64,000 nt of DNA from positions 3,376,001 to 3,440,000 of the forward strand of contig NZ_QFYQ01000001.1 of the NCBI RefSeq assembly GCF_003254475.1. Reading direction: 5' to 3'. This DNA comes from Phenylobacterium soli. Its GTDB lineage: Bacteria > Pseudomonadota > Alphaproteobacteria > Caulobacterales > Caulobacteraceae. Under the pieces are notes generated by a model that was given only the letters and a program-made list of their open reading frames with translations, made no database searches and had not been told where the DNA came from. Positions 1-64,000 of this stretch are shown here, piece after piece; position 1 is the stretch's first letter; each line of letters starts with the position of its first letter. Position numbers and translations under genes: made by a program.

Positions 1-2157
<2,157 letters not shown>

Positions 2158-2167
2158 TCTCCGTTCT

Positions 2168-2965
2168 TCAGCGGCCCTGGAACACGGGCTTGCGCTTCTC
2201 GAGGAAGGCGCGGCGGGCCTCCTGGCCGTCCTCGCTGCCGAACGCCTTACGGATATTGGAGACCTCGTAGCGGAGCTGGCTCTCCATCTCGACGCCTTCC
2301 ATGGCGCGGACCATGCCGCGCTTCAGCAGGCGCAGGGTGATCGGCGACCAGGCGCAGAGCTCCTCGCAGTAGGCCGCCAGCCGCTCGGCGAAGGCCGCAT
2401 CGTCCACCGCCTCGCCGGCCATGCCCCAGGCGACGGCTTCTTCGCCGACCAGGGTGCGGTTCTCCATCATGAAGCGCATGGCCTTCTCGTAGCCCATGGC
2501 CTGCGGCAGGGTGATGGTCAGGCCCGCGTCGGGCGATCCGCCGATCCGGGTGTAGCCGGCCATCAGCCGCGCGGACCGGGCGATCAGGCGCACGTCGGTG
2601 GCCATGGCGAGGCCGAGGCCCGCCCCAACGGCCACGCCGTTGATCCCGCCGACCACCGGCTTGTCGCAACGCTTGCGGATGGCGAGCAGGAAGTTACCGA
2701 CCCAGCCGATGTCGTCGAGCTGGGCGGTCATCGGCGAATAGGGCGTGTAGGGCTCGGAGTCCGGCGTCAGGTCGAGGCCGGCGCAGAAGGCGTCTCCCGA
2801 GCCGGTGATCGCCACCACCCAGACATTGTCCTCGGCCGCCGCCTGGTCGACCGCCTCGACCACGCCCCAGGCCAGCTCCAGGCTGAGCGCGTTCTTCTTC
2901 TCCGCGCGGTCCAGAGTGATCGTCCGCACGTGGCCCGCGTCGGCCACCTTCACCAGCCGGGTCAT
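2168..2965 (-). CDS. Enoyl-CoA hydratase/isomerase (crotonase) family protein
   Basis: A 265-aa crotonase-fold protein acting on acyl-CoA substrates in the cytoplasm. The oxyanion-hole segments are visible: GDAFCAGLDL near residue 65 and INGVAVGAGLGLAMATDVRL near residues 109-128. The catalytic loop reads GGSPDAGLT, with Asp where hydratases such as ECH carry a Glu, a pattern seen in isomerase-like members, so the exact reaction (hydration versus isomerisation) is open. It stands alone, convergent with purL and divergent from the YceI gene, so context does not reveal the substrate. Confidence 0.9.
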   Translation of the reverse strand: MTRLVKVADAGHVRTITLDRAEKKNALSLELAWGVVEAVDQAAAEDNVWVVAITGSGDAFCAGLDLTPDSEPYTPYSPMTAQLDDIGWVGNFLLAIRKRCDKPVVGGINGVAVGAGLGLAMATDVRLIARSARLMAGYTRIGGSPDAGLTITLPQAMGYEKAMRFMMENRTLVGEEAVAWGMAGEAVDDAAFAERLAAYCEELCAWSPITLRLLKRGMVRAMEGVEMESQLRYEVSNIRKAFGSEDGQEARRAFLEKRKPVFQGR

Positions 2966-3144
2966 CGGCCCCTCCCCTTCGTCCTTGCTGCCGCCAGCAT
3001 AGGAGATCGACGCCGCGGCGGAAGGCCTGCCGGCATCGCGATCGTTTCCGGATCGGAGACAATCTTCTGCGCAATGACCGGATAGTCGCGCACGCAGGAA
3101 AGGCTCATCTCGGCATCTTCCTTTTCCGCTTCGATGAGTCCCGG

Positions 3145-3777
3145 ATGTCCCCCACCCTCGCCCGCCGTTCGTTCGCCCTCGCCGGGGCCGCCGCCCTGGC
3201 CGCCGTCGCCTTCAGCGCCCCGTCCTTCGCCCAGCTCGTCCGCGAGCCGGCCGCCGTGCAGGCCGGGACCTACAAGGTCGAGCCCAACCACACCCGTGTG
3301 CTGTTCGCGGTGAACCACATGGGCTTCTCGACCTGGTACGGGAACTTCACCCACGCCTCCGGCGGCCTGACCCTCGATCCGGCGAAGCCCGAGGCGAGCA
3401 GCCTCTCCGTCACCGTGCCGACCGCCTCGGTTGAGACCACCAACACCGTGCTCGACGGCGAGCTGAAGAGCGCCGACTGGCTGGACGCGGCCAAGTACCC
3501 GACCGTCAGCTTCAAGTCCTCGAAGGTGACTCTCACCGGGCCGGGCCAGGCGGACGTCGCCGGCGAGCTCACCCTGCACGGGGTGACCAAGCCCGTCGTG
3601 CTGCATGCGAAGTTCAACGGCGCCGGCGTCAATCCGCTCGACAAGGCCTACACCGTCGGCTTCGAGGTCTCTGGCAAGATCAAGCGCAGCGACTTCGGGG
3701 TGACCAAGTACGTCCCGCTGATCGGCGACGACGTCGACATGATCATCAGCGCCGCCTTCGAGAAGCAGGCGGGCTGA
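3145..3777 (+). CDS. YceI family periplasmic protein
   Basis: 210-aa exported YceI-domain protein (lipocalin-like beta barrel binding polyisoprenoid or similar lipids). Residues 1-29 form a signal peptide with a twin-arginine-like LARRSFALAG stretch followed by an Ala-rich core and a predicted cut after PSFA. The YceI domain runs from about residue 40 to the end, with the typical YKVEPNHTRVLFAVNHMGFS opening and the KRSDFGVTKYVPLIGDDVDM ending. Isolated gene; a palindromic repeat follows the stop codon directly. Confidence 0.92.
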   Translation: MSPTLARRSFALAGAAALAAVAFSAPSFAQLVREPAAVQAGTYKVEPNHTRVLFAVNHMGFSTWYGNFTHASGGLTLDPAKPEASSLSVTVPTASVETTNTVLDGELKSADWLDAAKYPTVSFKSSKVTLTGPGQADVAGELTLHGVTKPVVLHAKFNGAGVNPLDKAYTVGFEVSGKIKRSDFGVTKYVPLIGDDVDMIISAAFEKQAG

Positions 3778-3789
3778 GCGGCTGCGCCA

Positions 3790-3904
3790 ATCCTCCCCTC
3801 AGGGGGAGGTGGCCCGAAGGGCCGGAGGGGGTTGAAGCCCCTCCGCTGCCCTGTCCCTCAAACCCCTCAGTCGCTCCGCGACAGCTCCCCCTGAGGGGAG
3901 CATC
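3790..3904. repeat. Palindromic intergenic repeat (REP/BIME-like), two inverted halves
   Basis: Two related inverted units of about 44 bp. The left one starts with the hairpin CCTCCCCTCAGGGGGAGG and continues into GGCCCGAAGGGCC. The right one ends with CTCCCCCTGAGGGGAG after GTCGCTCCGCGAC. Each half folds on its own and the halves are roughly complementary to each other. It fills the gap between the convergent ends of the YceI gene and a small membrane-protein gene, so it may also act as a bidirectional terminator or mRNA stabiliser. A related element is at 17540-17692. Confidence 0.8.
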
Positions 3905-3924
3905 TGTTGCGCTTCGAGCGCCCC

Positions 3925-4158
3925 TCACCTCGGCGTCGGCAGCGGGAGCTTGGGGACGTGCGGACCCTCGGGCGGCGGGGCGTCGGGGTTCGGCAGGGCC
4001 GGCCCACGCGGCAGCGCGACGTCGGCGCGCAGGGCTTCGCCCATCAGCCCATGCGCGCCGCTGAGCGCCAGCCAGAGCAGGACGATGGCGAGCATGGCCA
4101 CCGCTCCCGCCAGGAAGGCGATCCAGGTGCGTTGGCGCGGGTCGCTGGTCTGGGCCAC
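3925..4158 (-). CDS. Small single-pass membrane protein, function unknown
   Basis: 77 aa. A short polar N-terminus (MAQTSDPRQRT) is followed by one strong transmembrane helix at about residues 12-34 (WIAFLAGAVAMLAIVLLWLA), then a Pro-rich tail ending PHVPKLPLPTPR. I do not recognise the family. Codon use looks coding (GC-rich third positions). It lies 74 bp downstream of, and on the same strand as, the sulfotransferase-like gene and may be co-transcribed with it. Confidence 0.55.
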   Translation of the reverse strand: MAQTSDPRQRTWIAFLAGAVAMLAIVLLWLALSGAHGLMGEALRADVALPRGPALPNPDAPPPEGPHVPKLPLPTPR

Positions 4159-4232
4159 GGGTACGCTCGGCTCCTGGCCGGCCTAACGGCGCCTGGCGGC
4201 CGCGGTTCCGCGCAGACGCTCGGGACGAGGTG

Positions 4233-4874
4233 TCAGGCGGATCCGGCCGCCGGCTCGAACCGCCGCGCCATCTCGTGGTCGATCCGGCCCTGGAATTCCT
4301 CGGTGGAGTTGACCTTCGGCATCGGCGTGTCCGGGACCTCGACCTCCAGGAAGGCGCAGAGCGGCTCCCATCCCTGGGCGACCTCGTAGACCAGCAGGCG
4401 CTCGGGCGGGATGACCTCGCGCACGCGGGCATTGTGGGCCTGGTACACCGAGACCAGCTTGTCGTGGTCGTGCATGCGCCAGTCGAACAGGCGGGCGACG
4501 ACCTTGCTGACCATCTGCGTCCAGGGATCGTCGCTCTCCGGCGGCATCTCGCGCGCGAAGATCGTCGCCTGGGTGGACCTGAACCAGCTTTCCGGATCGC
4601 GCTCGGTGAGGATGACCTTCGCCTCAGGGTAGGCTGCGGCCAGCTCCTCGTAGAACGTCGCCGTGGGCCAATCGACGGCGGAAGCGTAGCCTTCGAAGAT
4701 CGCGGGCCAGTCGGGGCGCCCGTCCGCCGCCGCGCTCCAGAGCGGGATCGAATCCGGATGCGCGAACACCTCGACCATATGGTGGCACGGCCCGAAGCCC
4801 AGCTGTTCGAGGGCCAGCTTGAGGGACATGGTCCCCGTGCGGCCGTAGCCCGCACCGATCACCTTCAGCGTCAC
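4233..4874 (-). CDS. Sulfotransferase-family protein
   Basis: 213 aa. The N-terminal KVIGAGYGRTGTMSLKLALE carries the PAPS 5'-phosphate-binding loop seen in the single-domain sulfotransferase family common in bacteria and marine eukaryotes. KVILTERDPESWFRS near residue 90 matches the 3'-phosphate-binding Arg/Ser segment. I chose the GTG start at 4874 because GGAGG lies 6 nt upstream and the fold begins at once; an ATG 13 codons further upstream only adds a non-homologous stretch. Substrate unknown: a sulfotransferase by fold, but members of this subfamily are mostly uncharacterised. Confidence 0.8.
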   Translation of the reverse strand: MTLKVIGAGYGRTGTMSLKLALEQLGFGPCHHMVEVFAHPDSIPLWSAAADGRPDWPAIFEGYASAVDWPTATFYEELAAAYPEAKVILTERDPESWFRSTQATIFAREMPPESDDPWTQMVSKVVARLFDWRMHDHDKLVSVYQAHNARVREVIPPERLLVYEVAQGWEPLCAFLEVEVPDTPMPKVNSTEEFQGRIDHEMARRFEPAAGSA

Positions 4875-5080
4875 GGCATGCCTCCATTCGATGGGCGCCC
4901 AGGGGAGCGCCAAGGGCCGGCCTCCGAGCGCGACCGGGCGTCCCGCCCAGGCTAGGCACAGTGAGGACGCCGGCGAAAGCCGTCATCTCCGCGACGCGCC
5001 GGCGCGTCGCCCTGGCCAGACCGCCGATCTCGGGCGCCAAGACCCTGCACCGCCTCGTTTTTCGGACTATATTTGTTCCG

Positions 5081-7411
5081 ATGTCCGAGTCCGGCCCCCT
5101 CTTCGATCCGCCCGTTCCGCGTGTCAGCGACCTCGCCCGGGCGCAGCCGCCCTCGGGCGACTACCTGCATGGGCTGAACCCCGAGCAGCGCCAGGCCGTC
5201 GAGGCCACCGAAGGCCCGGTGCTGGTGCTGGCCGGCGCCGGAACCGGCAAGACACGCGTGCTGACCACGCGCCTCGCCCACATCCTCGCCGCCGGCCGGG
5301 CGCGGCCGTGGGAACTGCTGGCGGTCACCTTCACCAACAAGGCCGCGCGCGAGATGCGCGAGCGGATCGGGGCCATCATCGGGCCGGCCGCCGAGGGCCT
5401 GCGCTGGCTCGGCACCTTCCACTCGATCGCCGCCCAGATCCTGCGCCGGCACGCCGAGCTGGTGGGCCTGAAGTCCAACTACACCATCCTCGACGACGAC
5501 GATCAGGAGCGGCTGATCAAGCAGCTCCTCGAGGCCGAGAACATCGACGCCAAGCGCTGGACGCCCAAGGCCCTCGCCGGGATGATCGACCACTGGAAGA
5601 ACCGCGGCTGGACGCCCGACAAGCTGCCGCCGGCCGAGGGCGCCCACTTCGCCAACGGCAAGGGCGAGAAGCTCTATCGCCTCTACCAGGAGCGCCTGCG
5701 GGTGCTGAACGCCTGCGACTTCGGCGATCTCCTGCTGCACAACCTGACGATCTTCACGGCCAACCCGGACGTGCTGGCCGAGTACCACGACCGTTTCCGC
5801 TACATCCTGGTGGACGAGTACCAGGACACCAACGTCGCCCAGTACCTCTGGCTGCGCCTGCTGGCCCAGAAGGCCCAGAACATCTGCTGCGTCGGCGATG
5901 ACGACCAGTCGATCTACGGCTGGCGCGGCGCCGAGGTGGACAACATCCTGCGATTTGAGCGCGACTTCCCGGGCGCGACAGTGATCCGGCTGGAGCGCAA
6001 CTACCGCTCCACGAGCCACATCCTGGCCGCCGCCTCGGGCCTCATCGCCGCCAACAAGGGTCGGCTCGGCAAGACGCTGTGGACCGAGGCCGAGGGCGGC
6101 GAAAAGGTCATCGTGCGCGGCGTCTGGGACGGCGAGGCCGAGAGCCGGCTGATCGCCGACGAGATCGAGACCGCCAAGAAGAAGGGCCGGCGCTACCGCG
6201 ACATCGCCATCCTGGTGCGCGCCTCCTTCCAGATGCGCGCCTTCGAAGAGCGCTTCGTCCTGCTGCAGATCCCCTACACGGTGGTCGGCGGCCCGCGGTT
6301 CTTCGAGCGGGCCGAAATCCGCGACGCCCACGCCTACCTGCGGCTCATCCAGTCGGAGGACGACGACCTCGCCTTCGAGCGGATCGTCAACCAGCCCAAG
6401 CGCGGCATAGGCGACACTACCGTCCAGAAGCTGCTGCAGGTCGCGCGGCTGAACGGCGTCAGCGCCAGCCTGGCGGCCCGCCAGATCGTGCTCACCGACG
6501 AGTTGCCGGCCCGCACCCGCACCTCGCTCTCCAACTTCCTGCGCGATCTCGACCGCTGGCGGATCGAGGCCGACCGCATGCCGCACCAGCGGCTGATGGA
6601 GCAGGTGCTGGAGGAGAGCGGCTACACCGACATGTTGCGGCTCGACAAAAGCCCGACCGCCCAGACCCGGCTCGAGAACCTAAAGGAGCTCGTCCAGTCG
6701 ATGGGCGCGTTCGACAGCCTTCAGGCCTATCTGGAGCACGTGTCCCTGGTGATGGACCTCGATCGCGGTCCCGCCGCCGACGCGGTGCAGATCATGACTT
6801 TGCACTCGGCCAAAGGGCTGGAGTTCCCTCTGGTCTTCCTGCCGGGCTGGGAGGAAGGCGTCTTCCCCTCCCAGCGCTCGATGGACGAGAAGGGCGAGAA
6901 GGGGCTGGAGGAGGAGCGGCGCCTCGCCTACGTCGGCATCACCCGCGCCCGCGAGGAGGCGCGGATCTCCTTCGCCGCCAACCGCCAGGTCTATGGCCGC
7001 TGGACGAGCCAGCTGCCGAGCCGGTTCGTGGACGAGCTGCCGCTGGCCAACGTCGAGGCCTCGTCAGAGACCGGGTATTATGGCGGCGGCCCGGGCATGC
7101 AGCAGCACGGCAGTCGATGGGACGAGGCGCCGAGCTTCGGGGCCGGCTATTCCTCTCCCGGCTGGCGGCGCGCCCAGCAGGCGGGCTATCGCGGCACGCA
7201 CCCCGGCCGCCAACAAGTGATCGAGGGCGAAGGCCGGCTCGTCGCCGTGTCGGAGACCAGCGCGTCGAGCGCCTACAGGCGCGGCGACCGGGTGTTCCAC
7301 ATGAAGTTCGGCTACGGCGCGGTGACCGGCATCGAGGGCAACAAACTCACCGTCGCCTTCGAGAAGGCCGGCGAGAAGAAGGTCATCGACAGCTTCGTCG
7401 AGAAAGCCTAG
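5081..7411 (+). CDS. UvrD/PcrA/Rep-type superfamily 1A DNA helicase
   Basis: 776-aa ATP-dependent 3'-5' helicase of repair and replication. From ATG 5081 it begins MSESGPLFDPP. The Q motif is LNPEQRQAVEA, Walker A is AGAGTGKT (51-58), followed by VTFTNKAAREMRERI, the Walker B DEYQDTN, GDDDQSIYGWRGA, LERNYRS, MTLHSAKGLEFPLVFLPGWE and VGITRARE. The C-terminus has the KFGYGAVTGIEGNKLTVAFE Tudor-like module typical of PcrA/UvrD and thought to contact RNA polymerase. The open frame extends 40 codons upstream, but that part is low-complexity and unlike the family. There is no clear Shine-Dalgarno before 5081, so a leaderless mRNA is possible. Whether this is UvrD or PcrA cannot be settled from sequence alone. 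Confidence 0.95.
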   Translation: MSESGPLFDPPVPRVSDLARAQPPSGDYLHGLNPEQRQAVEATEGPVLVLAGAGTGKTRVLTTRLAHILAAGRARPWELLAVTFTNKAAREMRERIGAIIGPAAEGLRWLGTFHSIAAQILRRHAELVGLKSNYTILDDDDQERLIKQLLEAENIDAKRWTPKALAGMIDHWKNRGWTPDKLPPAEGAHFANGKGEKLYRLYQERLRVLNACDFGDLLLHNLTIFTANPDVLAEYHDRFRYILVDEYQDTNVAQYLWLRLLAQKAQNICCVGDDDQSIYGWRGAEVDNILRFERDFPGATVIRLERNYRSTSHILAAASGLIAANKGRLGKTLWTEAEGGEKVIVRGVWDGEAESRLIADEIETAKKKGRRYRDIAILVRASFQMRAFEERFVLLQIPYTVVGGPRFFERAEIRDAHAYLRLIQSEDDDLAFERIVNQPKRGIGDTTVQKLLQVARLNGVSASLAARQIVLTDELPARTRTSLSNFLRDLDRWRIEADRMPHQRLMEQVLEESGYTDMLRLDKSPTAQTRLENLKELVQSMGAFDSLQAYLEHVSLVMDLDRGPAADAVQIMTLHSAKGLEFPLVFLPGWEEGVFPSQRSMDEKGEKGLEEERRLAYVGITRAREEARISFAANRQVYGRWTSQLPSRFVDELPLANVEASSETGYYGGGPGMQQHGSRWDEAPSFGAGYSSPGWRRAQQAGYRGTHPGRQQVIEGEGRLVAVSETSASSAYRRGDRVFHMKFGYGAVTGIEGNKLTVAFEKAGEKKVIDSFVEKA

Positions 7412-7833
7412 CGCCGCCGCAGGGCGATCAGGGCGCCGAGGCCGGCCACTAGGGCCGCGCCGGCGGCGACCAGACCCCACTTCGGCGCGGGTCGGTTGGT
7501 CGGCTCGACCTGCGCCACCACCTCGGGCCCCTTGGCCGCCTCGGCGACCGCCGCCTGCACTTGCGGCCGCATCACGTCGGGCGCGCCGGAGAGCTCGGCC
7601 TCCGACACCGGCCTGCGGAAGGTCACCATCTCGGCCGGCCGGTCGACCTCGGCCACCTCCCAGCCGGCCGCCATCCACGGCTTGTCGGGCGCATTCGACC
7701 ACCAGGCGGCGCCGCCGCGGGCCGACTTGGGCAGGGGAAAGCCCAGGGCGTCCTCGATCTCAGCGAAGCTCGCCCGCCATTCATCTCCGGCATGGCGGCT
7801 CAGGCGCTCGGTCAGCGGCAGGTACTTGCTCAT
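7408..7833 (-). CDS. DUF7662-like domain protein with C-terminal membrane anchor
   Basis: 141 aa. Residues 1-70 (MSKYLPLTERLSRHAGDEWR, FAEIEDALGFPLPKSAR, AAWWSN, WMAAGWEVAEVD, VTFRR) match, from memory, the short DUF7662-type domain found alone or near nucleases and restriction-like genes. A linker leads to one transmembrane helix (WGLVAAGAALVAGLGALIAL) ending RRR, so the domain should face the cytoplasm as a tail-anchored protein. The ATG at 7833 has GGGAG upstream. The 3' end overlaps the convergent helicase gene by 4 bp. The molecular function of the domain is unknown to me. Confidence 0.7.
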   Translation of the reverse strand: MSKYLPLTERLSRHAGDEWRASFAEIEDALGFPLPKSARGGAAWWSNAPDKPWMAAGWEVAEVDRPAEMVTFRRPVSEAELSGAPDVMRPQVQAAVAEAAKGPEVVAQVEPTNRPAPKWGLVAAGAALVAGLGALIALRRR

Positions 7834-7949
7834 GCGTCCAGGATCTCCCGTCGCCTGAACGCGCCAGCCCATGCCGGGGCGCCAGCTTGGCCCTGAACCA
7901 ATCACCGTCCTTGCGCGCTCTAGGGCCGCGTTGGAACGGAGATATTCGA

Positions 7950-8390
7950 GTGAAGACGGTCCTCACCGGGGCGGGCATCGCACTCACGGCCGGACTGCTG
8001 ATGGGCGCCGTGGCCAAGCCGGACCTGCGGGCCGACGACCGCCCGGAAGGCCCGCAGGTGATCGCCGGCTGGGCCGGCGTGCGCTCCACCGGACCGTTCG
8101 ACGATGGCCAGACCTTCGCCAGCTACCAGGGCCAGCTGCCCGACTATGTGCTGGGCACGGACTGGAAGAAGTCCCTCGCGCCGCCGCCGGAGCTCCGCCC
8201 GATCCGCGTCGCCCGCAGCGACGACGCTCCGCCGCCCCCCGAGCCGGTGGTGATGACCGCCGCGGCGTACGAGGAGCCCGGGCGCGATCCGGTCTTTCCG
8301 TCACTGCAGGGCGGCCAACCCTACGGCATGGACCTGCTGCCGCCGGCGCACGATGGCGAGGATGGCGGTGCGGAGGGCGACGCGGACTAG
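7950..8390 (+). CDS. Exported protein of unknown function
   Basis: 146 aa from a GTG start at 7950 with ACGGAG upstream. The N-terminus MKTVLTGAGIALTAGLLMGA is a signal peptide or signal anchor. The mature part contains VIAGWAGVRSTGPFDDGQ and SYQGQLPDYVLGTDWKKSL, then a Pro/Glu-rich acidic tail without recognisable domains. I do not recognise the family. It sits 33 bp upstream of prmA on the same strand and could share its transcript. Confidence 0.6.
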   Translation: MKTVLTGAGIALTAGLLMGAVAKPDLRADDRPEGPQVIAGWAGVRSTGPFDDGQTFASYQGQLPDYVLGTDWKKSLAPPPELRPIRVARSDDAPPPPEPVVMTAAAYEEPGRDPVFPSLQGGQPYGMDLLPPAHDGEDGGAEGDAD

Positions 8391-8423
8391 CTCCGCCGCT
8401 CGCGGCCCGCTAGACGGGGCGCC

Positions 8424-9290
8424 ATGAGCGACCAGGCCGTCCAGATCATCGCCCGCGGCGCCCGCGCCGAAGCCGAAGCCGCCGCCGCCGCGCTGGACGG
8501 CGACCCCGCCACGGAGGCCCTCACCTACTCGATCCTCGAGGAAGACGAGGACCGCGGGATCTGGCGCATCGACGCCTTCCCCAACGAGCCGGAGGAGCAG
8601 GCCGCCATCGAGGCGGTGCTGCGCCGCTACAAGGACCTGCGCGTCACCGTGGAGAAGCTGGCCGACGCCGACTGGCTGGCGATGTCGCTCTCGGGCCTGC
8701 CGCCGGTGCGGGCCGGCCGCTTCTTCGTCTACGGCGCCCACGACAAGGGCCTCGTGCCGCCCAACGCGGTCAACCTGCGCATCGAGGCGGGCGCCGCCTT
8801 CGGGACCGGCCACCACGGCACCACCGTCGGCTGCCTCTTCGCCTACGACCGGCTGCTGAAGCAGCGCCGCTTCGAACGCGTGCTCGACGTGGGCTGCGGC
8901 ACCGGCGTGCTGGCGATCGCTGCCGCCCGAACCGGCAGCCGCGTGGCGCTGGGCACCGACATCGATGCGCCCTCCGTGCGGATCGCCAACGAAAACGCCG
9001 ACCTCAACGCCGCCGGCGCCCGGTTTGTCCACGCCAGCGGCCTGAACGCCTCGGTGGTGCGCAGCCAGGGTCCCTATGACCTGGTGTTCGCCAACATCCT
9101 GGCCCCGCCGCTCGTGGCGCTGGCGCAGGACATCAAGGGCGCGCTGAAGCCCGGCGGCATCGCCATCCTCTCGGGCCTGCTGCGCACCCAGGAGCGGCGC
9201 GTCCTGGCGGCCTATCTCTCCCGCGGCTTCCGGCTGGAGCGCCGGTTGCACCGCGACGCCTGGTCGACGCTCACCCTGCGCCGGGCCTAG
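8424..9290 (+). CDS. prmA: Ribosomal protein L11 methyltransferase
   Basis: 288 aa. SAM-dependent methyltransferase that trimethylates L11. An N-terminal L11-recognition domain (about 1-95) is followed by [10 protein letters not shown] (125-134) and SAM motif [16 protein letters not shown] (153-167). The [11 protein letters not shown] segment is the NxxxxP-type post-I motif expected of PrmA. Length and architecture match the alphaproteobacterial family. It overlaps the convergent GIY-YIG gene by 4 bp at its stop. Confidence 0.93.
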
Positions 9291-9631
9291 CCGGCGACCT
9301 TTCCCGCGCCGAGCTGATCGCGCCAGCGCTGCTCGGCGTCCTTCAGCCTGAGGCTGAGGGCGAGCGCGCTGAGGTCCTCGTCGTCGATGGTCTCCAGCCG
9401 CTCGAGAGCGAAGGCGGCCTCCCCGTGCGCCTTCCACGCGGCCTGCATCACCTTGTTCGGATGGGTCCCCAGCCGCAGTCCGAACCACAGGCCGTTCTGC
9501 TGCTGGTCGAGGTTGCGCGAGGCGCCGACCCACACCTGGCCGCTCGCCGCGCAGCGGACGGCGAAGATCCCCGCCGGGCGCTTGGTCTCCTTGTACTGGC
9601 GAAGGGCCTCGCGGCGGCTCTGCTTGTCCAT
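9287..9631 (-). CDS. GIY-YIG nuclease family protein
   Basis: 114 aa. The region [20 protein letters not shown] resembles the GIY-YIG core strand-loop-strand, with the Tyr positions degenerated (GIF and VWV), followed by a helix containing the conserved Arg. The remainder, [19 protein letters not shown] and [12 protein letters not shown], matches the short GIY-YIG-like proteins widespread in Caulobacterales. Catalytic competence is doubtful because of the replaced tyrosines. A palindromic site lies in its upstream region. Confidence 0.72.
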
Positions 9632-9665
9632 TCGACGGCGATAGTTCGGCGGGGCGGGTTTGTCA

Positions 9666-9684
9666 ATTTTATCCGGGATAAAAT
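9666..9684. promoter_or_regulatory. Perfect 9-bp inverted repeat, operator-like
   Basis: ATTTTATCCGGGATAAAAT: two perfectly complementary 9-bp arms around a single central base, strikingly AT-rich in this GC-rich DNA. It lies 34 bp upstream of the GIY-YIG gene (minus) and 56 bp upstream of aminopeptidase P (plus), so it could control either. It is too short-spaced to be a terminator and has no T tract. The cognate regulator is not identifiable from sequence alone. Confidence 0.6.
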
Positions 9685-9740
9685 AGCGCGCGAAAAGCGA
9701 TGCCCTTTGCCCTCCGCAACGGAAGGGCTACATCCCAGGA

Positions 9741-11555
9741 ATGCGCCAAACCTTCGACGAATCCACCGATCCCTCCTTCGGTCCGAAGCACGTTCCGCTG
9801 ATCCGTCGGGCCATGGCCCAGCAGGGCCTCGACGGCGTGCTGGTGCCGCACGAGGACGAGCACCAGAACGAATACCTGCCCGCGGCCAACGACCGGCTGG
9901 CCTGGGCCACCGGCTTCACCGGCTCGGCCGGCGCGGCGGTGATCCTCAAGGACCGGGCGGCGATCTTCGTGGACGGCCGCTACACGCTGCAGGTGCGCGA
10001 CCAGGTAGACGCGGACCTGTTCGAGATCCGCGATCTGGTGGAAGGCGGCGTTCCGGCTTACCTCGAGACCGCCGCCAAGCCGGGCGCCCTGATCGGCTAC
10101 GACCCACGCCTGCACAGCCCGGACGCCCTGGAGCGGCTGAAGTCCGCCGCCGCCCGGGCCGGCGCGGAGCTACGCCCCGTGACGCCCAATCCGGTGGATG
10201 AGGCCTGGGGCGCGGCCCGGCCGCCGCAGCCGCTGGCGCCGGTGCAGCCGCACCCGCTGGACTACGCCGGCGAGGATTCCTCCTCCAAGCGCCACCGGCT
10301 CGGCGAACTGCTGCGCAAGCATGGCGCCGAGGCGACGGTGATCACGGCGCCGGCATCGATCGCCTGGCTGTTCAACATCCGGGGCGGCGACGTGATCCGC
10401 TCGCCCCTGCCACTGTCGCAGGCCATCCTCAACGCCGACGGATCGGCGCGGCTGTTCCTCGACCCGCAGAAGGTTACCCCCGAACTGCCGACGTGGCTGG
10501 GCAACGAGGTGCGGCTGGAGACCCCCGGCGACCTCTACGACGCGATCGGCGACCTCAAGGGCAAGAAGGTGCTGATCGATCCGTCGATCTCCTCGGCCTG
10601 GTACTTCGAGGCGCTGTCGGCGGCCGGCGCCCAGGTGCTGCGCGGCGAGGACCCCTGCGCCCTGCCCCGCGCCTGCAAGAACCCGGTGGAGGTGGAGGGC
10701 AGCCGCAAGGCCCACGCCCGCGACGGCGTCGCCCTGGCCCGCTTCCTCTACTGGCTGGCCACCGACGGCCAGGCGAACCCGCCGGACGAGGTGGAGACCG
10801 TCTCCAGGCTCGAGGCCTTCCGCGAAGAGACCGGCGCCCTGAAGGATCTCTCCTTCGACACGATCGCCGGCGCGGCGTCCAACGGCGCCATCGTCCACTA
10901 CCGACCCACGGAGCGGCTCAACAAGCGGGCCGAAAAGGGCTCGCTGCTGCTGGTCGATTCCGGGGCCCAGTACCTGGACGGCACCACCGACGTGACCCGC
11001 ACGATCGCCATCGGCGAGCCGACCGCCGAGATGCGCCAGCGCTTCACCCTGGTGCTGAAGGGCAACCTGGCGCTGGCCCGGGTGCGCTTCCCGGCCGGGA
11101 CCACGGGCTCGGCGCTGGACGTCCTGGCGCGTCAGGCGCTGTGGGCCCACGGGCTCGACTACGACCACGGCACCGGCCACGGCGTCGGCTCCTACCTCGG
11201 CGTGCACGAGGGCCCGCACCGGATCGCCAAGGCGCCCAACGCCGTCGCCCTCCGCCCCGGCATGATCGTCTCGAACGAGCCGGGCTACTACAAGGAAGGC
11301 GCCTACGGGATCCGCATCGAGAACTTGCAGGTGGTGACGCCGGCCGAGCCGATCGACGGGGGCGACCGGCCGATGCTGGGCTTCGAGACCCTGACGCTGG
11401 CCCCCATCGACCGCCGGCTGATCGACACCGCCCTGCTCACCGACGAGGAGCGCCGCCAGGTCGACGCCTACCATGCGCGGGTGCTGGAGGTGGTGGGGCC
11501 GAAGAGCCCGGCCGAGGTCCGCGCCTGGCTGGCGCAAGCCTGCGCGCCGCTGTGA
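9741..11555 (+). CDS. Xaa-Pro aminopeptidase (aminopeptidase P, M24B), three-domain form
   Basis: 604-aa cytoplasmic metallopeptidase that removes an N-terminal residue preceding proline. Two creatinase-like N-terminal domains precede the pita-bread catalytic domain (from about residue 320). The metal ligands are visible: the Asp pair in LLLVDSGAQYLDGTTDVTRT (about 405 and 416), His in GTGHGVGSYLGVHEGP (about 480), Glu in SNEPGYYKEG (about 514) and Glu in GIRIENLQVV (about 528). Length matches the eukaryote-like XPNPEP1 form rather than the 440-aa E. coli PepP. The methyltransferase gene follows after 5 bp. Confidence 0.95.
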   Translation: MRQTFDESTDPSFGPKHVPLIRRAMAQQGLDGVLVPHEDEHQNEYLPAANDRLAWATGFTGSAGAAVILKDRAAIFVDGRYTLQVRDQVDADLFEIRDLVEGGVPAYLETAAKPGALIGYDPRLHSPDALERLKSAAARAGAELRPVTPNPVDEAWGAARPPQPLAPVQPHPLDYAGEDSSSKRHRLGELLRKHGAEATVITAPASIAWLFNIRGGDVIRSPLPLSQAILNADGSARLFLDPQKVTPELPTWLGNEVRLETPGDLYDAIGDLKGKKVLIDPSISSAWYFEALSAAGAQVLRGEDPCALPRACKNPVEVEGSRKAHARDGVALARFLYWLATDGQANPPDEVETVSRLEAFREETGALKDLSFDTIAGAASNGAIVHYRPTERLNKRAEKGSLLLVDSGAQYLDGTTDVTRTIAIGEPTAEMRQRFTLVLKGNLALARVRFPAGTTGSALDVLARQALWAHGLDYDHGTGHGVGSYLGVHEGPHRIAKAPNAVALRPGMIVSNEPGYYKEGAYGIRIENLQVVTPAEPIDGGDRPMLGFETLTLAPIDRRLIDTALLTDEERRQVDAYHARVLEVVGPKSPAEVRAWLAQACAPL

Positions 11556-11560
11556 CTCCG

Positions 11561-14505
<2,945 letters not shown>

Positions 14506-16203
14506 TCAGGCATGCATCAGGGCTCGGGCGGCGGCGCGGGCGGCGTCGGTGATCTCCGCGCCGGAGAGCATGCGGGCGAGCTCCTCTTCACGCTCGGCGG
14601 CGGAGAGCGGCTCGACGGCGGTGCGCAGCCGCTCGCCCTCCCCGGCCTTGGCGATGCGCCAGTGCGCGTCGCCGCGGGCCGCCACCTGCGGGCTGTGGGT
14701 GACCACGAGGACCTGCGCGTCCGCGGCGAGGCGCTTGAGGCGCAGACCGACGGCGTCGGCGACGGCGCCGCCGACGCCTTGGTCGACCTCGTCGAAGATC
14801 ATCAGTGGCTGGGGGCCGGCGCCGCGGCCGGCGAGCGCGGCCTTGAGGGCCAGGGCGAAGCGGGCGAGCTCGCCGCCGGAGGCGATGGCAGCGAGGTCGC
14901 CGAAGGGCGCGCCGGGGTTGGTGGCGATCTGGAAGGCCACATCGTCAACACCTGCCGGCCCGGCCCGGGCCTCCGCCAGCGGCTCGACCGCGACCTGGAA
15001 GCGGGCCTTCTCGAGCTTGAGGGGGGCGAGCTCGGCCATGACGGCGGCGGCGAGCCGGTCGCCGGCGGCGCGGCGGGCGGCCGAGAGGGTCCCGGCGGCG
15101 GCGAGGTAGGCTGAGCGGGCGGCGGCGAGCGCGGCCTCGGCGGCCTTCAGCTCGTCGCCGGAGGTCTCGACGGCGCGCAGCCGCTCGGCGAAACGGGCGC
15201 GCAGGGTGGGCAGCTCCTCGACGCTGACGCCGAGCTTGCGGGCGAGCCCCCGCAGGTCGAACAGCCGCTCCTCGGCCTTCTCCAGGCGATCGGGCTCGAA
15301 CGCGAAGGCCTCGGCGGCCAGGTCGATGGCGGCCTCAGCCTCCTGGGCCTCGATGAGCACCCGGTCAAGGGCGGCGGAGGCTTCGGCCAGGCGCCTGACG
15401 GCGGCGACCTCCTCGGCGGCGCCGGCCGAAAGGGCGCGCTCGCGGGCGCGGTCGAGGGAGCGGACGGCCCCGGCGACGCGCGCCGAGAGGCCGTCGAACA
15501 CGTCGCGTGCGGCGCCGATCTCGGCCAGGGACTTCTCGGCCGCGCCCAGCAGGGCGCGCTCGCCGGCGAGTTCGGCCTCCTCGCCCTCGCGCGGATCCAG
15601 GCGCTCGATCTCGGCGAGGCGCAGGGTCAGCTCCTCGGTCTCGGCGGCGGCCTGGTCCACCAGGCGGTGCAGCTCCTCGACCTTCTGGCGCGCCTCGCGC
15701 CAGCCGTGCCAGGCGGCCTTCACCGCCTCGACCTGGCCGGCGAGCCCGCCGAAGGCGTCGAGCAGCGGCCGATGGGTGCGGGCGTCCAGCAGGCCGACGG
15801 TCTCGTGCTGGCCGTGGACCTCGAGCAGGGCCTCGCCGATCTCCTTCAGCACGCCGACGCCGGTCGCCTGGTCGTTGACGAAGGCGCGACTGCGGCCGTC
15901 GGCCGAGAGGGTGCGGCGAAGCACGAGGTCCTCGTCGCGGCCGTAGGAGAGGCCCTTCTCCTCGAGGATCTCCCAGACCGGATGGTCGGGCGCGGGCGCG
16001 AAGACGGCGGAGGCGGCGGCCTGGGCGGCGCCGCGGCGCACGAGGCCGGCGTCGGCGCGGGCGCCGGTGGCCAGGCCCAGGGCGTCGAGGATGATCGACT
16101 TGCCGGCCCCGGTCTCGCCGGTGAGCACGGTCAGGCCCGGGCCGATGGACAGGTCCAGGGCCTCGATCAGGACCACGTCGCGGATCCACAATCCGATCAG
16201 CAT
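14506..16203 (-). CDS. recN: DNA repair protein RecN
   Basis: 565-aa SMC-like ATPase that organises DNA ends during double-strand-break repair. Walker A is TGETGAGKS (28-36), central coiled coils run from about 150 to 350, the signature-like ASGGELARFALALK is near 450, and Walker B is MIFDEVDQGVGG. Starts ATG with MLIGLWIRDVVLIEALDL, as in the family. I looked upstream for the alphaproteobacterial LexA box (GTTC-N7-GTTC) and did not see one, so SOS control is not supported here. Confidence 0.97.
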   Translation of the reverse strand: MLIGLWIRDVVLIEALDLSIGPGLTVLTGETGAGKSIILDALGLATGARADAGLVRRGAAQAAASAVFAPAPDHPVWEILEEKGLSYGRDEDLVLRRTLSADGRSRAFVNDQATGVGVLKEIGEALLEVHGQHETVGLLDARTHRPLLDAFGGLAGQVEAVKAAWHGWREARQKVEELHRLVDQAAAETEELTLRLAEIERLDPREGEEAELAGERALLGAAEKSLAEIGAARDVFDGLSARVAGAVRSLDRARERALSAGAAEEVAAVRRLAEASAALDRVLIEAQEAEAAIDLAAEAFAFEPDRLEKAEERLFDLRGLARKLGVSVEELPTLRARFAERLRAVETSGDELKAAEAALAAARSAYLAAAGTLSAARRAAGDRLAAAVMAELAPLKLEKARFQVAVEPLAEARAGPAGVDDVAFQIATNPGAPFGDLAAIASGGELARFALALKAALAGRGAGPQPLMIFDEVDQGVGGAVADAVGLRLKRLAADAQVLVVTHSPQVAARGDAHWRIAKAGEGERLRTAVEPLSAAEREEELARMLSGAEITDAARAAARALMHA

Positions 16204-16342
16204 GGGTGCGAGGATCGCCCGGAATCAGCGCCCGACCAAGGGCGGCCCTGCGGAATATCGATCACGGTTTGTTCTTTATTTCAAGAGACGAAGAGAACCA
16301 CGGACCTCACCGATCGACACGGATGGCGGCCTTCGGCCGGGA

Positions 16343-16451
16343 ACCACGAAAGGCACGAAAGACACGAAAGCCCGCCGGCAAGCACAAGTGGTCCGCAAAT
16401 GAAGAGGGCGGCCCAAGGCCGCCCTTTCGTGCTTTTCGTGTTCTTCGTGGT
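16343..16451. repeat. CACGAAA-type direct/inverted repeat element, copy 1
   Basis: The left arm is a run of 9-10 bp units built on (G/A)CACGAAA (16343-16370). The right arm is its inverted counterpart (16424-16451, TTTCGTG units). Between them is a GC-rich terminator-like hairpin. The element fills most of the bamD-recN gap and its end touches the bamD stop codon. A second copy with the same architecture is at 45329-45550. Confidence 0.8.
16396..16424 (-). terminator. Intrinsic-terminator-like hairpin after bamD
   Basis: On the minus strand GGGCGGCC-TTG-GGCCGCCC forms an 8-bp GC stem with a 3-nt loop, followed by the pyrimidine-rich TCTTCATTT. It lies 26 nt after the bamD stop codon, inside the CACGAAA repeat element. 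Confidence 0.6.
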
Positions 16452-17455
16452 CAGCCGAAGGGGTGGAAGATGGAGCGCCTCTTCTTCGGCTTCTCGGCGG
16501 GGGCGTCGGTCTTCGGCGTCTCGGCCGGAGCGGCGGCCGGAGGCGGGGCGGCCTCGGTCTTGGCCTCGACCGGCTTGGCTTCGGACGGCGGCTTGATGGT
16601 CTGTTCCTTGTCGTGCCGGAACGGCATGTGGAACAGGCCGCGCTTGCCTCTGGCCGTCGGCTCGACGGCGGGCTTCAGCCCGCTGCTCGTCAGCAGCTTG
16701 TAGGCGTCGGCGTACCAGGGATCGCCCGGGTAGTTGTAGCCGAGCACGGCGCCGTTCTTCTTGGCCTCCTCGACGAGGCCGAGGGTCAGGTAGGCCTCCA
16801 CCAGGCGATAGAGCGCCTCGGGGGTGTGGCTGGTGGTCTGGTAGCGGTCGACCACGCCCTTGAAGCGGTTGATCGCCGCCAGGGTATCGCCCTGCCGCAG
16901 GTAGTAGCGGCCGATGGTCATTTCCTTGCCGGCGAGCTGGTCGTTGACCATGTCGATCTTCAGCCGGGCGTCGGTGGCGTATTCGGTGTTCGGGTAGCGC
17001 TGGACGACGTCCTTGAGGTTGTCGAGCGCCTGGCCGGTGGCCGCCTGGTCACGGCCCACGTCGACGATCTGCTCGAAGTAGCAGACGGCCTTCAGATAGT
17101 GGGCGTAGGCCGCGGCCGGGTTGCCCGGATAGAGCTGGATGAACCGGTCGGCGTCGGCGATCGCCTCGGCGTAGTTGTTCGACTCGTAGTGGGCGAAGGC
17201 CTGCATCAGGATCGAGCGGCGGGCCCACTCCGAATAGGGGTGCTGGCGCTCCACCTCGCCGAAATAGTCGACGGCCTGGTTCCACAGGCGGCGGTCCATG
17301 TAGTCCGCGCCCGTGGCGTAGAGCAGCTCGACCGGCCGCTCCTCATAGGCAAGCTGTGGCTTCTTCTTGCCCTTGCCGGCGCAGCCGGCGACCGCGAGTG
17401 CGCAGAGGGCGGCGACCAGCGCCGGGCGAGCCCACGAATTCCGAACGACGAGCAC
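16451..17455 (-). CDS. bamD: Outer membrane assembly lipoprotein BamD (ComL/YfiO)
   Basis: Lipoprotein of the BAM complex that inserts beta-barrel proteins into the outer membrane. A signal peptide ends in the lipobox LAVAGC, followed by GKGKKK. Tandem TPR-like repeats then run from about residue 40 to 260 (ERPVELLYATGADYMDRRLW, YFGEVERQHPYSEWARRS, ADRFIQLYPGNPAAAYAHY, TEYATDARLKIDMVNDQLAG). An unusually long C-terminal tail (about 275-334) is rich in Pro, Ala, Lys and Glu. I favour the GTG at 17455 because GAGG lies 5 nt upstream; starts at 17461 or 17485 are possible. Its position after lpxC is the usual alphaproteobacterial order. Confidence 0.95.
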   Translation of the reverse strand: MLVVRNSWARPALVAALCALAVAGCAGKGKKKPQLAYEERPVELLYATGADYMDRRLWNQAVDYFGEVERQHPYSEWARRSILMQAFAHYESNNYAEAIADADRFIQLYPGNPAAAYAHYLKAVCYFEQIVDVGRDQAATGQALDNLKDVVQRYPNTEYATDARLKIDMVNDQLAGKEMTIGRYYLRQGDTLAAINRFKGVVDRYQTTSHTPEALYRLVEAYLTLGLVEEAKKNGAVLGYNYPGDPWYADAYKLLTSSGLKPAVEPTARGKRGLFHMPFRHDKEQTIKPPSEAKPVEAKTEAAPPPAAAPAETPKTDAPAEKPKKRRSIFHPFG

Positions 17456-17539
17456 CTTCACCTCAAGGACAGACCGCGCCCCCACGCGAGGACTCCGCTT
17501 CTACACCACGTCGATAGGAGCGCAAACGGAACGGCGCCG

Positions 17540-17692
17540 CATATCCCTTCCCGTTCACAGGAAGGGGGGACCGCAGCCGAGCGAAGCGGAGAGCGGCGGT
17601 GGGAAGGGCCGGCTTCTGCAGTGCGCATTCCGCCCCCTCCGTCATCCGCTCCATGGCGGATGACACCTCCCCCGTCGAACGGGGGAGGAGCG
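17540..17692. repeat. Palindromic intergenic repeat (REP/BIME-like), second copy
   Basis: Between bamD and lpxC. It contains the perfect hairpins GTCATCCGC/GCGGATGAC (17641-17664) and CCTCCCCCGT/ACGGGGGAGG (17666-17688), plus a left unit opening with CCCTTCCCGTTCACAGGAAGGG. The arrangement of two facing units of CCTCCCC-type hairpins separated by short sequence resembles the element at 3790-3904. The last hairpin ends 7 bp from the lpxC stop, so it may stabilise or terminate the lpxC transcript. Confidence 0.75.
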
Positions 17693-17694
17693 GA

Positions 17695-18588
17695 TCAGAC
17701 CGCCTGCTTCAGCGGCTCGGCGAAGGTGCGGTAGCGCCAGGCGGTGGGTTGGGCGGCCAGGGCGCGGACCAGGAGGTTGTTCATGGCGTGGCCGGCGAGC
17801 TCGCCCTCGAAGCGGCCAAGGATCGGGGCGCCGAGGACGTAGAGGTCCCCGATGGCGTCGAGGGCCTTGTGGCGCACGAATTCGTCAGGGCGACGCAGGC
17901 CCTCCGGGTTCAGCACCCGGTCGCCCTCGATCACCACCACGTTCTCCATGGAGCCGCCGCGGGCCAGGCCCATGGCGCGCAGGGCCTCGACCTCGTGCAG
18001 GAAGCCGAAGGTGCGGCAGTCGGCGAGCTCGTCGCGGAAGGCCTGGCCGTCCATGGCGAGGTCGATCGTCTGCGTGCCGATGGCGGCGGTCGGAAAGCGG
18101 ATCTCGAAGGCGACTTCGAAGCCCTCGGCGGGCTTCAGCGCGGCGCGCTTGTCGCCTTCCACGACCTCGACATCCTCGAGGACCTCGATGAACCGGCGCG
18201 GGGAGTCCTGCATGCGCGTCCCGGCGCGGTCGAGCACCTTGATGAAGGGCAAGGACGAGCCGTCCATGATCGGCATTTCGGGCCCGTCGATCTCGACCAC
18301 GGCGTTGTCGACCCCGGTCATGACCAGGGCGGCCATCAGGTGCTCGATGGTGGAGACGGTGACGCCCGCATCGTTGCCGATGACGGTGCCGAGCTGGGTC
18401 TTCACGACGGTGTCGGGCGCGACCAGCACCCGGTTGTCCTTGTCGATGACGTCGGTGCGGACGAAGACGATACCGGTGTCGGCCGCGGCCGGGCGCACGG
18501 CGACGCGCGTGTAGGCGCCAGTGTGCACGCCGACGCCGGCGAAGGTCGCCGGGCTGCGCACCGTATGCTGATAGGCGTCTGCGGCCAC
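17695..18588 (-). CDS. lpxC: UDP-3-O-acyl-N-acetylglucosamine deacetylase LpxC
   Basis: 297 aa. Zinc deacetylase performing the committed step of lipid A synthesis. The zinc ligands are His83 in STIEHLMAAL and His240 and Asp244 in FVRHKALDAIGDLY; the catalytic-base His267 is in GELAGHAMNN. Opening sequence HTVRSPATFAGVGVHTG is typical. I chose GTG 18588 because GGAAGG lies 8 nt upstream; the frame extends further but without homology. It is downstream of ftsZ and a small gene, as commonly seen around ftsZ. Confidence 0.97.
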   Translation of the reverse strand: MAADAYQHTVRSPATFAGVGVHTGAYTRVAVRPAAADTGIVFVRTDVIDKDNRVLVAPDTVVKTQLGTVIGNDAGVTVSTIEHLMAALVMTGVDNAVVEIDGPEMPIMDGSSLPFIKVLDRAGTRMQDSPRRFIEVLEDVEVVEGDKRAALKPAEGFEVAFEIRFPTAAIGTQTIDLAMDGQAFRDELADCRTFGFLHEVEALRAMGLARGGSMENVVVIEGDRVLNPEGLRRPDEFVRHKALDAIGDLYVLGAPILGRFEGELAGHAMNNLLVRALAAQPTAWRYRTFAEPLKQAV

Positions 18589-18776
18589 GCTTGAAACCTT
18601 CCGAATCTGATCAGCCGGCCCTGCCGACCGAACTCGCCCCGCAGCTTGGTTAAGCCGTATGCGGCGGCGCAGCAAAACAAGCCCTGTTTCGCAATGTTTC
18701 GCTTTGGGAAGGGTTAACGGGCCCGCCCCTCACGCACCCACAAACATGTGGACGCACAAGGGGTTAGGCGAACGGC

Positions 18777-18995
18777 CTATTCGGCCAGGTAACGTCGGGA
18801 CCCGACGAGGACGTCGGCGCGGTCATGGACCGTCACTCGGGCGTCGTCGCCGACCGCCGCCAGCCGCGTGGCCAGGCTGCGGGCGTGGGCCTCGGCCTCG
18901 CGGCCGGAGAGGAACATCACCGGTTCCAGGTCGTCGAGGGCGACCCGCCAGCCGCCCGCCGCAGGGGCGACGACGATGAGATGGTCATGCCGCAT
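18777..18995 (-). CDS. Small DUF2188-like protein between ftsZ and lpxC
   Basis: 72 aa from ATG 18995 (MRHDHLIVVAPAAGGWRVAL). The pattern of a beta strand with GGWRV, then F-S-REAEAHARSLA helix, then ARVTVHDRADVLVGSRRY, resembles the DUF2188 fold in layout; this is a weak resemblance, not a firm family call. Its Shine-Dalgarno GGGAGGTG is part of the 3' arm of a 12-bp hairpin directly after ftsZ, so translation may be limited by RNA structure or by transcription termination. Function unknown. Confidence 0.6.
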   Translation of the reverse strand: MRHDHLIVVAPAAGGWRVALDDLEPVMFLSGREAEAHARSLATRLAAVGDDARVTVHDRADVLVGSRRYLAE

Positions 18996-19029
18996 GAAAA
19001 CACCTCCCGGAAAGACGCCGGGAGGTGTT
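18995..19029 (-). terminator. 12-bp perfect hairpin after ftsZ; overlaps the next gene's ribosome-binding site
   Basis: On the minus strand AACACCTCCCGG - 7-nt loop - CCGGGAGGTGTT, followed by TTC and then the ATG of the small gene. It begins 48 nt after the ftsZ stop codon. The stem and short T run fit an intrinsic terminator of ftsZ, while the 3' arm contains the Shine-Dalgarno of the downstream gene. Confidence 0.75.
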
Positions 19030-19076
19030 GTACGCCGGCCGGGGGCCGGCGGCATTCGCCTATGATGAGATCGGGG

Positions 19077-20564
19077 CTAGTTGGCTAGCCGACGCAGGAA
19101 GGAGGGGATCTCCAGATCCTCGGCGGTCTCGGCCTGGGCGTCGGGCTGGGCGACCTCGAGCGGCTGGGCGCCGCCGCGGCTGGCCATCGGACGCGGGGCC
19201 GGAGCCGCCGGGGTCTCGTAGCGCTGGCGACCGCCGCCGAACATCGACAGGAACCCGCCGCGCGGCTTGCGGCTCTCGAAGGCCGGCTCGGCGAACAGCG
19301 GCTCGTCGTCGACCTCCTCGTCGGCCACGGACGGGTCGACGATGCGGGTGATCGGGGCGTTGATGACCGGCTGCGGCGCCGCCGCGGCGACCGGGGCCGG
19401 CGCGGCCGCGGCGAACAGGCCGGGCTGCTCCTCCTCCAGGGCGGGAGCCTCGGCGGCGAGCGGCTCGGCGGCGATCTCGGCGGCCACCGGCTCGAAGGCC
19501 GGAGCGGCTTGGGCCAGCGGGGTCGGCTCGGCGTCGACGCGCAGCGCCGGGGCCTGCAGGGTGCGGCGCTCGGGCTTGGGCTCGATGGCGGCAATCGAGG
19601 CGCCGTCCATGCCGGTGGCGACCACCGACACGCGGATCATGCCGTCGAGGGTCGGGTCGAAGGCGGCGCCGAAGATGATGTTGGCTTCCGGGTCGACCTG
19701 CTCGGAGATGGCGTTGGCCGCCTCGTCGACTTCCAGCAGGGTCATGTCGAGGCCGCCGGTGACGTTGACCAGCACGGCCTTGGCCCCCTTCAGCGAAACC
19801 TCGTCGAGGAGCGGGTTCTGGATGGCGTTCTGGGCGGCCATCAGGGCGCGGTCCTCGCCCACCGCCTCGCCGGTGCCCATCATCGCCTTGCCCATCTCGG
19901 TCATCACCGTGCGGACGTCGGCGAAGTCGAGGTTGATGAGGCCGGGCAGGACCATCAGGTCGGTGATCGAGCGGACGCCCGAGTGCAGGACCTGGTCGGC
20001 CATGCCGAAGGCTTCGGCGAAGGTGGTCCGCTCGTTGGCGACGCGGAACAGGTTCTGGTTCGGGATGACGATCAGGGTGTCGACGTAGCGCTGCAGCTCG
20101 CCGATGCCGGCGTCCGCCAGGCGCATGCGGTGGCGCCCCTCGAAGTGGAACGGCTTGGTGACCACGCCCACCGTCAGTATGCCGCGCTCGCGGGCGCACT
20201 TGGCGATGATCGGGGCCGCGCCGGTGCCCGTGCCGCCGCCCATGCCGGCGGTGATGAAGACCATGTGGGCGCCGTCGAGGTGCTCGCCGATCTCCGGGAT
20301 CGACTCCTCGGCCGCGCTCATGCCGACCTCAGGATGGGCGCCCGCGCCGAGGCCCTGGGTGACCTGCACGCCGAGCTGGATGCGCCGGTCGGTCTTGGCG
20401 AACTGGAGCTGCTGGGCGTCGGTGTTGGCGACGACGAACTCCACGCCCTCGAGGCCCGCCTCGATCATGTTGTTGACCGCGTTGCCGCCGGCCCCGCCGA
20501 CGCCGAAGACCACGATCCGGGGCTTCAATTCCGTCGCCCGGGGCGCTGTGAGAGAAATCGTCAT
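19077..20564 (-). CDS. ftsZ: Cell division protein FtsZ
   Basis: 495-aa tubulin-like GTPase that forms the Z ring. The GTP-binding signature GGGTGTGA is at 109-116; [19 protein letters not shown] opens the fold, and the T7 region includes [19 protein letters not shown]. The GTPase core ends near 325. A long Ala/Pro/Glu-rich linker of roughly 155 residues follows, then the C-terminal peptide [13 protein letters not shown] that binds FtsA. The long linker is typical of Caulobacterales. Start ATG 20564 has AGGGG upstream. It is preceded by a control region with CtrA-type and GANTC sites, and followed by a hairpin. Confidence 0.98.
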
Positions 20565-20869
20565 GGGGACCCCTGCCGTCCTGACCTGCCGCTTTGGCCG
20601 TTTGCCGCTTTCAGGAGCCCGCGACCGCCCGCGGAACACCTGCTCCTTAAGGATGGGTTTACTAGGCGACCGACATCCTTAATCGAGGGTTAAGGCCATA
20701 GCGTGAGTCGGCGCGCGGGCGAGGCCGCGGATTCCTCAAAAAACGCTTGTGGGACAAGGAGAAGCGCGAATCGCCAGCTTCCCCTGCGACGGTCTGTCCG
20801 AAGCTTAACGGCAAAATTTTCCCAGCAAAGAACCACTTGGCCGATTCGCGGTCTGCGAACGCTGGAGCT
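20565..20869. promoter_or_regulatory. ftsZ control region with four GANTC (CcrM) sites
   Basis: The 305-bp gap between the flavoprotein gene and ftsZ. Besides the TTAA boxes described separately, it has GANTC at 20705-20709, 20730-20734, 20768-20772 and 20843-20847: four in 143 bp, where chance in roughly 70% GC DNA predicts about one per 360 bp. GANTC is the CcrM methylation target used with GcrA in Caulobacter to time ftsZ expression (established for C. crescentus; inferred here). No gene is apparent in this stretch. Confidence 0.7.
20647..20693 (-). promoter_or_regulatory. CtrA-type binding sites upstream of ftsZ
   Basis: TTAA-TCGAGGG-TTAA at 20679-20693 is a perfect TTAA-N7-TTAA CtrA box. 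It is itself the core of a CCTTAA/TTAAGG inverted repeat. A further TTAA at 20647 belongs to a perfect 9-bp inverted repeat TTAAGGATG (20647-20655) / CATCCTTAA (20674-20682). The main box lies about 115-130 bp upstream of the ftsZ ATG. In C. crescentus, CtrA represses ftsZ; the same role is inferred here. Confidence 0.75.
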
Positions 20870-22090
20870 TCACCTTTCCCGAGGCGGCGGCGCGGGCGGG
20901 AGACCGAGCCACGTCAACACGCCTTCGGCGGCGGCGCGGCCGGTGGCGAAGGCGCCCTGCAGGAGGTAGCCGCCCGTGGGGGCTTCCCAGTCAAGCATCT
21001 CGCCGGCCACGAAGACGCCGGGCAAGGGCCTCAGCATCAGGGTCTCATCCACCTCGGACCAGGCGAGGCCCCCCGCCGAGGAGATGGCGCGGTCCAGGCC
21101 GCGCGGCGCGGTCAGGGTGACGCGGACGTCCTTGATCGCGGCGGCGAGGTCGGAAGGCAGCTCGCCGCCGTTCGCCTCGCGCACCAGGCCGATGGCGACC
21201 GGCGAGAGCCCGGCGGCCTTGCGCAGGAAGTTGGCCATGGACTGACCGCCGCGGGGCGGGGCGAGGCGCTCGCGCAGGCGCGCCTCCGTGAGATCGGGGC
21301 GAAGGTCGAGGTGGAGCACCGCGCGGCCGTCGCGTTCGATGGCGTCCCGCAAGGGCGCGGATAGGGCGTAGATCGCCCCGCCTTCCAGGCCGTAGGCGGC
21401 GACCATCGCCTCGCCCCGGAGGGCCCGGCCCTCGAAGCTGAGCGCCAGGGGCTTCAGCGGCGCGCCGGCGAAGCGGGTGCGGAAGGGCTCGCTCCAGCGC
21501 ACCTCGAAGCCGCAGTTGGCCGGCCGGAAGGGGGCGAGCGCGAGCCCGCGCCGCGCGAGGATCTCGGCCCAGGCTCCGGTGGACCCGAGGCGCGGCCAGC
21601 TCGCGCCGCCCAGCGCCAGGACGACGGCGTCGAACCGCTGGACCTGACCGTCGGCGAAGGTGATGGCGCCGGCCTCGTCCCAGCCGGTCCACTCGGCGCG
21701 GGTGTGGATGGTGACGCCGAGGGCTGCGAGCCGGGCCAGCCAGGCGCGCAGCAGGGGCGAGGCCTTCATCGCCTTGGGGAAGATGCGGCCGCTGGTGCCG
21801 ACGAAGGTGGGCTGGCCGAGGGCTTCGGCCCAGGCGACCAGGGTCTGGGGCGGATAGGCTTCGATGATCGGGCGCAGGCGCTCCGCGGCCGCGCCGTAGC
21901 GGGCGAGGAAGCGTTCCAGCGGCTCGGAATGGGTGAGGTTGAGGCCGCCGCGGCCGGCGATCAGCAGCTTGCGCCCGACGCTCGGCATGCGCTCGAAGAC
22001 CGAGACGCGCAGGCCGGCGGCGGCGAGGGTCTCGGCGGCCATCAGCCCCGCCGGGCCACCGCCGATGACCGCCGCGGTGACGGCGGTCAG
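20870..22090 (-). CDS. BaiN/HI0933-type FAD-dependent oxidoreductase (TIGR03862-like flavoprotein)
   Basis: 406 aa if it starts at the CTG at 22090. Dinucleotide-binding GGGPAGLMAAETLAAAGLRV at the N-terminus, then GRKLLIAGRGGLNLTHSEP, VVLALGGASWPRLGSTG, SSAGGLAWSEVDETLM and GVFVAGEMLDWEAPTGGYLL: the HI0933-like family of uncharacterised flavoproteins. The first in-frame ATG (22042) would delete the GGGPAG loop, and no ATG, GTG or TTG exists further upstream in frame. The CTG overlaps the ftsA stop as CTGA. Either a rare CTG start coupled to ftsA or a sequence difference is likely. Its presence between ftsA and ftsZ is unusual. Confidence 0.85.
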   Translation of the reverse strand: MTAVTAAVIGGGPAGLMAAETLAAAGLRVSVFERMPSVGRKLLIAGRGGLNLTHSEPLERFLARYGAAAERLRPIIEAYPPQTLVAWAEALGQPTFVGTSGRIFPKAMKASPLLRAWLARLAALGVTIHTRAEWTGWDEAGAITFADGQVQRFDAVVLALGGASWPRLGSTGAWAEILARRGLALAPFRPANCGFEVRWSEPFRTRFAGAPLKPLALSFEGRALRGEAMVAAYGLEGGAIYALSAPLRDAIERDGRAVLHLDLRPDLTEARLRERLAPPRGGQSMANFLRKAAGLSPVAIGLVREANGGELPSDLAAAIKDVRVTLTAPRGLDRAISSAGGLAWSEVDETLMLRPLPGVFVAGEMLDWEAPTGGYLLQGAFATGRAAAEGVLTWLGLPPAPPPRER

Positions 22091-23436
22091 AGGTTCTCGC
22101 GCAGCCAGGCTGCGGCCTTGGCGACCGGGTTGGCGCGCGGGTCGAGCGGCTCGCGCTTGAGCTTGGCCGAGGTCAGGGCCTTGGACGAGACCGCCTCGCG
22201 GGGGCCGAAGGCGGCGCGGTGCAGGACGCCGGCGGCGGCGGTGAAGGCCGGGCCCGAGGCGGCGTCGGCCAGGTGCGGCACCCGGCGCGGACGGCCCAGG
22301 CGCACGGGCCGGTCGAAGACCCGCACGGCGACTTCCCGGACCCCGGCGAGCTGGCTCGCGCCGCCGGTCAGGACCAAGCCCGCCCCCGGCTCGATCGGAG
22401 CGCCGGACGCCTTCAGCCGGTCGCGGAGCAGCTCCAGGGTCTCCTCGACCCGCGGGGCGATGATGCCCTTCAGGAGCGAGCGCGGCGCGACCACCGGGCC
22501 GGCGCCGGGATCGTCGCCGCGCGGCGGCGCCTCGATCATCTCACGGTCTTCGTTGGCCGACGCGATGGCCGAGCCGTGCAGGGTCTTGATGCGCTCGGCG
22601 CCGGCGATGGAGGTGGAGAGGCCCCGGGCGATGTCCTGGGTCACGTGATGACCGCCGACCGGCACCGTCTCGACGTGCACGAGGCTGCCCTGGTTGAACA
22701 CCGCCGCCGAGGTCGAGCCGCCGCCCATGTCGATGCAGACGCTGCCGAGGTCCATCTCGTCCTCTTCGAGCGCGGCCAGGGCCGAGACGAAGGGGGCGGC
22801 GACGACGCCCTCGAGCTGGAGGTGGGCGCGCTCGACGCAGGCGCCGAGGGTGTGGAAGATGCTCTCGGCGATCGAGACCACGAGCAGCTCGACGCCGAGG
22901 ATGCGGCCGAACATGGCGCGCGGGTCCTTCACCCCGCCCTGCCCGTCCACCGACCAGCCGACCGGCAGGATGTGGACCGCCCGGCGGCCGGGCAGCTTGA
23001 TCTGGGCCAGGGCGTGCTGGATGGCGCGCACGAGGTCGTTGTCGCCGATCGGCCGCGCGCCGATGGAGACGCGGCCGGCGACGCGGTGGGAGGACAGCTG
23101 GCCGCCGCCGGTGGCGACGGTGACGCCCTGGACCGAGAGCCCCGCGACGGTCTCGGCCCGCTCCACGGCCTGGGCAATGGCGTCCGAGGCCTCGTCGAGG
23201 TTGACGATGGCGCCGCCCTTCACGCCGCGCGACTGGACATAGCCGACGCCGGCGGTGGTGAGGGTGCGGTCGCCGCGGCGCACGCCATCCGGCTTCATGA
23301 TGAAGCAGGTGACCTTCGCGGCGCCGAGATCGACGGCGGCGACCACGGGCGGTCGCACCAGGGCGGCCTTCAGCCCTTCACGAGCGTCCTTCTTCGCCTC
23401 GGGTTTGGTCGCCAGCTTCAGCATTCTCTTCGTCAC
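22087..23436 (-). CDS. ftsA: Cell division protein FtsA
   Basis: 449-aa actin-like protein that tethers FtsZ to the membrane. PPVVAAVDLGAAKVTCFIMK is phosphate loop 1; CIDMGGGSTSAAVFNQGSLV is the second actin phosphate motif; VLTGGASQLAGV is the adenosine motif. The C-terminal amphipathic helix AAAWLRENL is the membrane-targeting sequence. An insert near 320-345 (EDREMIEAPPRGDDPGAG) is typical of alphaproteobacterial FtsA. It starts 9 nt after ftsQ. Confidence 0.97.
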   Translation of the reverse strand: MTKRMLKLATKPEAKKDAREGLKAALVRPPVVAAVDLGAAKVTCFIMKPDGVRRGDRTLTTAGVGYVQSRGVKGGAIVNLDEASDAIAQAVERAETVAGLSVQGVTVATGGGQLSSHRVAGRVSIGARPIGDNDLVRAIQHALAQIKLPGRRAVHILPVGWSVDGQGGVKDPRAMFGRILGVELLVVSIAESIFHTLGACVERAHLQLEGVVAAPFVSALAALEEDEMDLGSVCIDMGGGSTSAAVFNQGSLVHVETVPVGGHHVTQDIARGLSTSIAGAERIKTLHGSAIASANEDREMIEAPPRGDDPGAGPVVAPRSLLKGIIAPRVEETLELLRDRLKASGAPIEPGAGLVLTGGASQLAGVREVAVRVFDRPVRLGRPRRVPHLADAASGPAFTAAAGVLHRAAFGPREAVSSKALTSAKLKREPLDPRANPVAKAAAWLRENL

Positions 23437-23445
23437 ATGTCCTGA

Positions 23446-24360
23446 TCAGACGCCGGCGGCGGGCAGCCGCCCGGGCGGGGCGGGCTCGCGCGGCCGGACA
23501 GCCACAACGTCGGGGTTCCTGAGGTCGATCCGCTCGAAGCCCAGGTCGAGGATGCGCGAGCGCTGGTCGAGCTGCTCGAGCTGCATCAGGGCCTCTTCCT
23601 CGCCGACGGCGGGGAGCTGGATCAGCGAGCCGTCCTTCATGCGCAGGTCCCAGCGGCGGTCGTCGACGCGCACCAGCGCATCCATGCGGCCGACCAGCTT
23701 GGGGCGCTGGGCGATGAGCGGCAGGATCTTGGGGGCGGCCTCGGCGGCGCCGACGCCCACCACCAGCGGCAGGGCGGCGAAGCGGGCGGGGTCGGCCTCC
23801 GGAATGGTCAGGCCGTGCTCGTCGATGACGGCGGACTTGCCGTCGTGCTGCCAGACGGCGAGTTGGCGGCGCTGGACCACCGAGATGACCAGGGTGTCGG
23901 GCAGCAGGCGCACGACGCGGGCCTCGCGCACCCAGCCGACGGTCTCGACCCGCTGGCGCAGGGCGGCGAGGTCGAGGCCGAGCAGCGGCTCGTCCTTGTA
24001 GACGCCGGCCGCCTTGACGATGTCGGGCATGGCCATGGCCGAGGCGCCCTGGACCTGGACGGCGCGCAGGCGGAAGCCGGCCTGTCCGAACTTGCCGTCG
24101 ACGCCGGTCTGGATGGCGCTGGCGATCTTCTCGCCGCGGTGGCCGGTGGCCAGCACGACGACCAGGGCGAGGGTCAGCAGACCCGCGGCCGCGGCGAGGA
24201 TCAGCTTGGGAGGTGGACCGCCGGCCGGCTCCTGGGCGCCGCGCGCCCTCGCCGGCGGCGCGCCCGGCGGTTTCGACCGGGGACGCGTGGCCGACTTAGG
24301 GGGCGCCTTTGCCCGAGGTTTCGCCTGTACTTGCGAGCCTCCCCGCACCGCCGCGGGCAT
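23446..24360 (-). CDS. ftsQ: Cell division protein FtsQ
   Basis: 304 aa. Bitopic divisome protein. A basic, Pro-rich cytoplasmic N-terminus (1-50) precedes one transmembrane helix ([20 protein letters not shown], about 52-71). The periplasmic POTRA domain begins [20 protein letters not shown] and is followed by the FtsQ domain ([32 protein letters not shown]). The proposed start overlaps the 3' end of ddl by 65 nt; a slightly later start inside the basic tail cannot be excluded. Confidence 0.95.
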
Positions 24361-25273
24361 ACGCGTCCTCCGTGATCCAAAGCACCAGACGATCGAAATC
24401 CACGCCCTGCTGAGCCGCCTGCTCGGGGACGAGCGAGGTGGGCGTCATGCCGGGCTGGGTGTTCACCTCCAGAAGGACCAGAATGTCGTTAACGTCGTCA
24501 TAACGGAGGTCGGACCGGGTAACGCCCCGACAACCAAGGGCGGCGTGCGCCATCTCGGAGAGTTTCATAGCCTTTTCAAAGGCATGCTTCGGAAGGTCGG
24601 CCGGAACCACGTGTTCGGACCCGCCCTCGGCGTACTTGGCTTCGTAGTCGTAGAAACCTTTCCTGGGGACGATCTCGGTGACGGTCATGGCCTTGCCGTC
24701 CATGACGCCCACGGCGAGCTCCTTGCCGGCCACGTAGGGCTCGACCATGACCTCCTCGCCATAGGTCCAGTCCGGCGCGGCGATCGCCTGCGGCGGGGCG
24801 TTGGCGCCCTTCTCGACGATGAACACCCCGACCGACGATCCCTCGGCGTTGGGCTTGATGACGTAGGGCGGCTCGATGACGTGGCGGCGCGCCGCCTCGA
24901 AGCGGTTGAACAGTCCGCCGCCGGGCACGGCGACGCCGGCCGCGGCGAGCACCGCCTTGGACTTGGCCTTGTCCATGGCCAGGGCCGAGGCCAGCACCCC
25001 GCAGTGGGTGTAGGGCAGGCCGAGCGTCTCGAGCACCCCCTGGACGCAGCCGTCCTCGCCCCAGGCGCCGTGCAGGGCGTTGAAGCAGACGTCGGGCTTC
25101 AGCTCGCTGAGCACCTGGGCGAGATCGCGGCCGGCGTCGACGCGGGAGACCCTGGCGCCGAGGCGCTCCAGGGCGTTGGCGCACTCGCGGCCGGAGACGA
25201 GGCTGACCTCGCGCTCGGAGGAGAGGCCGCCGAGGAGGACGGCCACGTGATGTCCGGAAAGAGGGCCGCTCAC
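24296..25273 (-). CDS. ddl: D-alanine--D-alanine ligase
   Basis: 325-aa ATP-grasp ligase making the D-Ala-D-Ala dipeptide for peptidoglycan. [20 protein letters not shown] opens the N-terminal domain; [36 protein letters not shown] and [20 protein letters not shown] are diagnostic. The start is GTG 25273, overlapping the M28 peptidase stop as GTGA. The same frame stays open for another 480 codons antisense-like to the peptidase gene, but that part is not real. The C-terminus runs past the usual end by some 15 residues, giving the overlap with ftsQ. Confidence 0.96.
24490..24504 (-). promoter_or_regulatory. CtrA-like site (TTAT-N7-TTAA) inside ddl, upstream of ftsQ
   Basis: Read on the coding strand: TTAT-GACGACG-TTAA, a 7-of-8 match to the CtrA box, about 130-145 bp upstream of the ftsQ start. 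C. crescentus ftsQA is CtrA-activated, so a promoter here would make sense, but the bases also encode a conserved Asp-Val-Asn-Asp segment of Ddl, so chance is a real possibility. Confidence 0.35.
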
Positions 25274-26691
25274 GGCTTGGGAGCCTCCTGGGTAAGCGTC
25301 ACTGGGGCAAGCTTGCGGAAGTCGATGTCGCTGTTGGCGACCGTGTAGAGGAAGGCGGCCCAGACCGCCACGTTCTGGGCGAGCTCGTCGGGCTTCACCT
25401 TGTCGAGCGTGTCGTCGGCCGAGTGGTGCAGGTCGAAGTAGCGGGTGGCGTCCTGGTTGAAGTCGACGAACGGCACGCCGAGGCCCATCAGCCCCTCGAT
25501 GTCCGAGCCGCCGAAGCGCGGCGCCTGCGGATCGTGGATCACCTTCAGGGCGGGAAGCACCGAGCGGAAGGCGGTCATCGCCGGGCTCGCGGCCGAGCCC
25601 TTGGGGAGAGTCAGGGCGTAGATCTGGCCGGCGCCGAGGTCGCTCTCGCCGGCGACGACGATCTGCGGCGCCTCTGCCTTGTGGGCGGCAGCGTAGGCCG
25701 AGCCCGAGCCGCCCTGCTCCTCCGAGCCCCACATGACGACACGGATCGTGCGGCGGGGCCTGGCCGGCTGGGCGGCCAGCCTGGCGGCGGCGGTCATGAT
25801 GGCGACGCCCGAGGCGTCGTCGATGGCGCCCGTGCCCGGATCCCAGCTGTCGAGGTGGCCGCCGACGACCAGCACCTCGTCGGGCGCCTCGCGGCCGCGG
25901 ATCTCGCCGACGACGTTGTAGGCCTCGGCCTTCGGGTCGAAGGCGGAGGAAAGCTCCAGGTGGACGGTCACCGGCTTGCCGCGCGCGGCCATGCGCTCGA
26001 GCTGGTCGGCGTCGACGGGCGACAGGGCCGCGGCGGGCACGCCGGCCATGGCCGAGCCGGCGTGCGGCTCGCGGTTGTCGTCGGTGGACAGCGAACGCAG
26101 CAGGTAGGCCACGGCGCCGCGCTTGGCGGCCTCGGCCGGGCCGAGGGTGCGCTGGGCGTTGATCGCGCCATAGCCCTCGCCGCTCTGGGTCTTGCGCATC
26201 TCCTGGGTGACCACGGCGATCTTGCCGGTCAGCGATCCGGGCGGCTGGTCGAGGAAGGCCTGGTAGGAGCGGAACAGCGCGATCTCGGCGGTGATCCCGC
26301 CGGGCGGCGTGGCCGGCGAGCGGCCGAGCCCGAGGACGTGCAGCTTCTGCGGCCAGGGCCCGACCACCTCGGCGCTCTCGGCGCCCCGGGTCCAGGCCGG
26401 CGTCGTGAAGGTCTCCACATGGACGTTCTCGAAGCCGAGGGCCTTGAGCGTGGCGACGCCCCAGTCGCGGGCGCGGGCCATGGCCGGCGTGCCGACCGGC
26501 CGGGGTCCGACCTCGGTGGTGAGGCTGTCGAGCACGGTCCAGGCGGTGCGATCGGCGAGCGCCTGGGCGGCGACGCGCTGGGCGCCGGCGGCGAGGTCCT
26601 GCTGAGCGGCGGGGGCCGCGGCCGGGGCGGCGAGCGCCGGCGCGGCGGCGAGCGCGGCGGCGACGACGAGGGGGAGCTTGAGTTTGCGCAT
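25270..26691 (-). CDS. Exported M28-family metallopeptidase (carboxypeptidase Q-like)
   Basis: 473 aa. Signal peptide 1-22 ([20 protein letters not shown]) with an Ala-rich mature start. A PA-like insert at about 120-240 precedes the catalytic part. The two-zinc ligands of the M28 family are visible: His/Asp in [19 protein letters not shown], the Glu pair in [14 protein letters not shown], Asp in [10 protein letters not shown] and His in [15 protein letters not shown]. Substrate unknown; presumably peptides in the periplasm. It overlaps ddl by 4 nt, so ddl-ftsQ-ftsA expression is probably linked to this gene. Finding it inside the dcw cluster is uncommon. Confidence 0.93.
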
Positions 26692-26754
26692 GTCCCGCGG
26701 TGCGCTCCCCGGAGATTCCCGTCAAGCGGGCGGCGTGGCCGTTCCTGACACAAC

Positions 26755-26788
26755 CCTGTCAGCAGCCCGGCCCTGTCAGCAGCCCGGC
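26755..26788. repeat. Perfect tandem duplication, 2 x 17 bp
   Basis: CCTGTCAGCAGCCCGGC occurs twice head to tail in the 182-bp divergent gap between the M28 peptidase and the GGDEF gene. It may be a recent slippage duplication or a duplicated binding site in the promoter region. Confidence 0.8.
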
Positions 26789-26873
26789 GGGGCGCAAGCT
26801 TGAGCTAGCTCAAGGACGGCCCGGTCGGCAGGGCGCATCAGGGAGGCCGTCGTCCCGAAGGTCCCGCGTTCCC

Positions 26874-28553
26874 TTGAGCCGCCTGAGGCCCAGATCCGCC
26901 CAGCGACGCGCCACCGAGCTTGCGGTGCGCGCCGAAGAGGTGCGCCTGGTCTACGGCTCGCCCATCGTGCTGCTGCTCAACCTGGTCAACGCGGCCGTGG
27001 CGGTGTCGCTGCTCTGGACGCTGTTCCCGGCCGAGGCCCTGCTCCTGTGGCTCGCCCTGTTCATGGCGGTGGTGCCGGCGAGGCTATGGCTGTGGCGGCG
27101 CTTCCGGCAGGCGAAGCCGGGGCCGGAGGCCATGGGCCGCTGGGCCCTTGCCGCGACGCTGGGCGCGGCAGCCACCGGCATGCTGTGGGGCGCGCTCGGG
27201 ACGGTGTTCTTCGTCACCACCGAGCCGATCTACTACGTCTTCGTCGTGTTCGTGCTGGGCGGCATGACCGCCGGATCGGCGCTCAAGGACTCGGCCTACC
27301 TGCCCTCCTTCTACGCCTTCATGGCCCCGGCCGTCGGACCGACCGTGCTCGCCCTGATGGCGCGCGGCGGCTTCATGTTCGACGAGATGGGGCTGATGAT
27401 CGTGGTGTTCACGATCGTGCTGATCCTGGTCGGCCGCGGCAACAATCGCTGGATCCAGGACTCCATCCGGCTGCGCATCGACCAGACCGTGCTCAACGCC
27501 GACCTGCAGCGGGCCACGGCCCAGATGGCCGAGAACCTGGAGGCCCTGCGCCGCCACCAGCGCGACATGTCCTCGATCGCCAAGCTCAGCGACTTCCTGC
27601 AGGCCTGCCAGCGGCGCGACGAGGCCTATCCGATCATCGAGACGGCCGCGGCCCGGCTGTTCCCCGGCCTGTCGGGCGCGCTCGCCCTGCTCTCCCCCGA
27701 CACCCAGGACCTGGAGACCGTGTCGCGCTGGGGCAAGGATCCGACCGTGTCCGACAGCTTCCACGTGGACGACTGCTGGGCGCTGCGCACCGGCCAGGTC
27801 TACGAGGTGGCGAGCGCCGAGACCCCGGCCCAGTGCCGCCACTTCCCGGACCCGCCGGAGGGGGGCTACCTCTGCCTGCCGCTCAACGTGCAGGGCGAGA
27901 CCATCGGCCTCCTGCATCTCTCCGTGCCGCCGGACCGCGAGATCGACGAGGACACCCATCGGCTGATGGCCACCTTCGGCGACGTGATCAAGCTGTCGCT
28001 GTCGAACCTGAAGCTGCGGGAGTCGCTGTCCGAGCAGGCCCTGCGCGACCCGCTCACCGGCGTCTTCAACCGCCGCTACCTGGCCGAGACCCTGCCGCGC
28101 GAGATCCGCCGGGCGCGGCGCGACCGCACCGACCTGACCGTGGCCATGATCGACGTCGACCACTTCAAGGCCTTCAACGACACCTACGGCCATGGCGCGG
28201 GCGACCTCGTGCTGAAGGAGGTGGGCGCCTTCCTCAACCGCTCCCTGCGGGCGGGCGACATCGCCTGCCGCTACGGCGGCGAGGAGTTCCTGCTGGTGCT
28301 GGCCGAATGCGACGCCGACGAGGCGCACGCCCGCCTGGCGCAGCTCTGCACCGACATCAAGCTGAAGGCCTTCGCCTTCCGCAAGCAGCTCCTGCCCAAC
28401 ATCACCGTCTCGGTGGGCATCGCCCAGATGGAGGACGGGCTGACGGCGGCCGAGCCGCTGATCACCGCCGCGGACCAGGCGCTCTACAAGGCCAAGGCCG
28501 ACGGCCGCGACCGCATCGAGATCTTCAAGCCGGGGAAGAGCGCGGCGGCCTAG
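26874..28553 (+). CDS. Membrane-bound diguanylate cyclase (GAF-GGDEF)
   Basis: About 559 aa from the TTG at 26874. The frame is open further upstream, and a GTG at the LAVRAEE stretch is another possible start. The N-terminal third has about six hydrophobic helices (from [20 protein letters not shown] to [18 protein letters not shown]). A coiled linker ([20 protein letters not shown]), a GAF domain (about 250-380) and a GGDEF domain follow. The active site is [11 protein letters not shown] (GGEEF near 468), preceded exactly five residues earlier by RAGD, the RxxD product-inhibition site, so it should make c-di-GMP and be feedback inhibited. Orientation is opposite to the surrounding dcw genes; its 3' end overlaps murB by 4 bp. 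Confidence 0.93.
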
Positions 28554-29458
28554 GTTCCCGCCGGCTTGCCCACGCGCTTGATCTCCCATTCCAGCTCGAC
28601 GCCGAACTTCTGCTTCACGTCGGCGCGGACGGTTTCGCCGAGACCCTCGAGGTCGGCGGCGGTCGCCTCGCCGGTGTTGATCAGGAAGTTGGAGTGCAGC
28701 GGCGAGAACATCGCCCCGCCGAACAGCTTGCCGCGCCAGCCGGCCTCGTCGACCAGCTTCCAGGAGGAGTGGCCGGGCGGGTTCTTGAAGGTGGAGCCGC
28801 CGGTCTTCTCGCGGATCGGCTGGGAGGCCTCGCGCCGGGCGGTGATCTCGGCCATCCGCGCCTCGATGGCGGCAGGCGCGTCCGGCGTGCCCTCATAGAC
28901 GGCTTCGACCCAGATGATGTCGGCCGGCGCCGCGGAGTGGCGGTAGGTGTAGCCGAAGTCGGCCAGGGTCAGGTCGCGCCGCTCGCCCGCCCGGTCGACG
29001 CCCCAGGCCGACACCAGCACGTCCTTGGTCTCGCGGCCGTAGCAGCCGGCGTTCATGGTCAGCGCCCCGCCGATCGAGCCGGGGATTCCGGCATAGAACT
29101 CCAGCCCCGCGATGCCCGCCTTGGCCGCCTCGCGGGCCAGCATGGCGTCGAGCGCCGCCGCGCCGGCCGTCAGGCGCATCCCGTCCGCGCGGATGGCGGC
29201 GAAGGCCCGGCCGGCCAGGCGGATGGTGACGCCCGGCACCCCGCCGTCGCGGACGATGACATTGGAGCCGACGCCCAGGACGGTCAGCGGAACCTCGGGC
29301 GGCAGGGCCTTGAGGAAGGCCGCGAGATCGTCGGCGTCGGCCGGCAGGAACAGCACCTCCGCCGCGCCGCCGACGCGGAACCAGGTGAAGGGGCCGAGCG
29401 GCTCGTCCTTCAGGATCTTGCCGCGCACCGGCGGCAGGCGGTCCTTCCAGTCGCTCAT
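28550..29458 (-). CDS. murB: UDP-N-acetylenolpyruvoylglucosamine reductase MurB
   Basis: 302-aa FAD enzyme reducing enolpyruvyl-UDP-GlcNAc to UDP-MurNAc. [59 protein letters not shown] and [20 protein letters not shown] are type-I/II MurB landmarks; the catalytic Ser is in GGSTFKNP. Its ATG overlaps the murC stop (ATGA). Confidence 0.98.
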
Positions 29459-30879
29459 TCGGCCGCCTGGCCCAGGGCCTGGAGCTGCTCCGGCAGGGCG
29501 TAGGCCCAGTTGGTGATGTCGCCGGCGCCGAGCAGGACCACGAGGTCGCCCGCCTTGGCCTCCTCGCGCACCAGGGCCGGCAGGTCGGCCGGGCTCGGCA
29601 AGGCGATGGCCCGGCGGTGGCCGTAGCGGCGCAGGCCCTCGACCAGGGCGTCCCGGCCGACGCCTTCGATCGGCGCCTCGCCGGCCGCATAGACGTCGGC
29701 GACGATCACCACGTCGGCGTCGTTGAAGCAGTGGCAGAACTCGTCGAACAGGTCCTTCAGGCGCGAGTAGCGGTGCGGCTGGACGACGGCGATGACGCGC
29801 CCGGACCCCACGACCGCGCGGGCGGCCTTGAGCACCGAGCCGATCTCCACCGGATGGTGGCCGTAGTCGTCGATGACGCGGATGCCGTTCGCCACGCCGG
29901 TGGTCGTGAAACGGCGCTTCACCCCGCCGAAGCCGGCGAGGCCCTTCTTGATGTCCTCGGCCGAGACGCCGAGCTCGCGGGCGACCGCGATCGCCGCCAG
30001 GGCGTTGAGCACGTTGTGGTGGCCGGCCATCGGCAGGTGCAGGCCCTCGATCCGCTGCACCCCGTCCTCGCGCGGCGCGATCACCGCGTCGAAGCGGGCC
30101 CCGTCGGCGCCCATGGTGATCGCCTCAGCACGGACCTCGGCCTGCGGATTGACGCCGTAGGTGACCAGCCGGCGGTTCTCGACGCGCGCGGCCATGGCCT
30201 GGACCTCGGGATGGTCGGTGCAGACCGCGGCGAAGCCATAGAAGGGGATGTTCTCCACGTAGTCGCGGAACGCCTTCTTGACCGCTTCGAAGTCGCCGTA
30301 GTGGTCGAGGTGCTCGGGGTCGATGTTGGTGACCACGGCGACGGTCGAGCGCAGCTTGAGGAACGAGCCGTCGCTCTCGTCGGCCTCGACGACGATCCAG
30401 TCGCCGGTCCCGACCTTCGCATTGGTGCCGTAGGCGTTGATGATGCCGCCGTTGACCACCGTGGGATCGAGGCCGCCGGCGTCCAGCAGGCAGGCGATCA
30501 TCGAGGTGGTGGTGGTCTTGCCATGGGTGCCGCCCACGGCCACCGAGAACTGCAACCTCATCAGCTCGGCCAGCATCTCGGCGCGGCGGACCAGCGGCAG
30601 GCGCCTTGCGCGCGCCTCGACCATCTCCGGATTGTCGACCTTGACCGCCGTCGAATAGACGATCGCCGAGGCGCCCTCCACGTGGGCCGCGTCGTGGCCG
30701 ATGAAGATCTTCGCGCCCAGCTTCTCGAGCCTCTCGGTGTTGGCGCTGGCCTTGGCGTCGGAGCCCTGCACCGTGTAGCCGATGCGCAGCATGATCTCGG
30801 CGATGCCGCTCATGCCGATGCCGCCGATGCCGATGAAGTGCACCGGGCCGATCTCGAAGGGGACAGGACGTCGCGTCAT
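29455..30879 (-). CDS. murC: UDP-N-acetylmuramate--L-alanine ligase MurC
   Basis: 474 aa. ATP-dependent addition of L-Ala to UDP-MurNAc. [20 protein letters not shown] at the N-terminus, P-loop [19 protein letters not shown] near 117, [18 protein letters not shown] and [20 protein letters not shown] are conserved. Complete. 81 nt separate it from murG upstream, the largest gap within the mraZ-to-murB run. Confidence 0.98.
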
Positions 30880-30960
30880 GGCTTGGTGCTAGCGCGGTTT
30901 GTGAGCCCGAAAAACTCGAAACACGCCGGAACGCGGCCTTGAGCCGCGCCGCGTGCGGGC

Positions 30961-32058
30961 TCAGCGCCCGGCGGCGGTCCGCTCGACGAGGTCGGCCAGG
31001 CGTTCGGCGGCGTCGGGGATCGCCACTGAGCGGGCGGCGGCGGCCATGCGGGCCAGGCGGCCGGGATTGGTCAGCAGCTTCTCGAGCGCGCCGGCCAGGC
31101 TGTCGACGGTGAGTTGGTGCTCGCGGGCCACCTCGGCGCCGCCAACATCGGCGAGCAGCTTGGCGTTCTGGCCCTGGTCGTCGTCGATGGCGATGGCGAG
31201 CGGCACCAGGATCGAGGGCTTGCCGGCGACGGCGAACTCGCAGACCGAGCCCGCGCCCGAGCGGCCGATCACCAGGTGGGCGGCGGCCAGGCGGCCGGCC
31301 ATGTCGCGGAAGAAGGGAGCGATCTCGGCCTCGACCACGGCGTTGCGGTAGATCCGCCGCGCCGTCTCCATGGATTCTGCGCGGGTCTGCTGCTGGACCA
31401 CCAGGCGCCGCTTGAGGTCGTCGGGAAGCTTGGCGACGGCCTCTGGGACCAGTTCGGAGAGCAGGCGCGCGCCCTGGCTGCCGCCGGTGACCAGCAGGCG
31501 GATCGGCCCCTCGGGGCTGGGCGGCGCGTAGGGCAGGTCCGCCAGGGCGCGGATCGGCGGGCGAACGGGATTGCCGACCACCACGGCGCTGCCGGCGACC
31601 TTGGCCGGCGCCTTCAAGAGGGTCGGGAAGGCGCAGGCGACCCGGGTGACGTGCGGCGCCAGCATCCGGTTGGCCCGGCCCATGACCGCGTTCTGCTCGT
31701 GGATGACGGTCGGGCGCTTGTCGAGGATCGCGCCGACGAGCGCCGGGGCCGACGGATAGCCGCCGAAGCCGACCACGACGTGGGGGCCGATCTCGCGATA
31801 GAGGGCGCGGGCTTGCATGGCGCCGCGCAGCACGGCGATGCCGGCCCGCAGCATGCCGACCGGATCGCCCGGCTTGTAGGTGGCGGCGGACAGGCCGATG
31901 CGGCGCTCGGCCGGGAAGTCGGTGGCGAAGCCGGCCACCCGCTCGTCCGAGGCCAGCACGATGGTCCAGCCGCGGGCGATCAGGGCCTCGGCGAGGGCCT
32001 GGGCGGGGAACAGGTGGCCCCCGGTCCCTCCGGCGGCGACGACGGCGACCTTACGCAT
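30961..32058 (-). CDS. murG: Undecaprenyldiphospho-muramoylpentapeptide beta-N-acetylglucosaminyltransferase MurG
   Basis: 365-aa GT28 peripheral membrane glycosyltransferase that converts lipid I to lipid II. The glycine loop VVAAGGTGGHLFPAQALAEA at the N-terminus, HEQNAVMGRANRMLAPHV, the second G loop LLVTGGSQGARLLSELVPEA and IGRSGAGSVCEFAVAGKPSI (donor binding) are all present. Starts 11 nt after ftsW. Confidence 0.98.
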   Translation of the reverse strand: MRKVAVVAAGGTGGHLFPAQALAEALIARGWTIVLASDERVAGFATDFPAERRIGLSAATYKPGDPVGMLRAGIAVLRGAMQARALYREIGPHVVVGFGGYPSAPALVGAILDKRPTVIHEQNAVMGRANRMLAPHVTRVACAFPTLLKAPAKVAGSAVVVGNPVRPPIRALADLPYAPPSPEGPIRLLVTGGSQGARLLSELVPEAVAKLPDDLKRRLVVQQQTRAESMETARRIYRNAVVEAEIAPFFRDMAGRLAAAHLVIGRSGAGSVCEFAVAGKPSILVPLAIAIDDDQGQNAKLLADVGGAEVAREHQLTVDSLAGALEKLLTNPGRLARMAAAARSVAIPDAAERLADLVERTAAGR

Positions 32059-32069
32059 GCGGCGGGCCT

Positions 32070-33265
<1,196 letters not shown>

Positions 33266-33269
<4 letters not shown>

Positions 33270-34675
33270 GCCGCGCCCCTTTGCGTGTTCGCGAGGCGCT
33301 GGACGGCGGCGCGGAAGGCCTCGCCGCGCGCCTCGAAGTCGGCGAACTGGTCGAAGGAGGCGCAGGCCGGCGACAGCAGCACGATGGCTTCCTGGCCCGC
33401 GGCCGCCGCGTCGGCGTAGGCCTGGTTCACCGCCTGGTCCATGGTCTGGCTGACGACGGCGGCGGCCTTGCCCTTCAGCGTCTCGGCGAAGGCCGGTGCG
33501 GCCTCGCCGATGAGGTAGGCCTTCTCGATGCGGCCGAAGAGATCGCCGAGGCTGTCGATGCCGCCGGTCTTCGGCTGGCCGCCGGCGATCCAGTAGAACT
33601 TGGGATAGCTCGACATCGCCTGCCGGGCGGCGTCGGCGTTGGTGGCCTTGCTGTCGTTGACGAAGCTGACCTTGCCGAGGCGGCCGACGGTCTCCATCCG
33701 ATGGGCCAGGCCCGGGAAGGTCATCAGGTGCTCGGCGGCCTCGGCGGCGTCGATGCCGAGGCCCTTGGCCGCGGCGTAGGCGGCGGCCGCGTTCTGCCAG
33801 TTGTGGCGGCCGGGCAGCGAGCGGGCGCGCTTCAGGTCGGCCACCTCGGCGGTGCGCTCGCCGCCGGCGTCGTAGAGCAGGCCGTCGAGGGCGTAGACGC
33901 CGCGGCTCATGGCCTTGGAGGCCGAGATCGGCACGATGGTCCGGCGGTTGGCGGCGGTGATCTCGGTGCAGATCTGCTGGCCCCACGGATCGTCGACGCC
34001 GATCACCGCGGTGTCGCCCTTGCCCTGGTTGGCGAGGATGCGCCGCTTGGCGGCGACGTAGTTCTCCATCGTCCCGTGCCGCTCGAGGTGGTCGGGGGAG
34101 ATGTTGAGCAGGACGGCGACGTCCGGGTGCAGGCTGGAGGTCAGGTCGAGCTGGTAGGAGGAGAGCTCGAGGACGTAGACCGCCCCGCCGTGCATGTCCT
34201 CGAGGCCCAGCACCCCGAAGCCGATGTTGCCGCCGATGCGCACGTCGCGGCCTGCCTGGGCGCAGATGTGGCCGATCAGGGCGGTTGTGGTCGACTTGCC
34301 GTTGGTGCCGGTGATGGCGACGATCTTCGGGCGCTTGTGCTCCGGCGCGGCATTGACCGTACGGGCGAAGAGCTCGACGTCGCCGAGGATCTCGACGCCG
34401 GCTGCGCGGGCCTTCTCCACCGTCCAGTGCGGAGCCGGATGGGTCAGGGGCACGCCGGGCGACAGCATGACCGCGGCGAACCGCGACCAGTCGGCGGACT
34501 TGAGGTCGACGACCGGCAGGCCCTCGGCGCGGGCGGCCTCGACCGCGGCGGGCTTCTCGTCCCACAGCGCCACCTCCGCGCCGCCGGCGATCAGGGCGCG
34601 CGCGGCGGCAAGGCCCGTACGGGCCAGGCCGAACACGGCGACCGTCCTGCCTTCGAAGCCGCGGACCGGGATCAT
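33266..34675 (-). CDS. murD: UDP-N-acetylmuramoyl-L-alanine--D-glutamate ligase MurD
   Basis: 469 aa. Adds D-Glu. N-terminal FEGRTVAVFGLARTGLAAAR, P-loop IVAITGTNGKSTTTALIGHI near 120, LNISPDHLERHGTMENYVAA and FVNDSKATNADAARQAMSSY are typical. The start follows mraY by 19 nt; the stop overlaps ftsW. Confidence 0.98.
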
Positions 34676-34694
34676 GGCGTGCGCTTGGCCTCCC

Positions 34695-35804
34695 CTACCG
34701 CAGCTTGAGGGTGGCGAGGCCGAGGATGGCCAGCATGATCGAGACGATCCAGAAGCGGATGACGACGGTCGACTCGGACCAGCCGAGCTTCTCGAAGTGG
34801 TGGTGCACCGGGGCCATGCGGAAGACCCGCTTGCCGGTGAGCTTGAACGAGGCGACCTGGATCACGACGCTCAGCAGCTCGGCGACGAACAGGCCGCCGA
34901 TGATCGCCAGCACCAGTTCCTGGCGGGTGGCCACGGCCACGGTGCCGACCGCGCCGCCGAGGGCCAGCGAGCCGGTGTCGCCCATGAAGATCTTGGCCGG
35001 GGGCGCGTTGTACCAGAGGAAGCCCATGCCGGCGCCGACCAGGGCGCCGCAGAAGATGCCGATCTCGCCGACGCCGGGGACCGGGTGGATCTGCAGGTAG
35101 TCGGCGAACACGCGGTTGCCGACCAGGTAGGCGATCAGGCCGTAGGCGGCGGCGGCGATCATCACCGGCACGATGGCCAGGCCGTCGAGGCCGTCGGTGA
35201 AGTTCACCGCATTGGCCGCGCCGACGATCACGAAGGCCCCGAAGGCGAGGTAGAACCAGCCGAGGTTCAGCGACACCTGCTTGATGAACGGGAAGGTGAC
35301 GCTGGTCAGCAGGTGCGGCTCGGTGACCGGCTTGGCCGCGAAGAGGATGATGAGGGCGATGGCGGCCATGGCGATGGCCGCCTCCAGCACCAGGCGCACG
35401 CGCCCGGAGACGCCCTCGGTCGACTGCTTGGTGACCTTGGCGTAGTCGTCCAGGAAGCCCAGCACGCCGTAGCCGGCCGTGACCAGCAGCACGGCCCAGA
35501 CGTAGACGTTAGCGAGGTCGCTCCACAGCAGGGTGCCGGCGAACAGGCCCGCCAGGATCATCACCCCGCCCATGGTGGGCGTGCCGGCCTTCTCGATGAC
35601 GTGGCGCTCGATGCCTTCCTTGCGGATCGGCTGACCCTTGCCTTGCCTCGCCTGCATCCAGCGGATGAAGCGGCTGCCCATGGCGACCACCACCAGCTGG
35701 GCCGTGAAGATCGCCAGGCCCGCGCGGAAGGTCTGATATTTCAGGAGGTTGAGGACCGGGACGTAGTGGGCGCCGGCGAAGTGGACCCAGAGCCAATAGA
35801 ACAT
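34695..35804 (-). CDS. mraY: Phospho-N-acetylmuramoyl-pentapeptide-transferase MraY
   Basis: 369-aa polytopic membrane enzyme making lipid I from UDP-MurNAc-pentapeptide and undecaprenyl phosphate. The Asp-rich motif [50 protein letters not shown] and the cytoplasmic [15 protein letters not shown] are the catalytic signatures; about ten membrane segments. Start and murF stop share one base (TGATG). Confidence 0.98.
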
Positions 35805-37195
35805 CAGCCGCCCTCCCCGGAGCCGAGCGCGACCAGGGCCTGGGCGATCAGCCCAGCCTTAGACCCGTTCGAACCCTTGACCATCACCAGGTCGCCGGGC
35901 TCTGCGGCCCGGACCACCTGCGGCGCGAGATCCGCCGCTGTTTCGGCGTACGCGCCCCGCCGAGTCGGCGGAAGGGCCTCGTAGAGGGATTTCATCAGCG
36001 GCCCGGCGCAGAAGACCAGGTCGACCTTGGCCTCCTCAAGCGGCTTCGCGAGGGCGGCGTGGAACGCGGCGGCCTCAGGCCCCAGCTCCAGCATGTCGGT
36101 GAGCGCGACGATCCGCCGCCCGCCGGTCTTGCGCGCGCCGAGGGTGGCGATGGCCGAGGCCATGGAGATCGGGTTGGCGTTGTAGCTCTCGTCGATGACC
36201 GTGACCTGTCCGCCCTTGAGCGCGACCGTGGTCTCCGCCCCGCGGCCGGCGAGCGGCTCGAAGGAGCCGAGCGCGGAGAGGCCGTCGTCGAGATCGACGC
36301 CCAGAGCCTCGAGCATCAGCAGCACGGCCATGGAATTGAGACCCCAGTGGTGGCCGGTCTGCAGGATCGGGAAGTCGAGCGCCTTGCCGTGCAGGCGGGC
36401 CTGGACGACGGCATGGGGTCCGGGGACCTGGAAGTCGATGAGCCGGGCGTCGCAGCCTTCGCCGGCGCCGAAGCTGCGGACGATGGCGCCCGCCTTGAGG
36501 GCCTCGGCCCTGAGGACCTCGAACCAGCGGTTGTCAGCGTTGAGCACCGCCACGCCGCCGGGCTCCAGCCCCTCGAAGATCTCGGCCTTGGCGCGGGCCA
36601 CGCCGGCCTCGCCGTCCGGAAAGTTCTCGGTGTGCACCGGGCCGACCGTGGTGACGACCACGGCGTGCGGCTTCACCATGCGGGTGAGCGGGCGGATCTC
36701 GTCGGCGTGGTTCATGCCGATCTCGAAGATCGCGCGCTCGGTGTCGCGCGGCATGCGGGCGAGCGTCAGCGGCACGCCGATGTGGTTGTTGTAGCTCTTC
36801 ACCGAGGAATGCCAGCGGCCGGCGAGCTTGAGGCCGGCGGCGATGGCCTGGGTGACGGAGGTCTTGCCGACCGAGCCGGTGACCGCGCCGCGGCGGGCCT
36901 GGGGCGCGCGATCGCGGGCGGCGAGGCCGAGCTTCTCCAGGGCGGCGAAGGTGTCGTCGACCATCACCGCCGAGCCGAAGACGGTGCGCGAGGCGAGCAT
37001 GCCGGCGGCCTGGGCGGCGAAGGCCTGCTCGGCGAACTCGTGGCCGTCGCGGACGCCGGCCAGGGCGACGAACAGGTCGCCGGGCTCGATGGAGCGGCTG
37101 TCGATGGAAACGCCGGTGGCGGCGAAGGGCTTGCCGGCGAGCTTGCCGCCCGTGGCCGCCGCGATCTCCTCGGAGGTCCAGAGGGGTTCAGCCAT
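35804..37195 (-). CDS. murF: UDP-N-acetylmuramoyl-tripeptide--D-alanyl-D-alanine ligase MurF
   Basis: 463 aa. Adds D-Ala-D-Ala to complete the pentapeptide. Begins [20 protein letters not shown]; Mur N-terminal [21 protein letters not shown]-loop [19 protein letters not shown] near 110; [21 protein letters not shown]-like [13 protein letters not shown] and [18 protein letters not shown] follow. Overlaps murE by 8 nt. Confidence 0.98.
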
Positions 37196-38651
37196 GGACC
37201 AGCTCCAGCGCCTGTTCGGTCTCGGCCACGTCGTCGAAGGGATGGACCACGCCGGCGACGATCTGGCCCTGTTCGTGGCCCTTGCCGGCCACCACCAGGA
37301 TGTCGCCGTCGGCGAGCAGGGCGGCGGCCGTGCGGATCGCCTCGCGGCGGTCACCGATCTCCTGAACGGACCTTTGGGCCCCCTTGGCCCCGGCCAGCAC
37401 CTCGGCGCGGATGGCGGCGGGCTCTTCGGAGCGCGGATTGTCGTCGGTGACGATGGCGACGTCGGCGAGGCGCGCGGCGATCTCGCCCATGATCGGGCGC
37501 TTGGTGCGATCGCGGTCGCCGCCGGCCCCGAAGACGACGATCAGCTTGCCGCGCACGTGCGGCCGCAGCGCCTTCAGCACGGTCTCGAGACCGTCGGGGG
37601 TGTGGGCGTAGTCGACATAGGCTTCGCCGCCCCGGGGACCGGTCCCGATCCGCTGGAGGCGGCCCGCGGCGCCCTGCAGCGCCTCCAGCCCGGCGATGAC
37701 CTCGTCGACCGACAGGCCGCCGGCCATGCACAGGCCCGCGGCGACCAGGGCGTTGGAGGCCTGGAACCCGCCGGCGAGCGGCAGGCGCACCTGGCAGGCG
37801 AGGCCATGGACGTCGAGCTTCAGGCGCTGGCCCTCCGGCAGGAGGGTGCGCTCGAGGAGGCGGATCCCCTGCCCCGCCTCGCCCACCGACACCACGCTCT
37901 GGCCGGCGGCCACGGCGGCGGCGGCGAAGGCCTCGTAGGCGTCGCTGTCGGCGTTGAGCACGGCGGTCCCGCCGCGCGGCAGCAGGGTCTCGAACAGGCG
38001 CAGCTTGGCCGCCCGGTAGGCGCCCATGGTGCCGTGGTAGTCGAGGTGGTCCTGGGTCAGGTTCAGGAAGCCGGCGGCGGTCAGCCTGACGCCGTCCAGG
38101 CGGCGCTGGTCGACGCCGTGCGAAGAGGCCTCCATCGCGAAGTGGCTCACCCCCATGCCCGTGATCCTGGCCAGCAGCTCGGCGATGTCTGCCGCGTCGG
38201 GCGTGGTCAGACCGGCCGGCGTGAGCTGGTCGAAGGATCCGTCCGGCCGCGTCACGGTGAGGCCGAGCGTGCCCATGCTGGCCGAGGTGCGGCCGGCGCT
38301 GGCGAACATCTGGCGGCAGAAGTTGGCCACCGAGGTCTTGCCGTTGGTGCCGGTGACCGCGACGCAGGTCTGCGGCTGGGCGCGCCAGAAGTTGGCGGCG
38401 GCGAGGGCGTAGGCGCGCCGCGGGTCCCAGGCGGTGACCACGGGAACGGTGCAGCCCGGAATGTCGTCGCCGCAGAGGATGGCGGCCGCGCCGGCCGCGA
38501 TGGCTCCGGGCACGAAGGTGCGGCCGTCCACCTTGCTGCCCGACAGGGCGGCGAACAGCGCGCCGGGCTTCACCTTGCGGCTGTCGGCGGTGACGCCGGT
38601 GATCTCGGGATCGGGGCTGACGTCCCGGCGGACGATCTCGGAGAGTCTCAT
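37188..38651 (-). CDS. murE: UDP-N-acetylmuramoyl-tripeptide synthetase MurE
   Basis: 487 aa. Adds the third stem-peptide residue. P-loop VAVTGTNGKTSVANFCRQMF near 108; MEASSHGVDQRRLDGV; NLTQDHLDYHGTMGAYRAAK; DNPRSEEPAAIRAEV contains the DNPR signature that specifies meso-diaminopimelate as the amino acid, as expected for a Gram-negative. The start overlaps the ftsI stop (ATGA). Confidence 0.98.
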   Translation of the reverse strand: MRLSEIVRRDVSPDPEITGVTADSRKVKPGALFAALSGSKVDGRTFVPGAIAAGAAAILCGDDIPGCTVPVVTAWDPRRAYALAAANFWRAQPQTCVAVTGTNGKTSVANFCRQMFASAGRTSASMGTLGLTVTRPDGSFDQLTPAGLTTPDAADIAELLARITGMGVSHFAMEASSHGVDQRRLDGVRLTAAGFLNLTQDHLDYHGTMGAYRAAKLRLFETLLPRGGTAVLNADSDAYEAFAAAAVAAGQSVVSVGEAGQGIRLLERTLLPEGQRLKLDVHGLACQVRLPLAGGFQASNALVAAGLCMAGGLSVDEVIAGLEALQGAAGRLQRIGTGPRGGEAYVDYAHTPDGLETVLKALRPHVRGKLIVVFGAGGDRDRTKRPIMGEIAARLADVAIVTDDNPRSEEPAAIRAEVLAGAKGAQRSVQEIGDRREAIRTAAALLADGDILVVAGKGHEQGQIVAGVVHPFDDVAETEQALELVHG

Positions 38652-40399
38652 CGCTCCTCCCCGGCGTCTTCGGCGGTGGGGGCGGCGGGCTCGAACGGGA
38701 TCAGCTCGGGCCGGCGCTTGACCCCCAGGAACGGGGCGATGCGCTCGGCGATCTTGCCGACGGCGGGCGCCGCGACGATGCCGCCGGTGGGGTCAGCGCC
38801 GGTCTTGTCGGCGTGCGGCTCGTCCATGAGGATCAGCACGAAATAGCGCGGCGCGCTCGGCGGGCCGTCGGTCGGGAAGGCGGCGGCGAAGGACGACACC
38901 TGCTTCGTGTGCGAATAGGTGCGGATCTCGGGGTCGTACTTGTCGCCCGTGCCGGTCTTGCCGCCGACGTTGAGGCCGGGGACGTTGGCCGACTTGCCCG
39001 AGCCGCCGGTGACGTTGGCGCGCATCAGCTGGAGGACCTCCAGGCTGGTCTTTTCCGACAGGACTCTGGGACCGGCGACCTTGGTCCCCGGTTCCAGCTT
39101 CTTGATCGTCAGCGGCAGGAGATAGCCGCCGTTGAGCAGGGCGCCGTAGGCGCGCGCCAGGGCGAGCGGCGAGACGTTGATGCCGTGGCCGAAGGAGGTC
39201 GAGGCGATGGCGTCCTCGTCCCACTTCTTCGGCGTCAGCGGGCGGGCGCTCTCGACCAGCTCCACCTTGGCCGGCTTGGTGAGGCCGAGGGCGTTGAAGT
39301 AGCGCTCCAGGCGTTCGGCGCCGATCGCCACGGCGAGCTTGGCCGTGCCGATGTTGGAGGAGTGCTGGAACACCTCGACCATGGTCAGGACGGCGTGGGT
39401 CGCGTGGTAGTCGTGGATCGTCCGGTAGCCGATCTGGAAGGGCGTGCGGGCGTCGAAGGTGGTCTGGGGCGTGGCCACGCCGGCGTCGAGACCGATGGCC
39501 ATGGTGAAGGCCTTGAACACCGAGCCCATCTCGAAGACCGAGGAGGCGGCGCGGTTGAGCCGCGCGTCCGGGCTGGAGCCGCCCGGATTGTTCGGATCGA
39601 AGGTCGGCCAGGAGGCCAAGCCCAGGATCTCGCCGGTGTGGACATTGGTGACGATGCCGACCGCGCCCTTGGGCTGGTAGACCATGGCCGCCTTGTTGAG
39701 CTCGTCCTCGAGCGCGGCCTGGACGCGCAGGTCGATGGCCAGCGGCACGGCGCCGCCGGAGGCCGCGCCGCTGCGAATGTCCTCGTTGAAGGCGAGCTCG
39801 GCGCCCGAGAGGCCCTCGCCGCCGCTGTCGGCGAACCCGACCAGGTGGGCGGCCGTGGAGCCCAGCGGATAGACGCGCTTGGACTCCGGCTCGAAGGAGA
39901 CGCCCGGCAGGCCGAGGTCGTTGATCTTGGCGCGGACGTCGGGGGTCAGGCCGCCGACCAGGAAAGTCCGGCGGTTGGCGCGCAGGGCCCGCTCGATCCG
40001 CTCGGCGGGCAGGTCGGTGAGGTTGGCGGCGAGCGCGCGGCGCACCTCGGGGACATCCCAGATTTCGCGGGGATCGACGTAGAGGCCGTAGTGCAGCAGG
40101 TCGACCGCCAGGAGCTGCCCGTTGCGGTCGACGAGGTCGGCGCGCGCCGAGCCGGCGGCCGCGGCGGCCGCGTCGCCCTTGCCGGCGTCGGAGAACAGCG
40201 CCGCCCGCGTCGCCCCGAAGGCGAGCACGATGAAGCCCAGCGAGAACAGCGCCAGGACCACGAAGATGCGGATGCGGGTGTCGTCCTCGGCGCGGCCGGA
40301 GGCGCGGGTGCGCTCGAAGGCGTGCTCAAGCCCCCACATCCGCCGCAGGAACCAGCGGTAGAGGGGGGAGCCGCCGAAGGTCTGCTGGCCAAGGCTCAT
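38648..40399 (-). CDS. ftsI: Peptidoglycan D,D-transpeptidase FtsI (PBP3)
   Basis: 583-aa class B penicillin-binding protein for septal crosslinking. Cytoplasmic basic N-terminus, one transmembrane helix at about 45-63 (IFVVLALFSLGFIVLAFGA), dimerisation/pedestal domain to about 230, and a transpeptidase domain with SVFK (Ser293), SSN (347-349) and KTGT (481-484). It lacks a long C-terminal extension. Coupled by overlap to ftsL upstream and murE downstream. Confidence 0.98.
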   Translation of the reverse strand: MSLGQQTFGGSPLYRWFLRRMWGLEHAFERTRASGRAEDDTRIRIFVVLALFSLGFIVLAFGATRAALFSDAGKGDAAAAAAGSARADLVDRNGQLLAVDLLHYGLYVDPREIWDVPEVRRALAANLTDLPAERIERALRANRRTFLVGGLTPDVRAKINDLGLPGVSFEPESKRVYPLGSTAAHLVGFADSGGEGLSGAELAFNEDIRSGAASGGAVPLAIDLRVQAALEDELNKAAMVYQPKGAVGIVTNVHTGEILGLASWPTFDPNNPGGSSPDARLNRAASSVFEMGSVFKAFTMAIGLDAGVATPQTTFDARTPFQIGYRTIHDYHATHAVLTMVEVFQHSSNIGTAKLAVAIGAERLERYFNALGLTKPAKVELVESARPLTPKKWDEDAIASTSFGHGINVSPLALARAYGALLNGGYLLPLTIKKLEPGTKVAGPRVLSEKTSLEVLQLMRANVTGGSGKSANVPGLNVGGKTGTGDKYDPEIRTYSHTKQVSSFAAAFPTDGPPSAPRYFVLILMDEPHADKTGADPTGGIVAAPAVGKIAERIAPFLGVKRRPELIPFEPAAPTAEDAGEER

Positions 40400-40782
40400 C
40401 GGGCGATCCCGGCTTGAGCTTGCGCGGCCGCGCCGGGCTCCGGCAGGGCCGCGACCTTGGGCGCGGGCTCGGGATGCAGGGCGATCTCGGGCAGCAGGTC
40501 GGCGGTGGCCTCGTGTTTGATCGAGACCGGCGCCATGCCGAGGTAGGTCTCGGAGAGATGCTCGATGCGGGCCGGCTGCTCGAGGTGGGTGACCTCGGCC
40601 TGCAGCAGGCGGATGCGGGTCTTCTCGGCAGCGATCTGGCGCTCGGCCGAGGCGATCTCAGCGCGCTCGCGGCCGGCGATGGTCTTGGCCAGGTAGACGC
40701 CCAGGATCAGCAGCACCAGAACGCCGAGCGCCACGATGTCCACCAGCCGGAACCCCCGGACCCTGCGCGCCATCAGGCTCAT
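40396..40782 (-). CDS. ftsL: Cell division protein FtsL
   Basis: 128 aa. Short basic N-terminus, one transmembrane helix ([20 protein letters not shown], about 13-32) and a periplasmic coiled coil ([20 protein letters not shown] and following). [17 protein letters not shown] is the region after the coil seen in alphaproteobacterial FtsL; the tail is Pro/Ala-rich. Identity rests on topology plus position between rsmH and ftsI, since sequence conservation is low in this family. Confidence 0.88.
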
Positions 40783-41714
40783 GCCGCCTCCCTCCAGACA
40801 GGCGCGGACGTCCTGACCGCCGCCCGCAGCTTCGCCGAGCGGGCCCGGGGATTGGCCGCGACTTCCGCCTCCGACGGCGCCTGGGCGCCGTTGAAGAGGA
40901 GCTGGAAGCTCGGTTCAGCCTGGATTTCCCTCGGCGGCGCATGCCGCGACCCCGAGGGCGTCCGCCCCGCCCGCACGGCGAGGAAGGTCTTCACGATTCT
41001 GTCTTCCAGCGAGTGGAACGTAACGACGCAGAGCCGGCCCTGCGGCTTCAGCGCGCGCTCGGCGGCGACGAGGCCGGCCTCGAGCTCCGACAGCTCCTCG
41101 TTGACCGCGATCCGCAGCCCCTGGAAGGCGCGGGTCGCCGGATGGACCTTGGCGCCGCGGCGCCCGCCCAGCGCCTTCTCGATGAACTCGGCGAGTTCGA
41201 GGGTGCGGGTGAAGGGCTGCTCGGCGCGGCGGCGGGCGATGGCCGCGGCGATGCGCCGGCTCTGCCGCTCCTCGCCATAGACGAAGAAGATGCGCGCGAG
41301 CTCGGCCGGATCGGCGGTGTTGACCAGGTCCGCGGCGGTCTGCCCCGCGTCGCCCATGCGCATGTCGAGCGGACCGTCGCGCATGAAGGAGAAGCCGCGC
41401 TCGGCCTCGTCGAGCTGCATGGAGGAGACGCCGAGGTCGAGCGCGACGCCGTCCACCGACGCCTCGCCGAGCACCTCCGCCATCTCGGAGAAGCGGGCGC
41501 CGACGAAGCGGAAGCGGTCGGGATCGAGGCCCTCGGCGAAGCGGCGGGCGGTCGGATCGCGATCGAAGGCGACGACCTTGGCGCCGGTCGCCAGGATGCC
41601 GCGGGCGTAGCCGCCCGCGCCGAAGGTGCCGTCGACGATGGTCTGGCCCGGGGCAGGCTGCAGGGCGTCGAGGACCTCGGTGAGCAGGACGGGGGTGTGG
41701 GGCGCCCCGCTCAC
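40779..41714 (-). CDS. rsmH: 16S rRNA (cytosine-1402-N4)-methyltransferase RsmH (MraW)
   Basis: 311 aa. N4-methylates C1402 of 16S r[20 protein letters not shown] at the N-terminus, [36 protein letters not shown] and [20 protein letters not shown] are diagnostic. The GTG start at 41714 overlaps the mraZ stop as GTGA; the same frame continues upstream through mraZ but without homology. Confidence 0.98.
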
Positions 41715-42178
41715 TGCTGCCCCCCGATCCGCGCGACGCGCTGCTGGGCGCGCAGCGCCGCCAGACCCTCGCGGGCCATCTCGCGCTGGGCGGCGCGGTG
41801 GGCCTGGAAGGCGTCCTTGGACCAGATCTGGAAGCGGTCGCCGAGGCCGACGATCACGACCCAGTCGGTCAGGCCGAACATGTCGCACAGGGTTTCGGGC
41901 AGGGTGATGCGGCCGGCGGTGTCGAAGCTGAGCTTGGCCATGCCGCCGAGCACCGAGGTCTCCAGCGCCGTGCGCAGGGGGTCGCCGAACTCCAGCTCCT
42001 CGATCACGCCCATGTAGCGGTCGAACAGGGGCTTGCCGCCGCCTTCGATGCAGTCGGCCTCGATGGAAGGGAAGCAGAAGACGCCGTCGAAGGGACCGGC
42101 CGCGAGCGCGCGGAATTCCTGCGGCACGACGATGCGCCGCTTGGCGTCCAGCTGCTTCTCGAAGGTCGAGAGAAACAT
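41711..42178 (-). CDS. mraZ: Transcriptional regulator MraZ
   Basis: 155 aa. AbrB-like protein that binds its own promoter and represses dcw genes. Two SpoVT-AbrB-type halves: [20 protein letters not shown] (2-21) and [20 protein letters not shown] (about 80-99), each containing the DxxGRI/DAKRRI DNA-binding element. The first copy has DAKRRIVVP in place of the usual DxKGRIxLP. First gene of the dcw run; its promoter region carries phased TGGG repeats. Confidence 0.97.
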
Positions 42179-42554
42179 CTCGCCCAGCCCCTGACACCGG
42201 CCGGGACATCCGGCCGCTCCGCCTCCCTGGAACCGCACGTCACCCCGAGCGCCGCGGTTTGGTTAGCGAATGATGACTGGGGTACCATGGGATTAATTGG
42301 GACACAATGACTCTGGATGACTATTCCCGGCGAAAACAAAGGCCAACGAGACCTTCCGCGCCAAGTATGGTTAACGGAAATTAGTTATCCACAGAACATA
42401 CCTTGAACATCTTGATTGGAGAGGCTGAGCCGGCGGCGCGGGCGAGTTGCGGTGTCATTTCGCCCCACCGCAGGAACAGGTGGCGCACCCTTCAAACTTG
42501 CGTCACGAACGCCATCTAGACGGCGCGGCCAAACGCCCGCCCAAGTGAGACTTG
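42179..42554. promoter_or_regulatory. Divergent control region between mraZ and a desaturase gene
   Basis: A 376-bp gene-free stretch, clearly AT-richer than its surroundings around 42260-42420. It contains the TGGG repeat array listed separately, a GANTC site at 42309-42313, and ATGGTTAACGG near 42366, whose complement TTAACCAT matches a CtrA-type half site. I see no small gene in it. Confidence 0.6.
42278..42302. promoter_or_regulatory. MraZ-box array: three TGGG repeats at exact 10-bp spacing
   Basis: TGGG begins at 42278, 42288 and 42298 (TGGGGTACCA, TGGGATTAAT, TGGGACACAA), about 100-120 bp upstream of the mraZ start. E. coli MraZ binds TGGGN repeats separated by 5-bp spacers, which is the same 10-bp phasing. 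Autoregulation of the dcw cluster is the straightforward inference. Confidence 0.75.
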
Positions 42555-43580
42555 ATGACCCTGTCGACCGACCTGCTGCGCGGCCTCCGTGAACGCCTCG
42601 CCCGTTACCAGCGCCCCAGCCACGGACGCAGTGTCCGCGAGATCCTGGTGACCGCCCTGCCGCTGCTGAGCCTTTGGGGCGCGGCGGTGTGGATGGTCGG
42701 CCACGGCTGGTGGTGGGCGGTAGCCCTGACGATCCCGGCGGCCCTGTTCCTGGTGCGGCTGTTCATGATCCAGCACGACTGCGGCCACGCCTCCTTCTTC
42801 CGCTCGCCGACCGCCAACGCCTGGACCGGCCGCCTGATCGGCGTCTTCACCATGACGCCCTACGGCTACTGGCGCCGGACCCACGCCATCCACCACGCCA
42901 CCTCCGGCAACCTCGACCGCCGCACCCTTGGCGCGGTCGAGACGCTGACGGTCGAGGAATATCGGGCCAAGTCGTGGATCGGCCGGCTGGGCTACCGGCT
43001 CTACCGCAACCCGCTGGTGATGTTCGGCCTCGGGCCCGGCTACATGTTCGTGCTGCAGCACCGCCTGCCGATCGGGCTGATGCGCGAGGCGCCGGCCTGG
43101 CGCAGCGTGCTCGCCAACACCGCTGGCCTGGCCGTGCTCGTGACCGTCCAGCTCTGGCTCGGCGGGGTGAAGGGCCTGCTGCTCGTCCACCTGCCGATCG
43201 TGCTGGTCGCCGCCTCGATCGGCGTCTGGCTGTTCTACGTCCAGCACCAGTTCGAGGGCGCCTACTGGGCCCGCAACGAGGACTGGAAGGCGCCGGAAGC
43301 CGCCCTGCTCGGCTCCTCGCACCTGGACCTGCCCCTGCCCCTGCGCTGGCTGACCGCCAACATCGGCGCCCACCACATCCACCACGCAGCCGCCAAGATC
43401 CCCTTCTACCGCCTGCCGCAGGTGATGAAGGACCACCCGGAGCTGCGCGAGATCAGCCGCATCACCCTGTGGGACGCGATGAAGACCGCCCGCCTGGCGC
43501 TGTGGGACGAGATGTCGGGCCGGCTGGTGTCGTTCCGCGAGGCGCGGCAGGCGCATCGCCGGGCCACCGTCGCGGCCTGA
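42555..43580 (+). CDS. Membrane fatty acid desaturase
   Basis: 341-aa di-iron desaturase. The three histidine boxes are HDCGH (74-78), HAIHH (110-114) and HHIHH (about 275). Hydrophobic segments flank them (ILVTALPLLSLWGAAVWMVG, WWAVALTIPAALFLVRLF, LLLVHLPIVLVAASIGVWLF). Likely introduces double bonds in membrane lipid acyl chains; regiospecificity cannot be read from sequence. ATG 42555 is used rather than the adjoining TTG. Divergent from mraZ. Confidence 0.93.
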   Translation: MTLSTDLLRGLRERLARYQRPSHGRSVREILVTALPLLSLWGAAVWMVGHGWWWAVALTIPAALFLVRLFMIQHDCGHASFFRSPTANAWTGRLIGVFTMTPYGYWRRTHAIHHATSGNLDRRTLGAVETLTVEEYRAKSWIGRLGYRLYRNPLVMFGLGPGYMFVLQHRLPIGLMREAPAWRSVLANTAGLAVLVTVQLWLGGVKGLLLVHLPIVLVAASIGVWLFYVQHQFEGAYWARNEDWKAPEAALLGSSHLDLPLPLRWLTANIGAHHIHHAAAKIPFYRLPQVMKDHPELREISRITLWDAMKTARLALWDEMSGRLVSFREARQAHRRATVAA

Positions 43581-43669
43581 GCCCATCGGCCTCCGTCGCA
43601 TTGCCGACATTTAATTGGCTTCGAAGAACGCTGTGCGGTTAAGGGGCGCCCCGAACCTGGGGGACCCCG

Positions 43670-44845
43670 ATGAAACTCTCGACCGCTCTCGCCGCCGGCC
43701 TGTTGGCTGCGGCCGCCGCCACCGCCGCCAGCGCCGCGGAAGCCGCCGACCTGACGGTGAAGGTCTGCCCGGCCGAGGCCCTGCACGCCTACCCGCTGGC
43801 CGCCGGGACCCGCTTCCAGTCTCTGATCGTGCCGAGCCTCGCCGTGGCCAACACCGGCCAGACGCCGGCCGAGCTGACCGAGGTGACCCTGGAGCTGCTC
43901 GACAAGGGCGTGGCGGTGGACAGCCGCCGCCTCTCCGGCGAGGCGCTGGCCGCGGGCCTGAAGAGCGGCGCGGCCGTCCAGGGCGGCATGCTGCAGATGT
44001 TCGGCTGGCAGTTCTGCGACGGGCGCCTGCTGGGCGAGAAGCCGGCGCTCTCCCCCGCCCCTAGCCTCGCGCCCGCCGCCGCCGGCCTCGTCACCAACCA
44101 GGTGTTCGGCTGGAAGGGCTCGCGCGACGCCCTGCGGATCACCGCCACGGCGATGCGCGCCGGCAAGCCGGAGACCGCGACGCTGACGATCCCGGTCCGC
44201 GCCGACACGGTGAAGACCAAGATGGTGTTCCCGCTGAAGGGTCGCTGGTTCGTGGCCGTGGCGGGCACGCCGCACGGCGGCCACCGCTGGGCCCTGCCCG
44301 AGGCCTTCGCCTACGACGTCGCCCGGATCGGCGCCGACGACAAATCCTTCCGCGGCGAGGGCGCGAAGTTCGCGGACTACTACGCCTATGGCGAGCCGGT
44401 CCTGGCGGCCGGCGACGGCACGGTGGTCGACGTGGTCGCCGACCAGCCGGAGAACCCCGACGTCCTGCGCCGGCCGGGCGAGAGCTTCGAGGCCTATGGC
44501 GACCGGGCCGGCGCTATCCAGATGGCCCTGGTGGCCAAGGGCGACCGGGCGATCGCCGGCAACGCGGTGATCATCGACCACGGCAACGGTGAGTACTCGC
44601 TCTACGCCCACCTCAGGCCTGGCAGCATCAAGGTGAAGGCCGGCGAGAAGGTCAGCGCCGGCCAGCCGATCGCCCAGCTCGGCGCCTCGGGCAACGTCAC
44701 CGAGCCGCACCTGCACTTCCAGGTCTGCGACGGGGCGAGCCCGCTGCACTGCGCCGGCGTGCCGCTGGCCTTCGGCAACGTCGAGCTGCCCTACGCCGAC
44801 GGCCCGCGGGCGATCCAGGGCGGCGACATCGTCGTCGCCCGCTGA
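43670..44845 (+). CDS. Exported M23-family metallopeptidase (LytM domain)
   Basis: 391 aa. Signal peptide (MKLSTALAAGLLAAAAATAASA). The N-terminal 200 residues form a beta-rich region of unknown role. The C-terminal LytM domain shows the first zinc-binding element as AFAYDVARIG, GEPVLAAGDGTVVDVVADQP, HGNGEYSLYAHLRPGSIKVK, and EPHLHFQV with the HxH pair. Predicted peptidoglycan endopeptidase or cell-wall hydrolase regulator. The first motif is less standard (His of HxxxD is in HGGHRW, farther from the Asp), so activity should not be assumed. Confidence 0.88.
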   Translation: MKLSTALAAGLLAAAAATAASAAEAADLTVKVCPAEALHAYPLAAGTRFQSLIVPSLAVANTGQTPAELTEVTLELLDKGVAVDSRRLSGEALAAGLKSGAAVQGGMLQMFGWQFCDGRLLGEKPALSPAPSLAPAAAGLVTNQVFGWKGSRDALRITATAMRAGKPETATLTIPVRADTVKTKMVFPLKGRWFVAVAGTPHGGHRWALPEAFAYDVARIGADDKSFRGEGAKFADYYAYGEPVLAAGDGTVVDVVADQPENPDVLRRPGESFEAYGDRAGAIQMALVAKGDRAIAGNAVIIDHGNGEYSLYAHLRPGSIKVKAGEKVSAGQPIAQLGASGNVTEPHLHFQVCDGASPLHCAGVPLAFGNVELPYADGPRAIQGGDIVVAR

Positions 44846-44860
44846 GCCGGGGCGGATGAA

Positions 44861-45253
<393 letters not shown>

Positions 45254-45328
45254 CGCGCATAGATGGGCGATCGGGCGCGGCGGGTCAACGCGGGCTCGGG
45301 ACGAGGACCATGAGAAGCAGGCAGGGGG

Positions 45329-45550
45329 ACCACGAAAAACACGAAAGGCACAAAAGGGGGAACCCCGGATGGCGCGGATGGGTCGTGCACCGAAGGCGCG
45401 CTCGATCCTGAACCCCTGCAGGACAAGATCGCTCGCTGCCGCTCGCGGCGCGCCATCCGCGAGGATCCGTGAAAGCCATGGTTCAAAAGAAGAAGGGCGG
45501 CGCCGTGGCCGCCCTTTCGTGTCTTTCGTGCTTTTCGTGTCTTTCGTGGT
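45329..45550. repeat. CACGAAA-type direct/inverted repeat element, copy 2
   Basis: The left arm at 45329-45356 consists of (A/G)CACGAAA units; the right arm at 45514-45550 of inverted TTTCGTG units with 9-10 bp spacing. The two arms could pair over about 30 bp. As in copy 1 (16343-16451), the right arm abuts a GGGCGGC hairpin and ends within a few bases of a minus-strand stop codon. Confidence 0.8.
45482..45514 (-). terminator. Intrinsic terminator after the amidase gene
   Basis: Minus strand: GGGCGGC - 6-nt loop - GCCGCCC, followed by TTCTTCTTTT. It is 43 nt past the amidase stop codon and would end the murA-nat-eamA-amidase transcript before rnpB. Confidence 0.72.
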
Positions 45551-45556
45551 TCCCGC

Positions 45557-46282
45557 TCAGGCCATCAGGCGGAGCAGGGCGATGAGGCGGGCGCGGGTTT
45601 CGCCGTCAGCGACGCCGTCGACGCGCTCGGGCCGCCAGTGCCGCTGGAAGGCGCGGACCACGGCGGCGGTGTGGTCGTCGAACTTGCCGGACGGGGCGCT
45701 GTCGTAGCCGAGCCGGGTGAAGCCGGCCTGCAGGGCGAAGACCGCGGCGCTCTCCTCGCCTTCCTTGAGGGCCGCGCCGGGCGCGGCGGCCGGCTCGGCC
45801 CAGAGGCCGTGCCCCGCTTCGGCCAGCCGCTTCCACGGGAAGAGCTCGCCCGGATCCTCCTTGCGGTCGGGCGCGACGTCGGCGTGGCCGACGATGTCGA
45901 CGTCCTCGACCTGCCAGCGGGTGCGGATGTCGCCGACGAGGTCGATCACGGCCGCGATCTGCGCTTCGGGGAACGGCCGGTAGCCGAACTCGTGGCCCGG
46001 GTTGACGATCTCGATCCCGATGGAGGCGGTGTTGACGTCGGTGACGCCGCGCCAGAACGACTTGCCGGCGTGCCAGGCGCGGCGCTCCTCGGCCACCAGG
46101 CGGAAAATCCGGCCATCCTCCTCGACGAGGTAGTGGGCGGAGACCTGGGAGGCCTCCTCGCGCAGCCGGGCGAGCGCCCCCTCCCCGGTCGGCATGCCGG
46201 TGTAGTGCAGCACGATCATCGACGGCGGCGCGGTGCGCGGGCCGAAGTTGGGCGACGGCGCCTCGATGAACTGGAGCGTCAT
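45557..46282 (-). CDS. N-acetylmuramoyl-L-alanine amidase (AmpD/AmiD type) with peptidoglycan-binding domain
   Basis: 241 aa, no signal peptide, so probably cytoplasmic. The Amidase_2 domain (about 15-160) has zinc ligands His26 (IVLHYTGM), His133 (VGHADVAP) and Asp143 (KEDPGELFPW) and the catalytic Glu91 in IGIEIVN. A PG_binding_1 domain occupies about 175-236 (FALQAGFTRLGYDSAPSGKF). It cleaves the MurNAc-L-Ala bond in recycled muropeptides, the ligands sensed by AmpR. Separated by 13 bp from eamA upstream, and last in the run facing the AmpR-type regulator. Confidence 0.92.
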   Translation of the reverse strand: MTLQFIEAPSPNFGPRTAPPSMIVLHYTGMPTGEGALARLREEASQVSAHYLVEEDGRIFRLVAEERRAWHAGKSFWRGVTDVNTASIGIEIVNPGHEFGYRPFPEAQIAAVIDLVGDIRTRWQVEDVDIVGHADVAPDRKEDPGELFPWKRLAEAGHGLWAEPAAAPGAALKEGEESAAVFALQAGFTRLGYDSAPSGKFDDHTAAVVRAFQRHWRPERVDGVADGETRARLIALLRLMA

Positions 46283-46295
46283 TGGGCTTCGGCGG

Positions 46296-47189
46296 TCATT
46301 GGCCGCGGGACCTCAAGGCCAGGAGGACGGCGGCGACCTGGTTGCGGCGGAGCGCGATGATCAGCACCCCGGCGAGCGCCACCACGGTCCCGACGGCCAT
46401 CCGGATATCGAAGGGATCGTGCATGATGAGGACGCCGAGGCCGATGGTGGCGAGCGGCGTCATCAGGGTCAACGGCGAGATGAGGTTGGCCTCGTAGCGC
46501 TGGATGAGCGCGTAATAGACCGTGTGGGCGGTGACCGAGACGACGAGCGCCGAGTAGAGCACCGCGCCGACGAACACCCAGCCCGCGTGAGTCGCCAGGC
46601 CGATGGCGCCGGGCTCGAAGAGGGCCGAGAGCGCCGCCAGCGGCCAGAAGGAGGCGAAGCCCACCCAGGCCTGGAACTGCAGCGGCTTCACCCCGTCCAT
46701 CTGCTTCATCATCACCGCGCCCAGCGAGCCCAGGAAGGCGGCGGCCACGACATAGAGCAGGCCCGGCGAGACCTTGAAGCCGTGCGGGTCGTACATGACC
46801 GCGATGGCCCCCAGGAAGGTCAGCGCGATGCCGACGCCGCGCCGCCACCGCACCTTCTCGCTCAGCAGGACCATGGACAGCAGGGTGGTCATCGGCACGC
46901 CGAGCTGGCCGACCACCGCGGCGGCCGAGGGCGTCGCCGTCTTGAAGCCGATGAACAGCAGGGCGAAGTTGCCGCCGCCCATCAGGAGCGCGACGGCGAT
47001 CAGCCGCCAGCGCGGCCGCGGCGCGGGCAGGAGCCAGGGAAAGACCGCCAGCGCCACCACCGCGAAGCGCACGGCGGCGTAGAACATCGGCGGCACGCCC
47101 AGTCCGCTGACGACATACTTCGACAGGATGTTGTTCGAGGCCCAGACCAGGCAGACGAGGCAGAGGGCGCCGAAGTCGCGGAAAGACAT
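46296..47189 (-). CDS. EamA/DMT-superfamily transporter
   Basis: 297 aa with ten predicted transmembrane helices and two EamA halves (about 8-135 and 150-285). Typical features are SNNILSKYVVSGLGVPPMFY near the start, LLSEKVRWRRGVGIALTFLG closing the first half and TPLATIGLGVLIMHDPFDIR in the second. Substrate unknown. I chose the ATG at 47189 (MSFRDFG); a start 19 codons upstream adds a polar segment. It sits between nat and the amidase on the same strand, making cell-wall metabolites a possible but unproven cargo. Confidence 0.88.
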   Translation of the reverse strand: MSFRDFGALCLVCLVWASNNILSKYVVSGLGVPPMFYAAVRFAVVALAVFPWLLPAPRPRWRLIAVALLMGGGNFALLFIGFKTATPSAAAVVGQLGVPMTTLLSMVLLSEKVRWRRGVGIALTFLGAIAVMYDPHGFKVSPGLLYVVAAAFLGSLGAVMMKQMDGVKPLQFQAWVGFASFWPLAALSALFEPGAIGLATHAGWVFVGAVLYSALVVSVTAHTVYYALIQRYEANLISPLTLMTPLATIGLGVLIMHDPFDIRMAVGTVVALAGVLIIALRRNQVAAVLLALRSRGQ

Positions 47190-47270
47190 TTCGTGCAGGC
47201 CATAGGGCGCAATGCGCGGGGGCCGCAACCTCGGCCCTAGGGTCAAGCGGCGAAAAGCGTGCGGACGGGT

Positions 47271-48086
47271 TCAGACGGCCACGGTCGCGGCCCGGGCCAG
47301 CGCCGGCTCCCAGGCGGGCGAGACCGGCAGGCCGAAATCCCGTGACAGGCAGCGGATCAGCTCGTCGACGCCGAGCAGGCGGACCTCGGCCGGGGCGCCG
47401 CGCGGGCGGATGGCGAGCCGATTGTCGAGCAGGCCGTAGCGCGCCGTGCGGGTCGCGCGCGAGACGATCAGGTGGCGGCGGAACTGCGATTCCGGATGGG
47501 TCGAGACATACCAGTTCGGTCCGACGAAATCGGCCTCGAGTTGGGGCCGCAGGTCGAGGTCGACGACCGGGCGCCATTCGCCGGAGAGCAAGGTCTCCAA
47601 CCGCAGCTCCTCCCCGGCCGGCACGAGACGGACAGGGTCGAAGAGGGTCGGCTGCGGTCCGGCCAGGTCGAGCCGCACCGGCGCGGTCAGGGTGCAGACG
47701 CCGAGCCCCACATCGGCCAGCCACGGCGTCCCGTCGATCAGGACCCGCAGCGCCATGTGGGTGCGCGGCCGCACGTCGTCGAGCGGCCGGCCCCATCGCG
47801 AGCGGGCGATCAGCGCCTCGACCTCGAACCCCATGCTGCGCAGCACACGCGCGAGGAGGCTGTTCTGCTCGAAACAGTAGCCGCCCCGCCGGGCCCCGAT
47901 CAGCTTGGCGTCGACGGCCTCGGGCCTGAGGTCCACGCCCTGGCCGGTTAGCACGTCGATGGCCTCGAAGGGGATGGCGGCTGGGTGCAGCCGGCAGAGC
48001 GCGCGCAGCACCTCGATCGTCGGCTCCCGCGGGCCGGCGTAGCCGATGCGCTCGCAATAGGCGTCGAGGTCGACAAGCGGGCTCAC
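47271..48086 (-). CDS. nat: Arylamine N-acetyltransferase
   Basis: 271 aa. Transfers acetyl from acetyl-CoA to arylamines or hydrazines. The Cys-His-Asp triad is clear: Cys71 in RRGGYCFEQNS, His110 in RPRTHMALRV and Asp125 in WLADVGLG. Length and three-domain layout are normal. The GTG start overlaps the murA-like stop as GTGA, so the two are translationally coupled. The natural substrate is unknown. Confidence 0.95.
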   Translation of the reverse strand: MSPLVDLDAYCERIGYAGPREPTIEVLRALCRLHPAAIPFEAIDVLTGQGVDLRPEAVDAKLIGARRGGYCFEQNSLLARVLRSMGFEVEALIARSRWGRPLDDVRPRTHMALRVLIDGTPWLADVGLGVCTLTAPVRLDLAGPQPTLFDPVRLVPAGEELRLETLLSGEWRPVVDLDLRPQLEADFVGPNWYVSTHPESQFRRHLIVSRATRTARYGLLDNRLAIRPRGAPAEVRLLGVDELIRCLSRDFGLPVSPAWEPALARAATVAV

Positions 48087-49387
48087 GGTTCCTCCTCCCA
48101 GGCGACGTCGGCGCCGAGGCTCACCAGGTTTTCGACGAAGTTGGGATGGGCGCGGCGGATCGGGTCGGCGTTGCGGATCACCGAGCGGCCGGGGATCGAG
48201 GCGGCGATCATCAAGAGGGCGATGGCGACGCGGATGATGTAGGGGCTCTCGACCTCGGCGGGCGTCAGGCGGTGACCGCCGAAGGTGATGATCCGGTGCG
48301 GGTCGCAGGTGACGGCGTGGGCGCCGAACTTGGCGAGCTCGGAGGTCCAGCCGAGCGCCCCCTCATAGACCTTGTTCCAGTAGAGGACCGAGCCCTCGGC
48401 CCGGGCCCCGAGCGCCACGAAGATCGGCAGCAGGTCGGCCGGGATGTAGGGCCAAGGCGCGGCCTCGACCTTCTGCAGGAGATGGCCGGTGAAGGGGGCG
48501 CGGACCTTGAGCGGCTCGCCGGCCAGGACCCGGGACCAGCCGCCCAGGTGCCGGACCTCGACGCCGAACTTGGCGAAGGTGCGGTCGATCAGGGCGAACT
48601 GGTCGGGGGCGTCGTTGCGCACCTCCACCTGGCCGCCGGTGATGGCGCCGAGCGCCAGGAACGTGGCCACCTCGTGGAAGTCGTCCTCGAAAGCGTAGTC
48701 GGCCCCCGTGAGCTCCGGCCGGCCCTCGACCTCGAGGGTGGAGGTCCCGAGGCCGCCGATGGCGCCGCCCATCCGCTGCAGGAAGCGGCTGAACTCCTGG
48801 ACGTGCGGCTCGCAGGCGGCGTTGACCAGGCGTGAGGATCCGCCGGCCAGGGCGGCGCACATGAGGAAGTTCTCGGTCGTGGTGACCGAGGCGTAGTCGA
48901 GCCAGTGCCGGGCGGGGGCGAAGACGCGCGGCGCGGTGACGAGGATGCCGCCGGCGGCCGGCTGCACGCGCGAGCCGAAGGCCCGGAACACCTCCAGGTG
49001 CGGATCGATCTCGCGAATCCCGAGGGTGCAGCCCTTGGCCTCGTCCTCGATCAGCGCCCGCCCGAAGCGGTGCAGGAGGCCGGGGATGAGCATCACCACC
49101 GAGCGCATGCCGGCCGGCAGGCGGGCGCCCGCAGGATCGAGGTCCGGGCCGTGCTCGATCGTCACCTCACCCGAATTCAGGTCGGCCTCGACCCGGCTTC
49201 CGAGGGAGCGGAAGAAGTCCAGGAGCTTGCCGACGTCGGTGACGTCGGGCACGCGGCGGAGGGTCACGGGCTGACGGGTCAGCAGGGTGGCGCAGAGCAC
49301 CGGCAGCACCGCGTTCTTGTTCGCCGAGGGCGTGATCCGCCCCGAGAGCGGCCGTCCGCCGTTCACCACCAGCCGGGTCACCCGCAC
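48083..49387 (-). CDS. murA: MurA-like UDP-N-acetylglucosamine 1-carboxyvinyltransferase (divergent)
   Basis: 434-aa EPSP-synthase/MurA fold enzyme adding enolpyruvate to UDP-GlcNAc, the first committed step of peptidoglycan. SANKNAVLPVL contains Lys24/Asn25. The catalytic-loop cysteine is Cys120 in EAKGCTLGIREIDPHLE, followed by the conserved Arg125. The usual ARPxD is IREID and the usual PTDMQ is PADLL, so this is a divergent clade, possibly a second MurA with specialised regulation. The conserved Asp of PxD is kept. Divergent from the AmpR-type gene across 104 bp; first gene of the run murA-nat-eamA-amidase. Confidence 0.87.
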   Translation of the reverse strand: MRVTRLVVNGGRPLSGRITPSANKNAVLPVLCATLLTRQPVTLRRVPDVTDVGKLLDFFRSLGSRVEADLNSGEVTIEHGPDLDPAGARLPAGMRSVVMLIPGLLHRFGRALIEDEAKGCTLGIREIDPHLEVFRAFGSRVQPAAGGILVTAPRVFAPARHWLDYASVTTTENFLMCAALAGGSSRLVNAACEPHVQEFSRFLQRMGGAIGGLGTSTLEVEGRPELTGADYAFEDDFHEVATFLALGAITGGQVEVRNDAPDQFALIDRTFAKFGVEVRHLGGWSRVLAGEPLKVRAPFTGHLLQKVEAAPWPYIPADLLPIFVALGARAEGSVLYWNKVYEGALGWTSELAKFGAHAVTCDPHRIITFGGHRLTPAEVESPYIIRVAIALLMIAASIPGRSVIRNADPIRRAHPNFVENLVSLGADVAWEEEP

Positions 49388-49458
49388 CCTCCCCCACCGC
49401 CCTCTTCCGCGCGGCAGGACGCCACGGTTTGGCGGCCGGCGACAAACGATGTTACCTC

Positions 49459-49484
49459 GACCGAGCCATTAGGAAATCTTGGTC
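49459..49484. promoter_or_regulatory. Imperfect inverted repeat in the murA/ampR intergenic region
   Basis: GACCGAG - N12 - CTTGGTC (one mismatch) ends 7 bp before the regulator's start codon. Size and dyad symmetry suit a LysR-family operator, and the site is shared by both divergent promoters. Confidence 0.4.
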
Positions 49485-49491
49485 ATAAGCC

Positions 49492-50382
49492 ATGTCCCGC
49501 GCGCAGCTGCCGCTCAACGCCCTCCGCGCCTTCGAGGCTTCGGCGCGGCATCTCTCCTTCACCCGCGCGGCGGCGGAGCTGTTCGTCACCCAGGCGGCGG
49601 TGAGCCATCAGGTGAAGGCGCTGGAGCAGCGGCTCGGCGTCACCCTCTTCCGCCGGCTGCCGCGCGGCCTGGTGCTGACCGACGAGGGCCCGGCCCTGCT
49701 GCCGGTGGTCACCGACAGCTTCGACCGGATCGGCCACACCATGCAGCGTTTCCAGGGCGGCGCGGTGCGCGAGGTGCTGACGCTCGGCGTCGTGGGCACC
49801 TTCGCGGTGCGCTGGCTGCTGCCAAGGCTCGGCCAGTTCCAGGAGACGCACCCGCTGATCGAGCTGCGGCTCCTCACCCACAACAACAAGGTCGACCTGG
49901 CGGCCGAGGGGCTGGACCTGGCGGTGCGCTTCGGCGACGGCGCCTGGCACGGGACCCTGGCCGAGGAGATCATGACCGCGCCGCTGTCGCCGCTGTGCAC
50001 GCCGAAGCTGGCGGCCCGGCTGGAGAGCCCGCGGGACCTGGCGAGCGTGCCCCTCCTGCGCCCCTACCGGAACCAGGACTGGCTGGCCTGGTTCGCCGCC
50101 GCCGGGGTGGAGGCGCCGCGGCTCTCCGGGCCGGTGTTCGATTCATCCAGCCTGATGGTGCAGGCCGCCGTCCAGGGCGCGGGCGTGGCCCTGGCGCCGC
50201 CGAAGATGTTCGGCCGCGAACTGCACGGCCGCCAGCTCGTCCAGCCGTTCCCGATCGAGGTGGAGGCCGGCAGCTACTGGCTCACCCGCCTGAAGTCGCG
50301 GCCGCCGACCCCGGCCATGGCCGCCTTCCGCGACTGGACCCATTCGCCGGAGTTCCGGCAGGCGGTCTACGAGGAGGCCTGA
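49492..50382 (+). CDS. ampR: AmpR-type LysR family transcriptional regulator
   Basis: 296 aa. Winged HTH at 6-65 (PLNALRAFEASARHLSFTRA, QAAVSHQVKALEQRLG), effector domain from about 92. Matches AmpR along its length: LTLGVVGTFA with Gly102-Thr103, LLTHNNKVDLAAEGLD with Asp135, VFDSSSLMVQAA, and GSYWLTRLKSRPPTPAM; Gly102 and Asp135 fall at the same numbers as the key residues of Citrobacter AmpR. AmpR is held off by UDP-MurNAc-pentapeptide and switched on by anhydro-muropeptides. Usually paired with a beta-lactamase; here it faces a murA-like gene instead. Confidence 0.85.
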   Translation: MSRAQLPLNALRAFEASARHLSFTRAAAELFVTQAAVSHQVKALEQRLGVTLFRRLPRGLVLTDEGPALLPVVTDSFDRIGHTMQRFQGGAVREVLTLGVVGTFAVRWLLPRLGQFQETHPLIELRLLTHNNKVDLAAEGLDLAVRFGDGAWHGTLAEEIMTAPLSPLCTPKLAARLESPRDLASVPLLRPYRNQDWLAWFAAAGVEAPRLSGPVFDSSSLMVQAAVQGAGVALAPPKMFGRELHGRQLVQPFPIEVEAGSYWLTRLKSRPPTPAMAAFRDWTHSPEFRQAVYEEA

Positions 50383-51473
50383 TCGGGGGACGCCTGACCC
50401 GCGGTCGCGTCGAGCCAGGCGAGGATCTCGGCGTTGAGCTCGCGTGGGTAGGTGTGGCTGAGGTCGGGCAGCTCGCGGTAGGTGACCGCCGCGCCGGCCG
50501 CGGCGAGGGCGTCGCGCGCCTCCCGGGCCATGTCCACGGAGAACATCCAGTCCAGGGCGCCGTGGGCGATGTGCACCGGCAGGCCTTGCACCCGGCCCGG
50601 ATCGGCCATCCCCGCCAGCATCGGATGGAAGGCCGCCGCGATCGGCGCGAGGTGCGTGAAAGGTGAGCCGGGCTCGAGCCCCGAGACATAGGCGAAGGTG
50701 CCGCCGTCGCTCATGCCGGTCAGGAGGATGCGGGCCGGATCGACGCGCCAGCGGGCGCAGATCGCCTCGACCATGCGGGCGAGGTTGGGACTGTCGCGGT
50801 CTGGTCCCATGAGGGCCCAGGTGTCGCCGATGGCGGTCGGCGCGGCGAGGATCGCGCCGGCGGCGCGGGCGTCGCGAAGCCAGCTCCACAGGAACGAGCG
50901 GCCGCTGCCGGCGCCGCCATGCAGGGCGACGATCAGCGGCCGGGGCCGATCGCCGATGTCGTCCTCGGGGATGTAGAGCGACAGGCCGCCTCGCTCGCCG
51001 GGCTGCTCGCCCACGTGGATCACGCCGGTGTCGGGGCGTTGCGGGGCCTTTGAAAGCCGCGCCAGCAGCGCTTCGTCCTCGCGCCGTTCGGGCGGCAGGA
51101 AGAACCGGCTGATCGGCGGCAGGCCGGCGGCGAGGGGATAGAGCGCCTCCTGGGCCCGCGGCAGGGCGCGGAGCGCGCGGTAGACCTGGCCCATGTCGCC
51201 GCCCGCGGCGACCGCCACGCGTAGGGTCTCGAAGCCGGTCAGGGCCTGCCGGGCCGCCTCGTCGATCGCGGCGCGGATGTCAGCGAGATCGCCCCGCCAG
51301 GGCGAGAGGCCGTCATAGACGCCGCGCAGCTCGGCGTCCGGCGCGCCGACCGTGTCGAGCACCGCCCCGAGTTCGGGCGGATAGAGGTAGCGAGAGACGA
51401 AGCCGAGGGCCTCCAGGCTCCGAAGGAGCGGCGGCAGGAGCCGCGCGAGGTCCTCGACTTCGTGGTCGTCCAA
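50367..51473 (-). CDS. Alpha/beta hydrolase with N-terminal helical region
   Basis: 368 aa. The first 150 residues are mostly helical (LPPLLRSLEALGFVSRYLYP) without a family I recognise. The C-terminal half is an esterase/PHB-depolymerase-like alpha/beta hydrolase: LIVALHGGAGSGRSFLWSWL (oxyanion), nucleophile Ser in LTGMSDGGTFAY, Asp in HIAHGALDWMFSVDMA and His in LPDLSHTYPREL. No signal peptide. The 3' end overlaps ampR by 16 bp. It lies 10 bp downstream of the acyl-CoA dehydrogenase pair and might act on their products. Confidence 0.8.
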   Translation of the reverse strand: MDDHEVEDLARLLPPLLRSLEALGFVSRYLYPPELGAVLDTVGAPDAELRGVYDGLSPWRGDLADIRAAIDEAARQALTGFETLRVAVAAGGDMGQVYRALRALPRAQEALYPLAAGLPPISRFFLPPERREDEALLARLSKAPQRPDTGVIHVGEQPGERGGLSLYIPEDDIGDRPRPLIVALHGGAGSGRSFLWSWLRDARAAGAILAAPTAIGDTWALMGPDRDSPNLARMVEAICARWRVDPARILLTGMSDGGTFAYVSGLEPGSPFTHLAPIAAAFHPMLAGMADPGRVQGLPVHIAHGALDWMFSVDMAREARDALAAAGAAVTYRELPDLSHTYPRELNAEILAWLDATAGQASPDQASS

Positions 51474-51483
51474 ATTCCCGGCC

Positions 51484-52626
51484 TTAGGCCGCCTGGCCGA
51501 GGCTCAGGAACTCGTAGCGGGCCAGGTGGTGATCGGTGTTGCCGAAGGCGCTCTCGATCAGGGTGGCGCGCTTGAAGTAGTGGCCGATAGCCATCTCGTC
51601 GGTCATGCCCATGCCGCCGTGCAGCTGGATGGCGTTCTGGCCGACGAACTTGCAGGCCTTGCCGATCTGCACCTTGGCGGCCGAGGCGGCCTTGGAGCGC
51701 TCGGCGTCGTCGCCCAGCTTGATGGTCGCCATGTAGGTCATGGAGATCGACTGTTCGAGCTGGATGAACATGTCGACCATCCGGTGCTGCAGCACCTGGA
51801 AGGACGAGATCGGCACGCCGAACTGCTTGCGCTGCTTGGTGTACTCGAGGGTGCCTTCGTGCAGCTTGCGCAGCACGCCGCAGGCCTCGGCGCAGGTGGC
51901 GGCGAGGGCCTCGTCGACGACCTTCTCGATCAGCGGCATGGCCTGGCTTTCCGGACCCACGAGGGCGCCGGCGTCGACCTTGACGTTCTCCAGGATGACC
52001 TCGGAGGCGCGGCCGCCGTCGACGGTAGGGTAGTCGCGGGTGGTCACGCCCGGCGCGTTCTTCGGCACGATGAACACCGAGACGCCCTGCGCGTCGCGCT
52101 CGCCGCCCGCCGTTCGGGCGGTGACGATGAAGTGGGTGGCGAACGGCCCGCCGACGACCACCGCCTTGTGGCCGTTGAGGACGTAGGAGCCGCCCTCCTT
52201 CTTGGCCGTGGTGGAGACCGCGGCCAGGTTGTAGCGGCCCTTGGGCTCGGCGTAGGCGAAGGCGAAGATCGCCTCGCCGCCGATGATCTTGCCGATCAGG
52301 TCGGCCGCCTGGGCATGGCCGGAGTGCTTCAGGAAGCCGCCGCCGATGACCACCGTCCCGAGGTAGGGCTCGACGACCAGCGCCTTACCGAACTCCTCCA
52401 TGACGATCATGTTCTCGATGGCGCCGCCGCCGAGGCCGCCGAGCTCTTCCGAGAACGGCGCGCCCAGGATGCCGAGCTCCTCGGCGAAGGCCTTCCAGAC
52501 CCCCGGGTTCCAGCCCGGCTCCTTGGTGACCACCGCGCGGCGCTGGTCGAAGGTGTAGTTGTCGGACAGGTAGCTCGCGACCGTGTCGCGGAGCATCGAC
52601 TGTTCGTCGGTGAAGCTGAAGTCCAT
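51484..52626 (-). CDS. Acyl-CoA dehydrogenase, smaller subunit type (PimD-like)
   Basis: 380-aa FAD flavoprotein. Starts MDFSFTDEQSMLRDTVASYL; FAFAYAEPKGRYNLAAVSTT and YVLNGHKAVVVGGPFATHFI form the FAD/substrate core; GQNAIQLHGGMGMTDEMAIG is the C-terminal signature. Its pairing with the upstream 400-aa paralogue recalls heteromeric pairs such as pimeloyl-CoA dehydrogenase PimC/PimD. Specific substrate unknown. Confidence 0.9.
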   Translation of the reverse strand: MDFSFTDEQSMLRDTVASYLSDNYTFDQRRAVVTKEPGWNPGVWKAFAEELGILGAPFSEELGGLGGGAIENMIVMEEFGKALVVEPYLGTVVIGGGFLKHSGHAQAADLIGKIIGGEAIFAFAYAEPKGRYNLAAVSTTAKKEGGSYVLNGHKAVVVGGPFATHFIVTARTAGGERDAQGVSVFIVPKNAPGVTTRDYPTVDGGRASEVILENVKVDAGALVGPESQAMPLIEKVVDEALAATCAEACGVLRKLHEGTLEYTKQRKQFGVPISSFQVLQHRMVDMFIQLEQSISMTYMATIKLGDDAERSKAASAAKVQIGKACKFVGQNAIQLHGGMGMTDEMAIGHYFKRATLIESAFGNTDHHLARYEFLSLGQAA

Positions 52627-52741
52627 GTGGAGCCTACTCCGGGATCGGGTGTCGTTCGAAAAAGTCGGTTGTCCTGCGGGCCGGCGCGCGCAGCTCAGGT
52701 GTTAGACCCGCGCCGCGACGTCAACCAACCCGGATTTGCGA

Positions 52742-53944
52742 TCAGAGACCGAGCACGGCCTTAGAGATGATGTTGCGCTGGATCTCATTGGAGCCGCCGT
52801 AGATCGAGGTCTTGCGGCCGTTGAAGTACTCGCCGGCGAGCCCGCGGGCGTCGTCCGGGCCGATGCCGGCGTTGTGCCCGATGTCGCGCAGGAAGGGCGC
52901 GCCGTAGTGGCCGACCGCCTCGAGCGCCAGCTCCTGGATCCGCTGCTGGATCTCGGTGCCCTTGATCTTGAGGATCGAGCTCTCCGGGCCGGGGCCCTTG
53001 CCGCTGCTCTCGCCGGCCAGGGTGCGCAGCTCGGTGAACTCCAGGGCGGTCAGGTCGATCTCAAGCTCGGCCACCTTGCGGCGGAAGAAGGCGTCGCCCA
53101 TCAGCGAGCCGCCGGCGTCGGAACGCTCGGTGCCGGCGATCTGGCGCAGCTTCTGGAGGTTGCGCTTGGAGCGCGCGACCCCGGCGATGCCGGAGCGCTC
53201 GTGCGCCAGCAGCGCCTTGGCGCAGGTCCAGCCCTGGTTCTCGTGGAACACGCGGTTCTCGACCGGCACCTTCACGTTGTCGAGGAAGACGTCGTTGACC
53301 TCGTGGCCGCCCTCCAGGGTGATGATCGGGCGCACGGTGATGCCGGGCGTCTTCATGTCGATCAGCAGGAAGGAGATGCCCGACTGCGGCTTGGCGTTCT
53401 GGTCGGTGCGGACCAGGAAGAAGCCCCAGTCGGCGAACTGGCCGAGCGTCGTCCACGTCTTTTGGCCGTTAACGAGGTAGTACTCCTTGCCGTCGTCGCC
53501 GGTGATCCGCTCGGCGCGGGTCTTCAAGGAGGCGAGGTCGGAGCCGGAGCCCGGCTCGGAGTAGCCCTGGCACCACCAGACTTCACCGTTGTAGATGCCC
53601 GGCAGGAACTTCTTCTTCTGCTCGTCGGTGCCGAACGTATAGAGCACCGGCGCCAGCATGGAGATGCCGAAGGGCAGGATGCCGAGGGTGTCGGCCTTCG
53701 CCAGCTCCTCGGAGAAGATGTACTTCTGGGTGGGGGTCCAGCCCGTGCCGCCCAGCTCCTTCGGCCACGACGGGGCGACCCAGCCCTTCTTCGCCAGGAT
53801 CTTATGCCAGGAGAGGTACTGCTCCTTGGTGAGCGGCTGGCCGCTCTCCTGCGCCTTGCGCAGATCGGCCGGATAGTTCTCGGCGATGAAGGCGCGAACC
53901 TCTTCGCGGAAGGCGTTCTCTTCGGGCGTGAAGTCGAGGTTCAT
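52742..53944 (-). CDS. Acyl-CoA dehydrogenase, larger subunit type (PimC-like)
   Basis: 400 aa. Begins MNLDFTPEENAFREEVRAFI; WPKELGGTGWTPTQKYIFSE, WWCQGYSEPGSGSDLASLKT (FAD-binding), YLVNGQKTWTTLGQFADWGF and the C-terminal YGGSNEIQRNIISKAVLGL are family marks. Together with the 380-aa gene 115 bp downstream it likely forms a two-gene catabolic unit. A 26-bp palindrome 86 bp upstream may be its operator. Confidence 0.92.
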   Translation of the reverse strand: MNLDFTPEENAFREEVRAFIAENYPADLRKAQESGQPLTKEQYLSWHKILAKKGWVAPSWPKELGGTGWTPTQKYIFSEELAKADTLGILPFGISMLAPVLYTFGTDEQKKKFLPGIYNGEVWWCQGYSEPGSGSDLASLKTRAERITGDDGKEYYLVNGQKTWTTLGQFADWGFFLVRTDQNAKPQSGISFLLIDMKTPGITVRPIITLEGGHEVNDVFLDNVKVPVENRVFHENQGWTCAKALLAHERSGIAGVARSKRNLQKLRQIAGTERSDAGGSLMGDAFFRRKVAELEIDLTALEFTELRTLAGESSGKGPGPESSILKIKGTEIQQRIQELALEAVGHYGAPFLRDIGHNAGIGPDDARGLAGEYFNGRKTSIYGGSNEIQRNIISKAVLGL

Positions 53945-54029
53945 GGCGCGCTCCTAAGGGCCTGGCTTACACCGTATTCGGCGGAGGCCGACCCTATACG
54001 CGCGGCGTCAGGCCTTTGAAAGATGACGC

Positions 54030-54055
54030 TGACGTAAACGGAAGGGTTTACGTCA
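54030..54055. promoter_or_regulatory. Perfect 10-bp palindrome upstream of the acyl-CoA dehydrogenases
   Basis: TGACGTAAAC - GGAAGG - GTTTACGTCA. Both arms are perfect and no T tract follows on either strand, which argues for a protein-binding operator rather than a terminator. It lies between the DUF2306 stop (54066) and the dehydrogenase start (53944). ACGTAAAC-type dyads occur in front of fatty-acid and branched-chain acyl-CoA catabolic genes in other proteobacteria; the regulator here is unknown. Confidence 0.65.
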
Positions 54056-54065
54056 ACGCCCACGA

Positions 54066-54698
54066 TCAGGCGCTGATCGGCTCGCGGACCACCCTGCGCC
54101 CCCGGCGGGTCGCGGCGCGGTCGATGTAGAACTCGGCGACGATGAGGTTGGGGACCCAGCCGAGGAAGGAGATCGCGCGGTAGCTCTCCATGAAGTCGAG
54201 GTGGGCGAACTGGGACGCCGGAAGCCAGATGCGCAGGGTGACGGCGGCGAAGATCAGGGCGAAGGAGCGGATCACCCACTCGCGATGCTCGTCGAATCGG
54301 CGGGCCATGGCCATGCGCCAGGCCTGGACGGCGCAGAACAGCGAGATCACCGCGGCGCTGCCGAACCCGGCGACGGCGACCGGCCCGGCCGTCGAGCCGG
54401 GCGCCAGGATCACGCCCGCCGCGCCGCTCGCCAGGCAGGCGACCATGTAGCCGCGCCCCAGCCAGCGGTGCAGCCGCGGCCCACGGGCCCTGAGGAGGGG
54501 CAGGAATTGAAGCGGCCCGATCAGCAGGGCGACGGCGCCGCAGCCGGCGTGCACGAACAGCCATGGATAGGCCATGGGGTTGTGCATGATGAATTCGGGA
54601 CCGGTGAAGCCCGGAAGAAGATATCGAAGGGCGTTCAGCCCGACCTCGATGCAGAACAGCCCCGCGGCGATCCAGACGATCCAAGACACACGCTTCAC
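54066..54698 (-). CDS. DUF2306 domain membrane protein
   Basis: 210 aa. About six to seven transmembrane helices (SWIVWIAAGLFCIEVGLNAL, WLFVHAGCGAVALLIGPLQF, VISLFCAVQAWRMAMA). RGPRLHRWLGRGYMVACLAS and DEHREWVIRSFALIFAAVTL are the conserved His/Arg-containing stretches of the DUF2306 family, perhaps haem-linked, but function is unestablished. I chose the GTG at 54698 with GGGAGG about 6 nt upstream; the frame extends further upstream without homology. Confidence 0.82.
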   Translation of the reverse strand: MKRVSWIVWIAAGLFCIEVGLNALRYLLPGFTGPEFIMHNPMAYPWLFVHAGCGAVALLIGPLQFLPLLRARGPRLHRWLGRGYMVACLASGAAGVILAPGSTAGPVAVAGFGSAAVISLFCAVQAWRMAMARRFDEHREWVIRSFALIFAAVTLRIWLPASQFAHLDFMESYRAISFLGWVPNLIVAEFYIDRAATRRGRRVVREPISA

Positions 54699-54779
54699 GA
54701 CAACCTCCCCCGTTTCCCACTCTGGGTCCGACCTCTTGGGAAAGAGGGTTTTGGGACGCGCTGCGGATGCGGTCCGCCC

Positions 54780-54799
54780 GATTAAATATTGCTCATGAT
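54780..54799. promoter_or_regulatory. AT-rich 20-mer motif, copy A
   Basis: Matches GATTAAATATTGNNCATGAT. It lies between the divergent DUF2306 and EEP-nuclease genes. The same motif (18 of 20 identical) is at 57773-57792 between another divergent gene pair. Confidence 0.5.
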
Positions 54800-54903
54800 C
54801 TTGGAGCGCCTCGGCGATCGGCGCCGCGGCGAACCGGCCCGCCGGCTTCAGCGTTAGGGAGCCTTGCCAGGGCCGTCTTTGAGGTGCACCGCTTCGCTCG
54901 TCC

Positions 54904-55635
54904 ATGCCCCGGATCGTCACCTACAATGTCCATCGCTGCGTCGGGAACGACCGCCGCCTCAACGTGGACCGCGTGGTCGAGGTGCTGGCGAAGCTGCGTC
55001 CCGACATCGTGGCCCTGCAGGAGCTGGACGTCGGCCGCAAGCGCACCGGCCACGTCGACCAGGCGCACGCCATCGCCAAGGGCCTGGACATGGCCTGCCA
55101 CTTCCACGCCGCCCTGACGGTCGAGGAGGAGCGCTATGGCGACGCCATCCTGACCTGCTTCCCCGAGCGGCTGGTGCAGGTGGGCCCCCTGCCCGGCTAT
55201 GACCGGATGAAGGCGCTCGAGCCGCGCGGCGCCCTCTGGGTGGAGGTGGAGATCGGCGGCACGCCGGTCCAGATCATCAACACGCACCTGGGGCTGGTGC
55301 CGCGCGAGCAGCAGATCCAGGCGACCTGGCTCGCCGGGCCGGCTTGGCTGGAGCATCCGCACCGCAGCGGGCCGACCATCCTCTTGGGCGACTTCAACGC
55401 CACGGGCTCGTCGGTGGTCTATCGCACCCTGACCGGCAAGCTGGCGGCGGCGCGCAACCTTTCGCCCCGCAAGTCGCCGACCTCGACCTTCCCGTCGCAA
55501 CTGCCGGTGCTGCGGATCGACCACCTGTTCGTCAGCCCCGAGATCCGGGTGAGCGACGTCTTCGCGCCCTTCGAGCCGTTGACGCGGCTGGCCTCGGATC
55601 ACCTGCCGCTGGTCATGGATTTCGAGCTGGTGTGA
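54904..55635 (+). CDS. Endonuclease/exonuclease/phosphatase (EEP) family protein
   Basis: 243 aa, no signal peptide. EEP motifs: IVTYNVHRC (Asn), VALQELDVG (catalytic Glu), INTHLGLVP, ILLGDFNATGSS (Asp/Asn), LRIDHLFVS and ASDHLPLV (catalytic His). A metal-dependent phosphodiesterase whose target (nucleic acid or phospholipid) is not known. It converges with a phospholipase-D-like gene 6 bp away; the two families are often neighbours in proteobacteria. Confidence 0.9.
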   Translation: MPRIVTYNVHRCVGNDRRLNVDRVVEVLAKLRPDIVALQELDVGRKRTGHVDQAHAIAKGLDMACHFHAALTVEEERYGDAILTCFPERLVQVGPLPGYDRMKALEPRGALWVEVEIGGTPVQIINTHLGLVPREQQIQATWLAGPAWLEHPHRSGPTILLGDFNATGSSVVYRTLTGKLAAARNLSPRKSPTSTFPSQLPVLRIDHLFVSPEIRVSDVFAPFEPLTRLASDHLPLVMDFELV

Positions 55636-55641
55636 GCCGGC

Positions 55642-57144
55642 TCAGCGGCGGCGGCTGGCCGGAAGCAGGTCCGGCTCGGGGGACCGGCGCAGCAGATGCC
55701 GTTCGGCCATCTCGCGGGCCTGCCGCATCAGCCGCTCGCGCCGGCGGCCCAGCCGCCAGGAGTCCGACACGTCGGACGGATCGCCCATGTGATAGGCGGC
55801 GATGAACTCGCCCACGGCCGTGAGCTTCGGGGGCTCGAGGGGAGAGAGCCGGCCCTCGCGGTTGAGCGCATCGATCGCCGCGCCGAGGCCGCCGAACTCG
55901 ACCCGCGCCTTGGCCACCGCATCGCCGGTCACGCCCATGAAGTGCCCGATCAGGCGGTCGCGGAAGGCGGCGACGGCGAGGCGGCCTTCCTCGTCGTCGC
56001 GTTCCAGCCCCAGCTCGCACTCGGTGTCGAACCCGCCGGAGCGGTTGTTGAGGTTGGCCGAGCCGACCCGGGCGATGCGGTCGTCGATCACGCAGACCTT
56101 GGAGTGGACGATGATGGTCTCGCGCCCGCTGGTCACCGGGCAGTAGGCGCGGAAGCGCCCGAAGACGTCGGCGGCCTTGAGCCGCCAGACCATGGTGCCG
56201 CGCGCCCGGTCCATGGTCATCTGGTCGAACCAGCTCGGCGCCCTGGCGGTGGAGATCAACACCACCTCCGGCCCGTCGGGCTCGGCCAGCCTCTGGGCCA
56301 ACGCCTCGGTGACCAGCGGCGAGGTGAAGTACTGATTCTCGAGATAGATGGTTTCCTTGGCCTCGGCGATGGAGGCGAGCGTCAGTCGGCGGATCTCCTC
56401 GATCATCGGGCGCTTCTTCCAGGCCGGCTCCGTCCGGGCGATGGCGACGTCGACGTCTGTCAGGTGGGCGGGCACGTGATCCGGCCACGGATCGCCGCCC
56501 GCATCGTCCGGCTCCGGCAGCACCTCGTCGGTGGCCCGCCGCCAGCGTTCCCGCGCCAGGTCGGCCAGCGCCTTGGCCGCCGGTCCGTCGACCATCATCA
56601 TCACCTCGTGGCGGGGCGCGTGCTCCTCCTGCTTGGGCATCAGCCGGCGCCGGTCGTCGTCGAGGTGGGCCGGGCTGTCCCACCGGTCCACGGAGATGTC
56701 GCCGCCGCCGCAGAAGGCGAGACGGTCGTCGATCACCAGCACCTTCTGGTGATGGCAGGCGCCGAAGGGGACCGCGTCGTCGAGCACGAAGTGGATCGGG
56801 GTGTGGCGGAAGTAGCGCCGCGCCTTGTGCGGGAAGAACTCCTGGCTGGCGCTGATCGGCAGGGCCGACTTCCAGATCAGCAGGCGGATGTCGAGCTCGG
56901 GGCGTTCGGCGGCGAGCTCGACCAGGATACGGCCGACCTCGTCGGGATCGTCGGGCCCGTCGTAGCCGTCGGGGAACAGGCGCGTGCGCGGATCGAACCC
57001 CCAGCCGAGCAGCAGGATCGAGCGCCGCGCATGGGTGATGGCGGCGAAGGCGGCCGTGAAGAAGGCCTCGTTGTCGATCAGAAAGGCCGCGCGGTTGGCG
57101 CGCGCCATCCGCCAGCAGGTGTCCCCGGGTCTGAAGACCGTCAT
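55642..57144 (-). CDS. Phospholipase D-like / cardiolipin synthase-family protein
   Basis: 500 aa. Two HKD motifs: CHHQKVLVIDDRLAFCGGGD near residue 129 and VHSKVCVIDDRIARVGSANL near residue 346, each followed by the expected Gly/Asn segment. There is no N-terminal membrane helix, unlike classical cardiolipin synthases, so it is more likely a soluble or peripheral phospholipase D or transphosphatidylase. Complete and typical for the family. Confidence 0.92.
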   Translation of the reverse strand: MTVFRPGDTCWRMARANRAAFLIDNEAFFTAAFAAITHARRSILLLGWGFDPRTRLFPDGYDGPDDPDEVGRILVELAAERPELDIRLLIWKSALPISASQEFFPHKARRYFRHTPIHFVLDDAVPFGACHHQKVLVIDDRLAFCGGGDISVDRWDSPAHLDDDRRRLMPKQEEHAPRHEVMMMVDGPAAKALADLARERWRRATDEVLPEPDDAGGDPWPDHVPAHLTDVDVAIARTEPAWKKRPMIEEIRRLTLASIAEAKETIYLENQYFTSPLVTEALAQRLAEPDGPEVVLISTARAPSWFDQMTMDRARGTMVWRLKAADVFGRFRAYCPVTSGRETIIVHSKVCVIDDRIARVGSANLNNRSGGFDTECELGLERDDEEGRLAVAAFRDRLIGHFMGVTGDAVAKARVEFGGLGAAIDALNREGRLSPLEPPKLTAVGEFIAAYHMGDPSDVSDSWRLGRRRERLMRQAREMAERHLLRRSPEPDLLPASRRR

Positions 57145-57230
57145 CGCGCCCCAACATGACTCGCGCGCTTGCGCGGCGCGACAGGAAAGCCCATGGCGAC
57201 GCTTGGTTCCAGGCGGTCGATGAGCGGAAG

Positions 57231-57273
57231 GGCAAAAGAAAGCGCGCGCCGGCGGGGGTGATCGCCGGCGCGC
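57231..57273 (-). terminator. Intrinsic terminator after the small exported-protein gene
   Basis: Minus strand: an 11-bp perfect stem (GCGCGCCGGCG and its complement, 57244-57254 with 57263-57273) around an 8-nt loop, followed by TTTCTTTT. It lies about 60 nt past the stop of the gene at 57334-57678. Confidence 0.78.
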
Positions 57274-57333
57274 TGGCCGAGGGGTTCGGCCGAGGATCTC
57301 TCTGGAGAGGCTTCTAGAGAGCGGGTGACGGCC

Positions 57334-57678
57334 TCAGCGGGAGGCCATGTCCTTGGAGGGCGAGAGGTAGGCCATGCACGCGCCGGCGACTTCCGCGCTC
57401 AGCTGATCCTTCAGGTTGGCGTTGGCGGCCTGGCGCTTGGCGCGGGCCATCTCTTCGGCGGCCCGGTCGACGATCGCGTCGGCGCGGGAGAAGCGCTCGG
57501 ACTTCAGGGCGGCGTCGAGGGCGGCGGTGTCGATGCCGCCAAGGCCCTGGGCCAGGCCCTTGCAGCGGCTGGCCTTCAGATAGTCCACGTCGCTCTTGAT
57601 GGCGGACGAGGCGGCGGCGGAGGCAGAGCCCGCGACGGCCAGGCCGGCGGCGACGAGCATGATGGCGGCGAACTTCAT
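57334..57678 (-). CDS. Small exported protein, function unknown
   Basis: 114 aa. Signal peptide MKFAAIMLVAAGLAVAGSAS with a cut near SASA, then a helical mature domain of about 90 residues with two cysteines (SRCKGLAQGL and GACMAYLS) that could form a disulfide. Not recognised beyond being a Caulobacterales-like hypothetical. ATG 57678 has GGGAG upstream. It has its own terminator and an AT-rich divergent promoter region, suggesting independent and possibly strong expression. Confidence 0.75.
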   Translation of the reverse strand: MKFAAIMLVAAGLAVAGSASAAASSAIKSDVDYLKASRCKGLAQGLGGIDTAALDAALKSERFSRADAIVDRAAEEMARAKRQAANANLKDQLSAEVAGACMAYLSPSKDMASR

Positions 57679-57772
57679 ATCCAATCTCCCGTTGCAGGTA
57701 TCTCGTGAGATCGAAACTGCGCGCCACCCCCTCAGAACTCAAATTAATAGGCGGCAATATTCACATGTTCGG

Positions 57773-57792
57773 GATTAAATATTGGACATGAT
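57773..57792. promoter_or_regulatory. AT-rich 20-mer motif, copy B
   Basis: Matches GATTAAATATTGNNCATGAT, in the AT-rich gap between the small exported protein and the thioesterase. A related AATATT-CACATG element lies about 20 bp to the left, and the dyad GTTACTTGTAAC at 57801-57812 lies just to the right. Confidence 0.5.
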
Positions 57793-57857
57793 ACAGGGTT
57801 GTTACTTGTAACCATAAATATCTTGTAATGTCCGGACGCGCTCGTCATGAAGGATCC

Positions 57858-58286
57858 ATGGCCGATCCGCAGCCCGTCCTCGACGCCGCCGGCGTCAACG
57901 CCCTCCTGCGCCGCGCCTTTCCCGACGCCCAGCCCGCCGCCTTCCCGAACGTGCTGGAGGTGGCGCCCGGCCGGGTGAAGGTGATGGCCCCCTATCGCGA
58001 CGGCCTGCTGCGGCCGGGCGGGGTGATCTCCGGCCCGACCCTGATGTCGCTCGCCGACACGGCGGCCTACGCCCTGGTGCTGGCCCATGTGGGGGACCAG
58101 CTGATGGCGGTGACCTCCTCGCTGCTGATGAACTTCCTGCGCGGCGCCAAGCCGGGCGACCTTTACGCCGAGGCCGAAATGCTGCGGCTCGGCCGCCGCA
58201 ACGCGGTCTGCGACGTCCGGCTCTGGACCGAGGGGCCGCACCGGCTGGCGGCGCAGGCCAATGTGACGTACGCCATTCCGGCATGA
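57858..58286 (+). CDS. PaaI-type hotdog-fold thioesterase
   Basis: 142 aa from ATG 57858 (AAGGA upstream). Single hotdog domain; GGVISGPTLMSLADTAAYAL holds the catalytic region of the PaaI/4HBT family, though the usual HGG is RPGG-VISG with Asp in the helix (LADTAAY). Likely hydrolyses acyl-CoA. Its stop overlaps the DUF1289 start (ATGA). Confidence 0.87.
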   Translation: MADPQPVLDAAGVNALLRRAFPDAQPAAFPNVLEVAPGRVKVMAPYRDGLLRPGGVISGPTLMSLADTAAYALVLAHVGDQLMAVTSSLLMNFLRGAKPGDLYAEAEMLRLGRRNAVCDVRLWTEGPHRLAAQANVTYAIPA

Positions 58287-58501
58287 GCGCGCCCGCCAAG
58301 CCCCCCGCCCCGATCAAGACCCCCTGCATCAAGGTCTGCGTCGTCGACGGCGAGAGCGGCCTGTGCCTGGGCTGCTTCCGAACGCTGAACGAAGTGGCCG
58401 CCTGGGCGCGCTTCAGCGAGGAGGAGCGCGAGCGGCTGATGGCCGAGCTGCCGTCGCGGCGCGAGCGCATCCGGCCCGAGAAGCTGGGGATGGTGCGCTA
58501 G
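58283..58501 (+). CDS. DUF1289 domain protein
   Basis: 72 aa. The cysteine pattern CIKVCVVDGESGLCLGCFRT (four Cys, probably a metal or Fe-S site) followed by LNEVAAWARFSEEERERLMA is the DUF1289 signature. Function unknown. Translationally coupled to the thioesterase by a 4-nt overlap. Confidence 0.9.
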   Translation: MSAPAKPPAPIKTPCIKVCVVDGESGLCLGCFRTLNEVAAWARFSEEERERLMAELPSRRERIRPEKLGMVR

Positions 58502-58605
58502 GCGCCGGGCCGCCACCGCCGGTGGGCGTTCACCGCTTAACAACCTGCGGGGCCTAGTCTCCTGCCGAGTCGCGCCGGAAACGGCGCTCGCCAGGATGGG
58601 TCCGG

Positions 58606-59136
58606 GTGTCCAGCATCTTCAAACTCGCCGCCTTCGCCGTGGTCTCCGCCGGCTCGGCGGTGATGGCCGCCGGGGCCGTGGTCGTGCTCTCGCCGAAGCC
58701 CGTCGAGCTGCGCGCCGCCCGCGCCGAGGCGCCGTTCGTCTCCGTCGGTCCCCAGGCCAAGTCGCCCCACGCGTCCAAGGCGATCCTGAAGTCCGGGGAC
58801 GGCCACTTCTGGGCGGACGGCGAGGTCAACGGCCGCAGCGTGCGCTTCCTGGTGGACACCGGGGCGACGGCCGTGGCCCTGACCCCCGCCGACGCCGCCA
58901 AGCTGGGCATCGATCCCGCCCAGCTGCACTACAGCTACCGGGTGGTGACGGCCGGCGGCCAGATCCGCGCCGCCTCGGTGCGGCTGGCCAGCATGACCGT
59001 GGCCGGCGCCCGGCTCGACGACGTGGACGCGCTGGTCATGGAGAAGGGGCTCGACTCCTCGCTCCTCGGGATGACCTACCTAGGCCGCCTCTCCCGCTTC
59101 GAGGCGACGCGCGGCGCGCTCGTCCTGGAGCCCTGA
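58606..59136 (+). CDS. Clan AA retropepsin-like aspartic protease (TIGR02281 family)
   Basis: 176 aa. An N-terminal membrane anchor or signal segment (LAAFAVVSAGSAVMAAGAVV) precedes a single pepsin-like domain: VRFLVDTGATAVALTPADAA with the catalytic Asp-Thr-Gly near residue 84, and SSLLGMTYLGRLSRFE near the end. The active enzyme should be a dimer. GTG start. Its last 57 nt overlap the convergent dusA gene. Confidence 0.88.
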   Translation: MSSIFKLAAFAVVSAGSAVMAAGAVVVLSPKPVELRAARAEAPFVSVGPQAKSPHASKAILKSGDGHFWADGEVNGRSVRFLVDTGATAVALTPADAAKLGIDPAQLHYSYRVVTAGGQIRAASVRLASMTVAGARLDDVDALVMEKGLDSSLLGMTYLGRLSRFEATRGALVLEP

Positions 59137-60099
59137 CACTGCGGCCAGGGCGCGGTCGATCACCTCGATCCCGGCGCCCGGCTTCACTCCCTCGACCGTA
59201 AGGATGCGCCGCCAGGCCCGCGCGCCCGGCACGCCGTGGAACAGGCCCAGCATGTGCCGGGTCATGGCCGCCAGGTGCGTGCCCGCGGCGAGCTCGCGCT
59301 CCACGTAGGGCCGATAGCGGGCGACGGCCTCGGCCGGCGAGACCGCCTGGCCCTCCCCGAACAGTCGCGCGTCCACCTCGCCGAGGATGGCGGGCGTATG
59401 GTAGGCGGCGCGGCCCAGCATGACCCCGTCGACGTGGCGCAGGTGCGCCTCGGCCTCGTCGAGCGAGGCGATCCCGCCGTTGATGACGATCCTCAGCTCG
59501 GGCCGCTCGGCCTTGAGCCGCCAGACCAGCGGATAGTCGAGCGGCGGGATGTCCCGGTTCTCCTTGGGCGAGAGGCCCTTCAGCCAGGCCTTGCGCGCAT
59601 GGACGACGAAGTGGCGGACCCCCGCCTCGGCGCAGAGGTCGACGAGGCGGAAGAGGCTGTCGGCCGGCTCCTGATCGTCGACGCCGATGCGGCACTTCAC
59701 CGTCGCCGGGACCTTCACCGCCCCGCCGATCGCGGCCATGCACTCGGCGACCAACGCCGGCTCCTTCATCAGGCAGGCGCCGAAGCGGCCCGACTGCACC
59801 CGGTCGGAGGGACAGCCGACGTTGAGGTTGATCTCGTCGTAGCCCTCGGCCGCGCCGAGCCGGGCGGCGGCGGCGAGATCGTCAGGTTCCGAGCCGCCGA
59901 GCTGCAGGGCCACGGGATGCTCGGCCGCGTCGAAGGCCAGGAGCCGCGCCCGATCGCCATGCAGCACCGCGCCGGTCGTCAGCATCTCGGTATAGAGCAT
60001 CGCCCGGCCCGTCAGGGTCCGGTGCAGGACCCGGCAATGCCGGTCGGTCCAGTCCATCATAGGCGCGACCGAGAGGCGATGGGGCGGGTGCTGCTTCAC
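59080..60099 (-). CDS. dusA: tRNA-dihydrouridine(20/20a) synthase DusA
   Basis: 339-aa FMN enzyme reducing U20/U20a of tRNA. RLSVAPMMDWTDRHCRVLHR, INLNVGCPSDRVQSGRFGAC with the catalytic Cys, VKCRIGVDD, HFVVHARKAWLKGLSPKENR and VDGVMLGRAAYHTPAIL are DusA-specific. The C-terminal tail runs antisense into the protease gene by 57 nt. Confidence 0.96.
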   Translation of the reverse strand: MKQHPPHRLSVAPMMDWTDRHCRVLHRTLTGRAMLYTEMLTTGAVLHGDRARLLAFDAAEHPVALQLGGSEPDDLAAAARLGAAEGYDEINLNVGCPSDRVQSGRFGACLMKEPALVAECMAAIGGAVKVPATVKCRIGVDDQEPADSLFRLVDLCAEAGVRHFVVHARKAWLKGLSPKENRDIPPLDYPLVWRLKAERPELRIVINGGIASLDEAEAHLRHVDGVMLGRAAYHTPAILGEVDARLFGEGQAVSPAEAVARYRPYVERELAAGTHLAAMTRHMLGLFHGVPGARAWRRILTVEGVKPGAGIEVIDRALAAVSGLQDERAARRLEAGEAA

Positions 60100-60139
60100 C
60101 GGGCCTAGATAGGCGAGCCGGAGCCGAAGGGCAAAAGCG

Positions 60140-61267
60140 TCACGCCACTCCGTGCGCCGCCGCCCAGTCGCGGAGCTCGAGCACGGCTAGGGTGATGTGG
60201 TAAAAGGAACTTGCCGGCGCCGGCTCCTCCACCCAGGTCCCGTCGGGCTTCAGCTTGTCGCGCCAGAGGCCGCGGACAGGTACGTCGAGGTATTTCGCCA
60301 GCCCGTTCGCGGCGGCCAGCGCCTCGTCCTCGCGCCCCAGGATCAGAGCCGCCTTAAGCCACTCCGTCTGGGGCCAGAGGCGGGTCGAGGCGTCTCGGAG
60401 CGTGAGGTCGTCCCAGAGGCCGTTGACGGCGACGCCGCGTTCCCGGTCGATGCCGCGCAGGCCGCACGAGAGGAGTCGGCGGGCGGCCGCCTCGACCTCG
60501 GGCTCGCCGCGCGCCCGCGCCCAGCGGGTCAGCAGCCACGCCCATTCGAACTGATGCCCCGGCTCCACGTAGCGGCCGTCGTCGCCGGCCGCGGGACGCC
60601 ACTGCCCATCGAAGAATTCGCGCAGGAAGCCGCCATCCGGATCGATGAAATGGGCCAGGCACAGGGCGACGATCTCATCCGTCAGGCCCCGCCAAAGCGG
60701 CTCGCCGCCGACCGCCTCCCAGGCCATGACCGCCTCGAGCAGGTGCATGTGGGCGTTGGACTGAAAGGGCTGGTCGGTGAGCTCGACGAAGCCGCCGGCG
60801 GGGAGACGTCGCGCCTGCAGCGCCCCCAGCAGGCGCTCGGCGTCGGGCCGCAGGTCCGCCCCGCCCGCCCGGGTAAGGGCGGCCATCGCCAAGAGGGTGA
60901 AGGCCTGCTCGTAAAGACAAGGCGTATCGTCTTGCACCCGGCCCTGGTCATCCGCGAGCACCGAATAGAGACCGTCCGCCCGCGCGAAGCCGGCGCGGTA
61001 GCCTTCGAAGCCGGACCGCGCCAACTCGAGCCAGTGCGGGCCGAGCCCGTGACGTGCAGCCTCGGCGTAGACGAACACCTGCCGGGCCTGCACCCGCGCG
61101 CGGCGCACCGCGCCGGCAGGCGCCGCACTGAGGGCCAGGGCGTCGCGAAAGGCGTGACTGCCGGGCTCAACGCCCGCCCTTGCCCAGAGCGGCAGAGCGG
61201 CGTCGCGCAGCCAGGCGTCGTAGGCGCGCGCAGCGTCGGGCAAGGTGTCGAAGGTCAGCGCAGACAT
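60140..61267 (-). CDS. AGE-family epimerase/isomerase (N-acylglucosamine 2-epimerase-like)
   Basis: 375-aa (alpha/alpha)6-barrel sugar isomerase. RVQARQVFVYAEAARHG, YVEPGHQFEWAWLLTRWA, RLWPQTEWLKAALILG and SSFYHITLAVLEL carry the conserved Arg, His and Glu residues of the family. It is closest in style to the mannose-6-phosphate isomerase/mannose epimerase members, so it may supply a sugar for the adjacent polysaccharide genes, but the substrate is unproven. Confidence 0.88.
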   Translation of the reverse strand: MSALTFDTLPDAARAYDAWLRDAALPLWARAGVEPGSHAFRDALALSAAPAGAVRRARVQARQVFVYAEAARHGLGPHWLELARSGFEGYRAGFARADGLYSVLADDQGRVQDDTPCLYEQAFTLLAMAALTRAGGADLRPDAERLLGALQARRLPAGGFVELTDQPFQSNAHMHLLEAVMAWEAVGGEPLWRGLTDEIVALCLAHFIDPDGGFLREFFDGQWRPAAGDDGRYVEPGHQFEWAWLLTRWARARGEPEVEAAARRLLSCGLRGIDRERGVAVNGLWDDLTLRDASTRLWPQTEWLKAALILGREDEALAAANGLAKYLDVPVRGLWRDKLKPDGTWVEEPAPASSFYHITLAVLELRDWAAAHGVA

Positions 61268-61342
61268 GAGAGCGCTTTAGCAGAGTCCACGCCTTTTGCG
61301 CCCGTGCGCTTCAGGCCGTTGCACCGGCCTCGCGGGTGCGCC

Positions 61343-61972
61343 TCAGTAGGAGTTCCCGGAGAACAGCAGGTGCGGCACCGTGCGGACCAGGATCTTAACG
61401 TCGAGCCACAGCGACCAGCTGTCGATGTACTCGACGTCGGCCGCCAGCCGGCGGTGCATCTCGTCGAGCGCCCCGATCGAGCCGCGCAGGTCGCTCACCT
61501 GAGCCAGGCCGGTGATGCCCGGACGGGTGCGGAGTCGCGCGTCATAGGTGGCGATCTGGGCGCGATATTCGTCGTCCATGGCCGCCGCGTGCGGGCGCGG
61601 GCCGACCAGGGACATGTCGCCGAGCACCACGTTCAGCAGCTGCGGCAGCTCGTCGAGGCTCGTGCGGCGCAGGAAGCCGCCCAGCGGGGTGATGCGGTCG
61701 TCGTCGCGCCGGGTCCAGCCCTCGCCGCAGTCCACGCGCATGGTGCGGAACTTGTAGATCGTGAACAGACGACCGTTGAGGCCACCGCGCACCTGGCGGA
61801 AGAGCACCGGCCCGCCGGACTCCAGAAAGATCGCCGCGGCGATGAGCAGAAGGGTCGGGAGCAGGAGAAGGATAAGCGTTGTCGCAGTAACGACATCGAA
61901 CAGTCGCTTTGCACGACTGTTGGCGGCGTCCGCGCCCCCAGCGCCTGCGATCTGTTCCGCGAGTACTGACAC
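61343..61972 (-). CDS. Bacterial sugar transferase (polyprenyl-phosphate glycosyl-1-phosphate transferase)
   Basis: 209 aa. Starts exopolysaccharide repeat units by moving a sugar-1-phosphate onto undecaprenyl phosphate. [20 protein letters not shown] is the membrane hairpin; [48 protein letters not shown] and [16 protein letters not shown] are the catalytic motifs. Short form without the N-terminal CoA-binding-like domain, similar in size to HfsE-relatives PssY/PssZ. I favour GTG 61972 (GGGGGA upstream); a TTG lies 16 codons earlier. Confidence 0.93.
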
Positions 61973-62412
61973 TCTGGTCCCCCAACCCAAGCGACGCGAC
62001 TTAAATCGGCGAACGGCCAAGCTGTAAAGACTTTGTTAGCCACTTCGCCGCGCGAACGCGTTGGTTGTGCCAGACTGGAGCACACCTGCGCGTCTTGGTG
62101 GCAGGGGTGCGAGAGCCGTGCCAAGGCGGGCGGGCCGAGGCTGCGAATTCTTTGGAGGACTTAAGCCTTTCCACACCCTGCGATGGGATCATCCTGCCCA
62201 GTTGAGCCGTTAGTCGCCTAGAAAGGGCGCTCGCCGTGATGTGGCTGCTGGTGATTTCGGGATGGACCCTGACGAGCCTGACGCTGGCCCTGCCGGTCGC
62301 GCGCGCTCTGCGCTTCCATCCTGCGCAAGCGGTGGGAATGACGGGAGCCGAACTCACCCCCGCCTAGACGCCGGCCAGCCGGTCGTCAGATCCCCCTGGT
62401 ATTCTCGCCTCT
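61973..62412. other. Spacer between sugar transferase and export genes
   Basis: A 440-bp stretch without a recognisable gene on the minus strand. It contains one possible small plus-strand gene (62236-62367, listed separately) and a GC-rich middle with several short dyads near 62070-62130. It may include the promoter of the sugar transferase. Confidence 0.5.
62236..62367 (+). CDS. Possible 43-aa single-pass membrane microprotein
   Basis: GTG-ATG start pair followed by MWLLVISGWTLTSLTLALPV, a plausible transmembrane helix, then ARALRFHPAQAVGMTGAELT. AGGG lies about 9 nt upstream. It is antisense to nothing and opposite in direction to the neighbouring polysaccharide genes. Support is limited to the hydrophobic helix, ribosome-binding site and codon pattern. 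Confidence 0.35.
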   Translation: MMWLLVISGWTLTSLTLALPVARALRFHPAQAVGMTGAELTPA

Positions 62413-62988
62413 TTAGAAGAAGCGTTCCGAGATGCGGATCGTGTCGCCCGGCGCCACCGGAAGGGTGCTGCTGAGCGGGAATTCCTGCTCCTCCTGACTG
62501 TCCTGCCGCTTGATGAACACCCGCTTGGTGTTGGCGCGGTAGGTGAAGCCATTGGCCGTGGCGACGGCGTTCATGACCGTCAGGCCGTTGGTGTAGGGGT
62601 ACTCACCCGGCCTCTGGACTTCGCCCAGGATATAGAAGGGCCGATAGGTCAGGACTTCGACGCTGACGTGCGGGTCCTTGAGGATGTCGCCGTCCTTCAG
62701 CGCCTGCTCGACCTTCCGGCTGAACTCCGGAATGGTGAGGCCCGCGGCCGGCACGTCGCCGATCAGCGGCAGGGCGACGTTGCCGCCGCCGCCGATGAAG
62801 AACTCGCCCGTCAGGGAATCCTCGCCGAAGGTTATCACCCGGATCTTGTCGTTGGCCCCCAGGCGATATTCCGGGACCACGCGGGTGGCGTCCGCCTCAC
62901 CGGCAGCCCAGGCGCGCGTCGCCCCCGCACCGACCACCATCACAAGGCTGGCGACCACAAGCGCCGCCAGCGTCAAAAGCCGTCGCAT
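62413..62988 (-). CDS. Polysaccharide biosynthesis/export protein (Wza-like)
   Basis: 191 aa from ATG 62988 (GGAG 8 nt upstream). A signal peptide (LTLAALVVASLVMVVGAGAT) ends in RAWA with no lipobox Cys, so it is not a lipoprotein as Wza is. PES domain: YRLGANDKIRVITFGEDSLT, GNVALPLIGDVPAAGLTIPE, and SVEVLTYRPFYILGEVQRPG. One SLBB repeat follows (NGLTVMNAVATANGFTYRAN). Predicted periplasmic or outer-membrane exit component for exopolysaccharide. Confidence 0.92.
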   Translation of the reverse strand: MRRLLTLAALVVASLVMVVGAGATRAWAAGEADATRVVPEYRLGANDKIRVITFGEDSLTGEFFIGGGGNVALPLIGDVPAAGLTIPEFSRKVEQALKDGDILKDPHVSVEVLTYRPFYILGEVQRPGEYPYTNGLTVMNAVATANGFTYRANTKRVFIKRQDSQEEQEFPLSSTLPVAPGDTIRISERFF

Positions 62989-63278
62989 CCCCGAAACTCC
63001 GGACAATATCCCCTGCCCCCTCATAGCTCAGCCGGATGACGGGTGGAATACGCCGCAACGATCCGCCACAGGTGGAGCACCACGGTTAACAGCAAGAAAT
63101 CGATCTTAATGCGCAGTAACCGGCGGCCACATTGTGTAAATAAATTCTAAACCGCGCGACGTCAGATGGTTAATGCGGGGAAATATTAGCTAACGCCCAG
63201 CAAACCACGTCGCTAAGTCCGTCCTTAATACCCGCACCTCTAAGTCACGCCCAATAAAACAAATTGGGTGATGGTGTG
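62989..63278. promoter_or_regulatory. AT-rich divergent promoter region of export and LapG-like genes
   Basis: 290 bp, much AT-richer than the surroundings, with several TTAA words (near 63085, 63107, 63170 and 63227), two of them within TTAATGCG. None forms a full TTAA-N7-TTAA box. No gene seen. Dense TTAA is suggestive of cell-cycle control in Caulobacterales but not proof. Confidence 0.5.
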
Positions 63279-64000
63279 GTGTTGCAGAAGAAGACCCTGG
63301 GCGAGCTCTGCCTCGCCGCAGGGCTCTGGCTGATGGCCTCCGCCGCAACGGCGGCGCCTCAGCCGGGGCAGGACATGCCGCTCGGACCTGAAGCCTCGGC
63401 GCCGGAGGGCTATATCGCCTTTTGCGGGCGCAAGCCGCGCGATTGCGGCGACGACGTCCAGACCGTGCTCGTCGCGGCGCAACAGGCAAGCCTGGCCGGC
63501 AGCGGCGGGGCTCACGCTCGCGCGGAGCCCACGGAAACCGCCGCGCTCGGCCTCGCCCCCCGTCCCGACAGCCTGCGGGCCACGGCCTCTTCGGAGACCC
63601 TTGAGTCTCTGCCGCTGCAGATCGCCGGGGCGGCGCCGATCCGCGCCGAGATCGTGACCCACGTCCATTTCATCGAGCCCGGCGCGACGCAAGCCGAGGC
63701 CGCCGAGGGCGCGCGCCCGGCGATGACCCACGATCTGTGGCGAACGCTGACGCGGGTCAACCGGCAGATCAACGACGCCCTCGCGCCCGAGGGCGATCAG
63801 CAGCTCTATGGCCGGGCCGACTACTGGAACACGCCCCTCGAGGACGGCCTGCGGGCCGGCGACTGCGAGGATTACGTCCTGGAGAAGGAGCGCGCGCTCG
63901 TCGCGGCCGGCGTTCCTCGGTCGGCCCTCGACATCGCCGTGGTCGTGACGCCCTACGGCCAGTCCCATGCCGTCCTGCTGGTCTCGACCGAGGCAGGCGA
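63279..64000 (+). CDS. LapG-like transglutaminase-fold cysteine protease (BTLCP), 3' truncated by window
   Basis: At least 240 aa; the frame is open to the last base. GTG start at 63279 or 63276. A signal peptide (LGELCLAAGLWLMASAATAA) is followed by EGYIAFCGRKPRDCGDD, the Cys-pair opening typical of alphaproteobacterial BTLCP proteins. A linker leads to the catalytic domain: LWRTLTRVNRQINDALAPEG, YGRADYWNTPLEDGLRAGDC, catalytic Cys196 in DCEDYV (Asp and Glu neighbours are calcium ligands in LapG) and His230 in QSHAVLLV. The third residue (Asp) lies beyond the window. LapG cleaves surface adhesins under c-di-GMP control; the substrate here is unknown. Confidence 0.88.
   Translation, partial: MLQKKTLGELCLAAGLWLMASAATAAPQPGQDMPLGPEASAPEGYIAFCGRKPRDCGDDVQTVLVAAQQASLAGSGGAHARAEPTETAALGLAPRPDSLRATASSETLESLPLQIAGAAPIRAEIVTHVHFIEPGATQAEAAEGARPAMTHDLWRTLTRVNRQINDALAPEGDQQLYGRADYWNTPLEDGLRAGDCEDYVLEKERALVAAGVPRSALDIAVVVTPYGQSHAVLLVSTEAG

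Follow-up and report, generated by a model that had tools for sequence, protein, structure and literature searches.

The hairpin that follows ftsZ in Phenylobacterium soli probably acts as a nested read-through insulator, such that the small gene behind it is translated only from RNA begun at its own predicted promoter. We studied this site in a 64,000-nt stretch of the genome (the window; coordinates in Table 1) and at the corresponding loci of relatives. Polymerase arriving from ftsZ would transcribe the entire hairpin, and part of transcription would end there; in the RNA that reads through, the Shine-Dalgarno (SD) sequence would be locked by about 20 kcal/mol, leaving the small gene untranslated from ftsZ mRNA. 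At the candidate own promoter, the −10 would lie at the base of the 5′ arm and the anti-SD CCTCCC would be the untranscribed stretch from −10 to +1. Own RNA would then start at about the first purine after the anti-SD, with a leader of ~25 nt and an SD of ordinary accessibility. We give roughly even chances to a broader reading, in which one ~35-bp element terminates ftsZ, supplies the next gene's −10 and discriminator, and locks translation, so that an ordinary chromosomal gene would sit behind an origin-of-transcript gate. Such a gate would be under selection for insulation in part of Phenylobacterium and would persist as a bare terminator where the gene has been lost.

The first-pass annotation had described a 12-bp hairpin 48 nt past ftsZ whose 3′ arm is the SD of a 72-codon gene with its ATG 3 nt on, and this description is accurate, with all features on the minus strand. 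Its label of terminator-like is apt for the perfect, GC-rich 12-bp stem and 7-nt loop and less so for the tail: the T-run after the stem in the window (GTGTTTTC) is TTTT only, and a strict terminator scan (at least 5 T in 8) does not list the hairpin. A smaller hairpin (hairpin 1) lies between ftsZ and the −10-like element, and by eye many relatives seem to have a small hairpin at this position, with different sequences in the arms.

Table 1. Features of the ftsZ-downstream site, in window coordinates
Feature	Position	Strand	Basis or detail
ftsZ (upstream gene)	19077..20564	-	Pfam Tubulin and FtsZ_C; stop codon TAG 19079-19077 read from sequence
Hairpin 1, CGCCGGCC-CCC-GGCCGGCG, between ftsZ and −10-like element	19033..19051	-	arms read from sequence
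−10-like hexamer TACAAC	19027..19032	-	top-scoring hexamer in the 75 nt preceding the ATG
12-bp hairpin (SD lock; terminator-like stem behind ftsZ)	18999..19029	-	sequence, fold, conservation, opening cost
Hairpin 5′ arm AACACCTCCCGG	19029-19018	-	
Anti-SD CCTCCC in 5′ arm, where the promoter discriminator would lie	19020..19025	-	
Predicted own-RNA start of small gene	19018..19020	-	predicted from geometry only; first purine at least 6 nt past the −10-like hexamer is 19019
Hairpin loop CGTCTTT, 7 nt	19017-19011	-	
Hairpin 3′ arm CCGGGAGGTGTT	19010-18999	-	followed by TTC, then ATG at 18995
Shine-Dalgarno GGGAGG within 3′ arm	19003..19008	-	read from sequence
72-codon gene, conserved small protein without assigned function	18777..18995	-	conservation; AlphaFold2; stop ends at 18777

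The locked SD stands out among the starts of its own genome. The RNA of 18960-19080 folds with a z of −4.32, and 0/200 shuffles were equally stable. We surveyed starts (an SD followed by ATG or GTG opening at least 60 codons) in 464 kb of the same genome, made up of the window and 20 stretches. A perfect stem of at least 9 bp covered the SD in only 4/224 combination rows, both 12-bp rows being the ftsZ-downstream site. The predicted cost of opening the SD at this site (19.8 kcal/mol) was the highest among 184 distinct SD-starts, for which the next-highest value was 13.2 and the median 5.3 kcal/mol. Separately, the SD of a 282-aa gene of this genome, at L209:1085-1140 (G000:C1, about 1441130), falls within an 11-bp stem-loop, GCTCCCGTTGC/GCAGCGGGAGT, followed by TTCTCATG.

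An anti-SD, SD and ATG in succession is not a general habit of this genome. The pattern CCTCC-N7-20-GGAGG-N4-7-ATG has 23 matches in the window's genome versus 3 for the same pattern reversed, and replacing CCTCC by TCCCC, a sequence unable to pair with the SD, gives 17 versus 1. With CTAG in front, matches occur in 88/101 genomes for CCTCC and 82/101 for TCCCC, and in the window's genome the reversed control of the CTAG-prefixed CCTCC pattern is the commoner (12 versus 6). We rejected the idea on these grounds. A few own-genome matches resemble the site (L228, L230, L231 and L240). Among the matches listed for the CTAG-prefixed patterns, many look by eye like dispersed REP-like palindromes, and CCTCCCC/GGGGAGG palindromes of a similar type occur in many genus genomes among the matches listed. 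REP-like palindromes also lie downstream of lpxC (window 17550-17695, e.g. CACCTCCCCCGTCGAACGGGGGAGGAG). A mobile-element or REP origin of the site itself is not supported, since the 481-bp region is single copy in the genome (besides one 25-nt partial match) and keeps a constant place behind ftsZ in 23 regions.

The small gene is conserved as a protein in part of the genus, a point on which the first-pass annotation had made its reading depend. Our genus set comprised 101 genomes, 95 of them with ftsZ at threshold, and the DNA after ftsZ was available as 88 regions plus the window's own (89 in all, including two fragments at contig ends, L150 and L199, and one region, L200, that follows an ftsZ-like paralogue). 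The small protein is encoded behind ftsZ in 23/89 regions, and pN is below pS in 252/253 pairs of these 23 members, all read in frame. Judged by this conservation and by pN below pS, it is a real gene product. Among 80 ftsZ loci gathered more widely, into other Caulobacteraceae and further, and in part truncated by contig ends, five carry the gene, all of them Phenylobacterium; these lie on the same contigs as five in the genus set and are therefore not independent. AlphaFold2 confidently predicts a beta-beta-beta-alpha-beta-beta fold (mean pLDDT 95). Searches of the protein against Pfam, NCBIfam and PDB sequences returned no significant match, and Foldseek of the model against PDB returned none at E 0.001 or better. 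The window protein has no match to DUF2188 (PF09954), and two relatives score below that family's cut-off of 22 (L121 at 16.5 bits and L005 at 13.6 bits).

Comparison across loci indicates that conservation of the hairpin extends to its base pairing, with compensatory changes. At 19/23 gene-bearing loci (type A) the SD lies within the 3′ arm, and all six SD pairs are kept in 19/19 of these; three of the six are G-U at one or two loci. In the columns flanking the SD (−3 to −1 and 7 to 10), 117/133 possible pairs are kept, versus 98.4 on average when arms were shuffled between species (0/5000 shuffles as good), a test that is inflated by species relatedness. Counts of branches on which both sides of a pair changed are safer, though the ftsZ tree (39 sequences, one reconstruction used) has several deep nodes with support below 50. 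Such branches number four at column −1, three at −2, one at −3, two at column 8, and one each at columns 9 and 10. Conservation of the hairpin and gene together with compensatory changes, proposed earlier as a check, is thus borne out at 19 loci. Among the remaining gene-bearing loci, the strong hairpin of L137, L138 and L140 (type B) ends in TGCTAT, 31–32 nt separate that hexamer from the ATG, and the SD lies outside the hairpin and is not locked; L121 (type C) shows weaker pairing.

Folding predictions separate RNA that reads through from ftsZ and RNA from the predicted own start. Opening the SD would cost a mean of 17.2 kcal/mol (8.0–22.5) in read-through RNA at the 19 type A loci, consistent with the earlier claim that such RNA is untranslatable while the hairpin is closed, and a mean of 5.8 kcal/mol (2.2–7.9) in own RNA at the same loci. 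For the four type B and C loci taken together the predicted values are 7.6 kcal/mol in read-through RNA and 4.4 kcal/mol in own RNA. When the assumed 5′ end is moved, the cost drops between +1 and +5 nt past the hexamer and then levels off, so loss of the lock does not hang on the exact start position. These opening-cost and 5′-end-shift runs used TAAGCT for L139, and the hexamer taken for L134 was CATAGT, one of two overlapping weak candidates. Within the folding model, escape of own RNA from the lock is relative, not complete. The window's own RNA would open at 7.5 kcal/mol, where the 90th percentile of ordinary 25-nt leaders is 8.4, and the predicted probability that the SD is unpaired in own RNA averages 0.27 and exceeds 0.5 in 0/19 loci (in a run that used the wrong hexamer for L139).

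Gene-bearing loci also carry a −10-like element at a regular spacing. Within 75 nt of the start codon, 21/23 loci, types A and B alike, have their best −10-like hexamer at −34 to −40; in L139 and L121 it lies elsewhere. On a −10-like score devised after inspecting the sequences, 17/19 type A loci reach at least 7 beside the 5′ arm versus 2/37 gene-less ftsZ hairpins, with L139 and L134 scoring only 5.0 and 5.5. An extended TGnTA occurs in 14/19 type A loci versus 0/37 gene-less hairpins, and the window's own hexamer is without the TG extension. The Caulobacter RpoD −10 box appears as GCTANAWC in a passage of an earlier study (PMC8144410). This box is matched at 6/7 or better by 10/19 type A loci versus 1/37 gene-less hairpins and at 5/7 or better by 18/19 versus 9/37, and the window's TACAAC fits its TANAWC part. 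The pyrimidine anti-SD occupies the stretch from the hexamer to the first purine, so a standard start at that purine would leave the anti-SD out of the own RNA.

A sigma-70 promoter scan of window 17000-21000 found no promoter, and we saw no convincing −35 box candidate for the small gene. The conserved TCGTCAC, 22 nt away from TAGAAC, is too distant to be a standard −35. The block CGAAATCGTCAC stands shortly before TAGA upstream of the small gene in L123, L128, L131, L133, L135, L136 and L141, and CGAAATCGTCAC-N20-24-TAGA occurs once per genome, at the ftsZ locus, in 7/8 genomes tested. Too distant for a −35, this block is perhaps an activator site. L141 and L192 have extra DNA between ftsZ and the hairpin, and there the block (CGAAATCGTCAC or a near form, CGAAAACGTCAC in L192), the −10 and the hairpin all remain with the gene.

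Among other explanations, a plain ftsZ terminator survives best, although we consider it unlikely. Under it, the 3′ arm would double as an SD by chance, selection would be for termination only, and the lock would be incidental. We compared terminators using 46 gene-less loci, leaving out 20 gene-less regions (13 without a pattern-detected ftsZ end, including L150, plus L194–L200). In agreement with a terminator role, a GC-rich hairpin was called by rule behind ftsZ in 37/46 gene-less loci, and the first 8 nt of the tail hold 2–7 T in these 37 versus 1–6 in the 19 gene-bearing loci. One gene-less relative, L113, keeps the same stem (CCTCCCGG/CCGGGAGG, then TTTTT, a better T-run than the window's) without the gene and without a good −10, so the stem there can only serve ftsZ. 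In the ftsZ tree its grouping with the window and L193 has support 69, against 99 for the window and L193 alone. However, four type A loci with poor T-runs (at most 3 T in 8; L119, L134, L139 and L192) retain all SD pairs, which argues that the lock, and not termination alone, is selected, and a plain terminator leaves the −10-like element beside the 5′ arm unexplained. Fourteen homologues that do not lie behind ftsZ, ten of which were placed by their coordinates and the others of which include the window genome's own paralogue, have no stem over the SD; three more homologues of this kind (L026, L027 and L031) yielded no SD-preceded start. The gene appears to have been lost several times within the clade, on a tree whose deep nodes are weak.

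The first-pass annotation had instead suggested a structure-controlled switch, and a regulated switch on read-through RNA (a thermometer, ftsZ ribosome traffic, a chaperone or a ligand) now seems improbable. The SD is fully paired in the read-through fold and the stem covaries, as a switch would have it. Yet the stem is predicted to stay closed up to 60 °C. The window's predicted SD opening probability rises from 1e-14 at 37 °C to just 4e-10 at 60 °C, where opening would still cost 14.3 kcal/mol, and on this basis we rejected an RNA thermometer and with it control by temperature. Control by ftsZ ribosome traffic fares no better, since the −10-like hexamer ends anywhere between 46 and 161 nt past the ftsZ stop, depending on the locus, and the arm should thus be out of reach of a ribosome that terminates on ftsZ. 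Nor is a known RNA family or riboswitch supported, as no curated Rfam model reaches its gathering score at the hairpin; RNase P is the sole Rfam match in the window at gathering scores, a class A RNA at 44861-45249 (minus strand). Finally, an own promoter for the small gene, with a start on the downstream side of the hairpin, had been named as an observation that would count against the switch. By prediction an own promoter appears to be present, with the −10-like element adjoining the 5′ arm so that RNA would begin past the anti-SD, and it would make opening unnecessary. Slightly less probable still is expression from processed ftsZ read-through, for example by loop cleavage that removes the 5′ arm, which would leave a short leader much like that of the proposed own RNA but does not predict a −10-like element and TGnTA that are absent from gene-less ftsZ hairpins.

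The logic of the proposed insulator would be that of read-through protection in IS200 and IS10-type elements; what would differ is a single nested hairpin on a non-mobile gene. In the IS200 tnpA leader of Salmonella, a terminating stem-loop and a stem-loop that occludes the ribosome-binding site guard the gene from outside transcription, according to passages of one report (PMC3196728), and the occluding stem-loop also appears in part of another (PMC12594629). Our site resembles IS200, by prediction, in shielding a gene from outside transcription through termination and occlusion of the ribosome-binding site. It differs in that IS200 uses two separate hairpins within an insertion sequence, whereas here a single hairpin would take both roles at a chromosomal gene, with RNA from the predicted own promoter starting within the hairpin. 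In IS10 and IS50, own transcripts begin inside the inverted repeat and are translatable, while outside transcripts fold over the ribosome-binding site. The start of own RNA inside the hairpin, predicted here from the −10-like element and its spacing, would follow the same principle, although IS10 and IS50 are mobile elements and the ftsZ-downstream region is not. We know of no role for the IS10 or IS50 repeats as terminators of an upstream gene's mRNA. As with intrinsic (Rho-independent) terminators, a GC-rich 12-bp stem with a 7-nt loop and a short T-run comes soon after a gene; unlike them, the T-run is short, and poor in 4/19 relatives, the 3′ arm is an SD, and the 5′ arm adjoins a −10-like element. 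RNA thermometers and other SD-sequestering hairpins share the fully paired SD, whereas the stem here is perfect, GC-rich and predicted to be closed at 60 °C.

If this reading is correct, only RNA begun inside the hairpin would be translatable, and a hairpin that "buries" an SD may be no switch at all when the true transcript begins inside that hairpin. Bacterial genes are closely packed, and how one of them is shielded from a strong neighbor like ftsZ can seldom be read from sequence. The site would then be a very compact insulator outside mobile elements, with terminator, promoter and lock in one hairpin, and would be usable as a design part. Among the titles and passages seen in our literature search none dealt with this locus, and the search turned up no paper on a Phenylobacterium ftsZ terminator.

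Two further observations concern lpxC and FtsZ. Before lpxC lies a block, GCGAAACATTGCGAAACAGGGCTTGTTTTGCTGCG (window 18668-18702, minus strand), of which a similar form is seen by eye upstream of lpxC in many Caulobacteraceae, and it looks like a conserved lpxC control region. In addition, 14 genus genomes encode a second, FtsZ-like protein (G152:C1:491100-492110 and 13 similar places), with 74–80% identity over about residues 6–345.
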